From assembly GCF_013409625.1 (NCBI RefSeq), contig NZ_JACCBF010000001.1, forward strand, positions 4,715,001 to 4,779,000: DNA of 64,000 nucleotides, in the 5' to 3' direction. The notes under the pieces are model-generated. The model was given only the letters and a program-made list of their open reading frames with translations, was not told the DNA's origin and did no database searches. The stretch comes from Nocardioides kongjuensis (GTDB taxonomy: Bacteria; Actinomycetota; Actinomycetes; Propionibacteriales; Nocardioidaceae). The position numbers and the translations under genes are program-made. Shown here one piece after another: positions 1-64,000 of the stretch; position 1 is the first letter of the stretch, and the number at the start of each line of letters is the position of its first letter.

Positions 1-450
1 CTCGTCGCCGACCTCGGCGGCCGCCCGACGTGGGTGCCCGAGGAGATGCGCACGCTCTACCACGCGGGCCTCGCCCACGGCGCCAACCACTTGGTCACCC
101 TCGTCAGCGAGGCCATGGGCCTGCTCAGCGCCGCCGGTGTCGACGACCCGGCCGGCACGCTGCGCCCGCTGCTCGACGCCGCCCTCGACAACGCCCTCGC
201 CCACGGCGACGCTGCGCTGACCGGCCCGATCGTCCGCGGCGACGTCCAGACCGTGGCGGCCCACCTCAAGGACATCTCGGCCAACGCCCCCGACACCGTG
301 CCGTCGTACGTCGCGATGGCGTGGGCCACCCTCGACCGTGCGGTCACCGACGGCCGCCTGCTGCCGATCCGCGCCCGCGCGATCGGCACCGTGCTCAGCG
401 CGTACGGCGAGCGCCGGGTGCTCCCGACCCACCGGGTGGACAGCCTGTGA
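1..450 (+). CDS. Rossmann-like/DUF2520 protein, C-terminal part
   Basis: The frame is open from the first base and ends in TGA at 448-450, so only about 149 C-terminal residues are present; the start lies outside the window. The visible part is an all-helical domain with the run YHAGLAHGANHLVTL, which looks like the DUF2520 helical domain that follows an NAD(P)-binding Rossmann domain in a family commonly placed just before panC in actinobacteria. The stop overlaps the panC GTG by 4 nt, so the two are probably translationally coupled. The biochemical role of the family is not settled. The family call rests on context and a short stretch. Confidence 0.7.
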   Translation, partial: LVADLGGRPTWVPEEMRTLYHAGLAHGANHLVTLVSEAMGLLSAAGVDDPAGTLRPLLDAALDNALAHGDAALTGPIVRGDVQTVAAHLKDISANAPDTVPSYVAMAWATLDRAVTDGRLLPIRARAIGTVLSAYGERRVLPTHRVDSL

Positions 451-1334
451 CCACCGCGACCGTCCCGGCGCTCGCGCGCAGCCGGTCCGAGCTGCGCGAC
501 CTGCGCGGCACCGGCCGGGTCGTGTTCGTGCCCACCATGGGTGCGCTCCACGAGGGCCACGCCTCCTTGCTGCGGATCGCGCGCGAGCGCGCCGGCGCCG
601 ACGGCACCGTCGTGCTGTCGATCTTCGTCAACCCGCTGCAGTTCGGGCCCGGCGAGGACCTCGACCGCTACCCGCGCACCTTCGACGCGGACCTCGCCGT
701 CGCGGCGGCCGAGGGCGTCGACGTCGTGTTCGCCCCCACCGTGGCGCAGATGTACCCCGACGGCGTGCCCCACGAGGGCCCGGACAGTGCGGCCACCGAG
801 GCGGTCACCGTCCAGCCCGGCCCGCTGGGCGACCTGTTGGAGGGCGCCAGCCGCCCCGGCCACTTCCGCGGCGTGCTGACCGTGGTCGCCAAGCTGTTCG
901 GCCTGGTCCGCCCCGACGTCGCGGTCTTCGGCGAGAAGGACTACCAGCAGCTGGCGCTGATCCGCCGGATGACCTCGGACCTGTGCCTCGGGATCGAGAT
1001 CGTCGGCGCCGAGACCGACCGCGAGCCCGACGGGCTGGCCCGGTCGAGCCGCAACCGCTACCTCGACGACGAGGAGCGCCGGCAGGCCGCCACGCTGAGC
1101 CGGGCCCTGCGCGCGGCGCAGGAGCGCGCGTCGTACGGCGTCCCCGCGGCCCGGTGGGCCGCGATGGGCGTCATCAAGGCGGAGCCGGGCGTGGAGCTCG
1201 ACTACCTCGCGCTGACCACCACCGACCTCGGCGAGCTGCCCGACTACCCCGAGCCCGGCACCGAGGGCCGGATCCTCGTCGCCGCCCGGGTCGGCACCAC
1301 CCGGCTCATCGACAACCTGCCGCTGCAGTTCTGA
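447..1334 (+). CDS. panC: pantothenate synthetase
   Basis: PanC condenses pantoate with beta-alanine using ATP (via pantoyl-adenylate) to give pantothenate, the CoA precursor, in the cytoplasm. The 295-residue protein has the nucleotidyl-transferase signature PTMGALHEGH at residues 29-38, then FVNPLQFGP, the GEKDYQQL segment and SSRNRYLD, all characteristic of PanC. The chosen start is GTG 447, which overlaps the stop of the upstream gene; the frame is open further upstream, but that part shadows the DUF2520 gene and is Arg/Pro-rich. panD follows after 18 nt, so the beta-alanine producer and consumer are cotranscribed. Confidence 0.95.
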   Translation: MTTATVPALARSRSELRDLRGTGRVVFVPTMGALHEGHASLLRIARERAGADGTVVLSIFVNPLQFGPGEDLDRYPRTFDADLAVAAAEGVDVVFAPTVAQMYPDGVPHEGPDSAATEAVTVQPGPLGDLLEGASRPGHFRGVLTVVAKLFGLVRPDVAVFGEKDYQQLALIRRMTSDLCLGIEIVGAETDREPDGLARSSRNRYLDDEERRQAATLSRALRAAQERASYGVPAARWAAMGVIKAEPGVELDYLALTTTDLGELPDYPEPGTEGRILVAARVGTTRLIDNLPLQF

Positions 1335-1352
1335 CACCCAGGGGGAGTTCCC

Positions 1353-1772
1353 ATGCTGCGCACCATGATGAAGAGCAAGATCCACCGCGCGACCGTGACG
1401 CAGGCCGACCTGCACTACGTCGGCTCGGTCACCGTCGACGAGGACCTGCTCGAGGCCGCCGACCTGCTGGCCGGTGAGCTGGTCCACATCGTCGACATCA
1501 CCAACGGCGCCCGGCTCGAGACGTACACGATCGCCGGCGAGCGGGGCAGCGGCGTGATCGGCATCAACGGTGCCGCCGCCCGCCTCGTCCACCCGGGTGA
1601 CCTGGTCATCCTGATCGGCTACGGCCAGATGACGACCGAGGAGGCGAAGGCCCACCAGCCGCACGTCGTCTTCGTCGACGCCGACAACAAGATCATGGCG
1701 ACCGGGTTCGACCCCGCCGAGACCTTCGGCGACCCGGGCCTGTCCCGGGGCGACGTCACCGCCGCTCGCTGA
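1353..1772 (+). CDS. panD: aspartate 1-decarboxylase
   Basis: PanD makes beta-alanine from L-aspartate for pantothenate synthesis. The 139-residue proenzyme is expected to self-cleave between Gly24 and Ser25 (HYVGSVTVD), leaving a pyruvoyl group on Ser25; both residues are at the canonical position. The [10 protein letters not shown] and [10 protein letters not shown] segments are also typical. A strong ribosome binding site (GGGGGAG, 1341-1347) precedes ATG 1353. It lies between panC and nadB; the nadB promoter overlaps its stop codon, so it is the last gene of the panC transcript unless transcription reads through. Confidence 0.96.
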
Positions 1773-1785
1773 GTAGCCTGCGGGG

Positions 1786-3459
1786 ATGCCACTGGAGACG
1801 CTGCGCCTGCCCGGGTGCCTGACCGCCCCGAGCCCCGGCTGGACGACGCGCGCCGACGTCGTCATCGTCGGCTCCGGCATCGCCGGCCTCACCGCCGCCC
1901 TGCGGCTGCGCGGCCAGGTCGACAAGATCCTGGTCGTCACCAAGGACGTCCTCAACGCCGGCTCGACCCAGTGGGCGCAGGGCGGCATCGCGGCCGCCCT
2001 CGGTCCCGGCGACACCCCCGAGCAGCACGAGGCCGACACGCTCGTCGCCGGGGCGGGCGCCTGCGACCGCGACGCCGTCCGGGTGCTCGTCAACGAGGGT
2101 CCCGAGGCGGTCCGCGAGCTGATCGCGCTCGGCACCAACTTCGACCACACCGCCGACGGCGAGCTGTCGCTGACCCGCGAGGGCGGCCACCACCGCGACC
2201 GCATCGCGCACGCCGGAGGCGACGCCACGGGCGCGGAGATCCAGCGGGCGCTGATCGCCGCGATCCAGGCCGCCCCCGACATCGAGGTGATCCAGCACGC
2301 CCTGGCCGTCGACCTGCTGCTCGGGCCCGACGACTCCGGGAAGCCGGGCGTGGCGGGCCTGACCCTCCACGTCATCGGCGAGGGCGAGCGTGACGGCGTC
2401 GGCGCCGTCCACTGCCGAGCGGTGGTGCTCGCCAGCGGTGGCCTCGGCCAGGTCTTCACGCAGACCACCAACCCGGTCGTGTCCACCGGCGACGGGATGG
2501 CGCTGGCGCTGCGCGCCGGCGCGACCCTGCGCGACCTGGAGTTCGTGCAGTTCCACCCGACGGTGATGTACCTCGGCCCCGACTCCCGCGGGCAGCAGCC
2601 GCTGATCTCCGAGGCGGTCCGCGGCGAGGGCGCCTTCCTCGTCGACGACGAGGGCGACCGGATCATGCAGGGCGTCCACGAGCTGGCCGACCTGGCGCCA
2701 CGCGACGTCGTCGCCAAGGCGATCATGAAGCGGATGCTCGAGACCGGCCGCCCGCACATGTGGCTCGACGCCCGGCACCTGGGGGCGCAGTTCTGGGAGC
2801 GGCGGTTCCCGACGATCCTCGCCACCGCCCGCTCCTACGGGATCGACCCGGTCACCCAGCTGATCCCGGTCGCCCCGGCGTGCCACTACGCGTCGGGCGG
2901 CGTGCGCACCGACCTCCACGGCCGCACCGACGTCCCCGGGCTGTACGCCACGGGCGAGGTCGCCTGCTCCGGCGTCCACGGCGCCAACCGGCTCGCGTCC
3001 AACTCGCTGCTCGAGGGCCTGGTCTTCTCGCGACGCATCGCCGAGGTGCTGCCCGCGGAGCTGGCCGCATGGCGCGAGCCTGTCGCCGAACGCCGCACCG
3101 CCGGCCTGGTGGCCGGCGACGTCCGCCGCGAGCTGCAGGAGACGATGAGCTCACGAGTCGGCGTGCTGCGCACCGCCCCCGGCCTGGCCGAGGCGGCGGT
3201 CGTGCTCGACAAGCTGGCGAGTCGCGCCGCCGAGACCGTCGACCAGGCCTCCTGGGAGGCCACCAACCTGGTCACCCTCAGCGCGGCCCTCGCCGACGCC
3301 GCCGCGCTGCGCGAGGAGACCCGCGGCTCCCACTGGCGCGAGGACTTCCCCGAGCGCGACGACGCCGACTGGGCCGGCCACTTCGACGTGACCATGGCCG
3401 ACGGCGCCACCACCGTGACCTTCGCACCCTCGCCCGCCACCGACGGAGGACTGGCTTGA
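1786..3459 (+). CDS. nadB: L-aspartate oxidase
   Basis: NadB is an FAD enzyme that oxidises aspartate to iminoaspartate, the first step of de novo NAD synthesis. The 557-residue protein shows the dinucleotide-binding motif VVIVGSGIAGLTAALRL (residues 25-41), the STQWAQGGIAA segment, EFVQFHPT, and the GVHGANRLASNSLLEG motif of the succinate dehydrogenase/fumarate reductase flavoprotein family. A TAGCCT box at 1774-1779 lies exactly 6 nt before ATG 1786 and there is no clear ribosome binding site, so a leaderless transcript is likely. nadA is not in view. nadC overlaps the stop by 4 nt. Confidence 0.95.
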   Translation: MPLETLRLPGCLTAPSPGWTTRADVVIVGSGIAGLTAALRLRGQVDKILVVTKDVLNAGSTQWAQGGIAAALGPGDTPEQHEADTLVAGAGACDRDAVRVLVNEGPEAVRELIALGTNFDHTADGELSLTREGGHHRDRIAHAGGDATGAEIQRALIAAIQAAPDIEVIQHALAVDLLLGPDDSGKPGVAGLTLHVIGEGERDGVGAVHCRAVVLASGGLGQVFTQTTNPVVSTGDGMALALRAGATLRDLEFVQFHPTVMYLGPDSRGQQPLISEAVRGEGAFLVDDEGDRIMQGVHELADLAPRDVVAKAIMKRMLETGRPHMWLDARHLGAQFWERRFPTILATARSYGIDPVTQLIPVAPACHYASGGVRTDLHGRTDVPGLYATGEVACSGVHGANRLASNSLLEGLVFSRRIAEVLPAELAAWREPVAERRTAGLVAGDVRRELQETMSSRVGVLRTAPGLAEAAVVLDKLASRAAETVDQASWEATNLVTLSAALADAAALREETRGSHWREDFPERDDADWAGHFDVTMADGATTVTFAPSPATDGGLA

Positions 3460-4370
3460 TCACCCGGACGCCGTACGACGAGCTCCCGGCCAGCCTGGTC
3501 GCCGAGATCCGCGCGGCCGGGCTCGACCCGCAGGCGGTCTACGACCACGTCGTGGTCGCCTTCGAGGAGGACCTGCCCGGCGGCGTCGACGATGCCACCA
3601 GCGACGCGATGCCCGACATGGGCCGTGCGGTGGCCGACTTCGCCGCCCGCGAGCCGGGTGTCGTCGCCGGTCTCGCGATCGCCGAGCTCGCCTTCGTCTA
3701 CGCCCTCGGCGACACCGTGACCATCACCGACCGCGCCCCCGACGGCACCCGCGTGAAGCCCGGCGACGTCGTGCTCACCGTCGAGGGTCCGGTCCGCGGC
3801 GTGCTCACCGCCGAGCGCACCGCCCTCAACTTCGCCTCGCACCTGTCCGGGATCGCCACCGCGACCTCGCGCTGGGTCGACGCGCTCGCCGGCACCCGCG
3901 CCCGCGTGCTCGACACCCGCAAGACCCTGCCCGGCTGGCGCGCGCTGCAGAAGTACGCCGTCCGGTGCGGTGGCGGCGTCAACCACCGGTTCAGCCTGGT
4001 CGACCGGGCCATGGTCAAGGACAACCACGCCGTCGCCGCGGGTGGCGTCGTGGCGGCCTACGACGCCGTGGTCGCCAAGCACCCCGGCCTGCGGGTCGAG
4101 GTCGAGGTGATGGACCTCGACGAGCTGCGCTCGATCCTGGCGGCCGGCTGCACCGAGGTGCTGCTCGACAACATGAGCACGGCCGACATGGCCGAGGCGG
4201 TCCGGATCAACCAGGACGCCGGTGGCAAGGCCACCCTCGAGGCCTCGGGCGGGCTCACCCTGGAGCGTGCCCGGGAGGTCGCCGAGACCGGCGTCGACTT
4301 CATCTCCGTCGGCGCGCTCACCCACTCGGTCGACGTCTTCGACCTCGGCCTGGACTTCCGGACGAGCTGA
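3456..4370 (+). CDS. nadC: nicotinate-nucleotide pyrophosphorylase (carboxylating)
   Basis: NadC converts quinolinate and PRPP to nicotinate mononucleotide and CO2. The start is a TTG at 3456 inside a TTGA overlap with the nadB stop; it is placed by the ribosome binding site GGAGGA at 3445-3450, 5 nt away. The 304-residue protein contains TRKTLPGWRALQKYAV, GGGVNHR, the MVKDNH substrate loop, VEVEVMDLDE and LLDNMS, all classic QPRTase motifs. The frame extends upstream through nadB, but that part is shadow sequence. coaX follows after 2 nt. Confidence 0.96.
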   Translation: MITRTPYDELPASLVAEIRAAGLDPQAVYDHVVVAFEEDLPGGVDDATSDAMPDMGRAVADFAAREPGVVAGLAIAELAFVYALGDTVTITDRAPDGTRVKPGDVVLTVEGPVRGVLTAERTALNFASHLSGIATATSRWVDALAGTRARVLDTRKTLPGWRALQKYAVRCGGGVNHRFSLVDRAMVKDNHAVAAGGVVAAYDAVVAKHPGLRVEVEVMDLDELRSILAAGCTEVLLDNMSTADMAEAVRINQDAGGKATLEASGGLTLERAREVAETGVDFISVGALTHSVDVFDLGLDFRTS

Positions 4371-4372
4371 CC

Positions 4373-5149
4373 GTGCCGCTGCTCGCCGCCGACATCGGCA
4401 ACGCCCACACCGTCCTCGGGCTCGTGTCCGACGGCGCGGTGCATGCCGACTGGCGGGTCTCGACGGCCGAGCACCGCACCGCCGACGAGTGGGGCGTGCT
4501 GCTGCGCGGCCTGCTCGGCACGCGGGAGGACGAGGTCACCGGGATCGCGGTGTGCGCGACGGTCCCGGCGGTCCTCAACGCGTGGCGCGAGATGCTGCCC
4601 GCGCACTTCCCCGACCTCCCGTGCGTCATCGTCGAGCCCGGTATCCGCACCGGCGTCCCCATCCTCGTCGACAACCCGCGCGAGGTGGGCACGGACCGCA
4701 TCGTCAACGCGCTCGCTGCGGCCGCCGACTTCGAGTGCCCGGCGATCGTCGTCGACTTCGGTGGCACCGCCACGACGTACGACGTCGTCGACGAGCAGGG
4801 CCGCTACGTCGGCGGCGCGATCACGCCCGGCATCGAGATCTCCCTGGACGCGCTGAGCCGGGGTGGCGCCCAGCTGCGGATGGTCGAGCTGGTCCGCCCG
4901 CGCGGGGTGATCGGCAAGAACACCGTCGAGGCGCTCCAGTCCGGCATGGTCTTCGGCGTCGCCAGCCAGGTCGAGGGCATGGTCGAGCGGCTGACCTCTG
5001 CCCTCGGCGCGAGCGCCGGCGAGGTGTCGGTCATCTCCACCGGGTACCTCGCCCCGCTCGTCACCGACGAGTGCCGCTGCTTCACCCACCGGGCCCCCTG
5101 GCTGACCCTGCGCGGCCTGGAGAAGGTGTTCAGGCGCAACCAGCGCTGA
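4373..5149 (+). CDS. coaX: type III pantothenate kinase
   Basis: CoaX phosphorylates pantothenate, the first committed step of CoA synthesis, and unlike CoaA is not feedback-inhibited by CoA. The 258-residue protein starts with ADIGNAHTVLG, the ASKHA phosphate-1 motif, followed by NPREVGTDRIVNA, VVDFGGTATTYDVV, the GGAITPGIEIS segment and IGKNTVEALQSGM. GTG 4373 is chosen because it places the phosphate-binding strand at the N-terminus as in the family; no good ribosome binding site is visible, so coupling to nadC is likely. Its position after panC/panD links pantothenate synthesis to its use. Confidence 0.94.
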   Translation: MPLLAADIGNAHTVLGLVSDGAVHADWRVSTAEHRTADEWGVLLRGLLGTREDEVTGIAVCATVPAVLNAWREMLPAHFPDLPCVIVEPGIRTGVPILVDNPREVGTDRIVNALAAAADFECPAIVVDFGGTATTYDVVDEQGRYVGGAITPGIEISLDALSRGGAQLRMVELVRPRGVIGKNTVEALQSGMVFGVASQVEGMVERLTSALGASAGEVSVISTGYLAPLVTDECRCFTHRAPWLTLRGLEKVFRRNQR

Positions 5150-5155
5150 ACGTGA

Positions 5156-5600
5156 TCACGCAAAGGCGGTCTTCCCGTCGAACGGGTCGCTGCCGGTGGG
5201 ACTCCAGCTCTCCGTGCGGCTGTTCGCCGGTTTGGCTGCGTGGACCCGAATAGCCGACTGGACGTCACTGGTGTGCGTTGTCGACGTGCAGCTGCTGGTG
5301 ATATTCGCTCGGATCGCCGTCACAGTGGTCGGAAGCAATTGCGCGCCACTCGTGATCTCGACTCCGAGGACATAGTCGTGGGGCCGCTGCGTCGTGATAA
5401 GTGTCGTCGAGGCTGCGCGCACCTGAGTGCCGGTGAATCCCGACGTGCTCGACCGTCGTCGTCCCGGATCGTGACGGTGGCCGACGCGGTCCTGTCGTGC
5501 GCCGGCTCGAACCGCGAATGGCGGCATGGGGGTTCCACCGTGGTCTTTCCGCCTTCGACAGCCGGTTTCGGCGCCGCGTCGTCGGCCTCGGCGAAAGGCC
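5156..5600 (-). pseudogene. possible frameshifted gene remnant
   Basis: This stretch, the only one above 300 bp without an intact gene, has no convincing plus-strand gene. On the minus strand two frames join into a coding-like signal: an upstream frame (about 5600 to 5450; SGPFAEADDAAPKP, then TASATVTIRDDDG) and a downstream frame from about 5450 to the TGA at 5156-5158 (STSGFTGTQVR, RPHDYVLGVEIT, WSPTGSDPFDGKTAFA). The switch falls in a GAC triplet run and needs one missing base. Third-position GC is roughly 75-85%, below the neighbours but well above the opposite frame. No family recognised. It may instead be non-coding DNA. Confidence 0.35.
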
Positions 5601-5612
5601 CGGAATAACTGC

Positions 5613-5618
5613 TAGTGT
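5613..5618 (+). promoter_or_regulatory. possible -10 element of lsr2
   Basis: TAGTGT fits an actinobacterial -10 box (TANNNT) and lies about 70 nt before the lsr2 ATG. The -35 region (around 5591-5596) is weak. Called only from resemblance and position. Confidence 0.3.
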
Positions 5619-5689
5619 GAATTCGCCGGGCGATATCGGTGAATGTCGGTGTTCGCTCGAATATCCCTACTTCTCCCAGCGAGGAATTC

Positions 5690-6025
5690 ATGGCTCAGAA
5701 GGTCAACATCGTGCTCGTCGACGACATCGACGGCACCGATGCCACCCAGACCGTCAGCTTCGGGCTCGACGGTGCCAATTACGAGATCGACCTCAATGAC
5801 GAGAATGCCTCCGCGCTGCGCGAGGCGCTCGCGGCGTACGTCGGCCACGGCCGCAAGGTCGGCCGCGCCGGCGGCGGTGCGAAGCGGGGCGGCGGTCGAG
5901 CAGCGGCCACCGGCGGCACCTCCGCCAAGGAGATCCGCGAGTGGGCCCGCGACAACGGGTTCACGGTGCCCGAGCGGGGCCGGATCCCGGCCGACGTGCG
6001 CGAGGCCTACGAGTCCGCGCACTGA
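5690..6025 (+). CDS. lsr2: Lsr2 nucleoid-associated protein
   Basis: Lsr2 is the actinobacterial H-NS-like protein: it bridges DNA and silences AT-rich, often foreign, genes. The 111-residue protein begins MAQKVNIVLVDDIDG (N-terminal oligomerisation domain), continues with TVSFGLDGANYEIDL, has a Gly/Ala/Arg-rich linker (residues 55-76) and ends in the DNA-binding domain with the minor-groove RGR at residues 96-98 (EIREWARDNGF, then ERGRIPADV). The ribosome binding site GAGGAA at 5681-5686 supports ATG 5690. It is monocistronic, with a palindromic terminator-like element just after the stop. Confidence 0.96.
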   Translation: MAQKVNIVLVDDIDGTDATQTVSFGLDGANYEIDLNDENASALREALAAYVGHGRKVGRAGGGAKRGGGRAAATGGTSAKEIREWARDNGFTVPERGRIPADVREAYESAH

Positions 6026-6030
6026 CGGCG

Positions 6031-6066
6031 GCGGCGGAATCGCCGCTGAAGAGGTGATTCCGCCGC
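6031..6066 (+). terminator. palindromic hairpin after lsr2
   Basis: A perfect 11-bp inverted repeat (GCGGCGGAATC, 6031-6041, with GATTCCGCCGC, 6056-6066) encloses 14 nt and starts 6 nt after the lsr2 stop. A T-containing tail (TTCTCGCCCTTT) follows. Its 26-bp core (6036-6061) recurs at 28016-28041 after another small DNA-binding protein gene. Terminator function is inferred. Confidence 0.55.
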
Positions 6067-6154
6067 TTCTCGCCCTTTGCAACGGTCCAGAAGCAACAGG
6101 ACCGGTCAGGAAGTCGTCGTACGCCGCCGCGGCGAGGCCGCCTGAGCCGTGGCC

Positions 6155-6172
6155 TGTTCGCTTTCAGCGCAC
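6155..6172 (+). promoter_or_regulatory. possible ClgR-type operator
   Basis: TGTTCGCTTTCAGCGCAC has the two halves CGC and GCG separated by 5 nt, as in the ClgR binding consensus I recall for clpC and clpP promoters of other actinobacteria; one internal and one flanking position deviate. It lies about 90 nt upstream of the clpC ATG. Inference from motif and position only. Confidence 0.3.
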
Positions 6173-6261
6173 AGGAATCGGGGGCTCCCATGGAACGCGT
6201 AGGGTGTGAGCGGGGTTGTAGACCCTGAGAACAACCCCGTGCGACGTGTGAGGAGCGTGCA

Positions 6262-8833
<2,572 letters not shown>

Positions 8834-8835
<2 letters not shown>

Positions 8836-8935
8836 CCCGGCAGGAACTGGCGTCTGAATCACCTCGACCCGGCAGGAAGTAGCGCTACTTCCTGCCGGGT
8901 CGGCGTGTTTTTCGAGCCGGTTCGCGCCGGGTCGG
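8834..8935. repeat. nested inverted-repeat element, copy 1 (bidirectional terminator)
   Basis: The element begins within the clpC stop codon. The inner part is a perfect 36-nt palindrome (8866-8901, arms of GACCCGGCAGGAAGTAGC). It is enclosed by outer arms GACCCGGCAGGAACTGGC (8834-8851) and GCCGGTTCGCGCCGGGTC (8916-8933), complementary at 15 of 18 positions. A T-rich run (GTGTTTTT, 8905-8912) follows the inner hairpin, so it probably ends transcription of clpC, and perhaps of the convergent SMR gene. A second copy with the same architecture is at 40548-40657, which suggests a dispersed REP-like family. Confidence 0.8.
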
Positions 8936-8938
8936 CGG

Positions 8939-9265
8939 TCAGTGGGCTCCGGCGAGGTTGAGCAGCACCACGCCGAGCACGATCAGCGCGAGGGCGGCCG
9001 CCTTCATCAGGTCGAGCCGCTCGTCGAGGAAGAGGACGCCGACCACGGCCATGCCGGCGGTGCCGAGACCCGCCCACACGGCGTACGCGATCGAGACGGG
9101 CAGCTGCTTCACCACGAGGGCGAGCAGCCAGATCGACGTGGCGTACCCGGCCAGCACGACCGCGGTCCACATCGGGTCGCGGAAGCTGTGGGTGCGGGGG
9201 AGCGCGGCGCTCGCCGCGACCTCGACCCCGATGGCGGCCATCAGGAGCGCCCAGGCGATCGCCAT
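8939..9265 (-). CDS. SMR-family multidrug efflux protein
   Basis: The 108-residue protein has four predicted membrane helices and the SMR-family signatures: a membrane-embedded Glu at residue 15 (equivalent to EmrE Glu14), PVSIAYAVWAGLGTAG, and GVLFLDERLDLMKAAA. SMR dimers exchange protons for cationic drugs or guanidinium-type compounds; the substrate here cannot be told. ATG 9265 is chosen over the upstream extension because a GGAAGG ribosome binding site precedes it on the minus strand. It is divergent from a TetR gene, and the shared 80-bp gap carries two operators. Confidence 0.9.
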   Translation of the reverse strand: MAIAWALLMAAIGVEVAASAALPRTHSFRDPMWTAVVLAGYATSIWLLALVVKQLPVSIAYAVWAGLGTAGMAVVGVLFLDERLDLMKAAALALIVLGVVLLNLAGAH

Positions 9266-9302
9266 GGCGCACCTTCCTCTCTGCCCGTCCTCACGGGCTG
9301 TC

Positions 9303-9337
9303 TGTAGCAACTGCTACATACTGTAGCACCTGCTACA
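9303..9337. promoter_or_regulatory. two tandem TetR operators
   Basis: TGTAGCAACTGCTACA (9303-9318) and TGTAGCACCTGCTACA (9322-9337) are perfect inverted repeats (7-bp arms, 2-nt spacer) with centres 19 bp apart. The second overlaps the TACATT -10 box of the TetR gene (9334-9339); on the minus strand TACAGT between the operators can serve the SMR gene. This arrangement lets one repressor close both promoters. Confidence 0.85.
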
Positions 9338-9345
9338 TTCGTGGT

Positions 9346-9930
9346 GTGGAAACGGGGACGGCCCGGGAGGGCGACCGGCGACGGCAGCTGGCCGAGGCGG
9401 CGACCGACCACGTCCTCGAGCACGGCCTGATCGGCCTCAGCCTGCGGCCGCTCGCGGCCGCGCTGGGGACCAGCGACCGGATGCTGCTGTACCACTTCTC
9501 CGGCAAGGACGACCTCGTCGCGACGGTCCTGCACACCTCGAACGAGCGGTCGATCGGACTGCTTCGCACGCTGCCGCCCACGTCCTCGGTGCGCGAGGCC
9601 GTCGTGGCGCTGTGGGAGGCGTCGACGCAGGGTCAGCTCGAGAGGTGCCAGCGGCTCTACGTCGAGGCCGCCGCGCTCGGGCTGCTCGGCAAGGAGCCGT
9701 ACGCCAGCGTGGTCGGTCAGTCCAACCAGGCCTGGCTGCGGGCGCTGGCCGACCTGCTGGTCGGGGCGGGGTGCAGCCCCGGGCTCGCTCCCCGGGCGGC
9801 GAACCTGCTCGACGCGGCGATGATGGGTCTTCAGCTCGACCTGCCCCTGGACCGCGGGACCGCGGCCCTCGACCAGTCGGTGTCCGATCTCGCGGACGCC
9901 GTGGCGGCGATCGCCGCGTCGGGTGACTGA
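9346..9930 (+). CDS. TetR-family regulator of the SMR efflux gene
   Basis: The 194-residue protein has an N-terminal helix-turn-helix (residues about 8-54; LSLRPLAAALGTSDRMLLYHFSGKDDLV) and a variable helical ligand domain. The GTG at 9346 lies exactly 6 nt after TACATT with no ribosome binding site, so the mRNA is probably leaderless. Its own promoter contains the paired operators, which implies autorepression together with control of the divergent pump. The inducing compound is presumably a substrate of the pump, but nothing in the sequence identifies it. Confidence 0.88.
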   Translation: METGTAREGDRRRQLAEAATDHVLEHGLIGLSLRPLAAALGTSDRMLLYHFSGKDDLVATVLHTSNERSIGLLRTLPPTSSVREAVVALWEASTQGQLERCQRLYVEAAALGLLGKEPYASVVGQSNQAWLRALADLLVGAGCSPGLAPRAANLLDAAMMGLQLDLPLDRGTAALDQSVSDLADAVAAIAASGD

Positions 9931-9936
9931 GCGTCG

Positions 9937-10833
9937 TCAGGGGAGCCGGTAGCGCCCGTCCGCGTCGAGCGTCGCCAGCCCGTCCTCGACGAGGGAGGCG
10001 AGGGCGCGTTCGCGCTGCTCGGCGTTCTCCCAGACCGTGTCGAGGCGGGCCTTCGGCACGGCGCCGGGCGCGTCGCGGAGCACCGCGAGCAGCCGGCCCC
10101 GGCACTGGCGGTCGGTGCCGGCGTAGGTCTGCACCTGGCGCGGCGGTCCGTCGTACGCCGGAGCGCCGGACTGCTGCCACGCGCACCGCGCGACGACCGG
10201 ACAGCCGCCGCAGCGCGGCCGGTCGGCGGTGCAGACGAGGGCGCCGAGCTCCATCACCGCGACCGACCAGGTCGCGGCGGTCGGCGCATCCTGCGGCAGC
10301 AGCGATGCCCCGAGGTCGCGCTCGGCGCGGGTCACCGAGCGCGGCGGGAACTCGGTCCCGGTCATCGTGCGCGCCAGGACCCGCCGGACGTTGGTGTCGA
10401 GGACGACCTGGCGCTGGCCGAACGCGAAGGCCGCGACCGCGGCCGCCGTGTAGTCGCCGACGCCGGGCAGGGCGAGCAGGTCGTCGTACGACGCCGGCAC
10501 CTCCCCACCGTGCTGCTCGGTGATCGCGACCGCGGCCCCGTGCAGCCGCAGTGCCCGGCGCGGGTACCCCAGCCGGCCCCAGGCCCGCACCGCCTCGCCC
10601 GACGACTCGGCCGCCAGCGCCGCCGGCGTCGGCCAACGTGCCAGCCACGCCTCGTGCACCGGCAGCACCCGCACCACCGGCGTCTGCTGCAGCATGAACT
10701 CGCTGACCAGCACCGACCACGGGCTCGCCTCCGGTCGGCGCCAGGGCAGGTCGCGGGCGTTCTCGTCGTACCAGTGCAGGACCGTCTCGACCAAGGGGTC
10801 CGCGGTGGTGCTCGGGGTGGCGCGCGTCGTCAT
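9937..10833 (-). CDS. mutY: A/G-specific adenine glycosylase
   Basis: MutY removes adenine mispaired with 8-oxoguanine. The 298-residue protein contains the catalytic Glu45 (SEFMLQQT), the helix-hairpin-helix LPGVGDYTAAAV, the catalytic Asp146 (LDTNVRRV) and four cluster cysteines at 201, 208, 211 and 217 in the C-X6-C-X2-C-X5-C spacing of the 4Fe-4S domain. It is about 50 residues shorter than the E. coli enzyme; the C-terminal MutT-like recognition domain is reduced to a short winged-helix-like tail, as is common in actinobacteria. The longer upstream frame is shadow. It converges with the TetR gene and diverges from the next gene. Confidence 0.93.
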   Translation of the reverse strand: MTTRATPSTTADPLVETVLHWYDENARDLPWRRPEASPWSVLVSEFMLQQTPVVRVLPVHEAWLARWPTPAALAAESSGEAVRAWGRLGYPRRALRLHGAAVAITEQHGGEVPASYDDLLALPGVGDYTAAAVAAFAFGQRQVVLDTNVRRVLARTMTGTEFPPRSVTRAERDLGASLLPQDAPTAATWSVAVMELGALVCTADRPRCGGCPVVARCAWQQSGAPAYDGPPRQVQTYAGTDRQCRGRLLAVLRDAPGAVPKARLDTVWENAEQRERALASLVEDGLATLDADGRYRLP

Positions 10834-10920
10834 CGTGGCCCATTGTGACGTGGCCCCCGATCGCGGGTGACGTCGGCGGGTCAGCCGGGTTCGCGGGACA
10901 GGGCTGACTACCGTCGTCCC

Positions 10921-11661
10921 ATGCCCTCCTCCCGCCAGCTCCCGCCCGGGGTGTACTGGCGACGCCGGGCGTTCGTGCTCGGCATCGCCTTCGCGCTGGT
11001 GTTCGTCATCGCGCGCCTGCTGACCGCGGGAAGTGACGGCAGCTCGGACGAGAGGCCCGCCGCTGAGCAGGCCGGCGGTGAGGTCAAGGAGACCGCGGCC
11101 GGCGACGAGGGTGCCGACGCGACTGCAGGCGCGACCGGCGCCGCGACCGGCCCGGCCACGGTGCCGACGACCCCGACGCTCGCTGTGCCGGACGGGGAGT
11201 GCGCGGCTGCCGACGTGGTCGTCACGCCGTCCATCGCCCCCGGTGCCACCGCCGGCCGTGACGTGACGATCTCGCTGTCGCTGCAGACCCGGGAGTCGGA
11301 GGCCTGCACCTGGCAGGTCAGCGCCGACTCGCTCGTCGTGAAGGTCGCCCAGGGCGCCGAGGACGTGTGGACGACCCGCCAGTGCCAGCAGGCGATCCCG
11401 GCCCAGTCGGTCGTCGTACGCCGCGCGGTGCCCGCCACCATCCAGCTCACGTGGGCCGAGGCCCGCGAGTCCACCGACGGCTGCACCCGCCGTGCCGGCT
11501 GGGCTGACCCCGGCGACTTCACCGTCGCCGCCGCAGCGCTCGGCGGTGAGCCCGCAGAGGCGGACTTCACGCTCAGCGCCCCTGTCGCCGCCACCATCCA
11601 GGTCACGCCGAAGGCCGAGCACACCAAGAAGGCGAAGAAGTCGAGGACGCCGGTCAACTGA
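10921..11661 (+). CDS. membrane-anchored secreted protein, unknown function
   Basis: This 246-residue protein is not recognised. It has a short basic cytoplasmic start (MPSSRQLPPGVYWRRR), one membrane helix (FVLGIAFALVFVIARLL, residues about 17-34), an Ala/Thr/Gly-rich linker (about 40-90) and an extracytoplasmic beta-rich domain with four cysteines (CAAADVVVTPS, CTWQV, CQQAIP, CTRRAG), probably two disulfides. The C-terminus is lysine-rich. TACCGT at 10909-10914, 6 nt before ATG 10921, predicts a leaderless mRNA; an upstream in-frame start at 10867 is less likely for that reason. Divergent from mutY. Confidence 0.7.
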   Translation: MPSSRQLPPGVYWRRRAFVLGIAFALVFVIARLLTAGSDGSSDERPAAEQAGGEVKETAAGDEGADATAGATGAATGPATVPTTPTLAVPDGECAAADVVVTPSIAPGATAGRDVTISLSLQTRESEACTWQVSADSLVVKVAQGAEDVWTTRQCQQAIPAQSVVVRRAVPATIQLTWAEARESTDGCTRRAGWADPGDFTVAAAALGGEPAEADFTLSAPVAATIQVTPKAEHTKKAKKSRTPVN

Positions 11662-11723
11662 TCCGCGTCCCGATGACCGGGCCCCACCTCGAGCAGCACA
11701 CGGGCTGCTGCTGGCATCGCGCC

Positions 11724-13022
11724 ATGCGTCAGCGCCCTCGGCTCCTCCTGGTCTCCGCTCTTGCCCTCGCGACCCTCTCCGTGCCGCTCGGCCCGGCCGT
11801 CCCACCCGGCAGCGCCGAGGTGACGACGACGGCGACAGCTGCGCCACGCCTGCTCGGCGTCACCACCATCGCGTCGGGACTGCGCTACGCCGGGACGACC
11901 GTGGGGGGCCTGTCGGGCATCGACCGCGATCCCCGCACCGGCGCCTACTACCTGATCTCCGACGACCGCTCCGAGGTCGGACCGGCGCGGTTCTACTCGG
12001 CGACCATCGACCTCTCGGCAGGTGCCCCCGACGTGCGGCTGACCGGCGCCAGCGTCCTGCTGCGGGACGACGGTGCCGCCTACCCGTCGCTGAGCGCCTG
12101 GACGGCCTCGGGCTGCCAGCAGGGCGCGCCCGTGTGCGACCGCCGGGCCACGGTCGATCCGGAGGACGTCCGCGTCGATCCACGCTCGGGCGACCTGTGG
12201 TGGAGCCAGGAGGGCGACCGGCAGACCGGGACGCCGCGGTTCCTCTCCGACCCGTCGATCCGGCGGGCGCTCCCGGACGGGACCTTCGCCGGCCAGCTCC
12301 GCCTGCCCGAGGCGCTGCACGTCGCCGCCGGCCCGTACGGCCCGCGGGCCAACCTCGGCCTGGAGGCCTTCACCTTCGCCGACTGCGGCCGCGAGGTGAC
12401 CTCGGTCCTCGAGGGCCCGCTGCTGCAGGACGGTCCCGAGCCGACGGCGACGAACGGCGCTCTCGTGCGCCTGTCCGTCCAGAACCGCGGAGGAGCGCTG
12501 CAGGCGCAGTACGCCTACCCGCTCGACCCGGTCGGCGGAGCACCCGGTGCGAACGGTGTCGCGGCGGTGCTCGCCGATCCCGCGCGGCCGGGCCGCTACC
12601 TGGTGCTGGAACGCACCGTGGTGGTCGGGCAGGGGACCCGGATCCGGATCTACGGAGTCGACCTCCCGGCCCCGGGCAGCGCCGGATCCGGAGCCGCCAC
12701 CGACGTCGCGGGGGTCGAGTCGCTGGCGAGCGGGCTGCCTGTCCGGCCCCTGTCCAAGGAGCTGCTGCTCGACCTCGCCGACCTCGGCGTCCAGCCGGGC
12801 ATCGTCGAGGGGATCACCTGGGGACCGGCTCTTCCGACCGGCGAGCGAAGCCTGGTGATGGTCGCCGACGACAACTTCGCCGCGCGTGCGATCCCCGGCG
12901 TCGCTCAGGTCAGCCAGGTCCATCGCCGTCGCCGTCGCCGGGGGTCCGGCGGTCGCGCAGGGCGGGTGCTGAGCGGCCTCAGACGTAGCGCTCGAGGATG
13001 GTTGACTCTGCGAGCCGGCTGA
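11724..13022 (+). CDS. secreted esterase-like phytase-fold protein
   Basis: The 432-residue product has a Sec signal peptide ([23 protein letters not shown]) and a beta-propeller-like sequence with [52 protein letters not shown] and VEGITWGP, typical of the esterase-like phytase family. Substrate unknown. In the family the chain usually ends shortly after the DDNF motif; here an Arg-rich tail (residues about 395-432) follows, encoded by CGTCGC repeats near 12922-12940, and runs 44 bp into the convergent disA gene. This may be natural read-through or the result of a frameshift near the repeat. An earlier start at 11673 is possible. Confidence 0.75.
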
Positions 13023-14052
13023 GTCCCTCGCGGACGCTGCGGGCACGCAGCTCGCCCACCCCCTCGACGGCCTGCAGGTCGTCGATGCCGGCGGACAGCA
13101 GCTTCTGCAGCGTGCCGAAGTGGTCGACCAGGCCCTCGATGACGTTGGCGGGCAGCCGCGGCACCTTGGTGAGCAGGCGGTAGCCGCGCGGGGCGACCGC
13201 GCCGTCGAGGTGCTCGCCGGTGCCGATGCCGAGGACCTTCGCCACCGCCGACGGGTCGACGAGGTCGGTCGAGGACAGCTGCTCGAGCTTGCCGAGGAGG
13301 TCGCCCGGCTCGCGGCTGCGTCGCCGGGTCGGCGCGTAGTCGCGGATCACCAGCTCGCGCTCGGTGTCGACGCCGGTCACCAGCTCCTCGAGCTGCAGGG
13401 CCAGCAGGCGTCCGTCGGTGCCGAGCTCGAGCACGTAGTCCTCGATCTCGCGGGCGATCCGGCTGACCATCTCCAGGCGCTGGGCCACGACCGCGACGTC
13501 GCGCACCGTCACCAGGTCCTCGATCTCCAGCGCGGACAGCGTGCTGGAGACCTCGTCGAGGCGCAGCTTGTAGCGCTCCAGGGTCGCGAGCGCCTGGTTG
13601 GCGCGGGACAGGATCTGGCCGGAGTCCTCCAGGACGTGGCGGGTCTCCCCGACGTAGGCCGCGATGATCTGCATCGACTGCGACACGGAGATCACCGGGT
13701 GCCCGGTCTGCTTGGCGACCCGGTCGGCCGTCCGGTGGCGGGTGCCGGTCTCCTCCGAGGGGATGCTCTGGTCGGGCATCAGGTGCACCGCGGCACGGAT
13801 GATCCGGTTCACGGCGCCGTCGACGATGATCGCGCCGTCCATCTTGGCCAGCTCGCGCAGGCCCGTGGCGGTGAACGGGACGTCGAGCTCGAAGCCACCC
13901 GTGCACAGGCTGTCGACCAGTCGGTCCTGGCCGAGCACGATCAGCGCTCCGGTCCGGCCGCGGAGGATCCGCTCGAGACCGTCGCGCAACGGCGTGCCGG
14001 GGGCGATGGACGCGAGGGCCTCGCGGAGTCGGGGATCGGCCGACGTGACCAC
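12979..14052 (-). CDS. disA: diadenylate cyclase / DNA integrity scanning protein DisA
   Basis: DisA makes c-di-AMP from two ATP and is inhibited when its DNA-binding domain meets branched DNA. The 357-residue protein has the DAC catalytic motifs DGA (residues 72-74) and RHRTADRV (105-112), a helical spine with [14 protein letters not shown], and a C-terminal helix-hairpin-helix ([16 protein letters not shown]). GTG 14052 is chosen because GGGAG lies 5 nt before it on the minus strand and the length matches the family. radA lies directly upstream on the same strand (121-nt gap), the usual actinobacterial radA-disA arrangement. Confidence 0.96.
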
Positions 14053-14173
14053 TGGTGCTCCCTGCTGATGTGCTGCTCGGACAGGTCTCACCCTATCCGC
14101 GCGGGGTGTCCCTCATGCCTGGATATTCGTCAGGCGGTGTCCTCGGATGTGAGTGTCGGCGCCGAGTCCGCGT

Positions 14174-15607
14174 CTATTCGACCACCTCCAGCGCGTGCTT
14201 GGTTCGCCGGTCGAGGTGCAGCGCGACCAGGGCGGAGGCGACGTCGGGGACCTCGATCACCCGCATGCCGTCGACCTTGCGCTCCCGGCCGCCGCTGCGG
14301 CGGGCGCCCTGGGCGGTGCCGGGGTCGGCGGGGACGACGGCCATGGCGAAGCCGAGCCGGGCGGCCTCGGCGAGCCGCTGCGGCAGGTCGCGGACCCGGC
14401 GCAGCTCGCCGGAGAGGCCGATCTCGCCGAGAGCCACGACGCCGGCGGGCGGAGCGCTGACGAAGTGGGCGGAGGCGATCGCGACCGCCAGGGCGAGATC
14501 GGCACCGGGGTCGCTGAGCCGGGCGCCGCCGACCGTCGAGGCGAACACGTCGTGCTGGTGGAGCCGGATGCCGCAGTGCTGCTGCAGCACGGCGAGGATC
14601 ATCGCCAGCCGGGAGCTGTCGATGCCGGAGGTGGTCCGTCGCGGTCGCTCGGCGGGGGAGAGGGTCACCAGACCCTGCACCTCGGCCAGCAGGGGGCGGC
14701 GACCTTCCATCGAGACGGCGACGCAGGTGCCGGGGACCCGTCCGTGGTGCCGCTCGACGAAGATGCCGGTGGGGTCCTCGACGGTGCGGATCCCGTCGGG
14801 GCCGAGGTCGAAGCAGCCGACCTCGTCGACAGGACCGAACCGGTTCTTGACCGCGCGGAGCATCCGGAACCGGGAGTTGCGGTCGCCCTCGAAGTGGAGC
14901 ACGACGTCGACGAGGTGCTCCAGCACGCGCGGGCCGGCGATGGCGCCGTCCTTGGTGACGTGGCCGATCATCACCACGGTGATGTCGCGGCTCTTGGCCA
15001 TCCGCACCAGCGCCTGCGCGACCTCCTTGACCTGGGTCACGCCACCGGGCACGCCGTCGACGCCCGAGGCGCTGATCGTCTGCACCGAGTCGATGACGAC
15101 GGTGCTCGGCCGCACCTGCTCGATGTGGGTGAGGACCGCGCCCAGGTCCGTCTCGGCAGCGAGGTAGAGCTGGTCGTGGATGCCGCCGGTGCGGTCGGCG
15201 CGCAGCCGGACCTGGGCGGCCGACTCCTCGCCGGTCACGTAGAGCGTGCGCTGCCGGCCGGCGGCGGTGCGCGCGGCCACCTCGAGCAGCAGGGTCGACT
15301 TGCCGACGCCGGGCTCGCCGGCCAGCAGCACCGCGGCGCCGGGCACCAACCCGCCGCCGAGGACCCGGTCGAGCTCGGGCACGCCCGAGCGGTGGTGGAC
15401 GGCCCGCTCGGCCGACACCTGGCCGATGGGGACGGCGGCACTCGTGACCGGGGCGGCCGCCGTGCGGCTGGAGGGACCGGCGCTCGCGACCGCGACCTCG
15501 GACACCGAGCCCCAGGCCTGGCACTCGCCGCACCGGCCCACCCAGCGTGCCGTGGACCAGCCGCACTCGCTGCAGCGATAGGTCGAACGTGTTTTCGAAC
15601 CAGCCAT
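14174..15607 (-). CDS. radA: DNA repair protein RadA (Sms)
   Basis: RadA is a RecA-like branch-migration helicase. The 477-residue protein has a zinc finger with cysteines at 12, 15, 26 and 29 (CSECGW, CGEC), Walker A GEPGVGKST (97-105), the diagnostic KNRFG motif (254-258) and a Lon-type C-terminal domain (GGARLSDPGADLALAVAIASA, GEIGLSGELRRV). TACTGT sits 6 nt before the ATG on the minus strand, predicting a leaderless mRNA. It is divergent from a LacI-family regulator and upstream of disA. Confidence 0.96.
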   Translation of the reverse strand: MAGSKTRSTYRCSECGWSTARWVGRCGECQAWGSVSEVAVASAGPSSRTAAAPVTSAAVPIGQVSAERAVHHRSGVPELDRVLGGGLVPGAAVLLAGEPGVGKSTLLLEVAARTAAGRQRTLYVTGEESAAQVRLRADRTGGIHDQLYLAAETDLGAVLTHIEQVRPSTVVIDSVQTISASGVDGVPGGVTQVKEVAQALVRMAKSRDITVVMIGHVTKDGAIAGPRVLEHLVDVVLHFEGDRNSRFRMLRAVKNRFGPVDEVGCFDLGPDGIRTVEDPTGIFVERHHGRVPGTCVAVSMEGRRPLLAEVQGLVTLSPAERPRRTTSGIDSSRLAMILAVLQQHCGIRLHQHDVFASTVGGARLSDPGADLALAVAIASAHFVSAPPAGVVALGEIGLSGELRRVRDLPQRLAEAARLGFAMAVVPADPGTAQGARRSGGRERKVDGMRVIEVPDVASALVALHLDRRTKHALEVVE

Positions 15608-15687
15608 GGCACGACAGTAGAGCAGACCGCCGACGGAACGGTCCTGGCACGCGGCGGCTGTGGAGAACGACGTGGAAGAATCGCGAG

Positions 15688-16725
15688 GTGGACACTCCTC
15701 GCCCGCCGGCCACCCTCGCCGACGTCGCCGAGCGGGCCGGCGTCTCCCGGCAGACGGTGTCCAACGCGATCAACAACCCCGACCTGCTCCGGCCCGACAC
15801 CCTGGCGCGGGTGCAGGACGCCATCGAGCACCTCGACTACACGCCCAACCAGGCCGCCCGCCACCTGCGCACCCGTTCCTCGCACCTGGTCGGCCTGCGG
15901 CTGGGACCGGCGCAGGAGTTCACCGCCAACATGGCGATGGACCGGTTCGTGCACGCGTTGGTGGAGGCCTCGCGCGAGGCCGGCTACCACGTGCTGCTCT
16001 TCTCCGGCGGCCGCGTCGCGGAGGGCGAGCTGCCCGACCCTCTCGGTGGGTACGACGACCTGCTGCGCTCCACCGCGGTCGACGCGTTCGTCGTCACCGA
16101 CACCTATCTCGGCAACCCGCAGACCATCGGTCTCGCCCAGCGCCGCGCGCCGTTCGTGGCCTTCGGGCGGCCCTGGGACGACCCGGGCGCGGCCCACCCG
16201 TGGGTCGACGTCGACGGCGCGGCCGGCATCGCCGCGGCCACCGAGCACCTGCGCGCGCAGGGCCACGAGCGGATCGCGTGGCTGGGCTGGCAGCCGGGCT
16301 CGCGCATCGGTGAGGACCGGCGGGCCGGCTGGCACCGCGCCATGACCGCGCTCGGTCTGCCGACCGCCGGCCTGGAGGCAGCCGTCGAGGACGGCGTCCT
16401 GGCCGGAGGACGTGCGGCCGCGTCACTGCTCGGGTCGAGTGCGCCGACGGCGTTCGTCTGCGCTTCCGACACGCTCGCGGTCGGCGTCCTGGGCGCATTG
16501 TCCGACCGCGGCCTCAAGCCCGGGCGCGACGTCGGCGTCGTCGGCTTCGACGACTCGCAGGTCGCCCAGGTGATGGGCCTGACCTCGGTCCGTCAGCCGC
16601 TCGAGGAGGTGGCGGTCCACCTGGTCGCCGCGCTCCGCGCCCTGCTCGCGCCCGGTCATGGGGCCGAGAGCGGCGTGCTGCTCCAGCCGACGCTGGAGGT
16701 CAGAAGCTCTTCGACCAGAGGTTGA
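15688..16725 (+). CDS. LacI-family transcriptional regulator
   Basis: The 345-residue protein has the N-terminal LacI helix-turn-helix (ATLADVAERAGVSRQTVSNA, then YTPNQAARHLRT) and a periplasmic-binding-protein-like effector domain ending with GVVGFDDSQVAQVMGLTSVRQP. The GTG start at 15688 places the HTH at residue 8; AAGAAT, 6 nt upstream, is a weak -10 candidate. No sugar operon adjoins it, so its target may be elsewhere. Its 3' end overlaps the convergent methyltransferase gene by 26 bp. Confidence 0.9.
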   Translation: MDTPRPPATLADVAERAGVSRQTVSNAINNPDLLRPDTLARVQDAIEHLDYTPNQAARHLRTRSSHLVGLRLGPAQEFTANMAMDRFVHALVEASREAGYHVLLFSGGRVAEGELPDPLGGYDDLLRSTAVDAFVVTDTYLGNPQTIGLAQRRAPFVAFGRPWDDPGAAHPWVDVDGAAGIAAATEHLRAQGHERIAWLGWQPGSRIGEDRRAGWHRAMTALGLPTAGLEAAVEDGVLAGGRAAASLLGSSAPTAFVCASDTLAVGVLGALSDRGLKPGRDVGVVGFDDSQVAQVMGLTSVRQPLEEVAVHLVAALRALLAPGHGAESGVLLQPTLEVRSSSTRG

Positions 16726-17404
16726 CCGCGTAGTCGACCTCGAGCCCCTGGTGCTCGCTGAGCACCTGGTCGGCGACCTCCCGGCTGAGCTCGATGCGCA
16801 CGACGGCCTCCAGGTCCGCACGCGACGCGAACCGCCATCCCATGTCCACCCGGTCCAGCGTCCAGCCCCGCAGGCTCCAGAACCGCTCGGTCTCCTCGGG
16901 CGGGTCGAGGTGCGGGTAGCCGCGGCGGAACCAGCTCCCGAAGGTCGAGCGGGAGCCGTCGTTGTCGATGACGAGGGCGACCCCGCCCCGTCGTACGACG
17001 CGGTCGAGCTCGACCAGGCCGGGCTCGCAGCCGCGGCCGAAGAAGTAGGCCCAGCGCGCGTGCACGACGTCGACCGACGCGTCGGGGAGCGGGACCTGCT
17101 GCGCCGTGCCCTGCCGGACCTCGGCGTTGGCGACCTGACGCGTGCGCAGCCGGCGGGCCGCCAGCCGGGCGAGCCCGGCGTGCGGCTCGACGCCGACCAC
17201 GTGCGCCGCCGTCGCCGCGAACGCCGGCAGGTGGAAGCCGGAGCCGCAGCCGAGGTCGAGCACGGTGCGGCCGCCCCAGTCGGCACGCGCCTGCATCGCT
17301 GCCCAGAGCCGGCCGTCGGGATCGGCGGCGCGGTTCTCGAGCTCGTACGTCGCGGTGTGGTGCCAGATGTTGGGGCTGGGCACGGTGCCGGGCGGCTGCT
17401 TCAC
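16700..17404 (-). CDS. class I SAM-dependent methyltransferase
   Basis: The 234-residue protein shows the SAM-binding motif VLDLGCGSGFHLPAF, the acidic end of strand 2 (VVGVEPHAG) and an ubiE/COQ5-like core (GTAQQVPLPDASVDVVHARW). Substrate not predictable. The start is taken as GTG 17404 (VKQPPGTVPSPNIWHH); the upstream extension is Arg-rich and crosses a strong hairpin, so it is not believed. It lies 89 nt downstream of the VOC-family gene on the same strand. Confidence 0.82.
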   Translation of the reverse strand: MKQPPGTVPSPNIWHHTATYELENRAADPDGRLWAAMQARADWGGRTVLDLGCGSGFHLPAFAATAAHVVGVEPHAGLARLAARRLRTRQVANAEVRQGTAQQVPLPDASVDVVHARWAYFFGRGCEPGLVELDRVVRRGGVALVIDNDGSRSTFGSWFRRGYPHLDPPEETERFWSLRGWTLDRVDMGWRFASRADLEAVVRIELSREVADQVLSEHQGLEVDYAVNLWSKSF

Positions 17405-17452
17405 GGCGAGGTGCTGCGGGATCGCCGCGGGTCGGGTGATGGTGCGCTGCGA

Positions 17453-17469
17453 GGCGCCCGAAGGGCGCC
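17453..17469 (-). terminator. strong hairpin between VOC and methyltransferase genes
   Basis: GGCGCCC-GAA-GGGCGCC is a 7-bp all-GC stem with a 3-nt loop, 25 nt after the stop of the VOC-family gene on the minus strand. There is no U-run, so it may act as a Rho-assisted or incomplete terminator. Confidence 0.45.
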
Positions 17470-17493
17470 CGACCTGCGAGCGGAGCGAGCCAA

Positions 17494-18132
17494 TCAGATG
17501 CGGACGATGCCGTTGGGCGTGAGCACCTGGGCGGCGAGGATGCCGGGCGTGCCGTGCGGGGCGACCCACTCGACCTTGACGTCCTCCAGCGGCGCCTCGA
17601 CGGTCTCGCCGAGCCACTCGCTGACCCGCTGCGGGTCACCGGCGATCTCGATGCCCGCGAGGGACACGGTGCCGTCGGCGCCGGTCGAGGGGTGGAGGTC
17701 GGCGGGGACGTCCCACTGCAGGAAGAACGGCAGCTGCGGGTCGGCGATGAGGCCGTTGATGCCGATCTGCTTCCAGCGCAGCTCGGTGCCGTCGGGGCGG
17801 TGCCGCGAGCCGGGGACGGCCGAACGGCCGAGGCGCTCCTCGACGATGGTGATGTCGGGCACCGCGACGGCCCAGCCGAGCCAGCCGCCGCCGAGGGCGG
17901 AGCGGGCCTTGACGGCCTGACCGAAGGGCGCCTTGTCGGACGCCGGGTGGTCCAGCGCCTCGACGACCTCGAGGTAGGTGCGGTCGGTCAGCGGGAGGAT
18001 CATGTTGCGCGTGCCGAAGCGGGGGTGGACGCCACCGTCGACGAACTCACGCCCGATCGCCGCACCCAGGCGGGCTGCCGTGCTCGCGAGTCCGTCGGGG
18101 CCGGCCGCGTAGGAGAGATGATCCAGGCGCAT
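17494..18132 (-). CDS. VOC/glyoxalase-like domain protein
   Basis: The 212-residue protein begins MRLDHLSYAAGPDGLASTAARLG and contains HPRFGTRNMILPLTDRTYLEVVEAL, matching the glyoxalase-like subfamily of vicinal oxygen chelate proteins. Two beta-alpha-beta modules are visible, the second degenerate. Function in this subfamily is unknown. ATG 18132 is chosen because CAGAAT lies 7 nt upstream (leaderless pattern) and it starts directly with the first beta strand; 18141 and 18150 are alternatives. Confidence 0.75.
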   Translation of the reverse strand: MRLDHLSYAAGPDGLASTAARLGAAIGREFVDGGVHPRFGTRNMILPLTDRTYLEVVEALDHPASDKAPFGQAVKARSALGGGWLGWAVAVPDITIVEERLGRSAVPGSRHRPDGTELRWKQIGINGLIADPQLPFFLQWDVPADLHPSTGADGTVSLAGIEIAGDPQRVSEWLGETVEAPLEDVKVEWVAPHGTPGILAAQVLTPNGIVRI

Positions 18133-18213
18133 GCCAGACATTCTGAGCATGTCCTGAGAGGTCCGACGAATCGGGGTCCCTGTCTCTTGACGTCGAGACT
18201 GCTGGGTGAGGGC

Positions 18214-18975
18214 TCAGCGAGGGTCTGCCGGGTGCAGTGCGAGGGCCGATCGTGAGCGCAGGTGGGCCTCGCAGTGCCGCACCAGCTCGTCGTAGGCGTC
18301 CTGCCCCATCAGCGCCACGAGCTCGGCCGCGTTGGTGACGTAGACCGGCTCGACGCCGACGTGGGCCTCGGTGTTGCCGGAGCAGTACCAGTCCAGGTCG
18401 TGCCCGCCGGCGCCCCAGCCGCGGCGGTCGTACTCGGTGATGGTGACCTCGACGTACGACGTCCCGTCCATCCGCTCGACCTCGCGGAACGTACGCCGGA
18501 TGGGCAGCTGCCAGCACACGTCCGGCTTGGTCTCCAGCGGGTTGAGCCCGAGCTCGAGCGCGAGGCCGTGCAGCGCGCAGCCGGCGCCGGCGCCGAAGCC
18601 GGGGCGGTTGGAGAAGACGCACGAACGCTGGCCGTCGACCTCGTGCATGCGGGTCTTCCGCTCGCCGTCCTCGTCCTTCTCGACCCAGTCCTTGCGCTTG
18701 ACCGGGCGGCCCGGGTGGGACTGCCAGTGCGCCGGGGTCAGCTGGTCGACGTACGCCGCGACCCGCTTCTCGTCGGCCTTGTCGGCGAAGTGCGCGCCGA
18801 GGGTGCAGCAGCCGACGTCGGGGGAGTCGGCGTAGATGCCGGCGCAGCCGCTGCCGAAGATGCAGGTGAAGGACGACGTGAGCCAGGTGAGGTCGCACTT
18901 GAGGACCTCGGACTCGTCGGCCGGATTGGTGAACTCCACCCACGCACGGGGGAAGTCGAGCGGGACCTCGGGCAC
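18214..18975 (-). CDS. cysteine-rich conserved protein, unknown function
   Basis: This 253-residue cytoplasmic protein is not assigned. It has nine cysteines, five within 32 residues ([25 protein letters not shown]) and others in SCVF, GCALHG, VCWQLPI, WYCSGN and RHCEAH, a pattern resembling metal- or cluster-binding YkgJ/DUF3109-type proteins. There is no signal peptide. TACTGT lies 7 nt before GTG 18975 on the minus strand, so a leaderless mRNA is likely. Divergent from ppx. Confidence 0.7.
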
Positions 18976-19034
18976 TCACCCCACAGTAGTGGTCGCGTGG
19001 TCGCGGGCGAGCCCGCGGCTAGTACCGTGGACAC

Positions 19035-19973
19035 ATGCGTCTGGGTGTGCTCGACATCGGCTCGAACACCGGCCACCTGCTGGTGGTCGACGCCCACGGA
19101 GGTGCGGCGCCGCTGCCGGCGTACTCCTACAAGGAGCCGCTGCGGCTGGCCGAGCACCTCGACGACAACGGCGACGTGTCGCCGACCGGCATCGCCGCGC
19201 TGACCGCGTTCACCGCGCAGGCGCTGGTGGTGGCCGAGGAGAAGGGCTGCGAGGAGATGCTGTCCTTCGCGACCTCCGCGGTCCGCGACGCCGGCAACTC
19301 CGAGCAGGTGCTGACCCACGTCGAGGCCGAGACCGGGGTGCGGATCGCCGTGCTGCCGGGCGAGGACGAGGCGCGGCTGACCTTCCTGGCCGTACGCCGC
19401 TGGTTCGGCTGGTCGGCCGGCCGCCTCGCGGTGTTCGACATCGGCGGCGGCTCGCTGGAGATCGCGGCCGGGTCCGACGAGCGGCCCGACGTCGCGTGGT
19501 CGCTGCCGCTGGGCGCGGCCCGGCTGGCCCGGTCCGAGTTCGCGGCCCAGCCCGACGAGGAGCAGCTGCGCCAGATCCGGCGCCGGATCCGGGCCGACAT
19601 CGCCCGCGACGCCGGGCACCTCCTGCGCGCAGGTACGACGCACCGCGCGTCCGCGACCTCGAAGACCTTCCGCTCCCTGGCCCGGATCTGCGGCGCGGCG
19701 CCGTCCGCCGACGGCCCGCTGGTGCCGCGGACCCTGCCGCTCGCGGAGCTGCGCCAGTGGATCCCGAAGCTGGTCGCCATGACGCCCGAGGAGCTGGCTG
19801 CGCTGCCCGGCGTCTCCCCGAGCCGCACCCACCAGATCGTCCCCGGGGCGCTGGTTGCCGAGGCCTGCATGGACATCTTCGACCTGTCCGAGCTGGAGAT
19901 CTGCCCGTGGGCCCTGCGCGAGGGTGTGATCCTCGAGCGGATCGACAAGCTCAGCGTCAACGACCCGTCATGA
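19035..19973 (+). CDS. ppx: Ppx/GppA-family exopolyphosphatase
   Basis: Ppx/GppA enzymes release phosphate from polyphosphate or from pppGpp. The 312-residue protein has the two ASKHA phosphate loops [10 protein letters not shown] (7-16) and [11 protein letters not shown] (about 134-144), plus SVRDAGNS-like and PLGAARL segments. It is the short actinobacterial form without the C-terminal HD domain. TACCGT at 19023-19028 is 6 nt before ATG 19035 (leaderless pattern). It heads an operon with the epimerase-like gene 10 nt downstream. Confidence 0.9.
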
Positions 19974-19983
19974 GTGCCCGGGC

Positions 19984-20796
19984 ATGAACGACCCGGGCCG
20001 TCCCCGGATCGGGCTCTCCACGAGCTCGGTCTACCCGGAGTCGACGGCCCATGCGTTCGCCTACGCCGCGTCGGTCGGCTACGAGGCGGTCGAGGTGATG
20101 GTCGGCATCGACGCGCTGTCCCAGCAGGTCGACGCCGTGCGCCAGCTCTCCGAGCACCACGGGCTCCCGATCAGCGCGATCCACGCGCCCTGCCTGCTGT
20201 TCACGCAACGGGTCTGGGGCGTCGAGCCGTGGGGCAAGCTCGAGCGGTCCGCGGCCATGGCGAGGGAGGTCGGCGCCGAGGTCGTCGTCGTGCACCCGCC
20301 GTTCCGCTGGCAGAGGGAGTACGCGCGCGACTTCGTCAACGGCATCGCCGCGCTCGAGGAGTCCTCGGGCATCGCGTTCGCCGTGGAGAACATGTACCCG
20401 TGGCGGGCCTCGCGCCGTCGCCTCGAGATGTACCTGCCCGGCTGGGATCCCTCGGACGAGCCCTACGCCAACACGACGATCGACCTGTCCCACGCGGCGA
20501 TCGCGCAGTCCGACCCGGTCGCGATGGCCGAACGGCTCGGTTCGCGGCTGCGGCACGTCCACCTGACCGACGGCACCGACTCCGCGAAGGACGAGCACCT
20601 CGTCCCGGGGCGCGGCGACATGGGGGCCGACGTCTTCCTGCGCCACCTCGCAGCGACCGGGTTCGCCGGTGAGGTGGTGCTCGAGATCAACACCCGGCGC
20701 TGCACGACGCGCGAGGAGCGGGAGGCCGACCTGCGCGAGTCGCTGGAGTTCGCGATCGAGCACCTGGGCGCCGTTCGGGCCGAGGGCGGCTCGTGA
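19984..20796 (+). CDS. sugar phosphate isomerase/epimerase-like TIM barrel
   Basis: The 270-residue protein is an AP-endonuclease-family-2/xylose-isomerase-like TIM barrel: RIGLSTSSVYPES, VGYEAVEVMVG, ISAIHAPCLLF, VVVHPPFRWQ, FAVENMYPWR, TTIDLSHAA, LRHVHLTDG and GEVVLEIN supply the strands and the metal-binding His, Glu and Asp residues. Substrate unknown. It lies between ppx and a TetR gene whose GTG overlaps its stop. Confidence 0.82.
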   Translation: MNDPGRPRIGLSTSSVYPESTAHAFAYAASVGYEAVEVMVGIDALSQQVDAVRQLSEHHGLPISAIHAPCLLFTQRVWGVEPWGKLERSAAMAREVGAEVVVVHPPFRWQREYARDFVNGIAALEESSGIAFAVENMYPWRASRRRLEMYLPGWDPSDEPYANTTIDLSHAAIAQSDPVAMAERLGSRLRHVHLTDGTDSAKDEHLVPGRGDMGADVFLRHLAATGFAGEVVLEINTRRCTTREEREADLRESLEFAIEHLGAVRAEGGS

Positions 20797-21383
20797 CCGC
20801 CGCGACCCGCGGCCGGCGCCGTGGCAGCCCGGACACGCGCGCGGCCATCCTCGCTGCGGCCCGCGCCCGGTTCGCCGAGTCGGGCTTCGCCGGTACGACG
20901 ATCCGCGGGGTCGCCGGCGACGCCGGCGTGGACCCGGCGCTGGTGCACCACTACTTCGGCTCGAAGGACGACCTGTTCGTGGCCGCCCTCGAGCTGCCGG
21001 TCGACCCGCGGGCCGTGCTCGCCGAGCAGGTCGTCGGCCCGGTCGAGGGCGCCGGCGAGCGGCTGCTGCGGGCGCTCATCGGCGTCTGGGACGACCCGGC
21101 GCTCCGGCCGGCGCTGCTCGCGATGGTGCGCCGGCTGATCGAGCCCGGCGGCGACGCGCTGTTCCGCGGCGGCTTCCTCCCCGTCGTGCTGGTGCCGCTG
21201 GGAGCGGCGCTCGGGGTCGACCGGCCCGAGCGGCGCATGCAGCTGGTCGCGAGCCAGGTGATCGGGGTGATCGTGCTGCGCTACGTCGTGCGTGCCGACG
21301 CGATCGTGGCGATGGACGTCGACACCCTGGTGGCGACGTACGCCCCCGTGCTCGACGGCTTCCTCGCCGGCCCCCTTCCCTGA
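20793..21383 (+). CDS. TetR-family regulator
   Basis: The 196-residue protein has a TetR helix-turn-helix (about residues 14-60: AILAAARARFAESGFAGTTIRGVAGDAGVDPALVHHYFGSKDD in consecutive segments) and a helical C-domain of the TetR_C_17-like type (LPVDPRAVLAEQV). GTG 20793 overlaps the upstream stop by 4 nt. An ABC exporter follows after 39 nt, so it is the likely local repressor. Confidence 0.87.
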   Translation: MTAATRGRRRGSPDTRAAILAAARARFAESGFAGTTIRGVAGDAGVDPALVHHYFGSKDDLFVAALELPVDPRAVLAEQVVGPVEGAGERLLRALIGVWDDPALRPALLAMVRRLIEPGGDALFRGGFLPVVLVPLGAALGVDRPERRMQLVASQVIGVIVLRYVVRADAIVAMDVDTLVATYAPVLDGFLAGPLP

Positions 21384-21422
21384 CCCTTGCGCGTGCCGAC
21401 CGGGAGGCGCATTGTTCAACAC

Positions 21423-22139
21423 ATGATGAATTCCGTCGTCGAGGTCGCCGGGCTCCGTGTCGTGCGCGGCGGCACGACGGTGATCGACGGCCTCGACCTG
21501 GTCGTCGGCGCGGGGGTGACCGGCCTGCTCGGCCCGTCCGGTTGCGGGAAGTCCACGCTGCTGCGCTCGATCGTCGGGGTGCAGCGCGTCGCCGCCGGCT
21601 CGGTGACGGTGCTCGGCGAGCCGGCCGGCAGCGCGCCGCTGCGCGACCGCGTCGGCTACCAGACCCAGTCCTCCAGCGTGTACGACGACCTGACGGTCCT
21701 CGAGAACCTCCGGTTCTTCGCGCGGGTGCTGGGCCTGTCGCCCGCCGCGGCCGAGGACTCCCTGTCGGCGGTCGACCTGGGCGGTCGGCGCGATGCCGTC
21801 GTCGGCCGGCTCAGCGGCGGCCAGCGCTCCCGGGTCGGGCTGGCCGTGGCCCTGCTCGGCAACCCCAGGCTGCTGGTGCTCGACGAGCCGACCGTCGGCC
21901 TCGACCCCGTGCTGCGCCGCGACCTGTGGGCGCTGTTCCACCGCATCGCCGCGGCGGGTACGGCGGTCCTCGTGTCCAGCCACGTGATGGACGAGGCGGA
22001 GCGCTGCGACACACTGCTGCTGATGCGCGAGGGCCGGATCATCGCCCACGGCCCCCCGGCCGCGATCAAGGCGGCGCAGGGCGTCTCCGACATCGAGTCG
22101 GCGTTCCTGGCCCTCGTGGAGGGGAGGGAGACGGCATGA
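21423..22139 (+). CDS. ABC transporter ATP-binding protein
   Basis: This 238-residue ATPase shows Walker A GPSGCGKST, the Q-loop YQTQSS, the signature LSGGQRSR, Walker B LLVLDEP and the switch His in VLVSSHVMDEAERCD; the type fits drug/lipid exporters with an ABC-2 permease. ATG 21423 (MMNSVVEV) is preferred to an upstream in-frame start at 21387. The stop overlaps the permease ATG by 4 nt. A half-site TTGTTCAA upstream may be part of a regulator site. Confidence 0.9.
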   Translation: MMNSVVEVAGLRVVRGGTTVIDGLDLVVGAGVTGLLGPSGCGKSTLLRSIVGVQRVAAGSVTVLGEPAGSAPLRDRVGYQTQSSSVYDDLTVLENLRFFARVLGLSPAAAEDSLSAVDLGGRRDAVVGRLSGGQRSRVGLAVALLGNPRLLVLDEPTVGLDPVLRRDLWALFHRIAAAGTAVLVSSHVMDEAERCDTLLLMREGRIIAHGPPAAIKAAQGVSDIESAFLALVEGRETA

Positions 22140-22870
22140 CGCCCCGGGTGACCCTGGCGATCGCCGTACGCGTGCTGACCCAGCTGCGCCGCGACCACCG
22201 CACGTTGGCGATGCTGCTCGTGCTCCCGTGCCTGCTGCAGGTGCTGCTGTGGTGGATCTTCCAGGACCAGTCCTTCGTCTTCGACCGGATCGGGCCGGCC
22301 CTGCTCGCGATCTTCCCGTTCTTCGTGATGTTCCTCGTCACCAGCATCACCACGCTGCGCGAACGCTCCGGCGGCACCCTGGAGCGGCTGTTCACGATGC
22401 CGATGGGCCGCCTCGACTTCCTGGTCGGCTACGCGCTGGCCTTCGGTGCGATCGCCGCCGTGCAGGCCGCCCTCGCCGCGAGCGTCGCGATCGGGCTGCT
22501 CGACCTCGACCTGCGCGGCCCCGACGTGCTGCTCCTGCTCGTGGGTGTCGTCGACGCCGTCCTCGGCACGGCGCTCGGCCTGTTCGTCTCCGCCTTCGCC
22601 CGCACCGAGTTCCAGGCCGTGCAGTTCCTGCCGGCGATCGTGGTCCCGCAGATCCTGCTCTGCGGGCTGATCGTCCCGCGCGACCGCCTGCCCCAGGTGC
22701 TCGAGAAGGTCGCCGACGTGATGCCCCTGACCTGGGCGGTCGACGCGATGGAGCACCTCGCGACCACGACCCGCACCGGCGCGGTGTGGCGCGACGTCGG
22801 CATCGTCGTGGCGTTCGCCGTGGCGGCGCTCGCCCTCGGCGCGGCGACCCTCCGGCGTCGTACCGACTGA
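22136..22870 (+). CDS. ABC-2 type transporter permease
   Basis: The 244-residue protein has six predicted membrane helices (LAMLLVLPCLLQVLLWWIF, IFPFFVMFLVTSI, YALAFGAIAAVQAALAAS, LLLLVGVVDAVLGTALGLFV, FLPAIVVPQILLCGLIVP, VGIVVAFAVAALALG) and the ABC-2 motif RERSGGTLERLFTMPM. It pairs with the ATPase immediately upstream as an exporter; cargo unknown. The ribosome binding site GGAGGGGAGGGA lies inside the ATPase gene. Confidence 0.9.
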   Translation: MTPRVTLAIAVRVLTQLRRDHRTLAMLLVLPCLLQVLLWWIFQDQSFVFDRIGPALLAIFPFFVMFLVTSITTLRERSGGTLERLFTMPMGRLDFLVGYALAFGAIAAVQAALAASVAIGLLDLDLRGPDVLLLLVGVVDAVLGTALGLFVSAFARTEFQAVQFLPAIVVPQILLCGLIVPRDRLPQVLEKVADVMPLTWAVDAMEHLATTTRTGAVWRDVGIVVAFAVAALALGAATLRRRTD

Positions 22871-22932
22871 TCGGCGTCACCGCAAGCCCCCGAAGGGCCG
22901 GTGGATGACCAGACACCCCCTACTTTTGGGGC

Positions 22933-23790
22933 ATGCGACCGCTGCGGGACACCCTGACGCTGCTGTCCCGCAGCGCGCCGATGCGCCGGGTCCTGCGCCA
23001 GCTGGTGGCCGGTGAGCGGGTCGACGACGTGGTCCGGGCCGCCGCGGGGCTGGCCGCGCACGGGTTCCCGGTCGGCATCGACCTGCTGGCGGCGCCGGCG
23101 CGGACCGAGGCGGAGGCGTTCGCTGCCGTGGCGGCGTACCGGACCCTCCTCGACCGGCTCGCCGATGCCGGCCTGGCCGCCGGCACCGACGTGGCCGTCC
23201 GGCCGGAGGTGCTCGGCGAGCCGCTGCTCGGCGGCGCCCGCAAGGTCTGCCGCACCGCGGCCCGGGTCGGCGCCACCGTGACCGTGGAGCAGCCCGCGTC
23301 GGGCGATGTCGACGCGACCCTCGCCCTGGTCGCTGCGCTGCGAGCCGAGTTCCCCGACGTCGGGGTGGCCCTGCGTGCGGGAGAGCCCCGGACGGAGGAC
23401 GACTGCCGGGCGCTGAGCGCCACCGGCAGCCGGGTGCGGCTCGAGCGCGGCGGCGCGACCGACGTGGCCGAGGTCGACAAGTCCTACGTGCGCTGCCTCA
23501 AGGTGCTGCTCGCAGGCGACGGCTACCCGATGATCGCCACCCACGACCCCCGGCTGGTCGAGATCGCGGCCGCCCTCGCGAGCAGGTACGGTCGCGCCCC
23601 CTCGACGTACGAGATCCAGATGCGCGACGGCATCCGGGTGCCCGAGCAGCGGCGACTGGCAGCGAGGGGCGAGCAGGTACGGGTCCGCCTGGCCTACGGC
23701 GCCGCGTGGCACGGCTACCTGGTGGGACGAGTGGCGGAGCGTCCCGCCGACCTGAGACTCTTCCTCACGTCGTTGGTCTCCAGAAGGTGA
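22933..23790 (+). CDS. proline dehydrogenase
   Basis: The 285-residue protein ends with the FAD-domain signature of PRODH (YEIQMRDGIRVPEQRRL, VRVRLAYGAAWHGYLVGR, AERPADLRLFLTSLV) and has the substrate/FAD strand KSYVRCLKVLLAGDGYPMIATHD. It oxidises proline to pyrroline-5-carboxylate with FAD. It is somewhat short. TACTTT at 22921-22926 is 6 nt before ATG 22933 (leaderless). Its stop overlaps the start of proC, whose product performs the reverse reaction with NAD(P)H; such a coupling is unusual and may serve redox cycling. Confidence 0.85.
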   Translation: MRPLRDTLTLLSRSAPMRRVLRQLVAGERVDDVVRAAAGLAAHGFPVGIDLLAAPARTEAEAFAAVAAYRTLLDRLADAGLAAGTDVAVRPEVLGEPLLGGARKVCRTAARVGATVTVEQPASGDVDATLALVAALRAEFPDVGVALRAGEPRTEDDCRALSATGSRVRLERGGATDVAEVDKSYVRCLKVLLAGDGYPMIATHDPRLVEIAAALASRYGRAPSTYEIQMRDGIRVPEQRRLAARGEQVRVRLAYGAAWHGYLVGRVAERPADLRLFLTSLVSRR

Positions 23791-24605
23791 GTGAGCAGGG
23801 CGTGGGCGAGAAGCGGACCGCAGTCATCGGTGCCGGTGTGATGGGGGAGACCCTCCTGTCCGGCCTGATCCGGGCCGGCCGGAGCGCTGAGGCGCTCGTG
23901 GTCGTCGAGAAGCGGACCGAGCGCGCTGCCGAGCTCGCCGGGAGGTACGGCGTCCGCGTCGTCAACGACGTCACCGAGGCCGCGGTGGCCGAGACCGTCC
24001 TGCTCGTCGTCAAGCCGCAGGACATGGCCGACGTGCTCACCGAGCTCGGCCCGGCGCTGCGGCCCGGCCAGCTCCTGGTCTCCCTCGCCGCCGGCATCAC
24101 CACCGGCTTCGTGGAGGCCCGTGTGCCCGACGGCGTCGCCGTCGTCCGGGTCATGCCCAACACGCCCGCCCTCGTCGACCAGGGCATGGCGGCGATCTCG
24201 CCCGGCACGCACTGCGACGAGAGCCACCTCGCCGAGGCCGAGGAGCTGATGGCGTCGGTCGGCCGCGTGGTGCGGGTGCCCGAGAAGCAGCAGGACGCCG
24301 TCACGGCGATCAGCGGCTCCGGTCCGGCCTACGTCTTCTTCGTGGTCGAGTCGATGATCGAGGCCGGCGTCCACCTCGGCCTGCCGCGCACCATCGCCCA
24401 GGAGCTCGTCATCCAGACCCTGGTCGGCTCGGCGACCATGCTGCGCGAGACCGGGGAGCACCCGGCGGTGCTGCGCGAGCAGGTCACCTCGCCCGGCGGT
24501 ACGACGGCGGCGGCCCTGCGCGAGCTCGAGGTGCACCGCGTGCGTGCCGCCTTCCTCGCCGCCCTCGAGGCCGCCCGGGACCGCTCGCGCGAGCTCGGCT
24601 CCTGA
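23787..24605 (+). CDS. proC: pyrroline-5-carboxylate reductase
   Basis: ProC makes proline from pyrroline-5-carboxylate. The 272-residue enzyme shows the Rossmann motif VIGAGVMGETLLSGL, LLVVKPQDM, VVRVMPNTPALV, the AISGSGPAYVFF helix and VTSPGGTTAAALRELE, all diagnostic. The start GTG 23787 overlaps the proline dehydrogenase stop; GTG 23802 (VGEKRTAV) is an alternative. Downstream genes converge from the other strand. Confidence 0.95.
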   Translation: MSEQGVGEKRTAVIGAGVMGETLLSGLIRAGRSAEALVVVEKRTERAAELAGRYGVRVVNDVTEAAVAETVLLVVKPQDMADVLTELGPALRPGQLLVSLAAGITTGFVEARVPDGVAVVRVMPNTPALVDQGMAAISPGTHCDESHLAEAEELMASVGRVVRVPEKQQDAVTAISGSGPAYVFFVVESMIEAGVHLGLPRTIAQELVIQTLVGSATMLRETGEHPAVLREQVTSPGGTTAAALRELEVHRVRAAFLAALEAARDRSRELGS

Positions 24606-24615
24606 GCGGTCCGGG

Positions 24616-25308
24616 TCAGGCCACCTCCGCCAGGCTGCGCACCGTCCGCACCCGCATGCCCGACCGCCGGGCGTCGTGGCGGCCGTGACGGTCGAGCAGG
24701 CGCGCCTGCAGCCCGGCCCGCTGCGCGCCGACGACGTCGTGGCGCAGGGAGTCGCCGACCATCAGCGTCGCGGCGGGATCGGCTCCGAGTGACGCGCACG
24801 CGGTCAGGTAGGACCGCGGGTCGGGCTTCGCGGCCGGGAGCGCGGAGGACGCGAACACCGGGACGTCGGAGCGGAGCAGGCCGGTGCGGCGCAGCTTCTC
24901 GGTCTGGATCGGGAGCTCGCCGTTGGTGAGGATGCCGACCGGCAGCCCCGCCGCGCGGGCCCGCGAGATCGCCGCAGCCGCGTCGTCGAAGGCCCGCCAC
25001 GCGGCCCGGTAGCAGCCGAGGAAGCCCGCGTAGACGTCGTCGGCGAGGGTGTCGTCGGCCAGGTCCCAGCCCGGCAGGAAGTCGCGGATCCGCGCCCGTC
25101 GGTGCTCGAGGTAGCTGACCTCGCCCCGCTGGGCGCGCTCGTAGTGGCGCGCCTCGAGCACGAACCAGCGCTCCACGTGGGTCTCGAGCTCGGCCGGCGA
25201 GTCCGCGAGGCCGAGCCCGGACAGCCACGCCCGCACGCCGCGCTCGGAGGCGCCGCGGTGGTCCACCAGGGTGTCGTCCAGGTCGAGGAGCAGGGCCTGG
25301 AACGTCAT
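24616..25308 (-). CDS. HAD-family hydrolase
   Basis: The 230-residue protein has the four HAD motifs: LLLDLDDTLVDHRG (nucleophile Asp), LPVGILTNGE (motif II Thr), AKPDPRSY (motif III Lys) and LMVGDSLRHDVVGA (motif IV). The helical cap between motifs I and II places it near the YjjG/REG-2-like phosphatases. Substrate unknown. ATG 25308 follows from the position of motif I. It lies 43 nt downstream of trpS on the same strand. Confidence 0.88.
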   Translation of the reverse strand: MTFQALLLDLDDTLVDHRGASERGVRAWLSGLGLADSPAELETHVERWFVLEARHYERAQRGEVSYLEHRRARIRDFLPGWDLADDTLADDVYAGFLGCYRAAWRAFDDAAAAISRARAAGLPVGILTNGELPIQTEKLRRTGLLRSDVPVFASSALPAAKPDPRSYLTACASLGADPAATLMVGDSLRHDVVGAQRAGLQARLLDRHGRHDARRSGMRVRTVRSLAEVA

Positions 25309-25351
25309 GCGGAGCAGTCTGCCAGCGGCCACCGACACCGTTCGCGCCCCC

Positions 25352-26320
25352 TCACAACCCCATCGCCGTCCGCGCGGCTGCCAGCACCGGCGCGGTCACC
25401 TCGCGGCAGCGCTCGGCCCCGCTGCGGTAGGTCTCGCTCACGTGCACCGGGTCCGCGGCCAGCTCCCGGTACCTCGCCTGCAGCGGCGCCAGCTCGGCGA
25501 CGACAGCGTCGGTGACGGCTGCCTTGAGCGCGCCGTAGGTCGTGATCCCCTCCGGCGACCCGCCACAGGCGGTGAGGATCTCGAGCAGGTTCGTGACGCC
25601 CGGCTTGGTCTCGCGATCGGACCGGACCGCTGCCGGCCCGGTGTCGGAGTCGGTGACGGCGCGGGCGACCTTGCGGCGTACGACGTCCGGCGGGTCGAGC
25701 AGCGCGATCGCCCCGGCGTCGGGTCCGGACTTGCTCATCTTGCTGGTCGGGTCGGCCAGGTCCATCACCCGTGCACCGGCCGTGGGCACGGTGATCTCGG
25801 GGACCGTGAACACCTCGCCGTAGGTGGTGTTGAAGCGCAGCGCGAGGTCGCGGGTGAGCTCCATGTGCTGGCGCTGGTCGTCGCCGACCGGCACGTGGGT
25901 CGGCCGGTAGAGCAGGATGTCGGCGGCCATCAGCACCGGGTAGGTGAGCAGCGAGGTCCGTACCGACTGCTGGCGGCGCGACTTCTCCTTGAACTGGATC
26001 ATCCGGCCGAGCTCGCCCGTCGTGGCGACGCACTCGAGCAGGTAGGACAGCTCCGCGTGCGCCGGGACCTGGCTCTGCCGGAACAGGGTGCTGGCGTCGA
26101 GGCCGGCCGCCAGCAGCAGGGTCGACTGCTCGGTGATCGCGGCTCGCAGCACGTCGGGGGAGCGGGGCGTGGTCAGGGCGTGCAGGTCGGAGATGCCGTA
26201 GAAGCACTCGGCGCCGGCCTGGGCGGCCCGCATCGGTCGCAGCGCGCCGAGCAGGTTGCCGAGGGTCAGCCGACCGCTCGGGGTGAGCAGGGAGAGACGT
26301 CGAGACGGGGTGCTGGACAT
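25352..26320 (-). CDS. trpS: tryptophanyl-tRNA synthetase
   Basis: TrpRS charges tRNA-Trp. The 322-residue class I synthetase has the HIGH-equivalent TPSGRLTLGN (13-22), the Trp-pocket DLHALT, GDDQRQHMELTRD and KMSKS (194-198). ATG 26320 lies 113 nt after a short ORF with tandem Trp codons on the same strand (26433-26459), with competing hairpins between. In Streptomyces coelicolor an auxiliary TrpRS gene is known to be controlled by ribosome-mediated attenuation, so the same control is inferred here. Whether another trpS exists elsewhere in the genome is not visible. Confidence 0.95.
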   Translation of the reverse strand: MSSTPSRRLSLLTPSGRLTLGNLLGALRPMRAAQAGAECFYGISDLHALTTPRSPDVLRAAITEQSTLLLAAGLDASTLFRQSQVPAHAELSYLLECVATTGELGRMIQFKEKSRRQQSVRTSLLTYPVLMAADILLYRPTHVPVGDDQRQHMELTRDLALRFNTTYGEVFTVPEITVPTAGARVMDLADPTSKMSKSGPDAGAIALLDPPDVVRRKVARAVTDSDTGPAAVRSDRETKPGVTNLLEILTACGGSPEGITTYGALKAAVTDAVVAELAPLQARYRELAADPVHVSETYRSGAERCREVTAPVLAAARTAMGL

Positions 26321-26341
26321 GGTGCTGGCTCCTGGGAGACG

Positions 26342-26398
26342 AGGCCCACGGGCGCCGGAACCGGTCCGGAGAAGCACGACGGCCGCCCGTGGGCGGCC
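26342..26398 (-). promoter_or_regulatory. trpS attenuator (mutually exclusive hairpins)
   Basis: On the minus strand GGCCGCCC-AC-GGGCGGCC forms an 8-bp hairpin (plus-strand 26381-26398). The segment CCCACGGGCG within it can instead pair with CGCCCGTGGG just upstream of trpS (plus-strand about 26345-26354). Further upstream, GGCGGCCGCC near the leader stop codon can compete with the first arm. This four-segment layout is the classical attenuation design; no long U-run follows the hairpin. Confidence 0.6.
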
Positions 26399-26432
26399 GG
26401 TGGTGAAGGGTGTGTCGAGGAGGCGGCCGCCG

Positions 26433-26459
26433 TCAGGCGGGCCACCAGGAGAAGGTCAT
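26433..26459 (-). CDS. trpS leader peptide MTFSWWPA
   Basis: An eight-codon ORF reads ATG ACC TTC TCC TGG TGG CCC GCC TGA. Two adjacent Trp codons in an otherwise rare-Trp context, directly upstream of a tryptophanyl-tRNA synthetase gene, are the hallmark of a ribosome-mediated attenuator: scarcity of charged tRNA-Trp stalls the ribosome at codons 5-6 and favours readthrough into trpS. The peptide itself probably has no function. Too short for gene finders. Confidence 0.8.
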   Translation of the reverse strand: MTFSWWPA

Positions 26460-26489
26460 CGAGGTCGACACCCCACGATCATCGCACGC

Positions 26490-27110
26490 TCAGCCAGCGG
26501 CGCGCAGCGCGTCGAGGTCCGGCACCACCTCGCCCGGCGGCGTCAGCAGCCCGAGCATCGTGGCCGCGATCGCCCGCGCCCCCTGGTCGGCGGCCAGCTC
26601 ACCGGCGTACACCGAGGTCGCAGCGGCATGGGTCACCGTGTGCATCGTCGTGACCAGCCAGGAGACGGGGAGGTCCGCGCGGAACCTGCCGGCGTCCCGG
26701 CCACGGCCGAGCAGCCGCTCGACGCGCTCGCGCGGCTCGTCGTGCGCCGCGGCCAGGTCGGCGGCCGGCAGGCTCTTCTCCGCGGCGACCACGAGGGCGC
26801 CGTAGCGCAGGGTCACCTGCCAGGTCGCCTCGATCAGCCGGACCAGCGCGGCCGCGGGATCCCCGGAGAGGTCGACGCCGCGCAGCGACACCTCCGAGTC
26901 CTGCATCGCCCGCGCGACCACCGCCGCCACGAGCACGCCCCGGTTCTCGAAGTGGCCGTAGAGGGTCACCCGGCCGACCCCCGCCGCCTTCGCGATGTCG
27001 TTGACGCTGGCGTCCGGGTCGCGGGCCAGGGTCGCGGTGGCCGCATCGAGGATGGCCTCCACGTTGCGGCGGGCGTCGGCTCGCTGCGGACGGTCGGTAC
27101 GCGTGGTCAC
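26490..27110 (-). CDS. TetR-family regulator
   Basis: The 206-residue protein has an N-terminal helix-turn-helix (AILDAATATLARDPDASVNDIAKAAGVGRVTLYGHFEN in consecutive segments) of the AcrR type. GTG 27110 overlaps the stop of the small membrane protein gene by 4 nt, so the two are cotranscribed from the promoter near 27560, which carries a perfect inverted repeat. It is probably the autoregulator of this pair. Confidence 0.87.
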   Translation of the reverse strand: MTTRTDRPQRADARRNVEAILDAATATLARDPDASVNDIAKAAGVGRVTLYGHFENRGVLVAAVVARAMQDSEVSLRGVDLSGDPAAALVRLIEATWQVTLRYGALVVAAEKSLPAADLAAAHDEPRERVERLLGRGRDAGRFRADLPVSWLVTTMHTVTHAAATSVYAGELAADQGARAIAATMLGLLTPPGEVVPDLDALRAAG

Positions 27111-27520
27111 GACGCCATCATCGTCCGGTGGCACCCGGCGTACTCCTCCCACCGCCACGCCATCGCCGCCAGCATCAGCACGAACATCGCGACGTGACCG
27201 ACCAGCATCAGGCCACCGGCGTCGAGCACGCCGGTCCAGTACAGGGGCAGGGCGACCGCGAACCCGGCGTACATGACGGCGCACATCTCGGCGACCGGGG
27301 CCCAGCGGTGGCCGCGCACGCGCATCCAGCCGGCCATCGGCAGCGCCATCGTGGTGGCCATGACGAGCGTCTCGACGCTCTCCGAGCGCAGCCACGAGGT
27401 GTCGCCGGCGGCGGTCGTCGTGAGCAGCCACAGCGGCCAGAGCACGGCCATGCCGATCAGCATGGCGGCGACCATCTCGCCGTAGTGGAGCGCGAACCTG
27501 CGGATCTGTCGGCTGGCCAC
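27107..27520 (-). CDS. small multi-pass membrane protein
   Basis: The 137-residue protein has four predicted membrane helices (AAMLIGMAVLWPLWLL, VMATTMALPMAGW, AEMCAVMYAGFAVALPL, LMLVGHVAMFVLMLAAM). The GTG start at 27520 is set by a strong AGGAGG 6 nt upstream on the minus strand. Homologues paired with TetR regulators occur in actinobacteria and are sometimes mis-annotated as FliP; no function is supported. It is the first gene of a two-gene operon. Confidence 0.72.
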   Translation of the reverse strand: MASRQIRRFALHYGEMVAAMLIGMAVLWPLWLLTTTAAGDTSWLRSESVETLVMATTMALPMAGWMRVRGHRWAPVAEMCAVMYAGFAVALPLYWTGVLDAGGLMLVGHVAMFVLMLAAMAWRWEEYAGCHRTMMAS

Positions 27521-27541
27521 CTGACACCTCCTGGAACGAAG

Positions 27542-27559
27542 TTGAACAACGATGTTCAA
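27542..27559. promoter_or_regulatory. TetR-type operator
   Basis: TTGAACA-ACGA-TGTTCAA is a perfect inverted repeat with 7-bp arms and a 4-nt spacer, 22 nt upstream of the membrane-protein start on the minus strand. It is the likely binding site of the TetR regulator encoded second in that operon. Confidence 0.75.
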
Positions 27560-27767
27560 GATCGTAAGTCGAACACGCGTGTACGACAAGAGCCGCGGGA
27601 CAACGTCCTCGTTCCAGGGGCGGTCAAGTCGACACGCCGGAGCGGGAAAGTTTCAATGGTGCATCTCTTCCCCACGAGTCACATCTGGCCCTATTCTCAC
27701 GCCAGTGGCGTCCGGCGGATCACAGCTGGGGAAGGCGGTGACCTCGGACGCGGAAAGTTGGTGTGTC

Positions 27768-27983
27768 ATGACTCCTTCGTCGCGCGAGCGCGCCGAGTCC
27801 CTGCCCGACCCGAAGTTCCTCACCATCGCCGAGGTCGCCTCGGTGATGCGGGTCTCCAAGATGACCGTCTACCGCCTGGTCCACGGCGGAGAGCTCCCGG
27901 CCGTCCGGGTGGGTCGCTCGTTCCGGGTCACCGAGGACGACGTCAACGAGTACCTGCGCAAGTCCTTCTACTCCGCCGGCTGA
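27768..27983 (+). CDS. excisionase-like helix-turn-helix regulator
   Basis: This 71-residue protein has a MerR/excisionase-type winged helix: [47 protein letters not shown]. The same small regulator lies between proC and the bS22-like gene in Mycobacterium (Rv0500A region), so it is a conserved chromosomal gene rather than a phage remnant. ATG 27768 matches that length; the long upstream extension is rejected. A palindromic terminator-like element follows 29 nt after the stop. Confidence 0.88.
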
Positions 27984-28012
27984 GGCCGATCCGGCACATG
28001 GCAGTCGCCGAT

Positions 28013-28044
28013 GCAGGAATCGCCTCTTCAGAGGTGGTTCCTGC
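28013..28044 (+). terminator. palindromic hairpin after the excisionase-like gene
   Basis: GCAGGAA and TTCCTGC enclose an inner stem CCTCT-TC-AGAGG, giving a 32-nt near-continuous hairpin. Its 26-nt core (28016-28041) matches the element behind lsr2 (6036-6061) at 22 of 26 positions. No U-run follows. Terminator or processing role inferred. Confidence 0.55.
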
Positions 28045-28206
28045 GCCGCCGTGCTCCTCGGTGGCGGTGCGATCTTCATCCCATCTCCTGCGCTGATTCA
28101 CCGCGCTCACGAGGCTCCGGATAGGCTGACCCGGTGCTCCGGGGTCCCCGGGGCGTCGTACGTCACGCCGAGCGCGCCCGCGCCCGGCGCTCTGGAGAGG
28201 TTCCAC

Positions 28207-28308
28207 GTGGGTTCTGTCATCAAGAAGCGCCGCAAGCGCATGGCGAAGAAGAAGCACCGCAAGCTGCTGAAGAAGACGCGCGTTCAGCGTCGCAAGCTCG
28301 GTAAGTGA
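28207..28308 (+). CDS. bS22-like small ribosomal protein (AURKAIP1/COX24 domain)
   Basis: The 33-residue, extremely basic protein ([19 protein letters not shown], then [12 protein letters not shown]) matches the tiny AURKAIP1/COX24-domain protein of the mycobacterial 30S subunit, which has the same length and the same neighbours (Rv0500B). GTG 28207 is supported by GGAGAGG 7 nt upstream. It probably sits near the decoding centre in 16S rRNA, as established for Mycobacterium. Confidence 0.9.
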
Positions 28309-28352
28309 CCCGAGCAAGCCAGTAGCTTCCTGATTCTGAGGAGTCGGTGGAG

Positions 28353-29414
28353 ATGGGCGCCGGACGCACGGTCCTGGTCACGGGGGTCTCGCGAGACCTC
28401 GGCCGAACCCTTGCGCGCACCCTGGCCACCGACCCCGGGATCGACCGGGTCGTCGGTGTCGACGTCGTCCCCCCGCGGGGCGACCTCGGCGACGTCACGT
28501 TCGTGCGCGCCGACATCCGCAACCCGGTCATCGCGAAGGTCATCGCCAAGGAGGACGTCGACACCGTCGTCCACATGAGCGTCATCGCGACCCCCGGCTC
28601 CGCCGGTGCCCGCGGCACCATGAAGGAGCTCAACGTCATCGGGACGATGCAGCTCCTCGCCGCCTGCCAGAAGGCGGAGGGGCTGCGCACCCTGGTCGTG
28701 AAGTCCTCGACGACGGCGTACGGCGCCAGCAGCCGCGACCCCGCCATGTTCACCGAGGACATGGAGCCGCGGCGGCCCGCGCGCACCGGGTACGCCAAGG
28801 ACGTGGTCGAGGTCGAGCAGTACGTCCGCGGCTTCGCCCGTCGGCGTCCCGACGTCACGACCACGCTGCTGCGCTGCGCCAACGTCATCGGTCCGCGGGT
28901 CGTGAGCCCGCTGGCGTCCTATTTCCGGCTGCCGGTGATCCCGACCGTGCTCGGGTTCGACCCGCGCCTGCAGTTCCTGCACGAGACCGACCTCAACCGC
29001 GTCCTGCGCCACGCCGTGCGCGAGGACGTCGGCGGCACCTTCAACGTGGCCGGTGACGGCCTGCTCATGCTGTCGCAGGCACTGCGCCGCTCCGGGCGGC
29101 CCAACGTCGCCGTCCCGGGCATGGCCTTCGGCGGCCTCGGCTCGGTGCTGAAGTCGGTGCGCCGCGCCGACCTGTCGCCCGAGCTGGTCGCGTTCTTGAC
29201 CTACGGCCGCGGTGTGGACACCACGCGGATGCGCAGCGAGCTCGGCTTCGAGCCGCACTACACGACGGCCTCGGCGTTCGCCGAGTTCGCCGCCTCGCTC
29301 CCGCCCGGCTCGCGCCGCACCGACCAGGTGCTCGGCGCGCTCGCCGAGCGCCTCCCTGCGGTCGACGACGACCGTCCCGCCCAGCTCACCCTCGCTGGAG
29401 GCACGGATGGCTGA
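28353..29414 (+). CDS. NAD-dependent epimerase/dehydratase-like SDR
   Basis: The 353-residue protein has an extended-SDR fold: VLVTGVSRDLGRTLARTL at the N-terminus, VVGVDVVPP, FVRADIRNP and VVHMSVIATPGS. The YxxxK catalytic motif is not intact: after TGY the sequence is YAKDVVEVEQY, with Lys at Tyr+2, so classical SDR chemistry is doubtful. Mycobacterium has a relative (galE2, Rv0501) at the same place. ATG 28353 (9 nt after GAGGAG) is preferred to GTG 28347. The acyltransferase start overlaps its 3' end by 8 nt. Confidence 0.82.
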   Translation: MGAGRTVLVTGVSRDLGRTLARTLATDPGIDRVVGVDVVPPRGDLGDVTFVRADIRNPVIAKVIAKEDVDTVVHMSVIATPGSAGARGTMKELNVIGTMQLLAACQKAEGLRTLVVKSSTTAYGASSRDPAMFTEDMEPRRPARTGYAKDVVEVEQYVRGFARRRPDVTTTLLRCANVIGPRVVSPLASYFRLPVIPTVLGFDPRLQFLHETDLNRVLRHAVREDVGGTFNVAGDGLLMLSQALRRSGRPNVAVPGMAFGGLGSVLKSVRRADLSPELVAFLTYGRGVDTTRMRSELGFEPHYTTASAFAEFAASLPPGSRRTDQVLGALAERLPAVDDDRPAQLTLAGGTDG

Positions 29415-30600
29415 CGCCGAGATCATCCCGATCGGAACCCGCGGCCAGCCCGGCCGTGGCACCGGAAAGCGCCCGTCGGCCGCGGCCCGCGGGCTCGCGC
29501 CCAAGAGCGGTACGCCGCGCAAGGCGCCCGCGAAGAAGCCGGCCGCCAAGGCGCTGGCGAAGGACGCCCCGGTCGAGGAGCGGCCGCTCGTCGACGAGAC
29601 CCCCGTGATCGATACGCCGTCGCTGCTCGACGCGCCGGCCGAGGTCCCTGCTGCGCCGCTGGTGGCGCCGGCCCGCACCGAGGAGCGTGGCACCAGCCCG
29701 CTCGCCGGCATCCCGGTCGGGGACTGGCTGGCGGGCTTCCAGCACGCCAGCAAGGAGCTGTTCGGCGACCAGTGGGAGCCCCAGCTGGCGCGCTTCCTGG
29801 CCTTCCTGCGGCGCCGGGTGACCGGCGACTACACCGTCGACGAGTACGGCTTCGACGCCGAGGTCACCGAGCGCTTCTTCATGGCCGCGCTGCGGCCGGT
29901 GGCGCAGAAGTGGTTCCGCATCGAGGTCCGCGGCGTCGAGAACATCCCGGCCGACGGTGGTGCACTGGTCGTGTCCAACCACTCGGGCACCGTCCCGGTC
30001 GACGGCCTGATGACGATGGTGTCGATCCACGACCACACCGGCCGCTTCCTGCGCCCGCTCGGCGCCGACCTGGTGTTCCGGCTGCCCGTGGTGGGCTCGG
30101 TGGCCCGCAAGGGCGGCGCCACCTTGGCGTGCAACGAGGACGCCGAGCGGATGCTGCGCGGCGGCGAGCTGGTCGGCGTGTGGCCCGAGGGCTTCAAGGG
30201 CATCGGCAAGCCGTTCTCCGAGCGCTACAAGCTCCAGCGGTTCGGCCGTGGCGGCTTCGTGTCCGCCGCGCTGCGCACCGGCGTGCCGATCGTGCCGCTG
30301 TCGGTGGTCGGCGCCGAGGAGATCTACCCGCTCGTCGGCAACATCCCGTCGCTGGCCCGCCTGCTCGGCGTGCCGTACATCCCGATCACGCCGTTCTTCC
30401 CGCTGCTCGGGCCGCTCGGCCTGGTGCCGCTGCCGTCGAAGTGGCTGCTCGAGTTCGGCGAGCCGATCCGCACCGACGAGTACGACGACGGCGCGGCCGA
30501 GGACCCGATGCTGGTGTTCAACGTGACCGACCAGGTCCGCGAGACCATCCAGCAGACGCTCTACAGCCTGCTCATGCAGCGGGAGTCCGTCTTCCGCTGA
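29407..30600 (+). CDS. PlsC-like lysophospholipid acyltransferase
   Basis: The 397-residue protein has an Ala/Lys/Pro-rich disordered N-terminus (about residues 15-95) and an acyltransferase domain with VVSNHSGTVPVDG (catalytic His and Asp), GGATLACNEDAERML and VWPEGFKGIGKPF (glycerophosphate-binding motif). It is expected to acylate a lysolipid at the membrane; relatives sit at the same locus in Mycobacterium (Rv0502). It overlaps the SDR gene by 8 nt, indicating an operon. Confidence 0.85.
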   Translation: MADAEIIPIGTRGQPGRGTGKRPSAAARGLAPKSGTPRKAPAKKPAAKALAKDAPVEERPLVDETPVIDTPSLLDAPAEVPAAPLVAPARTEERGTSPLAGIPVGDWLAGFQHASKELFGDQWEPQLARFLAFLRRRVTGDYTVDEYGFDAEVTERFFMAALRPVAQKWFRIEVRGVENIPADGGALVVSNHSGTVPVDGLMTMVSIHDHTGRFLRPLGADLVFRLPVVGSVARKGGATLACNEDAERMLRGGELVGVWPEGFKGIGKPFSERYKLQRFGRGGFVSAALRTGVPIVPLSVVGAEEIYPLVGNIPSLARLLGVPYIPITPFFPLLGPLGLVPLPSKWLLEFGEPIRTDEYDDGAAEDPMLVFNVTDQVRETIQQTLYSLLMQRESVFR

Positions 30601-30621
30601 CCCGTCGCACCGCGGCAGGGT

Positions 30622-30656
30622 TTCGAGACGCGTCGCTCGCTCGTCGCAGGCTCGAA
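30622..30656. repeat. imperfect hairpin between convergent genes
   Basis: TTCGAG (30622-30627) and CTCGAA (30651-30656) bracket GC-rich CGTCGCTCGCTCGTCGC repeats in the 98-bp gap between the acyltransferase and the convergent RsbN-like gene. It resembles dispersed actinobacterial intergenic repeats and may terminate both genes. Weakly supported. Confidence 0.3.
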
Positions 30657-30698
30657 GCGATGGAGCCGACGCTCCTCAGGCGTCGCGCAGGTGCGCGC

Positions 30699-31838
30699 TC
30701 ACTTGCCGCCGAGCAGTCCGCCGACGATGCCGGTCAGGCCGTCGACCAGGCCGGGCACGAGACCGGGGTCGGTGGCGGTGCCGTCGGTCGTCTGGGAGCC
30801 GCCGTTGATGCCGAGGGTGTCGGTGAGGCCCTTGGTGACGCCCTCGACGGTCTCGCCCAGCGGCTTCTTCAGGTCCTTCGTCGGGTTCGGCACCGTCGGC
30901 AGGTCGACCGGCGGCAGCACCGGCGGGACGATCGGGGCGGTCGCGTCCGGCGTGGACGTCGCCTGCGGCGCCTGGTGCGGCTTCTTCGTCGGCAGCGGCG
31001 CCGCGTCGTCGACCGGGACCGTGACGTCGCCGGCGAGGACCGCGGCGAGTGGCAGGGCGGCGAAGTCGGGCAGCTCGGCGACAGCGCCGTCGGCGCAGCT
31101 CGGGCAGGCCTCCCACGCGGCGGCGTCGATCTGGCGGATCGTCTGGGTCGCGGTGATCAGCGGCGAGCGGCTGTCGGACGGGATGACCGGGGCGAGGCCG
31201 GCCAGCACGTCCATGCTCTCGCCGGCGAACGCGCGCAGGTCGGCGATCCGGTCGGACTTGCCGGTGGCCGCGTAGTCGTCGAGCGCGAACTCGGACGCCT
31301 GACGGGCCTGGTCGGTGAAGTCCTGCAGGGTCGCGTTGACCTCGTCGGCGCTGCGGTCGCGGGCGACCAGCGACTGGAGCTCGTCGAGGCGGGCCTCGGC
31401 GTGCGAGATGAGGGTGTCGGCCTTGGCGGCGCCGTCGGACTGGAGGTTGGTCTGGGCGTTCTCGAGGGCGCGCTTGACCGGGTAGAGCACGTCACCCGGC
31501 AGGGCGTCCTGCGAGGCCATCGCCATCGATCCGGTGGCGGAGACCACGGCGAAGCCACCGATGACCGCGGCCAGGCGGCGCTCGCGGGAGCCGCGGCGCT
31601 GGCGCGGGGTGAGGCGGACGGCCAGGGCCTCCTCGGCGCGAGCGGGCTCCCGCTCGGCGGCGGCGACCAGCTGGGTGCGCAGGGAGGACACGAACTCGGG
31701 GCGGGCGCTGACCGGCGGGACGGCGCGCAGCGCGGCGACCAGCTCGAGCAGCTCGGCGTGAGCCTCCGTGTCACCGGCGCGGCCGGAGACCAGAGCGTCG
31801 AACTCCTCGGCGCCGCGCGACCAGGCGTTCCCGCGCAT
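30699..31838 (-). CDS. RsbN-like anti-sigma factor with DUF5667 domain
   Basis: The 379-residue protein has a cytoplasmic N-terminal region (about 1-85; EEFDALVSG, ELVAALRAV, FVSSLRTQLV), one membrane helix (LAAVIGGFAVVSATGSMAM), then a DUF5667-type helical extracytoplasmic region (GDVLYPVKRALENAQ) and a Pro-rich, Gly-rich tail. It lies directly downstream of the BldN-like sigma factor, as RsbN does in Streptomyces, where RsbN holds BldN inactive. ATG 31838 has GAGGATGG upstream; 31850 is an alternative. Role inferred from order and topology. Confidence 0.75.
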   Translation of the reverse strand: MRGNAWSRGAEEFDALVSGRAGDTEAHAELLELVAALRAVPPVSARPEFVSSLRTQLVAAAEREPARAEEALAVRLTPRQRRGSRERRLAAVIGGFAVVSATGSMAMASQDALPGDVLYPVKRALENAQTNLQSDGAAKADTLISHAEARLDELQSLVARDRSADEVNATLQDFTDQARQASEFALDDYAATGKSDRIADLRAFAGESMDVLAGLAPVIPSDSRSPLITATQTIRQIDAAAWEACPSCADGAVAELPDFAALPLAAVLAGDVTVPVDDAAPLPTKKPHQAPQATSTPDATAPIVPPVLPPVDLPTVPNPTKDLKKPLGETVEGVTKGLTDTLGINGGSQTTDGTATDPGLVPGLVDGLTGIVGGLLGGK

Positions 31839-31971
31839 CACAACGACCATCCTCGTGTCGGGAGGGTCCGCACTCCCGTGGAGCACGCCCTCGTGTTCTC
31901 TCGAACATCCAACGACAGGGATCGGTGGCTGGTTACGGTCCGTGCGGTCACACCGGAGTAGTCCGAAAGGA

Positions 31972-32766
31972 TCATCGGATCCCCTCCGGCATCAGCTTCG
32001 CCAGGTTGCGCACGCCGCGGAGCTGGAGCTGCTTGATCGCGCCGTCGCTGCGCCCCAGGGCCGCAGCGGTCTCGGCGATGCTCATGCCCTGCAGGAAGCG
32101 CATGATGAGGCAGTCGCGCTGCTCGTTGGGGAGCTTGGTGAGCGACTCGAGCAGGATCTCGTTGGTGAGGCTGGCGAGCACGGCGTTCTCGGGACCCTCG
32201 GTCGCGTCGTCGTGCTGTCCCATGTCCTCGGTGGTCAGCTCGAGGCGGGTCCGGCCGGCCTTGAAGTGGTCGGTGGCCAGGTTGCGGGCGATGGTCATCA
32301 GCCAGGCGCCGAAGTCCTTGCCCTGCCAGCGGAACGACGACATGTTGCGCAGCGCGCGGAAGAAGGTCTCCGAGCACAGGTCCTCGGCGACGACGACCGA
32401 GCGGGTGCGGTAGTAGAGGAAGCGGTAGACCGACGGCTGGTAGTGGTCGTAGAGCTGGCCGAACGCCTCGGCGTCGCCGCCGCGGGCCAGCTCGACCAGC
32501 GCGATCAGGCGCTCGCGCGCCTCGGGCGAGTCCTCGGAGGAGGTGGCGAGGGTGGAGTCGCCGAAGCCGGCCGACGCCTCGCGGTCGTAGCCCTCGGTCT
32601 CGGCGTGGGCCTCGCTCAGCAGCCAGTGGTCGGCGCCACGACGACCGCCGGCGGGGCCGGCGGCACCAGCGCCACCGGCGAGGGCGGGCTCGGGGGACAG
32701 GGCAGCGAGCACGGCCGCGCGCAGGGCGTCCAGCCCTCGCGACAGGTCAGTGCGCTGCCAGGTCAT
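31972..32766 (-). CDS. BldN-type ECF sigma factor with N-terminal extension
   Basis: The 264-residue protein carries about 82 residues (Ala/Gly-rich and acidic) before region 2, then region 2 (LYDHYQPSVYRFLYYRT, WQGKDFGAWLMTIARNLATD) and region 4 (EQRDCLIMRFLQGMSIAETA, GAIKQLQLRGVRNLAKLMP). Wording and synteny (next to rex-hem) match Streptomyces BldN, whose N-terminal extension is a pro-sequence removed by proteolysis. The ribosome binding site GGAGGGGA precedes ATG 32766. A GGTAACC on the minus strand near 32877-32883 resembles an ECF -35 box. Its regulon here is unknown, as this genus is not expected to make Streptomyces-style aerial spores. Confidence 0.85.
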   Translation of the reverse strand: MTWQRTDLSRGLDALRAAVLAALSPEPALAGGAGAAGPAGGRRGADHWLLSEAHAETEGYDREASAGFGDSTLATSSEDSPEARERLIALVELARGGDAEAFGQLYDHYQPSVYRFLYYRTRSVVVAEDLCSETFFRALRNMSSFRWQGKDFGAWLMTIARNLATDHFKAGRTRLELTTEDMGQHDDATEGPENAVLASLTNEILLESLTKLPNEQRDCLIMRFLQGMSIAETAAALGRSDGAIKQLQLRGVRNLAKLMPEGIR

Positions 32767-32900
32767 GCGGGTCCCCTCCCTACTGCCCCCGGAGGGGATC
32801 CTACGGTGGATCCTTGCGCAGTGGTACTGGAACGCGACAACCGGTCGCCCGGATCCCGGACCACCCGAAAGGACCAGGTTACCGTCCGGTAGGGGGACCT

Positions 32901-33788
32901 TCAGGAGACGTGGCGACGCACCTGTCGCCGTACGACCGCACCGGCGATCGCCGCTCCGGTGGCGGCCGAGCCGGCGATCAGGCCCGCCCGGGCAGCCTTG
33001 CGGCCGGTCCGGTAGTCACGGATCCGCCAGCCGTTGGCGCGGGCGTGGGCGCGCAGCTTGGCGTCGGGGTTGATGGCGCACGGGTCGCCGACCAGGCTGA
33101 GCATCGGCAGGTCGTTGGAGGAGTCGCTGTAGGCCGAGCACAGGGACAGGTCCAGCCCCTCGCGCTCGGCGAGTGCGGTGACCGCGACGGCCTTCGCGGG
33201 CCCGTGCAGCATGTCGCCGACCAGCCTGCCGGTGTAGACGCCGTCGACGTGTTCGGCGACGGTGCCCAGCGCGCCGGTGAGGCCGAGGCGCCGGGCGATC
33301 AGGCTCGCGATCTCGATCGGCGCGGCCGTGACCAGCCAGACCCGCTGGCCCTGGTCGAGGTGCATCTGCGCGAGCGCCCGGGTGCCGGGCCAGATCCGGT
33401 GGGCCATGGCCTCGTCGAAGATCTCCTCGCCGATCTCCTCGAGCTCCTGCACGGTGTGCCCGGCGATGAACGCGAGCGCGGAGTTGCGGGCCTCGGCCAC
33501 GTGCTCGGGGTCCTCGACGCCGGCGATGCGGAAGTACGCCTGCTTGTACGCCGCCCCGACCAGGTCGCGGGTCGTGAAGAACTTGCGCCGGTACAGCCCC
33601 TTGGCCAGGTGGAAGATGCTCGCGCCCTGCATCACCGTGTTGTCGACGTCGAAGAACGCCGCCGCCTTCGGGTCGACCGGGTGCGCGAGCGCGGTCTCGA
33701 CCTCGGCTGCGGCCGCCGCTGCCTCGCCGGCCAGGCGCGAGCGCTGCTGCAGGTTGAGCCGACGGGGGCGGTCAGCGGGCGGCACCAT
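32901..33788 (-). CDS. HAD-IB family phosphatase (SerB-like)
   Basis: The 295-residue protein has [17 protein letters not shown] (motif I), [12 protein letters not shown] (motif II), [11 protein letters not shown] and [14 protein letters not shown] (motif IV), as in the HAD-IB subfamily that includes SerB1 (Rv0505c) at this locus in Mycobacterium. The C-terminus has a helix [19 protein letters not shown] followed by Arg residues, a possible membrane anchor. TAGGCT lies 7 nt before the ATG on the minus strand (leaderless pattern). Substrate unproven; phosphoserine or a lysolipid phosphate are possible. Confidence 0.85.
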
Positions 33789-33829
33789 GTGCCCCAGCCT
33801 AGAAGAGAGAAGGCACGTAGGATCCCTCC

Positions 33830-35461
33830 ATGTCGTTGCCGGACGCCGCCGCTGCTGCTGTCCCCGACGTGGCCGCCCTCGTCGCGTCCGCCGCCGCCGA
33901 GCATCCCGAGCGGCTCGCCGTCGTCGAGGCGGGTGGTCGGGGACTGACCTGGGCCGAGCTCGAGGACGAGGTCGGCCGGGTCGCCACCGGGCTGGGACGC
34001 GCCGGCGTCCTCGCCGGGCACCGGGTGCTGCTCGCCCTTGGCAACCGGCTGGAGTTCGTGACCGGCTACCTCGGGGTGCTGCGGGCCCAGGCGGTCGCCG
34101 TACCCGTCAACCCGGGGTCGGTGCCCGCCGAGCTGGCGGCGATGCTCGTCGACAGCGGTGCCCGGCTGGTCCTCGCCGACGGGCAGACCGCGCCCGCGGT
34201 TCGTGACGCGGTGGCGCGCACCGAGGTGGTCGCCGCCGCGCAGGACGAGAACCGCCCGGCTCCGCGGGTGGTGCTGGTCGGCGTCGACGCGGACGAGCTC
34301 GGTCCCTCCGAGACCAGGTACGACGACCTGCGGGCCGAGGCCGCCGTTCCCGTTCCTCCGCTGCAGGACCCCGAGAAGCTCGCCGTGCTGCTCTACACGA
34401 GCGGCACGTCCGGTCGGCCGCGAGCCGCGATGCTCACCCACCGCGCGCTGCTGGCCAACGTCGACCAGGTCGCCTCGGTCGAGCCGCCGATGATCCACTC
34501 CGACGACGTCGTGCTCGGCGTGCTGCCGCTGTTCCACGTCTACGGCCTCGGTGCCGTGCTCGGCGGCGTGATCCGGCACCGCGCCAAGCTGGTGCTGGCC
34601 GAGCGCTTCGACCCCGAGGGCACCCTCGATCTGGTCGAGGACGAGGCGTGCAGTGTCGTTCCCGTCGCGCCGCCGGTGTTCGCGGCCTGGCAGCGCGTGG
34701 ACGCGCTGGCCGAGCGGCTGGGGCCGGTGCGGATGATCCTGTCCGGCTCCGCCCCGCTCGCCGCCGAGACGGTCGAGGAGTTCGGCGCGCTGGCGCAGGT
34801 GCCGATCCACCAGGGCTACGGCCTGACCGAGGCCTCGCCGGTCGTGACCAGCACGCTGCGCTCGGCCGAGGTGAAGCCCGGCTCCGTGGGCGCCGCGCTC
34901 GACGGCATCGACATCCGGCTCGTCGACGACGAGGGCGCGCCCCTCGACGAGGCAGCCGTCGACGACCCCGGCGAGATCCAGATCCGTGGTCGCAACCTGT
35001 TCAGCGGCTACTGGCCCGACGGCCAGGACGGCCCCGCCGAGGACGGCTGGTGGTCCACCGGCGACGTCGGCTTCCTCGACGCCGACGGCGACCTCTTCCT
35101 CGTCGACCGGGTCAAGGAGCTGGTCATCGTGTCCGGCTTCAACGTCTACCCGAGCGAGGTCGAGGCGGTGCTGGAGGGAGTCGCGGGCGTGCGCCAGGCC
35201 GCCGTGCTCGGCGTACCCGACGAGCAGACCGGCGAGGCCGTCGTCGCCTACGTCGTCCCCGAGGCAGGCGAGTCCGGCGGCCCCGACGCCGAGGCCCTGG
35301 TGAGCGCGGTGCGGTCGGCGGCGGCCGAGCAGCTGGCGCCGTACAAGCGGCCGGTGCGGGTCGAGGTCGTCACCGCGCTGCCGCGCACCGTCACCGGCAA
35401 GATCCGCAAGGGCGTGCTGCGCGGCGCCGAGCGGCGCAAGGCGCTGGGGATCTTGGAGTGA
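33830..35461 (+). CDS. long-chain fatty acid-CoA ligase-like enzyme
   Basis: This 543-residue ANL-superfamily enzyme adenylates a carboxylic acid and transfers it to CoA. It has [19 protein letters not shown] (about 187-205), [44 protein letters not shown] and the C-terminal catalytic Lys in [15 protein letters not shown] at 33818-33823 is 6 nt before ATG 33830, predicting a leaderless mRNA. Divergent from the HAD-IB gene and overlapping the glutaredoxin-like gene by 4 nt. Confidence 0.88.
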
Positions 35462-35703
35462 GCGGCGTGAGCGCCCGGGTCACCCTCTACAGCCGGCCCG
35501 GCTGTCACCTGTGCGACGACGCCCGGGCGGTCATCGAGGCGGTCTGCGCGGAGCTCGGCGAGAGCTACGAGGAGCTGTCCATCGACGACGACCCGGTGCT
35601 CGCCGACCGGTTCGCCAACGAGATCCCGGTGACCTTCGTCGACGGGCGCCAGCACGACTTCTGGCGGGTCAGCCCCGACCGCCTGCGTGCCGCGTTGCGC
35701 TGA
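35458..35703 (+). CDS. glutaredoxin-like thioredoxin-fold protein
   Basis: The 81-residue protein has VTLYSRPGCHLCDDA with the redox motif CHLC, EELSIDDDPVLADRF and IPVTFVDGRQHDFWRV, matching the small DUF836-type glutaredoxin-like family. GTG 35458 overlaps the ligase stop (GTGA); GTG 35467 is an alternative. In Streptomyces the same kind of gene lies just before rex. Likely a cytoplasmic dithiol reductase; partner unknown. Confidence 0.87.
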   Translation: MSGVSARVTLYSRPGCHLCDDARAVIEAVCAELGESYEELSIDDDPVLADRFANEIPVTFVDGRQHDFWRVSPDRLRAALR

Positions 35704-35785
35704 GCCGTGGGCCGGGCCGCCGCCGGACGTGGTGACGCTTACCACGTCCGGTCGCCGTACCTGATCCGGGGGCCTCTCGTCCATT

Positions 35786-35813
35786 TTGTTCCCACGTTCA
35801 CAAACTCCTACAG
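35786..35813 (+). promoter_or_regulatory. rex-hem promoter with Rex-like operator
   Basis: TTGTTCCCACGTTCACAA (35786-35803) has one perfect Rex half-site (TTCACAA) and a degraded partner relative to TTGTGAANNNNTTCACAA. It covers a candidate -35 (TTGTTC) and the spacer; TACAGT at 35808-35813 is a -10 with a 16-nt spacer. Rex autoregulation of rex-hem is established in Streptomyces; here it is inferred. Confidence 0.65.
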
Positions 35814-35863
35814 TGATCGAGCCGCGTGATTGACGCCTGATCGGGCGGCTGGAAAGTGGAGCT

Positions 35864-36556
35864 GTGACCACACGGAGTTCGACGGATGCCGCCCGGGTCA
35901 TCCCGGAGGCCACGGTCGCCCGCCTGCCCGTCTACCTGCGGGCGTTGACGGCGCTGGCCGACAGCGGGATCCGCACGTGCTCGAGCGAGGACCTCGCGTC
36001 CGCGGCCGGCGTCAACAGCGCCAAGCTCCGCAAGGACCTGTCCTACCTCGGCAGCTACGGCACCCGCGGTGTCGGGTACGACGTCGACTACCTCCGCTAC
36101 CAGATCGCCCGCGAGATCGGGGTGACCCAGGACTGGCCGGTCGTCATCGTCGGCATCGGCAACCTGGGCCACGCGCTGGCCAACTACTCCGGCTTCCGCA
36201 GCCGCGGCTTCCGGGTCGTCGCACTGCTCGACGCCGACCCCGGGATCGTCGGGCGCGAGGTCGCGGGGGTCGTCGTACGCCCCTTCGACGACCTCGAGGA
36301 GATCGTCCGCGAGCACGACGTCGCGATCGGCGTCATCGCCACGCCCGCCGTCGCCGCGCAGGACGTCGCCGACCGCATGGTCGCCATCGGCATCACCAGC
36401 ATCCTCAACTTCGCGCCGGCCGTGGTCGCGGTGCCCGAGGGCGTCGACGTGCGCAAGGTCGACCTGTCGATCGAGCTGCAGATCCTCGCCTACCACGAGC
36501 AGCGCAAGGCCAACGGCGCCGACGCGTCCACCGAAGCAGACGGAGGTGCGGCATGA
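35864..36556 (+). CDS. rex: redox-sensing transcriptional repressor Rex
   Basis: Rex senses the NADH/NAD+ ratio and releases DNA when NADH is high. The 230-residue protein has an N-terminal winged helix (SSEDLASAAGVNSAKLRKDLSYLG, split across residues 40-63) and a Rossmann domain with VIVGIGNLGHALANY (GIGNLG at 97-102), VVALLDADP, and the C-terminal swap helix (DLSIELQILAYHEQRK). GTG 35864 has GGAAAGTGGA upstream. Its ATGA overlap with hemA places heme synthesis under the same promoter. Confidence 0.95.
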   Translation: MTTRSSTDAARVIPEATVARLPVYLRALTALADSGIRTCSSEDLASAAGVNSAKLRKDLSYLGSYGTRGVGYDVDYLRYQIAREIGVTQDWPVVIVGIGNLGHALANYSGFRSRGFRVVALLDADPGIVGREVAGVVVRPFDDLEEIVREHDVAIGVIATPAVAAQDVADRMVAIGITSILNFAPAVVAVPEGVDVRKVDLSIELQILAYHEQRKANGADASTEADGGAA

Positions 36557-37860
36557 GCGTCCTGGTCGTGGGCATCTCCCACAACTCCGCGCCGGTGTCG
36601 CTGCTCGAGCGGGTCGCGCTCGACCGCGACGGCGTGCACAAGCTGATCACCGACGCCGCGTCCTGCGAGCACGTCAGCGAGGCCACGGTGATCGCGACGT
36701 GCAACCGCCTCGAGATCTACACCGAGGTCGAGCGCTTCCACGGCAGCATCGAGCAGATCTCCCGCCTCCTGGTCGACCGGGCGGGCGAGACGACCGAGGC
36801 GATGCTCCCGCACCTCTACGTCCACTACGACGACGGTGCGATCTCCCACCTGTTCCAGGTCGCCGCGGGCCTGGACTCGATGGCGGTCGGCGAGGGCCAG
36901 ATCCTCGGCCAGACCCGCGAGGCCCTGCGCCGCGGGCAGGAGCTCGGCACCGTCGGCTCGGCGCTCAACAACCTGTTCCAGCAGGCACTGCGGGTCGGCA
37001 AGCGCACCCGTGCGGAGACGGAGATCGACCAGGTCGCCCCGACCCTGGTCAGCGCCGCTCTCGACGAGACGACCAAGGTCGTCGGCGCGGTCGAGGGCAA
37101 GCACGTCGTCGTGGTCGGCGCCGGCGCGATGGCCGGTCTGGCGACCGCGACCGCCAGCCGTCTCGGCGCCGGGCGCCTCTCCATCGTCAACCGGTCGGTG
37201 GACCGCGCGGTCCGCCTGGCCGTGCAGTACTCCGGCGAGGCCGTCCGGCTGGCCGACCTCGGCGACGAGCTGGCCACGGCCGACATCGTGATCAGCTGCA
37301 CCGGCTCGTCCGGCACGATCATCGACCGCGCGCTCCTGTCCCGCGTCCGCGGGGACGTCGAGCGGCCGCTGGCGCTGATCGACCTCGCGCTGCCCCACGA
37401 CATCGCGCCCGACGTGGCCGACCTGGCCGGAGTGCGACGCGTCGGGCTGGCCGAGCTCGCCGACCTGCTCCACGGCGGCGTCACCGGCCGCGAGGTCCAG
37501 GAGGTGCGCCGGATCCTGGGCGAGGAGGTCACCGCCTTCCTCGCCGCCCGCCGCCAGGCCAGCGTCACGCCCACCGTCGTCGCGCTCCGCTCGATGGCCA
37601 CCAACGTCGTCGACGCCGAGATGACCCGGCTCGAGGGCCGGCTGCCCGACCTCGACGACACGGTGCGCGAGGAGATCCGGCAGACCGTGCGCCGGGTCGC
37701 CGACAAGCTGCTCCACGAGCCGACCGTCCGGGTCAAGGAGCTCGCCAACGAGCAGGGCGCCGTCTCCTACGCCGCGGCGCTCGCGGAGCTGTTCGCGCTC
37801 GACCCGGACGCGGTCGACGCCGTCACCCGGCCCGTCGTGACCGAGGAGGGCCTGTCGTGA
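36553..37860 (+). CDS. hemA: glutamyl-tRNA reductase
   Basis: HemA reduces Glu-tRNA to glutamate-1-semialdehyde with NADPH, the first and rate-limiting step of C5-pathway heme synthesis. The 435-residue protein shows the catalytic Cys50 (ATCNRLEIY), SMAVGEGQILGQTREAL, VVVGAGAMAGLATATAS and the C-terminal dimerisation helices. Start ATG 36553 overlaps the rex stop; hemC overlaps its stop by 4 nt. Confidence 0.97.
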   Translation: MSVLVVGISHNSAPVSLLERVALDRDGVHKLITDAASCEHVSEATVIATCNRLEIYTEVERFHGSIEQISRLLVDRAGETTEAMLPHLYVHYDDGAISHLFQVAAGLDSMAVGEGQILGQTREALRRGQELGTVGSALNNLFQQALRVGKRTRAETEIDQVAPTLVSAALDETTKVVGAVEGKHVVVVGAGAMAGLATATASRLGAGRLSIVNRSVDRAVRLAVQYSGEAVRLADLGDELATADIVISCTGSSGTIIDRALLSRVRGDVERPLALIDLALPHDIAPDVADLAGVRRVGLAELADLLHGGVTGREVQEVRRILGEEVTAFLAARRQASVTPTVVALRSMATNVVDAEMTRLEGRLPDLDDTVREEIRQTVRRVADKLLHEPTVRVKELANEQGAVSYAAALAELFALDPDAVDAVTRPVVTEEGLS

Positions 37861-38879
37861 CCAACCTGCGCATCGGCACCCGCCGCAGCCTGCTGGCGAC
37901 CACCCAGTCCGGCCACGTCGCCGACGCCCTCGAGGCGCTCGGCACGCCGACCGAGCTGGTCGAGATCACCACCGACGGCGACCGCAGCCAGGCCAGCGGG
38001 GTCTCGCTGGTGGGCGCGCCCTCGACCGGGGTCTTCGTCAGCGCGCTGCGCGACGCGCTGCTCGCCGGTGAGGTCGACGTCGCCGTCCACTCGCTCAAGG
38101 ACCTCCCGACCTATGCGACCGAGGGCATCGCGCTGGCCGCCGTACCTCCGCGTGAGGACCCGCGCGACGTCGTCGTCGCCCGCGACGGCCTCACCCTCGG
38201 CGAGCTGCCGCAGGGCAGCAAGGTCGCCACCGGCTCCCCGCGCCGGGTCGCGCAGATCGAGGCGCTCGGTCTCGGTGTCGAGCTGGTCGGGGTCCGCGGC
38301 AACGTCGACACCCGGATCGGCCGGATCGCCGAGGGCACCTACGACGCCGTCGTGCTCGCCCGCGCCGGCCTGGCCCGGCTCGGCCGGCTCGACGAGGTCA
38401 CCGAGGTCCTCGACCCGCTCCAGGTGCTGCCGGCCCCCGGTCAGGGCGCCCTCGCCGTCGAGTGCCGCGCCGACGACACCGAGACCCTCGCGCTGCTCGC
38501 CCGGCTCGACGACCCCGGCACCCACGCCGCCGTCACCGCCGAGCGCACCTTGATGGCCACGCTCGAGGGCGGCTGCGCCGCACCGATCGGTGCCCTCGCC
38601 GAGGTCGCCGAGGGCGACGACGGGCCCGAGCTGTGGCTGCGGGCCGTGGTGCTCTCCGAGGACGGCGCGCTCGCCGTACGCCGCTCGGCGTCGGCCGCGC
38701 TCGGCACCGACCCCACGACCTGGCCGGCCGAGGCCGCCAAGCTCGGCGGCGACCTCGGCGCCGAGATGCTGGCCGACGGTGGCGACGAGCTGATGACCCA
38801 GCTGCGCGATGCGCAGTCGTCCACCCCCGAACCGAACGACCCCCCGTCCGCACGATCTGCAGAGGTGCACAACCCATGA
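37857..38879 (+). CDS. hemC: porphobilinogen deaminase (hydroxymethylbilane synthase)
   Basis: HemC polymerises four porphobilinogens into hydroxymethylbilane on a dipyrromethane cofactor. The 340-residue enzyme has LRIGTRRSLLATTQSG, VAVHSLKDLPT, GSPRRVAQIEAL, VRGNVDTR, LPAPGQGALAVE and the cofactor Cys240 in EGGCAAPIG. GTG 37857 overlaps the hemA stop; the stop overlaps the next ATG by 4 nt. The C-terminal 25 residues are Pro/Ser-rich and extend beyond the usual end. Confidence 0.96.
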   Translation: MTNLRIGTRRSLLATTQSGHVADALEALGTPTELVEITTDGDRSQASGVSLVGAPSTGVFVSALRDALLAGEVDVAVHSLKDLPTYATEGIALAAVPPREDPRDVVVARDGLTLGELPQGSKVATGSPRRVAQIEALGLGVELVGVRGNVDTRIGRIAEGTYDAVVLARAGLARLGRLDEVTEVLDPLQVLPAPGQGALAVECRADDTETLALLARLDDPGTHAAVTAERTLMATLEGGCAAPIGALAEVAEGDDGPELWLRAVVLSEDGALAVRRSASAALGTDPTTWPAEAAKLGGDLGAEMLADGGDELMTQLRDAQSSTPEPNDPPSARSAEVHNP

Positions 38880-40549
38880 CGCGAGCCACGACAGCCAAGA
38901 AGGCTGCTTCGACTCCCGCCGCCGCCCAGGTCCACCCCGGAGGCCCCGGCTTCACGGCCTTCGTCGGCACCGGCCCCGGCGACCCCGACCTGCTCACCGT
39001 GCGTGCCGTCAGGTTGATCGAGGACGCCGACGTCGTGATCACCGAGGACCCGGGTCACGCCGACCTGGTCGCCGTGGTGCGCGCGCGTGCCGCGCAGGTC
39101 GGCGACGAGACGGCCGCGGAGCCCGAGATCGTCGACGGCGGGTTCGGTGAGGACGGCCAGCCGCTGACCCACGCCGCTCGGGCGAAGGTCGTCGTCAAGC
39201 AGGCCAAGCGCGGCCTGCGCGTCGTCCGCCTGCTCGGTGGGGACCCGTTCCTGTACGCGTCCGGGCCGGAGGAGGCCCAGGCGGTCGCCAAGGCCGGCCT
39301 CGCGTTCGAGGTCGTCCCGGGCGTCTCCTCGGTCGGCGCCGTCCCGGCCTACGCCGGCATCCCGCTGACCACCAAGGACCACCGCGAGGTGGCCGTGGTG
39401 ACCTGCGGTGACAAGGTCGACTGGAGCCGGTACGCCGACACCCCGACCCTGGTGCTGCTCTCGGCCGTCGGCCAGATCGCCGACATCGCCAAGCAGCTCA
39501 TCGCCATCGGCCGCTCGCCGCAGACCCCGGTCGCGATGACCCGGGTCGGCACGACCACCGAGCAGGAGACGATCACCTCCACGCTCGAGCACATCGCCGC
39601 CGACGTCCGTGCCGCGCGGATCGCCCCGCCCGCGATCACCGTCATCGGTGCCGTCGTCGACCTGCGCGAGAAGCTGTCCTGGTTCGAGACCAAGCCGCTG
39701 TTCGGCTGGCGGGTGCTGGTGCCGCGCACCAAGGAGCAGTCGGCGTCGCTGTCCAACCGGATCCGCGAGTTCGGTGGCGTCCCGGAGGAGGTCCCCACGA
39801 TCTCCGTCGAGCCGCCGCGCAACCCGCAGCAGATGGACAAGGCCGTCCGCGGTCTCGTCGAGGGTCGCTACGAGTGGATCGCGTTCACCTCGGTGAACGC
39901 CGTCAAGGCGGTCCGCGAGAAGTTCGAGGAGTACGGCCTCGACGCCCGTGCCTTCTCCGGCCTCAAGATCGCCGCCGTCGGCGAGAAGACCGCCCAGGCG
40001 ATCGCCGACTGGGGCCTGCGCGCCGACCTCGTCCCCTCGGGCGAGCAGTCCGCCGCCGGTCTCCTCGAGGACTGGCCCGAGTACGACGAGCAGCTGGACC
40101 CGATCAACCGGGTGTTCCTGCCGCGTGCCGACATCGCGACCGAGAACCTCGTCGCGGGCCTGATCGACCTCGGCTGGGAGTGCGACGACGTCACCGCGTA
40201 CCGCACCGTCCGGGCCGCCCCGCCGCCGGCGCCGACCCGCGACGCGATCAAGACCGGCAAGTTCGACGCCGTCGTGTTCACGTCGTCCTCGACCGTGCGC
40301 AACCTGGTCGGCATCGCCGGCAAGCCGCACCCGTCGACGATCATCGCGGTGATCGGGCCGGCCACGGCCAAGACGGCCGAGGAGCACGGCCTGCGGGTCG
40401 ACGTGCTGGCCCCCAAGCCGGACGTCGAGCTGCTCGTCGAGGCCCTCGCCGGCTTCGGTGCCAGCCGCCGTGCCGCGATGCTCGAGGCCGGCGAGCCGGT
40501 CACGAAGCCGAGCGACCGCAAGCCCTCGGCTCGGCGTCGCAAGGCCTGA
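38876..40549 (+). CDS. hemD: bifunctional uroporphyrinogen-III C-methyltransferase/synthase
   Basis: The 557-residue fusion joins a SAM-dependent uroporphyrinogen-III methyltransferase (about 25-270; FVGTGPGDPDLLTVRA, LLGGDPFLYASGPEEA, VVPGVSSVGAVPAYAGIPLT) to uroporphyrinogen-III synthase (about 285-530; VLVPRTKEQSASLSNRI, FTSVNAVKAV, KIAAVGEKTAQAI, VVFTSSSTVRNLV). It thus serves both heme and siroheme/cobalamin branches; such CobA/HemD fusions are common in actinobacteria. The methyltransferase start is atypical, with a Thr/Ala/Lys-rich lead of about 25 residues. The Lys/Arg-rich end meets a nested repeat element. Confidence 0.94.
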   Translation: MTRATTAKKAASTPAAAQVHPGGPGFTAFVGTGPGDPDLLTVRAVRLIEDADVVITEDPGHADLVAVVRARAAQVGDETAAEPEIVDGGFGEDGQPLTHAARAKVVVKQAKRGLRVVRLLGGDPFLYASGPEEAQAVAKAGLAFEVVPGVSSVGAVPAYAGIPLTTKDHREVAVVTCGDKVDWSRYADTPTLVLLSAVGQIADIAKQLIAIGRSPQTPVAMTRVGTTTEQETITSTLEHIAADVRAARIAPPAITVIGAVVDLREKLSWFETKPLFGWRVLVPRTKEQSASLSNRIREFGGVPEEVPTISVEPPRNPQQMDKAVRGLVEGRYEWIAFTSVNAVKAVREKFEEYGLDARAFSGLKIAAVGEKTAQAIADWGLRADLVPSGEQSAAGLLEDWPEYDEQLDPINRVFLPRADIATENLVAGLIDLGWECDDVTAYRTVRAAPPPAPTRDAIKTGKFDAVVFTSSSTVRNLVGIAGKPHPSTIIAVIGPATAKTAEEHGLRVDVLAPKPDVELLVEALAGFGASRRAAMLEAGEPVTKPSDRKPSARRRKA

Positions 40550-40659
40550 CCCGGCCCGAACTGGCTCGTTTCTCCCGCCGACCCGGCAGAAAGTGGCTCC
40601 TGCACAGGCCACTTCCTGCCGGGTCAGTGCATTTCGGGAGCCAGTTCGTGCCGGGTCGG
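40548..40659. repeat. nested inverted-repeat element, copy 2 (terminator-like)
   Basis: It begins in the stop codon of the cobA/hemD gene. Inner arms GACCCGGCAGAAAGTGGC (40580-40597) and GCCACTTCCTGCCGGGTC (40608-40625) differ from perfect pairing at one base; outer arms GACCCGGCCCGAACTGGC (40548-40565) and GCCAGTTCGTGCCGGGTC (40640-40657) at one base. Order, arm sequences and position at a stop codon match the copy at 8834-8935. Confidence 0.8.
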
Positions 40660-40712
40660 TGCAACCTGAGGGCGTGGTCACCACGTTGGGTGCGTCATGG
40701 AGCGGATGACCG

Positions 40713-41237
40713 ATGCGTGACGAGGACGAGTTCGTCGCCTTCGCCCAGGGGGCGCGCGACCGGCTGCGCCGCACGGCGTACCTGTTGTGCGGGGACTGGG
40801 ACCGGGCGGCCGACCACGTCCAGGACGCGCTGATCCGGGTGTATGTCGCGTGGCCACGGCTGACCCGGGCCGGGCGCGAGTACGCCTATGCCCGCAAGGC
40901 GCTGGTCAGCGTCGTGCTCGACCACGCCCGGCGCCGGTCGAGCACCGAGCTGGTCGTCGAGGCCGACCACCAGCGGCCCGACGGGATCGACGTCGCCGAG
41001 CTGGTCAGTGCCCGGGAGGCCCTGCTGCAGATGATGGCCGAGCTGCCACCGCGGCAGCGGGCCTGCGTGGTGCTGCGGTACTTCGACGACCTCAGCGTCG
41101 CCGACACCGCGAAGGCACTCGGGTGCAGCGAGGGCACCGTCAAGAGCCAGACCGCGCGTGCGCTGGACCGGCTCCGCTCCGTGTTCGAGGACTCGTCGCT
41201 CGGCGAGCTGACCCTGGGAGGAGCGCAGACATGGTGA
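40713..41237 (+). CDS. SigE-family ECF sigma factor
   Basis: The 174-residue protein has region 2 (LRRTAYLLCGDWDRAADHVQDALIRVYVAWPR in consecutive segments) and region 4 (LPPRQRACVVLRYFDDLSVADTAKALGCSEGTVKSQTARAL). This is the actinobacterial SigE-family type that is usually coupled to a membrane anti-sigma factor; the next gene overlaps by 7 nt and fits that role. Target promoters unknown. Confidence 0.88.
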   Translation: MRDEDEFVAFAQGARDRLRRTAYLLCGDWDRAADHVQDALIRVYVAWPRLTRAGREYAYARKALVSVVLDHARRRSSTELVVEADHQRPDGIDVAELVSAREALLQMMAELPPRQRACVVLRYFDDLSVADTAKALGCSEGTVKSQTARALDRLRSVFEDSSLGELTLGGAQTW

Positions 41238-42580
41238 ACGAGATGCGGACCCTGCTGCACGAGGCGGCGGCGACCCCGCCCGCCGACGACATCGACCTGG
41301 CGGCCGTGCTCGCCGGCGGCCGTCGGCGGGTACGACGGCGCCGGGCGCGCGTCGCCGGGGGCCTGGCCGTCGCGGTGGTCGGCGTGGTCGCCGTGAGCAC
41401 GCTCGTCGGCCGCGGGTCCGACGGCCGGGACACGCCGGCGGCGAGCGTCGTACCGCGCCCGGACGGGCCGGTCGTCCGGCTGTCCGACGCCCACCGGGCC
41501 AAGGCGGGCGTCGACTACGACCTGCTGTCGTCGTACACGAACAAGGACCTCGACGCCGCCAACGGGCAGTACTACGACGGCGTCACCGACGACGGGAAGA
41601 TCCTGTTCCGCGACGGCCCGCACGGGCCGCAGAACAAGATCCGCTACGCCCTGCTCGACCCCGCCACGGGCGCGAAGGACTGGCTGCCGCCGATCGACAC
41701 GGGAGACCAGGTCTGGCCGACCGAGCTCGGTGCCGACCGGTTGGTGCTGGCCTACGCGCCACCCGACGACGGCGCCGACCTGGTGGGACGGCTCCGGGCC
41801 TACGTCTACGACCGGGCGGCCCGGTCCTGGTCGAGCGTCACCTGGCCCACGCTGCCCCGGGTGTCGGGTCTTCGCAGCCCGGTGATGGGGCCCGACGACC
41901 GGTTGTACGTCGGTGTCCCGGCGACGGTCGGCTCGCCGCCCCCCGGCGGCTGGCCGACAGGACCCGACGGGGAGGCCGACGACGCGGACGCCGAGGGTGA
42001 CACCTACGACCTGTGGTCGGTCTCGCTGACGGATCCCTCCGACGTGCGCGACGAGGGCTTGCGTGTCGGTGCCGTCGCGTTCACCGGCGACACCATGGTC
42101 TGGAGCGCCCGCGCCAACGGGAAGAACGACCGGATCCACGTCCGCGACCTCGCCACCGGCGCCGAGCACGACTTCGACCCGCACTCCGGCAAGCGGTGCA
42201 ACCTGCTCGGATTCGGGGCGGTGGGAGACCGGATCGTGCTCAGCCAGTACTGCGGCACCTACGACGACGGCCGCGACGACCGGGTCCAGGTCCTCACCAC
42301 CGACGGCGACCTGGTCACCACGATCCAGGGCAGCGGCATCGACGGCTGGGCGACCGGCGGGCTCCTGCGGGTGACGTCCTACGCGCGCAACCGGGCCGGG
42401 ACCTACGTCTACGAGCTCGACAGCGGCCGCTTCGTGCGCGTGTCCGACGCCAACTCGTCGTACGGGCTCGGTGGGCCGGTGCCCGACGGCTACCTGCTGT
42501 GGGACACGCCCGTCGGTAGGTCGAGCGGCCCGCAGGAGCCGATCCCCGGCGCCACCCAGTGGCTGGCGAGGTGGCGCTGA
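41231..42580 (+). CDS. membrane protein, probable anti-sigma partner
   Basis: The 449-residue protein has a cytoplasmic N-terminal segment ([30 protein letters not shown]), one membrane helix ([19 protein letters not shown]) and a large extracytoplasmic beta-propeller-like domain with repeated strands ([41 protein letters not shown]). The start overlaps the sigma gene by 7 nt, so it is probably its anti-sigma factor and sensor; no zinc-finger anti-sigma motif is present. Ligand unknown. Confidence 0.72.
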
Positions 42581-42634
42581 GGCCCGGCTGGGGAGCGGCT
42601 GGGGAGTGGCTGGGAGGCGGCGGGGGCCCTGCGG

Positions 42635-42640
42635 GACAAT
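42635..42640 (+). promoter_or_regulatory. -10 box for the hemB leader ORF
   Basis: GACAAT lies exactly 6 nt before the GTG of the 24-codon leader ORF. The same hexamer and spacing occur before hemL (47729-47734), which suggests leaderless transcripts from matching promoters for two heme genes. Confidence 0.5.
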
Positions 42641-42646
42641 GGCGGG

Positions 42647-42721
42647 GTGAATCACCCCACGAAGCTCTGCGCCTTCCCCGCTGCGCTCTCCCGACGCACA
42701 ACGTCGTGGGGACCCCGATGA
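42647..42721 (+). CDS. 24-residue leader ORF upstream of hemB
   Basis: A GTG-initiated ORF encodes [24 protein letters not shown]; its TGA overlaps the hemB ATG (ATGA). A near copy, 64 of 75 bases identical and of the same length, lies at 57920-57994 on the other strand in front of a different gene. CCCCACGA (42655-42662) can pair with TCGTGGGG (42704-42711), which contains the hemB ribosome binding site (GGGGA, 42708-42712); translation of the leader would open this stem. Thus it is probably a translational coupling or attenuation device. Whether the peptide itself acts is unknown. Confidence 0.65.
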
Positions 42722-43713
42722 ACGAGATCCTGCGACCGATCGTCCGTCCCCGTCGCCTGCGGACCTCGGCGGCGATGCGCGACCTCGTCGCCGAGACCAC
42801 CCTGCGTCCCGAGCAGCTGGTGCTGCCCGCGTTCGTGCGCGAGGGTGCCAGCGAGCCGACGCCGATCAGCTCGATGCCGGGCGTCGTCCAGCACACGCGG
42901 GACTCGCTGCGCAAGGCGGCGGTCGAGGCGGCGGAGGCGGGGCTGCGCGGGATCATGCTGTTCGGCGTGCCGCAGGCCAAGGACGCCACCGGGACCGGCG
43001 CCACCGACCCCGACGGGATCCTCAACGTCGCGATCGCCGACGTCGTCAGCGAGGTCGGCGACGCACTGGTCGTGATGGGCGACCTGTGCCTCGACGAGTT
43101 CACCGACCACGGCCACTGCGGCGTCCTCGACGCGGCCGGTCGGGTCGACAACGACGCCACCCTGGAGCGCTACGCCGACATGGCCGTCGTCCAGGCGCAG
43201 GCCGGCGCCGGCATGGTCGGGCCCAGCGGCATGATGGACGGCCAGGTCGCGGTGATCCGCGCGGCCCTCGACGGCGCCGGGCTCACCGACACCGGGATCC
43301 TCGCCTACTCGGCGAAGTACGCCTCGGCCTTCTTCGGCCCCTTCCGCGAGGCCGTCGACAGCTCCCTGCAGGGCGACCGCCGGACCTACCAGCAGGACGG
43401 GCGGCGCAACGCCAACGAGGGCGTCCGCGAGGCCCTGCTCGACATCGAGGAAGGCGCCGACGTCGTCATGGTGAAGCCGGCGCTGGCCTACCTGGACGTA
43501 TTGCGCCGTGTGGCCGATGCGGCCAGCGAGCTCGGCGTGCCGACGGCGGCGTACAACATCTCAGGGGAGTACGCCATGCTCGAGGCCGCCGCGGCGCACG
43601 GCTGGATCGACCGCGAGCCCGCGATCCTCGAGACGCTCACCTCGATCCGGCGGGCCGGCGCGGACATCATCCTCACCTACTGGGCCACCGAAGCCGCCGG
43701 CCTGCTGCGCTGA
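42718..43713 (+). CDS. hemB: porphobilinogen synthase (delta-aminolevulinate dehydratase)
   Basis: HemB condenses two 5-aminolevulinates to porphobilinogen. The 331-residue enzyme has [50 protein letters not shown], the catalytic Lys segments [17 protein letters not shown] and [11 protein letters not shown], and [11 protein letters not shown]. The ATG at 42718 overlaps the stop of the 24-codon leader ORF; the leader frame and the SD-containing stem suggest coupled translation. The 3' end overlaps the convergent glycosyltransferase gene by 41 bp. Confidence 0.96.
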
Positions 43714-44680
43714 CCCGGAGCGCCGCGAGCTCCTCGGCGAGCGACTGGTTGCGGGCCCGCAGCCGCCGGATGGCCTTCCGCTTCCTCTCGAGCGCGGCGG
43801 ACGCGGCCTCGAACGCCCCGCGGGTCCCCTCGAGGTGGGTCCAGAGGTCGGCGATCTCGGCGATGGCACCCTGGTGGGCCGTCGCGACGTCCTGGGCGTA
43901 CGCCGTCGTGGCGATCAGGGCGGTCCCCAGCTCGGCGAAGGCGCGGGCGCGGAAGTCGCGCTGGGCGAGGTCGGCGCCGAGCAGCTCGGCGCTGATCCGC
44001 CGGTTCTCGGCCGCGCGCCGGGCCAGGTCGACGTCGGAGCGCTCCGCAGCCGGCAGGCTCACGCCCTCGACGGCGTGCCGGGTGGCCAGCCGCAGGCCCG
44101 GGGTGTCGAGGAACGCACGCCACATGTGCAGGTCGCTCCACACGTCGGTGGGCGCGGGCTGCCACCCGTGCACCAGGCTCCGGTACGCCGCGAGCCGGTA
44201 GCCCGCCACGCTGGGGCCGAAGAAGTTGAACCGCTCGGTGCGCATCCGCTCACGGGTGTGCGGGTCGGCGAGGTCGCCGAGGTGCACGGCGAGCCCGCCG
44301 TCGGTCAGCAGCCGGACCTGGAGCAGGTTGCCGAAGTCCGCTTCGGCGAGCAGCTGCTGCAGCTCGGTGAGGTGGCCGGGGAACCAGAGGTCGTCGTCGG
44401 CGACCTGCGCCACGAGCGGGCGCTCGAACTCGTCGACCTCCTCGAGCACACGGTGGCGGTGCGCCTCGCCGTGCCGCTCGCCCTTGGGCAGGTCGAGGAC
44501 GCGGACCCGCGGGTCGCGATCGGCGTACTCCTGCGCGCAGGCGGCTGTCTCCGGCGGTGCGCCGTCGCAGATCACCACCAGGTCGAAGTCGGTGACCGTC
44601 TGCGCCAGCACCGACTCGATGGCGAGTGGCAGCATCGCTGGTGGGCGGTGCACGGGCAGCAGGATCGTGAACCCGGTCAC
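43673..44680 (-). CDS. GT-A family 2 glycosyltransferase
   Basis: The 335-residue protein begins [37 protein letters not shown], the nucleotide-sugar-binding start of family 2, and has the DxD-like motif [13 protein letters not shown] helical C-terminal part (about 240-335) is charged and coiled-coil-like ([26 protein letters not shown]). Sugar and acceptor unknown. GTG 44680 overlaps the oxidoreductase 3' region only by adjacency (4 nt gap). It is the last gene of a three-gene minus-strand operon and overlaps the hemB 3' end. Confidence 0.85.
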
Positions 44681-44684
44681 CTGG

Positions 44685-45611
44685 TCACCCGGTCGCTCCC
44701 GGGAGCCCGGCCATCGTCCGCAGGGTGGCGATGGCCCCGACCACCGCGAGGGCGTCGCCCGCGCTGGACCGGGGCGGCGGGCCGCCCGCCAGGTGGTCGA
44801 GGAAGGCCCGCAGCTCCGCCTCGAGCGGGAGGTCCGCGCCGACGGGTCGCTCCCGGGTCTCGGGGGTGATCTCGACCCCGTCGACGGTGCCGGCCAGGAC
44901 GATCCGGTCGTCCCACGAGTCGGCCAGCTGGCCGGAACCGTGCTCACCGACCACGACGACCGTGCGACGGTTCACCGGGTGGTCGGCGGACACCTCGCAG
45001 GTGACCAGCGGTCCGTCGTCGTCGCGCAGGACCGCGAGCAGGCCGGTGCCCGAGGCATCGGGCGCGACCGCGAACCGCGGCTGGGGTACGCGGCCGAGGA
45101 TCTCGACCGCGATCGACAGGTCGTGGGGCAGCAGGATCCACACCGCGTCGACGTCGCGGTGCGGGTTGCCCCAGCCGAGCCGGTGGCTGGTGATGCTGCG
45201 GATCGGTCCGAAGGCTCCGTTGCGGGCCAGTCGGGCGAGCTCGACGACGCCCGGGTGGTAGCGCCACTTGTCCATCACGAAGATCCGCTCGCCGGCGGCC
45301 GCGACCAGCTCTGCGGCGGAGGTCGGGTCCGCGGTGAGCGGCTTCTCGACGAACATCGGGCGGTCGCGGGGGAGCAGTGCGCGCACGCACTCGGCATGGC
45401 GCACCGTGACCGGCGCGACGACGTACCCGTCGGCGTCGGGGAGCTCCCCGGCCGAGGGCACCACCGAGGCGGCCCCGCTCGCGAGGGCGGCCTTCCGTGA
45501 GGCCTCCGACGGCACGGCGACGTGCACCTCGGCGCCGAGCGCCCGCAGGTCCCGGAAGATCAACCGTCCCCAGCGGCCGAAGCCGACGAGGCCGACGACG
45601 GGCGCGCTCAC
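44685..45611 (-). CDS. Gfo/Idh/MocA-type oxidoreductase
   Basis: The 308-residue protein has VVGLVGFGRWGRLIFRDL (NAD(P)-binding), FVEKPLTADP (the family's EKP motif) and a C-terminal alpha/beta domain with WGNPHRDVDAVWILLPHDLSIAVEI. Such enzymes often make keto- or amino-sugar precursors. GTG 45611 overlaps the upstream epimerase-like stop by 4 nt. Between an RmlC-like cupin and a glycosyltransferase it probably works on a nucleotide sugar for a surface glycan. Confidence 0.83.
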   Translation of the reverse strand: MSAPVVGLVGFGRWGRLIFRDLRALGAEVHVAVPSEASRKAALASGAASVVPSAGELPDADGYVVAPVTVRHAECVRALLPRDRPMFVEKPLTADPTSAAELVAAAGERIFVMDKWRYHPGVVELARLARNGAFGPIRSITSHRLGWGNPHRDVDAVWILLPHDLSIAVEILGRVPQPRFAVAPDASGTGLLAVLRDDDGPLVTCEVSADHPVNRRTVVVVGEHGSGQLADSWDDRIVLAGTVDGVEITPETRERPVGADLPLEAELRAFLDHLAGGPPPRSSAGDALAVVGAIATLRTMAGLPGATG

Positions 45612-46153
45612 CGCTCGGCTCCGGAGAGGTACGCCGAGCGCATGGTCGCGAAGTCCGGTGCCTCGCGGTCTCGCCGGGACAGCAGCGGAGCAGAGTCCAG
45701 CCGCCAGTCGAGGCCGAGTGCGGGGTCGTCGTACCTGCAGCCGAGCTCGTCGGCGACGTTCCAGTACCGGTCGACGCCGTACAGGTGGACGCTCGGCACC
45801 GGGAACCAGAAGCCGTGGCACACGCCGGGCGGGATCGCGACGGCCGTCGGCTGGTCGGCGTCGATGGTCAGCTGCGTGGACCGCCCCGAGGTCGGGCTGT
45901 CGGGGCGCAGGTCGTGCAGACCAAGGACCAGGGTGCCGGCGAGGACGGTGAGGTAGTCGTGGTGGGTGACGTGCACGTGCACCCCGCGCAGCACGCCCGC
46001 ACGGGAACGGACCGCGTTCCACTGGACAGGGCGGACGTCGAGCGGCCACTCGTCGCGGAACACCTCCACGAACTGACCTCGCTCGTCCGCGTGGGCGGTG
46101 AGGTCCACGACCTGCACGCCGGCCGGCACGGTGTCCTCGGTCGTGACCACCAC
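45608..46153 (-). CDS. RmlC-like sugar epimerase (cupin)
   Basis: The 181-residue protein matches the dTDP-4-dehydrorhamnose 3,5-epimerase family: DERGQFVEVFRDEW, VQWNAVRSRAGVLRGVHVH, YLTVLAGTLVLGLHDLR and IPPGVCHGFWFP. The catalytic His of RmlC (RGLHFQ-like) is present as RGVHVH. It may be a 3,5- or 3-epimerase, or an isomerase of the FdtA/WxcM-like cupins. First gene of the three-gene operon; the second gene overlaps by 4 nt. Confidence 0.78.
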   Translation of the reverse strand: MVVTTEDTVPAGVQVVDLTAHADERGQFVEVFRDEWPLDVRPVQWNAVRSRAGVLRGVHVHVTHHDYLTVLAGTLVLGLHDLRPDSPTSGRSTQLTIDADQPTAVAIPPGVCHGFWFPVPSVHLYGVDRYWNVADELGCRYDDPALGLDWRLDSAPLLSRRDREAPDFATMRSAYLSGAER

Positions 46154-46253
46154 GTCTCCTCCTCCGGCCTCGGTCGACGCCGCGGGCCACGGTAGCCGGT
46201 GGGCGAGGTGCCCGGGCGGCTTTCGAGACGGCCGGTGAGGCCGGTGGAAAGAC

Positions 46254-46289
46254 GAGAGCCCCGGGCTGGGGGGCAGTTCCGGGGCTCTC
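46254..46289 (-). terminator. intrinsic terminator of the transglycosylase gene
   Basis: GAGAGCCCCGG (46254-46264) and CCGGGGCTCTC (46279-46289) form a perfect 11-bp stem with a 14-nt loop, 18 nt after the stop codon on the minus strand; the minus-strand tail is GTCTTTCC. Confidence 0.7.
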
Positions 46290-46306
46290 GCGGGTCGTGC
46301 GTGGGG

Positions 46307-47530
46307 CTACGGCTTGAGGCCGTAGCTGAGCAGGCAGTTCAGCAGCTGGACCGACTGGGTCAGCTTCGGGAACTCGTCGCGGCACTGGGTCGCGGCCTGC
46401 TGGCTGGTCAGCAGGCCCAGGACGCCGCTGATCAGGTTGGAGGTCACCGCGCCGACGCCGTCGTCGACGGTGTCGAGCGGGGCGGGGAGCGGCGGGAGGG
46501 CCGGGGCCGACGGGGTCTTGCCGCCACCGGTGCCGCCACCCGTGCCGCCGCCGTTGCCGCCACCGGTGCCGCCGTTGCCGCCGTTGTCCACGGGCGGAGC
46601 CGGGACGGTCGGGTCGGCGGACGGGGTGCCGGTGGAGGTGCCCTTGGCGCCCTTGCCGCTCTTGAACTTGCCGGGGCCGCGGACGTCGAAGCTCGGCGGC
46701 TCGGGGACGACGTAGCCTGCGGCGGTCGAGTTGTTCGGCACCGAGGTGAAGTCGCCGGCGAGGTAGGCGTTCATGATCTTGAGGACCAGGTCGACGTAGG
46801 CCTGGCTGTGGTTGTAGCGGTAGACCGCGGCGCGCTGGCCGACGACCGTGGAGAGGTCGCCGTCGCCCGAGCAGAGGTAGACGGCGGCGGCCAGGGCCGC
46901 GTCGTCGATGTCCTGCGGGTTGCGGGCGGCGTCGTCGTCGGCGTCCACGCCGACGACCTGCCAGGTCGACGGGATGAACTGCATCGGGCCGACCGCGCGG
47001 TCCCACTGGGTGTCGTTGTCGTAGACGCCCGCGTCGGTGTCGGAGATGGCCTTGGTGCTGGCCTGGCCGTCGAGCGCCGGGCCGTAGATGCCCGGGGTGG
47101 CCACGCCGTCGTTGTCGAGGACGTTGCCGCCGTGGCGGCCGTGGTTGGACTCCACGCGACCGATCGCGGCGATGAGCTGCCAGGTGATGTTGCAGGACTC
47201 GTCGGCGGAGTTGATGACCGTCTCGGCGCGCTGGTAGGCGGCCAGGGCGGCGGCAGGAATGGCGTTGGTGGACGCGGCGGAGACGATGCCCGCCTCGTTG
47301 CCGTCCTCGAGTCCCTCGATCGAGGCCGGGTCGGAGAGGCTCGCGGGGTCCTCGATGGACTCCTCGGGGACGCTGGTGCCGTCGGTCACCTGACCGGGCG
47401 TCTCGGCGGCCTGGACCGGCGAGCCGATCCCGCCGATGCCGGCGACGGACGCGGTCCACGCTGCGGACAGCAAGGCGAGCGGAATGATGGTGGCGACGCG
47501 CTGCAGCCGCCCCAGACGCTTCCTCGACAT
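46307..47530 (-). CDS. secreted lytic transglycosylase
   Basis: The 407-residue protein has a signal peptide (RVATIIPLALLSAAWTASVAG), an MltB-like lytic transglycosylase domain with catalytic Glu127 (AAIGRVESNHG), VGPMQFIPSTWQVVGVDADDD and AAVYLCSGDGDL, then a Gly-rich linker (about 330-355) and a C-terminal segment with LLNCLLSYGL. It cleaves peptidoglycan outside the cell. ATG 47530 has GGGGAGAGAG upstream. It diverges from hemL. Confidence 0.87.
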   Translation of the reverse strand: MSRKRLGRLQRVATIIPLALLSAAWTASVAGIGGIGSPVQAAETPGQVTDGTSVPEESIEDPASLSDPASIEGLEDGNEAGIVSAASTNAIPAAALAAYQRAETVINSADESCNITWQLIAAIGRVESNHGRHGGNVLDNDGVATPGIYGPALDGQASTKAISDTDAGVYDNDTQWDRAVGPMQFIPSTWQVVGVDADDDAARNPQDIDDAALAAAVYLCSGDGDLSTVVGQRAAVYRYNHSQAYVDLVLKIMNAYLAGDFTSVPNNSTAAGYVVPEPPSFDVRGPGKFKSGKGAKGTSTGTPSADPTVPAPPVDNGGNGGTGGGNGGGTGGGTGGGKTPSAPALPPLPAPLDTVDDGVGAVTSNLISGVLGLLTSQQAATQCRDEFPKLTQSVQLLNCLLSYGLKP

Positions 47531-47614
47531 GTGTAACTCTCTCCCCTGGCCACGAGTGGCCCCGTTCGCGCGGGCTCTCCCTCAGTGCCCACCTGTGCAC
47601 CGAGTCAACGAATC

Positions 47615-47641
47615 GTGACACACCCGCGTTACGGGTGTCAC
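47615..47641. promoter_or_regulatory. imperfect palindrome between transglycosylase and hemL
   Basis: GTGACA-CA-CCCG and CGGG-TGTCAC form an inverted repeat with a 2-nt bulge and a 5-nt loop within the 210-bp divergent gap. It could be an operator or an mRNA hairpin in the transglycosylase leader. No specific regulator assigned. Confidence 0.35.
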
Positions 47642-47728
47642 ATGATCCCGCACACAAGTTGGTGAACGTGCTATGGGCGTGGCGCACAAGACAGGTGGCC
47701 GGGATGAGGGCCATTGGGACCCATCGGC

Positions 47729-47734
47729 GACAAT
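47729..47734 (+). promoter_or_regulatory. -10 box for hemL
   Basis: GACAAT lies 6 nt before GTG 47741, identical in sequence and spacing to the box before the hemB leader ORF (42635-42640). It supports the choice of the GTG start and a leaderless transcript. Confidence 0.5.
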
Positions 47735-47740
47735 GGCGCG

Positions 47741-49063
47741 GTGTCCGCACCCCTGACCTCGACCTCCGAGGCCCTCTTCGCCCGGGCCCGTGCCGTGACC
47801 CCCGGTGGCGTCAACTCGCCGGTCCGTGCGTTCAACGCCGTCGGCGGTACGCCGCGCTTCATCCGCTCGGCCTCCGGGCCGTGGCTGACCGACGTCGACG
47901 GCAACGAGTACGTCGACCTGATCTGCTCCTGGGGGCCGATGCTCCTCGGCCACGGACACCCCGCCGTGCTCGACGCCGTCCAGGCCGCCGTGGGCCGCGG
48001 GACGTCGTACGGCACCCCGACGGAGGGTGAGGTGGCGCTGGTCGAGGCGATCGTCGCGCGCACCCCGGTCGAGCGGCTGCGCCTGGTCACCTCGGGCACC
48101 GAGGCGACGATGTCGGCGATCCGGCTCGCGCGCGGCTTCACCGGCCGCGACGTGGTCGTGAAGTTCGCCGGCTGCTACCACGGTCACGTCGACTCGCTGC
48201 TCGCCGCGGCGGGCTCGGGCCTGACCACCTTCTCCATCCCCGGCACCCCGGGGGTGCCCGCGAGCTCCACCGAGCTGACCCTGGTGCTGCCCTACAACGA
48301 CCGCGAGGCGGTCGCGGCGGTCTTCGCCGAGCACGGCGACCGGATCGCCTGCCTGATCACCGAGGCCGCGCCGGGCAACATGGGCGTCGTCCCGCCTGCT
48401 CCGGGCTTCAACAAGTTCCTCGCCGAGACCTGCCGCGCCCACGGCGCGCTGTTCATCAGCGACGAGGTGATGACCGGCTTCCGGGTCTCGAAGGCCGGCC
48501 AGTGGGGCACCGACGGCGCGGTCGAGGGCTGGGTCCCCGACCTGATGACCTTCGGCAAGGTGATGGGCGGCGGCTTCCCCGCCGCGGCGTTCGGCGGTCG
48601 CGCCGACGTGATGGCCCACCTCGCACCCGAGGGTCCCGTCTACCAGGCCGGCACCCTCGCCGGCAATCCCGTCGCGACCGCCGCCGGCCTCGCCACGCTC
48701 ACCGCCGCGACCGACGAGGTCTACGCGCGCCTCGACGTCGTCGCCGGCGCGCTGCGCGCCGGGATCGCCGAGACGTTCACCGCCGCCGGGCTCCCGCACG
48801 TCATCCAGTCGACCGGCTCGATGTTCTCGGTGTTCCTCACCGACGCCCCGGTGACCAACTTCGCGCAGGCGCAGGCCACCAGCGTGCCGGCGTACGCCGC
48901 CCTCTTCCACTCGATGCTCGACCAGGGCGTGCACCTTCCTCCGTCGGCCTTCGAGGCGTGGTTCGTCTCGTCGTCGCACGACGACCGCGCCGTCCAGCGG
49001 GTCCTCGACGCCCTCCCGGTGGCCGCCCGCGCCGCCGCTGCAACCTACGGAGCAGCACTGTGA
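47741..49063 (+). CDS. hemL: glutamate-1-semialdehyde 2,1-aminomutase
   Basis: HemL converts glutamate-1-semialdehyde (the HemA product) to 5-aminolevulinate (the HemB substrate) with PMP/PLP. The 440-residue enzyme shows [57 protein letters not shown] and the PLP Lys273 in [19 protein letters not shown] 47741 is preferred to an in-frame TTG at 47714 because of the GACAAT box 6 nt upstream. It starts an operon continuing to the cytochrome c maturation genes. Confidence 0.96.
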
Positions 49064-49755
49064 GCACCCCCGACACGATCGTCCACCTGGTCCGCCACGG
49101 CGAGGTCCACAACCCCGAGGGCGTGCTCTACGGCCGCCGCGACGGCTTCCACCTCTCCACCCGCGGCCGCGCGATGGCCGACCGGGTCGCCGAGGCCCTC
49201 AAGGGCAACGACATCACCGTCATCCGCTCCTCGCCGCTCGAGCGCGCGCAGGAGACCGCCGCGCCGCTCGCCTCCGCGCTCGGCCTCGAGGTCGGCCGCG
49301 AGGCGCGGGTCATCGAGTCGGCCAACCGGTTCGAGGGCCTGACCTTCGGCAAGGGCAACAACGCGCTGCGCAACCCGCTGCTGTGGCGCCACCTCTACAA
49401 CCCGTTCAAGCCGTCGTGGGGTGAGCCCTACAGGGAGATCGTCGCGCGGATGATGGCGGCGGTCCACGACGCCCGCCGCGACGCCGCCGGCCACGAGGCC
49501 GTGCTGGTCTCCCACCAGCTGCCGATCTGGACCACCCGGCTGGCCGCGGAGAAGCGCTCCTTCCTCCACGACCCGCGCAAGCGCCAGTGCACGCTGTGCT
49601 CGATCACGTCGTTCGGGTTCGCCGGCGAGGAGCTGGTCGAGATCTCCTACGCCGAGCCCGCCATCGACCTGATCCCGACCGGCGACATCGCCGCGCCGTT
49701 CTCCGCCGGTGACGCTCCGGAGGAGAACCGGCCCGAGGGGACGCCCTCGGCATGA
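49060..49755 (+). CDS. histidine phosphatase family protein
   Basis: The 231-residue protein has the phosphoglycerate-mutase-like signature [18 protein letters not shown] (phosphorylated His), [11 protein letters not shown] and the second His in [10 protein letters not shown]. The C-terminal 35 residues are acidic and Pro-rich. GTG 49060 overlaps the hemL stop; the stop overlaps the resA-like ATG. It is conserved between hemL and ccs genes in actinobacteria (a GpmB-like gene); substrate unknown. Confidence 0.87.
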
Positions 49756-50330
49756 GACGCACCGCTGTCGCCGTCCTGCTCGGCGTGGTCCTCCTCGCGT
49801 CCGGGTGCTCCCGGGTCGGGGGGACCGGCGACCTCGAGTACATCAACGGCGACCAGCAGGTCGTCCTCGTCAAGGACGGCGAGCGGCAGCCGCCGCTCGA
49901 CATCAGCGGCAAGACGATCCAGGGCGACCCGCTCGACATCGCCGACCTGCGCGGCAAGGTCGTGGTGCTCAACGTGTGGTGGTCCGGCTGCGGCCCCTGC
50001 CGCAGCGAGATGCCGATGCTGGTGGAGGCCGAGGACGAGCTGGGCAAGGACCAGCCCGACCAGGTCGCCTTCGTCGGCATCAACATCCGCGACCTCGCCC
50101 CCGAGACCGCCGCCGCGTTCGAGAAGGACCGCGGCGTCGACTACCCCTCGCTCTACGACCCCGGCAGCGAGACCCTGCTCGACATGGGCAAGTACGCGCC
50201 GTACGCGCCCCCGGCCACACTGGTCCTCGACCGCGAGGGCCGGGTCGCCGCGCTGATCAACGGGCCGATCCCGTCGAGGACCACGCTGACCAGCGTCGTC
50301 GAGGACACCCTGGCGGAGTCCGATGGGTGA
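49752..50330 (+). CDS. ResA/TlpA-like thiol-disulfide lipoprotein
   Basis: The 192-residue protein has a lipoprotein signal (VVLLASGC, lipid Cys19) and a thioredoxin fold with WWSGCGPC (Cys80/Cys83), VAFVGINIRDL and cis-Pro segment APPATLVLD. It is expected to reduce the apocytochrome c heme-binding cysteines outside the membrane, receiving electrons from CcdA, encoded next. ATGA overlap with the phosphatase gene and an 8-nt overlap with ccdA show one operon. Confidence 0.9.
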   Translation: MRRTAVAVLLGVVLLASGCSRVGGTGDLEYINGDQQVVLVKDGERQPPLDISGKTIQGDPLDIADLRGKVVVLNVWWSGCGPCRSEMPMLVEAEDELGKDQPDQVAFVGINIRDLAPETAAAFEKDRGVDYPSLYDPGSETLLDMGKYAPYAPPATLVLDREGRVAALINGPIPSRTTLTSVVEDTLAESDG

Positions 50331-51087
50331 GTGGTTCCGCGAGCAGGCCATGGTCGGCGGGCTCGGCATCGCCATCCCGGTCGCGATGATCGCCGGTCTG
50401 GTCTCCTTCTTCTCCCCGTGCGTGCTCCCGCTGCTGCCGGGCTACCTGTCGTACGCCACCGGCCTGTCCGGTGCCGACCTGGCGGCCGGTGAGGCGAGCC
50501 GGCGCCGTGGCCGGATGCTGCTCGGGTCGGTGCTCTTCGTGCTCGGCTTCGCGGTCGTCTTCGTCTTCGCCGGTACGGCCTTCGGCGGACTCGCCTCGCA
50601 GCTGCAGCGCTGGCAGGACGTGGTCACCATCGTCCTCGGCGCGGTGCTGATCGTGCTGGGCCTGGTCTTCGCCGGCCTCGTCCCGTGGCTGCAGCGCGAC
50701 GTACGCATCCACAGGCTGCCCGGCGTCGGGCTCGGCGCCGCGCCGCTGATCGGCGCGCTGTTCGCGATCGGCTGGACGCCCTGCGTGGGGCCGACCTTCG
50801 GTGTCATCCTCAACCTCACCTACGCCGACGGCGGCACCGCTGCCCGCGGCGCGCTGCTCGCTCTGTGCTACGCGCTGGGCCTCGGCATCCCGTTCGTCGT
50901 CGTCGCGCTGGCCTACAACCGCACGGTCGGCGCACTGAAGTGGGTACGCCGCCACCAGGCGGTCGTGATGCGGGTCGGCGGCCTGTTCCTGGTCGCCATC
51001 GGCCTGCTGATGGTCACCGGCTGGTGGGACCACCTCGTCCAGTGGGCGCAGCTGCGCACCGTCGCCTTCGGGGAGACCGCCGTATGA
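50323..51087 (+). CDS. ccdA: cytochrome c biogenesis protein CcdA
   Basis: The 254-residue, six-helix membrane protein carries reductant across the membrane for cytochrome c maturation. Redox cysteines are in SFFSPCVLPLLPGYLSY and IGWTPCVGPTFG; the other helices are hydrophobic and regularly spaced. It overlaps the ResA-like gene upstream and the resB ATG downstream. Confidence 0.93.
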   Translation: MGEWFREQAMVGGLGIAIPVAMIAGLVSFFSPCVLPLLPGYLSYATGLSGADLAAGEASRRRGRMLLGSVLFVLGFAVVFVFAGTAFGGLASQLQRWQDVVTIVLGAVLIVLGLVFAGLVPWLQRDVRIHRLPGVGLGAAPLIGALFAIGWTPCVGPTFGVILNLTYADGGTAARGALLALCYALGLGIPFVVVALAYNRTVGALKWVRRHQAVVMRVGGLFLVAIGLLMVTGWWDHLVQWAQLRTVAFGETAV

Positions 51088-52682
51088 GCGGCACCGAGCG
51101 CCGTACGCCCGAGCGCCGTACCGACGAGCGCAGGCCCGGCGAGCTGACCGCGCGCGAGCTGGGCCGGTGGACGTGGCGGCAGATCACCTCGATGCGGACC
51201 GCCCTGCTGCTGCTCCTGCTGCTCGCGCTGGCTGCCATCCCCGGATCGGTGATCCCGCAGGCCGACGTCGACTCGCTCGCCGTCACCCGCTGGAAGGACG
51301 AGCACCCGAAGCTGACGCCGGTCTACGAGAAGCTCGACCTCTTCTCGGTCTACAGCTCGCCGTGGTTCTCGGCGGTCTACCTGCTGCTCGTGCTCTCGCT
51401 GGTCGGCTGCATCATCCCGCGCCTGTTCGTCTACTACCGCGCGCTGCGCGCCCAGCCGCCCGCGGCGCCGCGGCACCTGAGCCGGATGCCGGTGCAGGCG
51501 TCGTACACGACCGAGCGGACGCCGGCCGAGGTGCTCGAGGAGGCCCGGCGCGTGCTCGGCCGCCGCCACCGGCTCCGCAGGACCGGCGCTGACGACGACT
51601 TCGTCTCCGCCGAGCGCGGGTACGTCCGCGAGGCCGGCAACCTGGTCTTCCACCTGTCCCTGCTGATCGTGCTCGCCGGTGTCGCGATGGGCAGCCTGTG
51701 GGGCTACCAGGGCGGCGTGATCCTGGTGCAGGGCACGACGTTCAGCAACAACCTCACGCAGTACGACGACTTCAAGCCCGGTGGCCTGTTCCGCCAGGAC
51801 CAGATGAAGAACTTCCGGTTCACGGTCGACAAGTTCTCCGTCGACTGGCTCAAGAAGGGACCGCGCTTCGGCCAGGCCCGCAAGTTCGAGGCCGGGCTGA
51901 CCTACCGGGTCGGCGACGGGAAGCCGCAGGACTACGACCTCAAGGTCAACCACCCGCTCGAGGTCGACGGCACCGACGTCTTCCTCATCGGCCACGGCTA
52001 CGCGCCGGTGATCACCATCCGCGACGGCTCCGGCGAGGTCGTCTGCACCGGTCCGACCGTCTTCCTGCCGCGCGACGCCAGCTTCTTGTCGTACGGCGTC
52101 GTGAAGTGCCCGACCGCGAAGCCCGGCCAGATCGGGCTCGACGGCCTGTTCTTCCCGAGCTTCGAGATGCAGAACGGGAACCCGGTCACCGTCTTCGGCG
52201 ACGACCTCAACCCGACCCTGTCGATGCTCGCCTACACCGGCGACCTCGGGCTCGACGACGGTCGCTCGCAGTCGGTCTACGTCCTCGACAAGGCGAAGGC
52301 GACGCAGATCAAGAAGGCCGACGGCAAGCCGCTGCGCGTCGACCTGCAGCCCGGCGACACCCTGCAGCTGCCCGACGGGCTCGGCTCGGTGACCTTCGAC
52401 CGGGTCGACCCGTGGATCCGGGTCCAGATCAGCCAGACCCCCGGCAAGGGGATCGCGCTGACCGGCGTGATCCTCGCGCTCATCGGCCTGTGCTGCTCGC
52501 TCTTCATCCGGCCCCGCCGGGTGTGGGTCCGGGCAGTGCCGGCCGGTACCGACGGGGACGGCAGTGGCACCCTGGTCGAGGTCGCCGTGCTCGACCGTTC
52601 CGGCAATGGTGAGATGGACGAGGTCCTCGCCGCCGTGCTCGACCAGCTCCAGGAGGAACCCGAGATCGTGAGGCAGTCATGA
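51084..52682 (+). CDS. resB: cytochrome c biogenesis protein ResB (Ccs1)
   Basis: ResB forms, with CcsB, the System II synthase that exports and ligates heme to apocytochrome c. The 532-residue protein has four membrane helices (LLLLLLLALAAIPGSVIPQ, FSAVYLLLVLSLVGCIIPR, NLVFHLSLLIVLAGVAMGS, and the C-terminal ALTGVILALIGLCCSLF), a large outer domain with FLIGHGYAPVITIRDG, and a basic N-terminal extension of about 25 residues. ATG 51084 overlaps ccdA; the stop overlaps ccsB. Confidence 0.93.
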   Translation: MSGTERRTPERRTDERRPGELTARELGRWTWRQITSMRTALLLLLLLALAAIPGSVIPQADVDSLAVTRWKDEHPKLTPVYEKLDLFSVYSSPWFSAVYLLLVLSLVGCIIPRLFVYYRALRAQPPAAPRHLSRMPVQASYTTERTPAEVLEEARRVLGRRHRLRRTGADDDFVSAERGYVREAGNLVFHLSLLIVLAGVAMGSLWGYQGGVILVQGTTFSNNLTQYDDFKPGGLFRQDQMKNFRFTVDKFSVDWLKKGPRFGQARKFEAGLTYRVGDGKPQDYDLKVNHPLEVDGTDVFLIGHGYAPVITIRDGSGEVVCTGPTVFLPRDASFLSYGVVKCPTAKPGQIGLDGLFFPSFEMQNGNPVTVFGDDLNPTLSMLAYTGDLGLDDGRSQSVYVLDKAKATQIKKADGKPLRVDLQPGDTLQLPDGLGSVTFDRVDPWIRVQISQTPGKGIALTGVILALIGLCCSLFIRPRRVWVRAVPAGTDGDGSGTLVEVAVLDRSGNGEMDEVLAAVLDQLQEEPEIVRQS

Positions 52683-53656
52683 GCAACACCGCGTGGGAGA
52701 CGCTGAGCAACCAGGCCGTCGCGACGGCCGGCATTGTCTACTTCCTGGCCCTGGTGGTCTACCTGGCCGAGTGGGCCTCGCTGCGCCAGCCGGCGGCCGA
52801 CCGCGAGCTGGTGGGCGCCGGAGCCGCGACCGACGCACCGAGGGCGGCGGAGCCCGAGCCCGAGGCCGCGCGGACGGCGTTCCTCGGCCGCCTCGGCATC
52901 CTGCTCACCTCGATCGCCGTCGCCGCCCACTTCGTGGCGCTGGTCGGGCGCGGCATGGCCGCGGACCCGAACCGGGTGCCCTGGGGCAACATGTACGAGT
53001 TCACGCTGTCGGGCACCTTCGTGGTCGCCCTGCTGTACGTCGTGCTCTACAGGAGGTTCGGCCTCGGCTGGATGGGCCCGCTCGTCGTCGGCTTCGTGGT
53101 CGCGACCCTCATGGTCGCCGTGATCTGGCTCTACGACGCGGTCGCACCGCTGACCGAGGCGCTCAACTCGCCGTGGCTGGTCATCCACGTGATGTCCGCG
53201 ATCACCGCCACCGGTGCCTTCACCCTCGGCGGCATCGCCTCGGCCATGTACCTCGTCCGGATGCGTGCCGAGCGCCGCGCGGCCGCCGCGCAGCGCCCGC
53301 TGAGCCGCTGGCTCGAGCGGGTCCCGCAGCTCGACGCCCTCGACCGCCTCGCCTACCGCGTCCACGCGTTCGCGTTCCCGGTGTGGACCTTCGCCGTCCT
53401 CATCACCGGGCCGATCTGGGCGCACGAGGCCTGGTCGCGCTACTGGAACTGGGACCCCAAGGAGGTGTGGGCGTTCATCACCTGGGTCGTCTACGCCGGG
53501 TACCTCCACGCCCGCGCCACCGCCGGCTGGAAGGGCCGCAAGGCCGCCCTGCTCGCGCTCGTCGGCGTCGCCACGCTGTGGTTCAACTTCATCGGCATCA
53601 ACTACTTCTCGACCACGAGCCAGCACTCCTACGCGGCCGAGCGCATCGTCCCCTGA
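52679..53656 (+). CDS. ccsB: cytochrome c biogenesis protein CcsB (CcsA)
   Basis: The 325-residue membrane protein has the WWD heme-handling domain HEAWSRYWNWDPKEVWAF, conserved His residues (LVIHVMSAI, TSQHSY) and eight or so helices. It works with ResB as heme exporter and lyase. The ATG overlaps the resB stop by 4 nt. It is the last gene of the hemL-ccs operon, which thus joins heme synthesis to cytochrome c assembly. Confidence 0.94.
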   Translation: MSNTAWETLSNQAVATAGIVYFLALVVYLAEWASLRQPAADRELVGAGAATDAPRAAEPEPEAARTAFLGRLGILLTSIAVAAHFVALVGRGMAADPNRVPWGNMYEFTLSGTFVVALLYVVLYRRFGLGWMGPLVVGFVVATLMVAVIWLYDAVAPLTEALNSPWLVIHVMSAITATGAFTLGGIASAMYLVRMRAERRAAAAQRPLSRWLERVPQLDALDRLAYRVHAFAFPVWTFAVLITGPIWAHEAWSRYWNWDPKEVWAFITWVVYAGYLHARATAGWKGRKAALLALVGVATLWFNFIGINYFSTTSQHSYAAERIVP

Positions 53657-53668
53657 CGGGGCCGGGCC

Positions 53669-53908
53669 TCAGACGTCGGGGGAGTCCGGCGGCTGCGGCC
53701 GGTCGCGGTGCCGCTCCTGCTGGCGGCGGCGCCACTCGAGGTCGCGCAGGAAGCCCTCGTCGTCGTCCGGGGCCACGGGACGCGTCGGCGGGTGCGGCTT
53801 CGGCGTACGACGCCGCGCCGGCTGGTCGCCGTTCCCGTGGTCCTGCAGCCAGCGGACCGCGAGGTAGGTCACGGCCGCGAAGACGAGGACGACGAGCAAC
53901 AGCTTCAC
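53669..53908 (-). CDS. small membrane-anchored protein, unknown
   Basis: The 79-residue protein has one N-terminal helix (LLLVVLVFAAVTYLAVRWL) followed by a Pro/Arg/Asp-rich cytoplasmic tail (DEGFLRDLEWRRRQQERH). A GGAGAC ribosome binding site precedes GTG 53908 on the minus strand. It converges with ccsB. Similar PLDc_N-less tails occur in actinobacteria, but no family is recognised. Confidence 0.65.
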   Translation of the reverse strand: MKLLLVVLVFAAVTYLAVRWLQDHGNGDQPARRRTPKPHPPTRPVAPDDDEGFLRDLEWRRRQQERHRDRPQPPDSPDV

Positions 53909-53990
53909 GTCTCCAGAGTAGGACGTGGGCGGTGAGATCGTGCCCCGTCCCGATGACCTTCTCCCGTCTCCTGCGGCCTAGGCTGGACGC

Positions 53991-54254
53991 GTGAAGGAGT
54001 TCTGGATCTACACGGCCCTGCGGGCCGGCCTGTTCGTCGGTGCGTTCTGCGTGGTGGGCGGTGTCTGGCTGCTCCTCGCCGACACCGTCAACGTGCTGTG
54101 GGTCATCGTGATCGCCTTCCTGGTCAGCGGTGTCGCGTCCTACGTCCTGCTCGAGCGGCAGCGCTCGGCGTTCGCGGCGAAGGTCGAGAACCGCGCGGGC
54201 CGGATCACCGAGAAGTACGAGGAGATGCGGTCCAAGGAGGACGGCGAGGACTGA
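53991..54254 (+). CDS. DUF4229 membrane protein
   Basis: The 87-residue protein has two membrane helices (RAGLFVGAFCVVGGVWLLL, VLWVIVIAFLVSGVASYVLL) followed by RQRSAFAAKVENRAGRITEKYEEMRSKED, split here across the charged tail, as in DUF4229. TAGGCT at 53979-53984 is 6 nt before GTG 53991, predicting a leaderless mRNA. It lies beside menA, a common actinobacterial arrangement; function unknown. Confidence 0.82.
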   Translation: MKEFWIYTALRAGLFVGAFCVVGGVWLLLADTVNVLWVIVIAFLVSGVASYVLLERQRSAFAAKVENRAGRITEKYEEMRSKEDGED

Positions 54255-54302
54255 GCCGGGTGGCGCGGAGAGCCTCGGCTCCTCCGCTCCGCTCGCTCCT
54301 CC

Positions 54303-55184
54303 TCAGCCCACGACCAGGCCGACGCCGGCCAGCACGGCCCAGACCAGCTCGGCCACACCGGTCTTCTGCAGCACCGGGATCAGCGCGGGGCCGCGGGCTC
54401 CGCCGAGGACGATCCGCGCGCCCGCGACGGCGGGCAGCAGGAAGCCCAGGCCGAGCAGGGCCCACCAGGTGGTGACGGCCGCGAGCACGACGACCGCTGC
54501 GGCGGACAGGCCCACGAGGACGGCGTAGAAGCCACGCGTGCGACGCTCGCCGAGCCGCACGGCCAGCGTCATCTTCCCGGCGACCTCGTCGGTGGGGATG
54601 TCGCGCAGGTTGTTGGCGACCAGGATCGCGCAGGCCAGCGCCCCGACACCGGTGCCGGCGGCGAGGGCTGCCCAGCCGCTGGTCCCCCACCGCTCGGTCT
54701 GCACCCAGGTGGTGCCGACGACGGCGACCAGGCCGAAGAACACGAAGACCATGACCTCGCCCAGGCCGAGGTAGCCGTAGGGCTTCTTGCCGCCGGTGTA
54801 GTACCAGGCGGCGAGCACGCTGAGCGCGCCCACGAGCAGGAGCCACCACGACGTGGTGGCGGCGAGGACCAGGCCGGCGACGCCGGCGACCCCGAAGGAC
54901 AGGAAGGCCGCGCGCTTGACCGCGCCCGGGCTGGCGAGGCCGGAGCCCACCAGGCGCAGCGGGCCGACCCGCTCGTCGTCGGTGCCGCGGATGCCGTCGG
55001 AGTAGTCGTTGGCGTAGTTGACCCCGACCTGGAGGGCCAGGCTCACCACGGCGGCGAGCAGCGCCTTCCACCAGACGCCGCGGTCGTCGTACACGGCGAC
55101 GGCGGTGCCGACGACGACCGGCGCGACCGCGGCCGGGAGGGTGCGGATGCGGGCGCCCGCGATCCAGTGCGCTGCAGTGGCCAT
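54303..55184 (-). CDS. menA: 1,4-dihydroxy-2-naphthoate polyprenyltransferase
   Basis: MenA attaches the isoprenoid chain to DHNA, giving demethylmenaquinone. The 293-residue UbiA-family membrane protein has the first Asp-rich motif NYANDYSDGIRGTDDERVGP, YYTGGKKPYGYLGLGE and the second motif NNLRDIPTDEVAGKMTLAVRLG, with about eight helices. The start ATG 55184 matches the family. It lies about 5.6 kb from menE-menC-menD, separated by the thiol-type operon and two MFS genes. Confidence 0.94.
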   Translation of the reverse strand: MATAAHWIAGARIRTLPAAVAPVVVGTAVAVYDDRGVWWKALLAAVVSLALQVGVNYANDYSDGIRGTDDERVGPLRLVGSGLASPGAVKRAAFLSFGVAGVAGLVLAATTSWWLLLVGALSVLAAWYYTGGKKPYGYLGLGEVMVFVFFGLVAVVGTTWVQTERWGTSGWAALAAGTGVGALACAILVANNLRDIPTDEVAGKMTLAVRLGERRTRGFYAVLVGLSAAAVVVLAAVTTWWALLGLGFLLPAVAGARIVLGGARGPALIPVLQKTGVAELVWAVLAGVGLVVG

Positions 55185-55194
55185 AGCGGTCGAT

Positions 55195-56484
55195 TCAAGC
55201 AGGCTGGGTCGCGGTGGCGTCCAGCCGGGTCAGGTGCCGCTCGGCGGCGCGGGCGGCCGGGTGGATGAGCACGGCCGCGACCAGGACGATCCCGGCGATC
55301 ACGAGCCAGCCCGGGGTGCCCCACTCCATGGCCAGGAAGGTGTACGCCGCAGGGGCCCAGACCGTGCCGAGCGTGTAGCCGAGCTGCGAGACGCCCTGGT
55401 ACTCGCCGCGCCGCGCGGGATCGGACAGCTCGGCCTGCAGGCCCCACTCGCCGGCCGACTGGAACAGCTCGGCGCCGGTCACCGTGACGTGGCCGATCCA
55501 GACCAGCGCGATCGTCACCCAGCCGACGGTGTCGTGGGTGACCAGCACGATCCCGCAGGACAGCACGAAGAAGAACGCCCCGCGGCGCTGGGCGCGCAGC
55601 GAGTCGGCCACCGTCGTGACGCCGCGGGCGGCGGCGACCTGCAGCAGCACCGCCATCACCGTGTTGGTGCCGAACAGCCACGCCAGCAGCACGTGCGGTG
55701 CGTCGGTCTCCTCGACGAGCCACAGCGGGATCACGACGTTGAGCAGCACCTGGTGGGTGCCGAGGACGCCGCCGCAGACCGCCATGGCGACGTAGCCCTT
55801 GTTGCGCAGTGCGCTGCGCCGGTCGCCGCGCACGCCGTCCACGGCCGTGTCGAGGACCTCCTCCAGCGGTGCCTCCTCGGCGTGGTGTGCGACGGAGGGC
55901 AGCCGGGAGACCAGGGTGGCGTTGAGGATGAGCAGTGCGGCGGTCGCCACCGGCACGGCGCGGATCACGTGGTCGTCGTTGGTCGCCAGGGCGATGCCGG
56001 CGAGCAGTGCGCCGAGCGTGTAGCCGACGTTGCGGGCCGCGCGGAAGTAGGCGTTGGAGGAGACGCGCTCCTCGCGCGGGAAGACGTCGAAGCGGTAGGC
56101 GTTGCGGGCCGACCGGCTCGCCGACGTCACGTTCTCCAGCACGATCATCATCGCGATGAACGTGAGCAGACCGCCGACGGTCAGCCAGGCCAGGTAGAGC
56201 AGTGCCTCGACCAGCGAGGCGATCGCCCAGACCCGCTTGGCGCCGTACCTGTCGGAGAGCTTGCCCAGTGGTACGGCGAGCAGGAAGGTCACCAGGCCCG
56301 CGACGGACAGGCCCAGGCCGACCCGGGCCGCGGAGAGCCCGACGATCTGCGTGAAGAACACCGCGCTTCCGGTGAGGAAGACCCCGTCGCCGAAGGCGGA
56401 GAGGACGGACTGGCCGGACAGGCGGCGGACGAGCGGGGTGGGTCCGGCGAGGCGGGCGACCCGGTCCGAGAGAAGGGTGGGCAT
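55195..56484 (-). CDS. MFS transporter (paralogue A)
   Basis: The 429-residue protein has twelve predicted helices and the MFS loop motif GKLSDRYGAKRVW. It shares long identical phrases with the transporter at 59457-60767 (NVVIPLWLVEETDAP, LLAWLFGTNTV, WIGHVTVTGAELFQSA), so the two are paralogues. Substrate unknown. It lies downstream of the MAPEG gene on the same strand with a 60-nt gap and may be part of the same transcript. Confidence 0.85.
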   Translation of the reverse strand: MPTLLSDRVARLAGPTPLVRRLSGQSVLSAFGDGVFLTGSAVFFTQIVGLSAARVGLGLSVAGLVTFLLAVPLGKLSDRYGAKRVWAIASLVEALLYLAWLTVGGLLTFIAMMIVLENVTSASRSARNAYRFDVFPREERVSSNAYFRAARNVGYTLGALLAGIALATNDDHVIRAVPVATAALLILNATLVSRLPSVAHHAEEAPLEEVLDTAVDGVRGDRRSALRNKGYVAMAVCGGVLGTHQVLLNVVIPLWLVEETDAPHVLLAWLFGTNTVMAVLLQVAAARGVTTVADSLRAQRRGAFFFVLSCGIVLVTHDTVGWVTIALVWIGHVTVTGAELFQSAGEWGLQAELSDPARRGEYQGVSQLGYTLGTVWAPAAYTFLAMEWGTPGWLVIAGIVLVAAVLIHPAARAAERHLTRLDATATQPA

Positions 56485-56544
56485 CGAGAGGAGAACCTAT
56501 GCCCCGCGCCCGCCGGGTGTCGAAGGACTTCCGGGGGATCCGGG

Positions 56545-56937
56545 TCACATCGCGACGAGTGCCGTCACGCCGAGCGCGACGCCGGACAGGTAGGTCAGCA
56601 TCGCGCCGGAGTCGCGGACCGGGCCGTGCGCGGCGAGCGTCCAGGTCAGCATGCCGAAGGCGTGCACGAACCGGGCCGTGGTGGCGGCGACGGCCAGCGC
56701 GTCGAGCCACCATCCGTCGGTCAGTGTCGAGCAGACGACGAGGAGAACGACGAGCGTCGGGACGTACTCGGCGGCGTTGCCGTGCGCCCGCTGCGCGATG
56801 AGCAGGCGGTCGGCCGGGTCGGTCGGCATCTGCGGCCCCTCCGCGCCCCGGATCGCCCGGTGCCGGGTGACGTTGGCGCCGAGGACGAACAGCAGGATGC
56901 CCATCAGGGCGATGCAGGTGATCACGATGGTGCTCAT
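56545..56937 (-). CDS. MAPEG-family membrane protein
   Basis: The 130-residue, four-helix protein has RAHGNAAEYVPTLVVLLV (the MAPEG glutathione-binding helix pattern with R..NxxE) and RFVHAFGMLTWT. MAPEG enzymes are membrane glutathione transferases or isomerases; in bacteria a thiol cofactor is presumed. The ATG overlaps the GshB-like stop by 4 nt, so it belongs to the EgtA-like/GshB-like operon, which could supply that thiol. Confidence 0.85.
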   Translation of the reverse strand: MSTIVITCIALMGILLFVLGANVTRHRAIRGAEGPQMPTDPADRLLIAQRAHGNAAEYVPTLVVLLVVCSTLTDGWWLDALAVAATTARFVHAFGMLTWTLAAHGPVRDSGAMLTYLSGVALGVTALVAM

Positions 56938-57923
56938 GCGATGGCCTCTTCTCTCGGGAGGACGTGCGGGAGGACGTGGGGGAGGAGCCGGCGCAGGGTC
57001 GCGCCGGACAGGTCGGTGCCCAGCAGGGCGTCGGTCTTGCTCGTGCCGCCGGGGCAGGTCACGTTGACCTCGATCAGCCGGCCGTCGATCACGTCGAGGC
57101 CGGCGACGGCGATGCCGTGGCGGGCGAGCAGCGGGGCGACCGCGGCGACGATGCGCCGGTCGGCGGCGTCGACGCTCGCGGGCGCGGACGGCGGACCGAT
57201 CCGGAAGTCACCGGGCTCGAGGTGCCGCAGCACCGCTCCGATCAGCTCGCCGTCGACGAGGAACAGCCGCTTGTTGCCGCGGGACACGGCACCGAGGTGG
57301 GCCTGGGCGATCACGTGCCGCCGGCCGCCGGAGGTCGCCGACTCGGCCAGCGCCCGGGCGGCCGCGTCGTCGTGGAGCAGCCACACGTCGAGACCGCCGA
57401 AGCCGTCGACCGGCTTCACCACCACCGCGCCGTGCTCGGCCACGAACCGCCGTACCTGCTCGGGATCCGGGCTCACCAGGGTCGGTGGGCACAGCTCCGG
57501 GAAGCGCAGTGCGACCAGCTTCTCGTGCAGCGCCCGCACGCCCGCCGGTCGGTTGACGACGCGGGTGCCGGCGGACTCGACCAGGTCGAGGAGGTAGGTC
57601 GTGTGCAGGTACCGCGCGTCGACCGGCGGGTCGATCCGCAGCAGCACGAGCTGGGCGGTGGCGGCGACGTCGACCGTGCCCGGTGACCCGACGTGGCACC
57701 AGGGGCTGCTGACCCGCCACCGGTGGTCGCCCCCGCGGCTGCGCGGCCCGATCGTCACCGGGGCGGCCCGGGCGACCACGCGCCCGGCGCGCACCTCGAG
57801 GTCCTCGGGCGTGCAGACCCGGACGGCGATGCCGAGGTCCTGGGCCGCGGCGACCAGGCCGACGGTCGCGTCGACCGCCGGGTCCAGGCCGGCCCACGGG
57901 TCGGCGACGACCAGGATGCTCAC
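56934..57923 (-). CDS. GshB-like ATP-grasp ligase
   Basis: The 329-residue protein resembles prokaryotic glutathione synthetase: LLRIDPPVDARYLHTTYLLDL (about 94-114), RVVNRPAGVRALHEKL, VVVKPVDGFGGLDVWLL (about 167-183) and EVNVTCPGG (285-293) correspond to the substrate and ATP-grasp motifs. It probably adds an amino acid, glycine in GshB, to a gamma-glutamylcysteine-type substrate. GTG 57923 overlaps the stop of a 24-codon ORF. Actinobacteria mostly use mycothiol, so the product is uncertain; another peptide-like thiol is possible. Confidence 0.8.
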   Translation of the reverse strand: MSILVVADPWAGLDPAVDATVGLVAAAQDLGIAVRVCTPEDLEVRAGRVVARAAPVTIGPRSRGGDHRWRVSSPWCHVGSPGTVDVAATAQLVLLRIDPPVDARYLHTTYLLDLVESAGTRVVNRPAGVRALHEKLVALRFPELCPPTLVSPDPEQVRRFVAEHGAVVVKPVDGFGGLDVWLLHDDAAARALAESATSGGRRHVIAQAHLGAVSRGNKRLFLVDGELIGAVLRHLEPGDFRIGPPSAPASVDAADRRIVAAVAPLLARHGIAVAGLDVIDGRLIEVNVTCPGGTSKTDALLGTDLSGATLRRLLPHVLPHVLPREEAIA

Positions 57924-57994
57924 CGGGGTCCCCGCGACGTCGTGTGCCGGGGGAGCGCAGCGGGCCAGGCGCAGGACTTCGTGGGGTGGTTCAC
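57920..57994 (-). CDS. 24-residue coupled ORF between EgtA-like and GshB-like genes
   Basis: The GTG overlaps the stop of the EgtA-like gene (GTGA) and the TGA overlaps the GTG of the GshB-like gene. The product reads VNHPTK-S-CA-W-PAAL-P-R-H-TTS-R-GPR, matching the hemB leader ORF (42647-42721) in 17 or more aligned residues and 64 of 75 bases. The stem CCCCACGA/TCGCGGGG again covers the downstream ribosome binding site. Either a tiny protein or a translational relay. Confidence 0.65.
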   Translation of the reverse strand: MNHPTKSCAWPAALPRHTTSRGPR

Positions 57995-58965
57995 GCCGCT
58001 GCCCTCCGCGTGGAGCCGGCCAGCAGGGCCAGCCCGCGCCCGGCGTCGCAGGTGCCCGCGGCGGCGTCGGCCCAGTGCTCGGCGAGCCGGTCGCGCTCGC
58101 CGGAGAGCGAGGCGAGGGCGGCGCGACGGTGCTCGTCGTCGTACAGGAGGCGGGCGAGGCCGTGCAGCAGGTCGGCGACCTCGCGGGCCGGACGGGCGTC
58201 GGGGAAGCGGACCTCCAGGTAGCGCCCGCGGGGGCGCACCGGCGGGAACAGGGTGCTCAGGTGCGCCTCGACGCCCGCGCCGAGGAAGTCGGTGGCCCCG
58301 GCCGCGAACGAGGCGTACGCCGTGACCGGGTCCTCGCCGTGCAGCAGCCGGTCGTCGAAGGCGGTGCGCCCCGGGTCGACCGACAGCCAGGTGGTGAGCC
58401 GGCCATCGGGGCCGGTGCTGCGCGCGGTCGCGGCGGCGAGGAACGGGCCGGCGAGCAGCAGCACGCGCCACTGCTCGACGCCGGCGGAACCCGGCCACCA
58501 GTCCAGGCAGGCCTGGGTGGAGGCGGTGGACCGCATCATCCGGCGTCCGGCCGGGCCGACCGCGTCGAGGTGGCGCTCCATGGCGTCGTACCGCGGGGTG
58601 CGCAGGCGTCGCGGCGTGGCCGGCTCGCAGCGACGGACCGGCCGGGCGTCGAGGACGATCGAGTGCGGCTGGAGGTCGCGCCCGAGCGCGTCGGTGACCT
58701 CGGCGAGGTGCCGGGCGGCGGCGTCGGGTGACGGGGCGGACGGCAGGCTGAGCTCCACCTGGCCGCCGGGCTCGAAGCTCAACCACGGCGCGTACCAGCG
58801 GCCTGCGGTCGCCTCGCGGACCCGCGCCGGCGCGACGCTGCCACCGCTGAACAGGCCCATCGCGAAGAGCTCCTGCTCGACGGCGACCCGCACCGTCCGG
58901 GTGCTGCCGGGCAGCTGCGGGCGGAACAGCCGGGCCACTGCGGACCGGATCGATCGTGCATCCAT
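57991..58965 (-). CDS. EgtA-like glutamate-cysteine ligase
   Basis: The 324-residue protein has the GCS2/EgtA hallmarks VAVEQELF (27-34), SFEPGGQVELS (63-73), MMRSTASTQACLDW (143-156) and HLSTLFPPVRPRGRYLEVR (234-252). EgtA makes gamma-glutamylcysteine for ergothioneine; here no egtB-E genes are near, and a GshB-like ligase follows, so a gamma-glutamylcysteine or glutathione-type product is inferred. It is shorter than EgtA (about 430). ATG 58965 has AGGAG upstream. It heads the operon opposite the MarR gene. Confidence 0.82.
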   Translation of the reverse strand: MDARSIRSAVARLFRPQLPGSTRTVRVAVEQELFAMGLFSGGSVAPARVREATAGRWYAPWLSFEPGGQVELSLPSAPSPDAAARHLAEVTDALGRDLQPHSIVLDARPVRRCEPATPRRLRTPRYDAMERHLDAVGPAGRRMMRSTASTQACLDWWPGSAGVEQWRVLLLAGPFLAAATARSTGPDGRLTTWLSVDPGRTAFDDRLLHGEDPVTAYASFAAGATDFLGAGVEAHLSTLFPPVRPRGRYLEVRFPDARPAREVADLLHGLARLLYDDEHRRAALASLSGERDRLAEHWADAAAGTCDAGRGLALLAGSTRRAAA

Positions 58966-58975
58966 GGCATCTCCT

Positions 58976-59017
58976 GATAATGTAAGGCTGCCTGTCGATA
59001 ATGGAAGGTAACCTGTC
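58976..59017. promoter_or_regulatory. two 21-bp tandem operators, EgtA-like/MarR gap
   Basis: GATAATGTAAGGCTGCCTGTC (58976-58996) and GATAATGGAAGGTAACCTGTC (58997-59017) are direct repeats at a 21-bp period, two helix turns, each with an internal AAGG-N3-CCT dyad. They fill the 55-bp gap between the divergent EgtA-like and MarR genes. Likely sites of the MarR regulator. On the minus strand TACATT within the first repeat could be the operon's -10. Confidence 0.75.
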
Positions 59018-59020
59018 GAT

Positions 59021-59467
59021 ATGTCAAGAGAACTGATCCGGCCGGACCGGGAGCCGCTGATCGCGCTCGTCGACAAGACCGCTCGGGTGATGCGAGCGGA
59101 CATGGTCGCCGGTGCGCACCGCGCCGGGTTCGCCGAGGTCGCGCCGTCGCACAACGCGGTGTTCGCGACCCTGCCGCCCGAGGGCGCTCGCGCCGCCGAC
59201 ATGGCCGCCCGGGCCGGGATCACCCGCCAGTCGATGGGCGAGGTGGTCCGCGACATGGTGCGGCTGGGGATGCTCGAGATGGTCCCGGACCCGACGGACG
59301 GCCGGGCGAAGCTGGTGACCTACACCGACTACGGCAGGCAGGTCGCCCAGGCCGGCATGGACCACATCAACGCCCTCGACCGGATGTTCCGCGACGAGCT
59401 CGGCGAGGCGGAGTACGAGGCCGCACGCCGCGTCCTCGCGCGCGTCCGGGAGCTGCTCACGCCGTGA
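59021..59467 (+). CDS. MarR-family regulator
   Basis: The 148-residue protein has a MarR winged helix (RAADMAARAGITRQSMGEVVRDMVRLGMLEMVPDPTDGRAKLV in consecutive segments) with dimerisation helices at both ends. No conserved redox Cys is present, so OhrR-like peroxide sensing is unlikely. It is divergent from the EgtA-like operon across paired 21-bp repeats, and is the probable repressor. The 3' end overlaps the convergent MFS gene by 11 bp. Confidence 0.88.
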   Translation: MSRELIRPDREPLIALVDKTARVMRADMVAGAHRAGFAEVAPSHNAVFATLPPEGARAADMAARAGITRQSMGEVVRDMVRLGMLEMVPDPTDGRAKLVTYTDYGRQVAQAGMDHINALDRMFRDELGEAEYEAARRVLARVRELLTP

Positions 59468-60767
59468 CCGTGGGCGCGTGCTCCCCGTCGTCGACCGAGC
59501 GGAAGTTCCGCTCGGCGAAGCGGCGTGCCGCCCGCACCGAGGGCCCCAGCCCGATCGAGGCGGCGAGGATGATCGCGGCGATCACCAGCCACCCCTCGGC
59601 GCCCCAGGTCAGGGCGAGGAAGGTGTAGACCGCCGGCGACCACTGGAAGCCCAGGGCGCCGGCGACCTCCTGGACGCCCTGGTACTCCCCGCGCCGGTCG
59701 GGGTCGGAGAGCTCGGCCTCGAACGACCAGCTGGCCGCCGAGATGGCGAGCTCGGCGCCGGTCACGGTCACGTGCCCGAGCCAGACGAGCAGCATGGTGA
59801 TCAGGCCGACCGTCGAGTGGGTGATCATCGTGATGACGCACGAGGTCACGAAGAAGGCCGAGGAGATCCACACGTAGCGCAGGGCGTCGTCGAGGGTCCG
59901 CACGCCCTTGGAGGTGTAGGCGGGCAGGAAGATGCACAGCACCGTGTTGGTGCCGAACAGCCAGGCGAGCAGGACCTGCGGCGCGTCGGTGGCCTCGACC
60001 AGCCACAGCGGGATCACGACGTTGAGCAGGATCTGGTTGGTCCACATCACGCCGAGGAAGAAGGTCGTGAGGATCCAGCCGACGTTGCGCAGTGGTCCGG
60101 GGCCGGAGGGCCGGACGCGGGCCTCGCCGCTGGAGACCCGCAGGTCGTGCGGCGCGGCGGGCAGTCGGGTGATGCCCACGGCGTTGAGCACCATCAGCAC
60201 CGCCGTGACCACCGGGGTCCACCGGATCACCTCGAGGCTGCCCGTGGCGAGCGCGAGGCCACCGACCAGGGCGCCGAAGGTGTGGCCGATGTTGAGCCAG
60301 GAGTACATGTAGGACTGTGTCTGGACCCGGGTCTCGGGCGGCAGCACGTCGTAGACGTAGGCCTGGTGGCTCGACCGGCCGAAGGCGGTGAAGGCGCCCA
60401 TCAGCGCGGCCGCGACGACGTACTGCCCGAAGCCGTCGACGAACGGCAGCGCGAGGAACACCAGCGCGCGGGCCACCGCCTGCGCCGCCCAGATCCGCTT
60501 GGGCCCGACGCGGTCGATGATCCGGCCCGCCGGGTAGGAGAACGCGAACTGCGCGATGCCCATGATCGTCAGCGCCAGGCCGGCGCGACCCGCGGACATG
60601 CCCACGACCTTCGTGAGGAACACCGCGCTGCCTGTCATGAACGCGCTCTCGCCGAGCGCGAAGACCATGCCCTGGGTCGCGAGTCGTCGCGGGAGACCGG
60701 CAGGTGGCATCAGGCGGGCGAAGAACCCGCGCGGATCGCCCGAGAGAGGAGTGCTCATCACGGACAT
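59457..60767 (-). CDS. MFS transporter (paralogue B)
   Basis: The 436-residue protein has twelve predicted helices and the motif AGRIIDRVGPKRIWAAQ. NVVIPLWLVEATDAP, LLAWLFGTNTV and WLGHVTVTGAELAISA match the paralogue at 55195-56484. Substrate unknown. ATG 60767 or ATG 60758; the longer one is listed. It is convergent with the MarR gene and divergent from menE. Confidence 0.85.
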   Translation of the reverse strand: MSVMSTPLSGDPRGFFARLMPPAGLPRRLATQGMVFALGESAFMTGSAVFLTKVVGMSAGRAGLALTIMGIAQFAFSYPAGRIIDRVGPKRIWAAQAVARALVFLALPFVDGFGQYVVAAALMGAFTAFGRSSHQAYVYDVLPPETRVQTQSYMYSWLNIGHTFGALVGGLALATGSLEVIRWTPVVTAVLMVLNAVGITRLPAAPHDLRVSSGEARVRPSGPGPLRNVGWILTTFFLGVMWTNQILLNVVIPLWLVEATDAPQVLLAWLFGTNTVLCIFLPAYTSKGVRTLDDALRYVWISSAFFVTSCVITMITHSTVGLITMLLVWLGHVTVTGAELAISAASWSFEAELSDPDRRGEYQGVQEVAGALGFQWSPAVYTFLALTWGAEGWLVIAAIILAASIGLGPSVRAARRFAERNFRSVDDGEHAPTVTA

Positions 60768-60795
60768 GATCTCGCCGGGGACTAGCGTCTGTCGC

Positions 60796-61806
60796 GTGGA
60801 TTTCTGGTCGCCCGACGCAACGCCTGTCAGCGTGGTGGCGCAGGCGCGTGCCTGGCTCGACGGTCCCGACGACGTCGACCTGGTCGTCGCCACGTCCGGG
60901 TCGACCGGGCAGCCCAAGCGGGTGCGGGTCCCGCGGGCCGCGGTGCTGGCGTCCGTCCGGGCCTCGGCCGCGCGGCTGGGCGCGAGCGGGCCGTGGGTGC
61001 TGGCCCTGCCGCCGTCGTACGTCGCGGGGGTGCAGGTCGTCGTCCGCTCGCTGGTCGCGGGCCACGAGCCGACGCTGCTCGAGCGCGACGGGTGGCCGAC
61101 CGGGGACGGGTGGTTCGTCTCGCTCGTGCCGACGCAGCTGACCCGGATGCTCTCCTCGGAGCCCGACCTGGAGGCGTTGCGGCGGGCGCACACGGTGCTG
61201 CTCGGCGGCGGCCCGATCGGCGCCTCACTGCGCGCGCGGGCCGCGGACGCCGGCGTGCACGTCGTCGCGACCTACGGCTCGGCGGAGACCGCCGGCGGCT
61301 GCGTGTACGACGGGATGCCGCTCGACGGGGTCGCCGTGGCGCTGGGGGAGGGCGGCCGGATCCGGATCGCCGGGCCCACCCTCTTCACCGGGTACGACGG
61401 CCGCCCGGACCTGACCGCTGAGGTGCTCGTCGGCGGCTGGTTCCTGACCTCCGACGCCGGCCGACTCGACGAGGACGGACGGCTGGTCGTCATCGGGCGG
61501 GTCGACGACGTGATCGTCACGGGTGGGCTCAACGTGCCCGGGCCGGCGGTGGCCGAGAGGCTCCGCGGGCATGCTGGGGTCAGCGCGGCCGAGGTGCTCG
61601 GCGTACCGGATCCGGAGTGGGGCAACCGGGTCGTCGCCTTCGTCGTGGGCACGGCCGACCTGGAGGAGCTGCGGGACTGGGTGGGCGCCGCGCACCCGCG
61701 TGCCTGGGCGCCGCGTCAGCTGGTCCGGCTGGACGCGATCCCGCTGCTGGCCAACGGGAAGACCGACCGGCAGGCGCTGCTGGCGCTGGTGCAGGTGGGG
61801 CGATGA
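60796..61806 (+). CDS. menE: o-succinylbenzoate-CoA ligase
   Basis: MenE activates o-succinylbenzoate to its CoA ester in menaquinone synthesis. The 336-residue ANL enzyme is short, as in actinobacterial MenE: VVATSGSTGQPKRVRV, LVPTQLTRML, ATYGSAETAGGCVYDG, FLTSDAGRLDEDGR, IVTGGLNVPG and LLANGKTDRQALL. TAGCGT at 60783-60788 is 7 nt before GTG 60796 (leaderless pattern). menC overlaps the stop by 4 nt. Confidence 0.92.
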   Translation: MDFWSPDATPVSVVAQARAWLDGPDDVDLVVATSGSTGQPKRVRVPRAAVLASVRASAARLGASGPWVLALPPSYVAGVQVVVRSLVAGHEPTLLERDGWPTGDGWFVSLVPTQLTRMLSSEPDLEALRRAHTVLLGGGPIGASLRARAADAGVHVVATYGSAETAGGCVYDGMPLDGVAVALGEGGRIRIAGPTLFTGYDGRPDLTAEVLVGGWFLTSDAGRLDEDGRLVVIGRVDDVIVTGGLNVPGPAVAERLRGHAGVSAAEVLGVPDPEWGNRVVAFVVGTADLEELRDWVGAAHPRAWAPRQLVRLDAIPLLANGKTDRQALLALVQVGR

Positions 61807-62762
61807 GGGTCGTCTCGATCGCGATGCGGACCCGGTTCCGCGGGATCACGCTCCGCGAGGCGGCGCTGCTGCCCGGCGTGGCGGGGTGGGGGGAGTGGAG
61901 CCCGTTCCTGGAGTACCCGCCCGAGGTGGCCGAGCCGTGGCTGCGCTGCGCCGAGGAGGCGGCAGCGGGGTTGTGGCCGGCACCCCTGCGTGACCGGGTC
62001 CCGGTCAACGTGACCGTGCCGGCGGTCGGGCCCGAGCGGGCGCACGAGATCGTGCTCGCCGGCGGCTGCCGGACCGCCAAGGTCAAGGTCGCCGAGCCCG
62101 GACAGGTCCTCGCCGAGGAGGAGGCCCGGCTGGAGGCGGTCAGGGACGCGCTCGACACCCTCGGCCCCGGCGGCCGGATCCGCGTCGACGCCAACGGCGG
62201 CTGGTCCGTCGACGAGGCGGTCGCCGCGATCGGCCGGCTGGACCGGGCTGCCGGCGGCCTGGAGTACGCCGAGCAGCCGGTCGCGTCCGTCGAGGACCTC
62301 GCGCTCGTGCGGCGCCGGGTGTCCGTGCCGGTCGCGGCCGACGAGTCGATCCGCCGCGCCGAGGACCCCTACCGGGTGCGCGAGCTCGACGCGGCCGACA
62401 TCGCGGTGCTCAAGGTGCAGCCGCTGGGCGGGGTCCGCGCGTGCCTGGAGATCGCCGAGCGGATCGGCCTGCCCGTCGTGGTCTCCAGCGCGCTGGAGAC
62501 CTCCGTCGGGATCGCGGCCGGCGTCGCGCTCGCGGCCGCCCTGCCCGAGCTGCCGTACGCCTGCGGTCTCGCCACGGTGCAGCTGCTCACCGGCGACGTC
62601 GTGGACGACTCGCTGCTGCCGGTCGGCGGTGCCCTGCCCGTCGTACGACCTGCGGTCGAGGCGGCGCGGCTCGACGCCCTCGCGGCCGCGCCGGAGCGGG
62701 TGGCGCACTGGGAGGCCCGGCTCGCGCAGGTGCGGGCGGTGCGGAAGGATCAGCGTCCATGA
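61803..62762 (+). CDS. menC: o-succinylbenzoate synthase
   Basis: MenC dehydrates SHCHC to o-succinylbenzoate. The 319-residue enolase-superfamily enzyme has TAKVKVAEPGQ (first Lys), IRVDANGGW, YAEQPV, VAADESIRR and AVLKVQPLGGVRACLE (metal and Lys residues), and SSALETSVG. Both flanking overlaps (ATGA with menE and with menD) show a menE-menC-menD operon. Confidence 0.94.
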   Translation: MRVVSIAMRTRFRGITLREAALLPGVAGWGEWSPFLEYPPEVAEPWLRCAEEAAAGLWPAPLRDRVPVNVTVPAVGPERAHEIVLAGGCRTAKVKVAEPGQVLAEEEARLEAVRDALDTLGPGGRIRVDANGGWSVDEAVAAIGRLDRAAGGLEYAEQPVASVEDLALVRRRVSVPVAADESIRRAEDPYRVRELDAADIAVLKVQPLGGVRACLEIAERIGLPVVVSSALETSVGIAAGVALAAALPELPYACGLATVQLLTGDVVDDSLLPVGGALPVVRPAVEAARLDALAAAPERVAHWEARLAQVRAVRKDQRP

Positions 62763-64000
62763 CGGACAGCTCGTTCGCGCTCGCGGACGCCCTCGTCGAC
62801 CGGCTCCGGCGAGCCGGCGTGAGCGAGGTCGTGGTGGCGCCCGGGTCGCGCAACGCCCCGCTGGCGATGGCGCTGTGGGCAGCCGCGCAGGCCGGAGGGC
62901 TCCGGCTGCACACGCGGATCGACGAGCGCACGGCCGGCTTCCTCGCGCTCGGCCTGACGAAGTCGGGCGCCCGGGCCGCCGTGCTGACCACCTCCGGCAC
63001 CGCCGTCGCCAACCTGCACCCGGCCGTCCTCGAGGCCGTGCACGCCGGCGTCGGCCTGGTCGTCGTCTCGGCCGACCGCCCTGCCCGCCTGCGCGGCACC
63101 GGCGCCAACCAGACCACCGACCAGGTCGGCATCTTCGGCGGCTTCGTGTCGACGTACGACATCGCCGCGGTCGCCGACCTCGCGGCCGTGCCCGTCCCGT
63201 GGGACAGCGTCGTCCACCTCAACCTCCAGCTCGACACCCCGCTCGTGCCGCCCGCGGCGCGCACCCCGTGCGAGCTGGCCGCGATCGAGCCGGAGTCGCG
63301 ACCGGAGCGCACGAGGCGCGGTCCCAGTCCGCTGCAGCCCGGCCCGCGGACGGTCGTGGTGGCGGGGGACGACGCGAGCCAGCGGGCGCGGCAGCTGGCC
63401 GAGACGGCCGGGTGGCCGCTGCTCGCCGAGCCGTCCAGCGGCTCGCGCACCGGCGACAACGCGCTGCGCACCTACCGCCTGCTGCTCGGCACCGACCTCG
63501 GGGCCCGCATCGAGCGGGTCGTGGTGTTCGGCCGGCCGACGCTGTCCCGGCCGGTGACCCGGCTCCTCGAGCGCGCGGACGTCGAGGTGCTCGTCGTGCC
63601 CGGCCCCGGTGTGTGGCCGGTGCGTCCCGACGGGTCCCGCACGATCGACGGGCCGACCTGGGCCGGCGACCAGCCGGACGACCCGGCCTGGCTCGACGCC
63701 TGGCGCACGGCGGACCGCGAGCTCGGCAGGCGCATCGACCAGCTGCTGGCCGAGCAGCCCGCACTGACGCCGTACGACGTCGCTGCGGTCACCCACGCCG
63801 CCCTCCCCGCCGGGGGCCTGCTCGTCGTCGGCGCCTCGAGCCCGATCCGCGACCTCGACATCATGGCCCGCCCGCCCTCGGTCGGCACCCACCGCAAGGT
63901 GATCGCGAACCGTGGTCTGGCCGGCATCGACGGCACCATCAGCACCGCGATCGGCGCCGCGCTGGGTCGGCCCGACGGCACGCGCAACCTTGCCCTGATG
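62759..64000 (+). CDS. menD: SEPHCHC synthase, 5' part
   Basis: MenD joins isochorismate and 2-oxoglutarate with ThDP to start menaquinone synthesis. ATG 62759 overlaps the menC stop; 414 codons are visible and the frame continues past the end of the window (full length about 540-560). Visible motifs: VAPGSRNAPLAMALW, RIDERTAGFLALGL, TTSGTAVANLHPAVLEA, SADRPARLRGTGANQTTDQ and NRGLAGIDGTISTAIGAALG. Confidence 0.95.
   Translation, partial: MTDSSFALADALVDRLRRAGVSEVVVAPGSRNAPLAMALWAAAQAGGLRLHTRIDERTAGFLALGLTKSGARAAVLTTSGTAVANLHPAVLEAVHAGVGLVVVSADRPARLRGTGANQTTDQVGIFGGFVSTYDIAAVADLAAVPVPWDSVVHLNLQLDTPLVPPAARTPCELAAIEPESRPERTRRGPSPLQPGPRTVVVAGDDASQRARQLAETAGWPLLAEPSSGSRTGDNALRTYRLLLGTDLGARIERVVVFGRPTLSRPVTRLLERADVEVLVVPGPGVWPVRPDGSRTIDGPTWAGDQPDDPAWLDAWRTADRELGRRIDQLLAEQPALTPYDVAAVTHAALPAGGLLVVGASSPIRDLDIMARPPSVGTHRKVIANRGLAGIDGTISTAIGAALGRPDGTRNLALM

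Follow-up and report, generated by a model that had tools for sequence, protein, structure and literature searches.

A short, apparently mobile hairpin repeat carrying a probable coupling mini-ORF at start codons in Nocardioides

Why does a 24-codon ORF of Nocardioides kongjuensis end on the start codon of hemB, and why does a near copy of identical length end on the start codon of a different gene in the same window, the 64,000-nt stretch of DNA analyzed here? Copy 1 occupies 42647..42721 on the forward strand and reads from GTG to TGA; its right end, ATGA, is the present start of hemB (porphobilinogen synthase, 42718..43713, forward strand), and its left end, GTGA, is the former one. Within it, the arms CCCCACGA (42655..42662) and TCGTGGGG (42704..42711) of a hairpin enclose a loop core, CGCTGCGCTC (42679..42688), and a -10-like hexamer, GACAAT (42635..42640), precedes the leader GTG by 6 nt, all on the forward strand. 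Copy 2, at 57920..57994 on the reverse strand, is likewise a GTG-to-TGA ORF of 24 codons (peptide VNHPTKSCAWPAALPRHTTSRGPR), and matches copy 1 at 64 of 75 positions. The initial annotation had reported both ORFs together with their stop-start overlaps, correctly in each case, and had proposed that the leader may gate hemB translation, the element being a tiny protein, an attenuator dependent on a Cys codon, or a mobile cassette equipped with a coupling signal of its own. That interpretation as a whole is partly supported by our analysis, and the mobile cassette is the one option of the three that the evidence favors.

Two genes of the same strand flank copy 2. The upstream gene (57991..59256, reverse strand) encodes a glutamate-cysteine ligase family 2 domain (Pfam GCS2) and its own TGA forms the left end of the element; the downstream gene (56934..57923, reverse strand) is glutathione synthetase-like, with Pfam GSH-S domains, and its own GTG forms the right end. 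The element is also present at this site in one relative (G042) and was not found there in another (G056). The usual thiol of actinobacteria is mycothiol. The succession of a GCS2-type ligase gene and a glutathione synthetase-like gene at 56934-59256 on the reverse strand suggests, from domain content, glutathione synthesis in an actinobacterium; the NCBIfam glutathione synthetase equivalogs score below their cut-offs on the gene at 56934..57923.

The 75-nt stretch is repeated in the genome far beyond chance. A blastn search of the single 5.67-Mb contig at E 10 or less returned 34 matches, of which 18 were true copies (17 at E 5.6e-7 or better and one at 0.012) and the other 16 were short. The initial annotation had suggested a covariance search for further copies, and this proved productive: a model built from 17 aligned copies identified at least 29 in the same genome, the weakest at E 1.5e-8, a lower bound given that 150 of 10201 first-look candidates were scored, and more in other actinobacterial genera. 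Across a genus sample that included our own genome, 47 of 59 genomes matched at E 0.01 and 12 had no match, with 0 to 51 copies each; the highest number, 51, belongs to a 4.6-Mb genome (G030). At E 0.001 the model matched 48 of 196 genomes in an order sample (7 of 29 genera) and 32 of 296 in a class sample (18 of 114 genera), while a second model, derived from 20 short copies of about 56 nt, matched 46 of 394 class genomes at E 1e-4 (23 of 137 genera). Matches to the second model span eleven labeled families, own genus and family included, the start-codon architecture described below having been read in the 149 loci examined for ends and not in all eleven. A strict pattern scan of named genomes, and thus a lower bound, yielded 40 stretches, mostly from Nocardioides, with others in Pimelobacter simplex, Microlunatus speluncae, Flexivirga caeni, Flexivirga endophytica and Leekyejoonella antrihumi. 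Collections of plasmids and phages contained no match to the element at blastn E 0.001. Literature searches using sequence strings of the element returned nothing on bacterial repeats, as judged by title, and searches on repeats in Nocardioides and actinobacteria returned no description of the element.

Focusing on the ends of the copies, we found that all 29 in the genome begin with DTGA, and that in 27 of them a frame of 60 or more open codons terminates at this left TGA. The stop codon of the mini-ORF overlaps a downstream RTG in 22 of 29, six copies run on in frame, and one does neither. These 29 are the only census not selected on ends. The other 120 of the 149 copies examined include the best match of each genome (L056-L108) and loci found with a pattern that requires an intact RTGA right end (L109-L148); three of 152 model matches were removed because their context was identical, and double counting persists for at least one copy (L071/L144). 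Among these 120, 85 are coupled, 8 fused, 13 read through the right end before stopping and 14 have no left TGA. Where both TGAs are present, the distance between them is 2 mod 3 in 22 of 23 own and 85 of 90 other copies (107 of 113 in total), distributed over twelve length classes (44, 50, 53, 56, 59, 62, 65, 68, 71, 74, 77 and 107 nt); the six exceptions measure 51, 55, 64, 66, 66 and 72 nt. Own units are mostly 65 or 71 nt, and two are 107 nt. Frames open for at least 60 codons lie on both sides of 21 of 29 own copies and 148 of 764 DTGA sites in the window, a nominal P of 9e-10. Because the copies are related, and because many of those from other genomes were selected for an intact right end, this value overstates the case; firmer ground is provided by the count in our own genome and by the variety of length classes.

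Judged by reading frames, many insertion sites are overlaps between the stop of one gene and the start of the next. At hemB the preceding long frame ends at 42580; the left TGA there closes a frame other than that of the preceding gene, and copy 1 therefore sits on the hemB start itself. Two loci (L048 and L052) hold 110-nt variants with an extra loop stretch and a second CGCTTCGCTC core, their TGAs still 2 mod 3 apart. At six others (L041, L042, L043, L044, L050 and L055) the frame of the element continues in frame, apparently adding about 22-26 residues to the N-terminus of the protein. Candidate tandem regions resolved in six of seven cases into chains of 22-25-codon ORFs with periods of 65, 71 or 74, in which each ORF overlaps the next by 4 nt and the chain ends in a frame open for at least 79 codons; the one exception, L317, had no detected left end.

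We compared these sites with the corresponding junctions of relatives. The covariance model finds the element in one of 30 hemB loci (the 30 best of 58 matched genomes). In a relative whose hemB is 93% identical (G034), the junction reads GGACAATGGGCGGGTGAACGAG, where the window has GGACAATGGCGGGGTGA, the element and then ATGAACGAG, and the hemB site is empty in a second relative (G014) as well. Extending the comparison to 17 further own sites (17 of 24 own segments were used for the orthologue search) and seven relatives chosen by closest hemB, the model found the element in 8 of 81 best-match orthologous junctions. Of the eighteen own sites considered, 16 could be set against a relative without the element. 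Excising one unit while keeping one TGA restored the junction of a relative at nine of these 16, hemB included; at the nine clean sites the best relative matched at 37-46 of 47 positions ungapped, and mis-spaced excisions reached 34 at most. The other seven gave no clean empty site: L034, L036, L038 and L039 have diverged, and L004, L010 and L051 match better when mis-spaced. Outside the 16 comparable sites, L042 is without the right TGA and L033 is without an element-lacking relative.

As read from these junctions, an insertion is shown to add 3n+2 nt, DTGA becoming DTGA-[3n+2 nt]-RTGA with TGA on both sides. Relatives have TTGA at L010 (alaS by eye), so that D may stand for A, G or T. The right flank reads ATGA at hemB and L037 against GTGA in the relative; either just TGA is duplicated, or the right ATGA arrives with the element. 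From its presence and absence among relatives, the element is apparently mobile.

We propose, with a probability of roughly 0.85, that the element is a short, apparently mobile hairpin repeat, which targets DTGA start codons and brings with it a coupling mini-ORF. Insertion at such a codon would add 3n+2 nt and leave TGA on both sides; the old start codon would then begin the mini-ORF, the stop of which, as read from the sequence, forms a 4-nt overlap with the start of the gene behind it. The mini-ORF would carry the ribosome to the new overlap, where re-initiation could occur, and this delivery may be why the insertion is tolerated. At hemB, the mRNA probably now starts at the GTG of the mini-ORF, with hemB expressed by termination-reinitiation: ribosomes would initiate on the leader, terminate at 42719-42721 and begin again at the hemB ATG that overlaps this stop. 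Consistent with such a history are the hemB starts of relatives. All 11 of the closest of the 30 loci (our own and L171-L180) have a [TG]AnnnT hexamer 6-7 nt ahead of the start codon, and scanning the other spacings at these 11 starts found one further hexamer. This placement suggests a leaderless hemB mRNA, and hence that the ancestral hemB start was leaderless.

If delivery of the ribosome is what matters, the frame of the mini-ORF and its peptide should have fared differently. The 29 own mini-ORFs use three frames, beginning MNHPTK, MITPP or MKSPHEV (the last in L040 only), and three copies (L046, L047 and L054) change frame internally, with additional bases at the right end restoring the overlap. 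The initial annotation had asked whether the frame is kept in related species, and it is, in 7 of 7 scored orthologous pairs. The same pairs (seven of eight, L052/L296 being left out) show 14 synonymous and 33 non-synonymous differences, for a pN/pS of 0.99, and thus the peptide sequence shows no visible selection on this comparison. A frame that is kept and a peptide that is not are what selection for ribosome delivery would leave.

The hairpin is conserved in a different manner. In four alignments, stem covariation exceeded the shuffled value, with none of 500 shuffles as high: 0.216 versus 0.106 for the 17 seed copies (A3), 0.299 versus 0.093 for 85 copies including the seed (A4), 0.225 versus 0.074 for 67 copies (A5) and 0.292 versus 0.090 for 20 short copies (A6). 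Covariation was also above slid controls in all four. The alignments share some of their members, and the sequences are related; fitting A4 and A5 to the model favors the structure, and A6 was aligned without the model, its structure being chosen by eye. The loop motif CGCTnCGCT occurs in every copy of A3 (17 of 17) and in every short copy of A6 (20 of 20), and two distant matches (L156 and L158) are without it. Two-sided changes outnumber one-sided changes by 176 to 11 in A4, 114 to 9 in A5 and 27 to 0 in A6. RNA helices usually pass through more G-U intermediates. With so few one-sided changes, a better guess than pairing in RNA is therefore that DNA strands pair as the element moves or during repair, and the two-sided Watson-Crick changes hint at DNA-level pairing during mobilization.

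These observations bear directly on what else the element might be. The gating proposal of the initial annotation describes a selected hemB leader or attenuator, in which translation of the 24 codons, or stalling at the Cys codon, opens a hairpin that masks the hemB start. Much of its anatomy exists, namely the ORF, the overlap and the arms, and the pairing of CCCCACGA with TCGTGGGG is real and covaries family-wide. The masking part found no support: in the minimum-energy RNA fold of the hemB context, CACCCC pairs instead with GGGGTG just upstream (18 of 200 shuffles are as stable), leaving a masked hemB ribosome site unsupported by folding for copy 1. The link to hemB is confined to one of 30 loci in the genus, the element standing elsewhere before other genes, and Cys is found at codon 8 in just 4 of 29 copies, that of hemB among them. 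We rejected both the selected leader and the Cys attenuator on these grounds; gating of hemB is at most a by-product, and a selected leader is very improbable. A more general form of regulation, a structured RNA such as an RNase site or a ribosome standby site that was selected and spread by regulating operons rather than selfishly, would account for the conserved loop core, the strong covariation and the sense orientation of the copies at starts in our genome. It sits poorly with the rarity of one-sided, G-U type changes, with the patchy presence at orthologous junctions, and with tandem arrays and in-frame fusions, and a search of the window against Rfam gave no match above the gathering score. 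We consider a structured RNA of this kind improbable.

The peptides are alike in many copies, as a functional microprotein family (VNHPTK...GPR) would require, but the use of three frames and the pN/pS ratio contradict the tiny protein of the initial annotation, and an NCBIfam search with four of the mini-ORF peptides found no match; we rejected such a family, the likelihood of which is slight indeed. Similarly, a single hairpin, conserved flanking bases and DNA-like covariation would all suit a repeat of the REP/REPIN type moved by a RAYT or IS200/IS605 Y1 transposase. REP/REPIN sequences are short dispersed hairpin repeats near genes that occur with a RAYT transposase, and the element shares this form and placement; it differs in making coding mini-ORFs at start codons and in its company, since the Y1 domain (PF01797, E 1e-4) was found in none of 25 genus genomes, 13 of them holding 18 to 51 copies each and the other 12 without a match to the covariance model. 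A control search with PF01797 gave matches in 5 of 14 known genomes. The REP/RAYT reading was rejected for want of a Y1 transposase in those 25 genomes, and we give it next to no weight, save for an enzyme that is too diverged for PF01797 or that acted from outside them. Two other known systems resemble the mobile repeat that we favor in part. Rickettsia palindromic elements are tolerated in frame within coding sequence, as are the six fused copies of 29 here, whereas insertion here usually yields a coupled mini-ORF at the start of a gene. The cysteine leader peptides and attenuators of actinobacteria are short ORFs preceding a gene, which the hemB copy with its Cys codon recalls; in the present family, however, the Cys is not conserved and the copies show no link to one pathway.

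The initial annotation knew of no named family of this kind, yet PMC12548453 describes one in the mycobacterial MIRUs, as short, apparently mobile sequences that insert at start codons and contain an ORF of their own, coupled at -4 nt to the gene. A typing review (PMC3914561) gives their size as 46-101 bp, in 41 loci of H37Rv, as tandem repeats, and a title cited in both sources (PMC12548453, PMC3914561) places the first description in a two-component operon. Our element is likewise small and dispersed, interspersed at 29 loci with TGA-TGA distances of 44-107 nt over all genomes; it inserts at start codons and couples at -4 nt (22 of 29 copies coupled, clean empty sites at nine of 16 comparable sites); and it forms tandem arrays (six of seven regions, with periods of 65, 71 or 74). 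It differs in its hosts, which are Nocardioides and other non-mycobacterial genera, in having a long covarying hairpin where the DNA fold of the MIRU292 unit is no better than that of shuffles (103 of 200 as good), and in showing no similarity beyond a 10-mer loop core in opposite orientation. This 10-mer, GAGCGMAGCG, is carried by the MIRU292 unit as given in PMC7977185 and by a mycobacterial primer in PMC7509140. It is the reverse complement of our loop core CGCTKCGCTC, and it also arises in 337 and 39 of 20000 shuffles of these two mycobacterial sequences. The published MIRU292 unit is 53 nt long, which is 2 mod 3, and when reversed is bounded by ATGAC in tandem. The shared loop core is, at the level of sequence, a lead only. 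The same design is present, any kinship in sequence would rest on this 10-mer, and we therefore file the element as MIRU-like and not as a MIRU.

One of the own copies stands at a junction of particular relevance to this comparison. At L053 (G000:C1:5156197-5156270) the element separates a histidine kinase, which has HisKA and HATPase domains, from a response regulator for which RegX3 is the best match of solved structure (347 bits, the next at 209); the NCBIfam equivalogs shown for kinase and regulator stay below their cut-offs. Seven of seven relatives lack the element at this site, and the empty site of G034 matches at 46 of 47 positions. The operon in which Supply et al. discovered MIRUs in 1997 was reportedly senX3-regX3, and we take the L053 junction to be the apparent counterpart of that two-component junction. 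In another genome, the start sequence behind the element at L101 is by eye the same as at L053.

A broader grouping may be entertained tentatively, and we regard it as somewhat doubtful: a superfamily of actinobacterial "start-codon elements" (ATGA, a hairpin with a CGCTnCGCT loop, ATGA) that includes the MIRUs, would be moved by an unrecognised DTGA-targeting DNA-hairpin enzyme and would survive by virtue of its own coupling. A scan of our genome with the left-end pattern (at most two mismatches) placed all 15 matches within known copies; this pattern, which detects 15 of the 29 copies, thus revealed no longer element with such an end in this genome.

Our findings suggest that the strategy of MIRUs is not a mycobacterial oddity, as a repeat without alignable MIRU sequence behaves alike in Nocardioides. 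The insertions could supply many natural pairs of start codons, before and after, for studying termination-reinitiation, and the movement of MIRU-like repeats, an old question, becomes testable outside pathogens.
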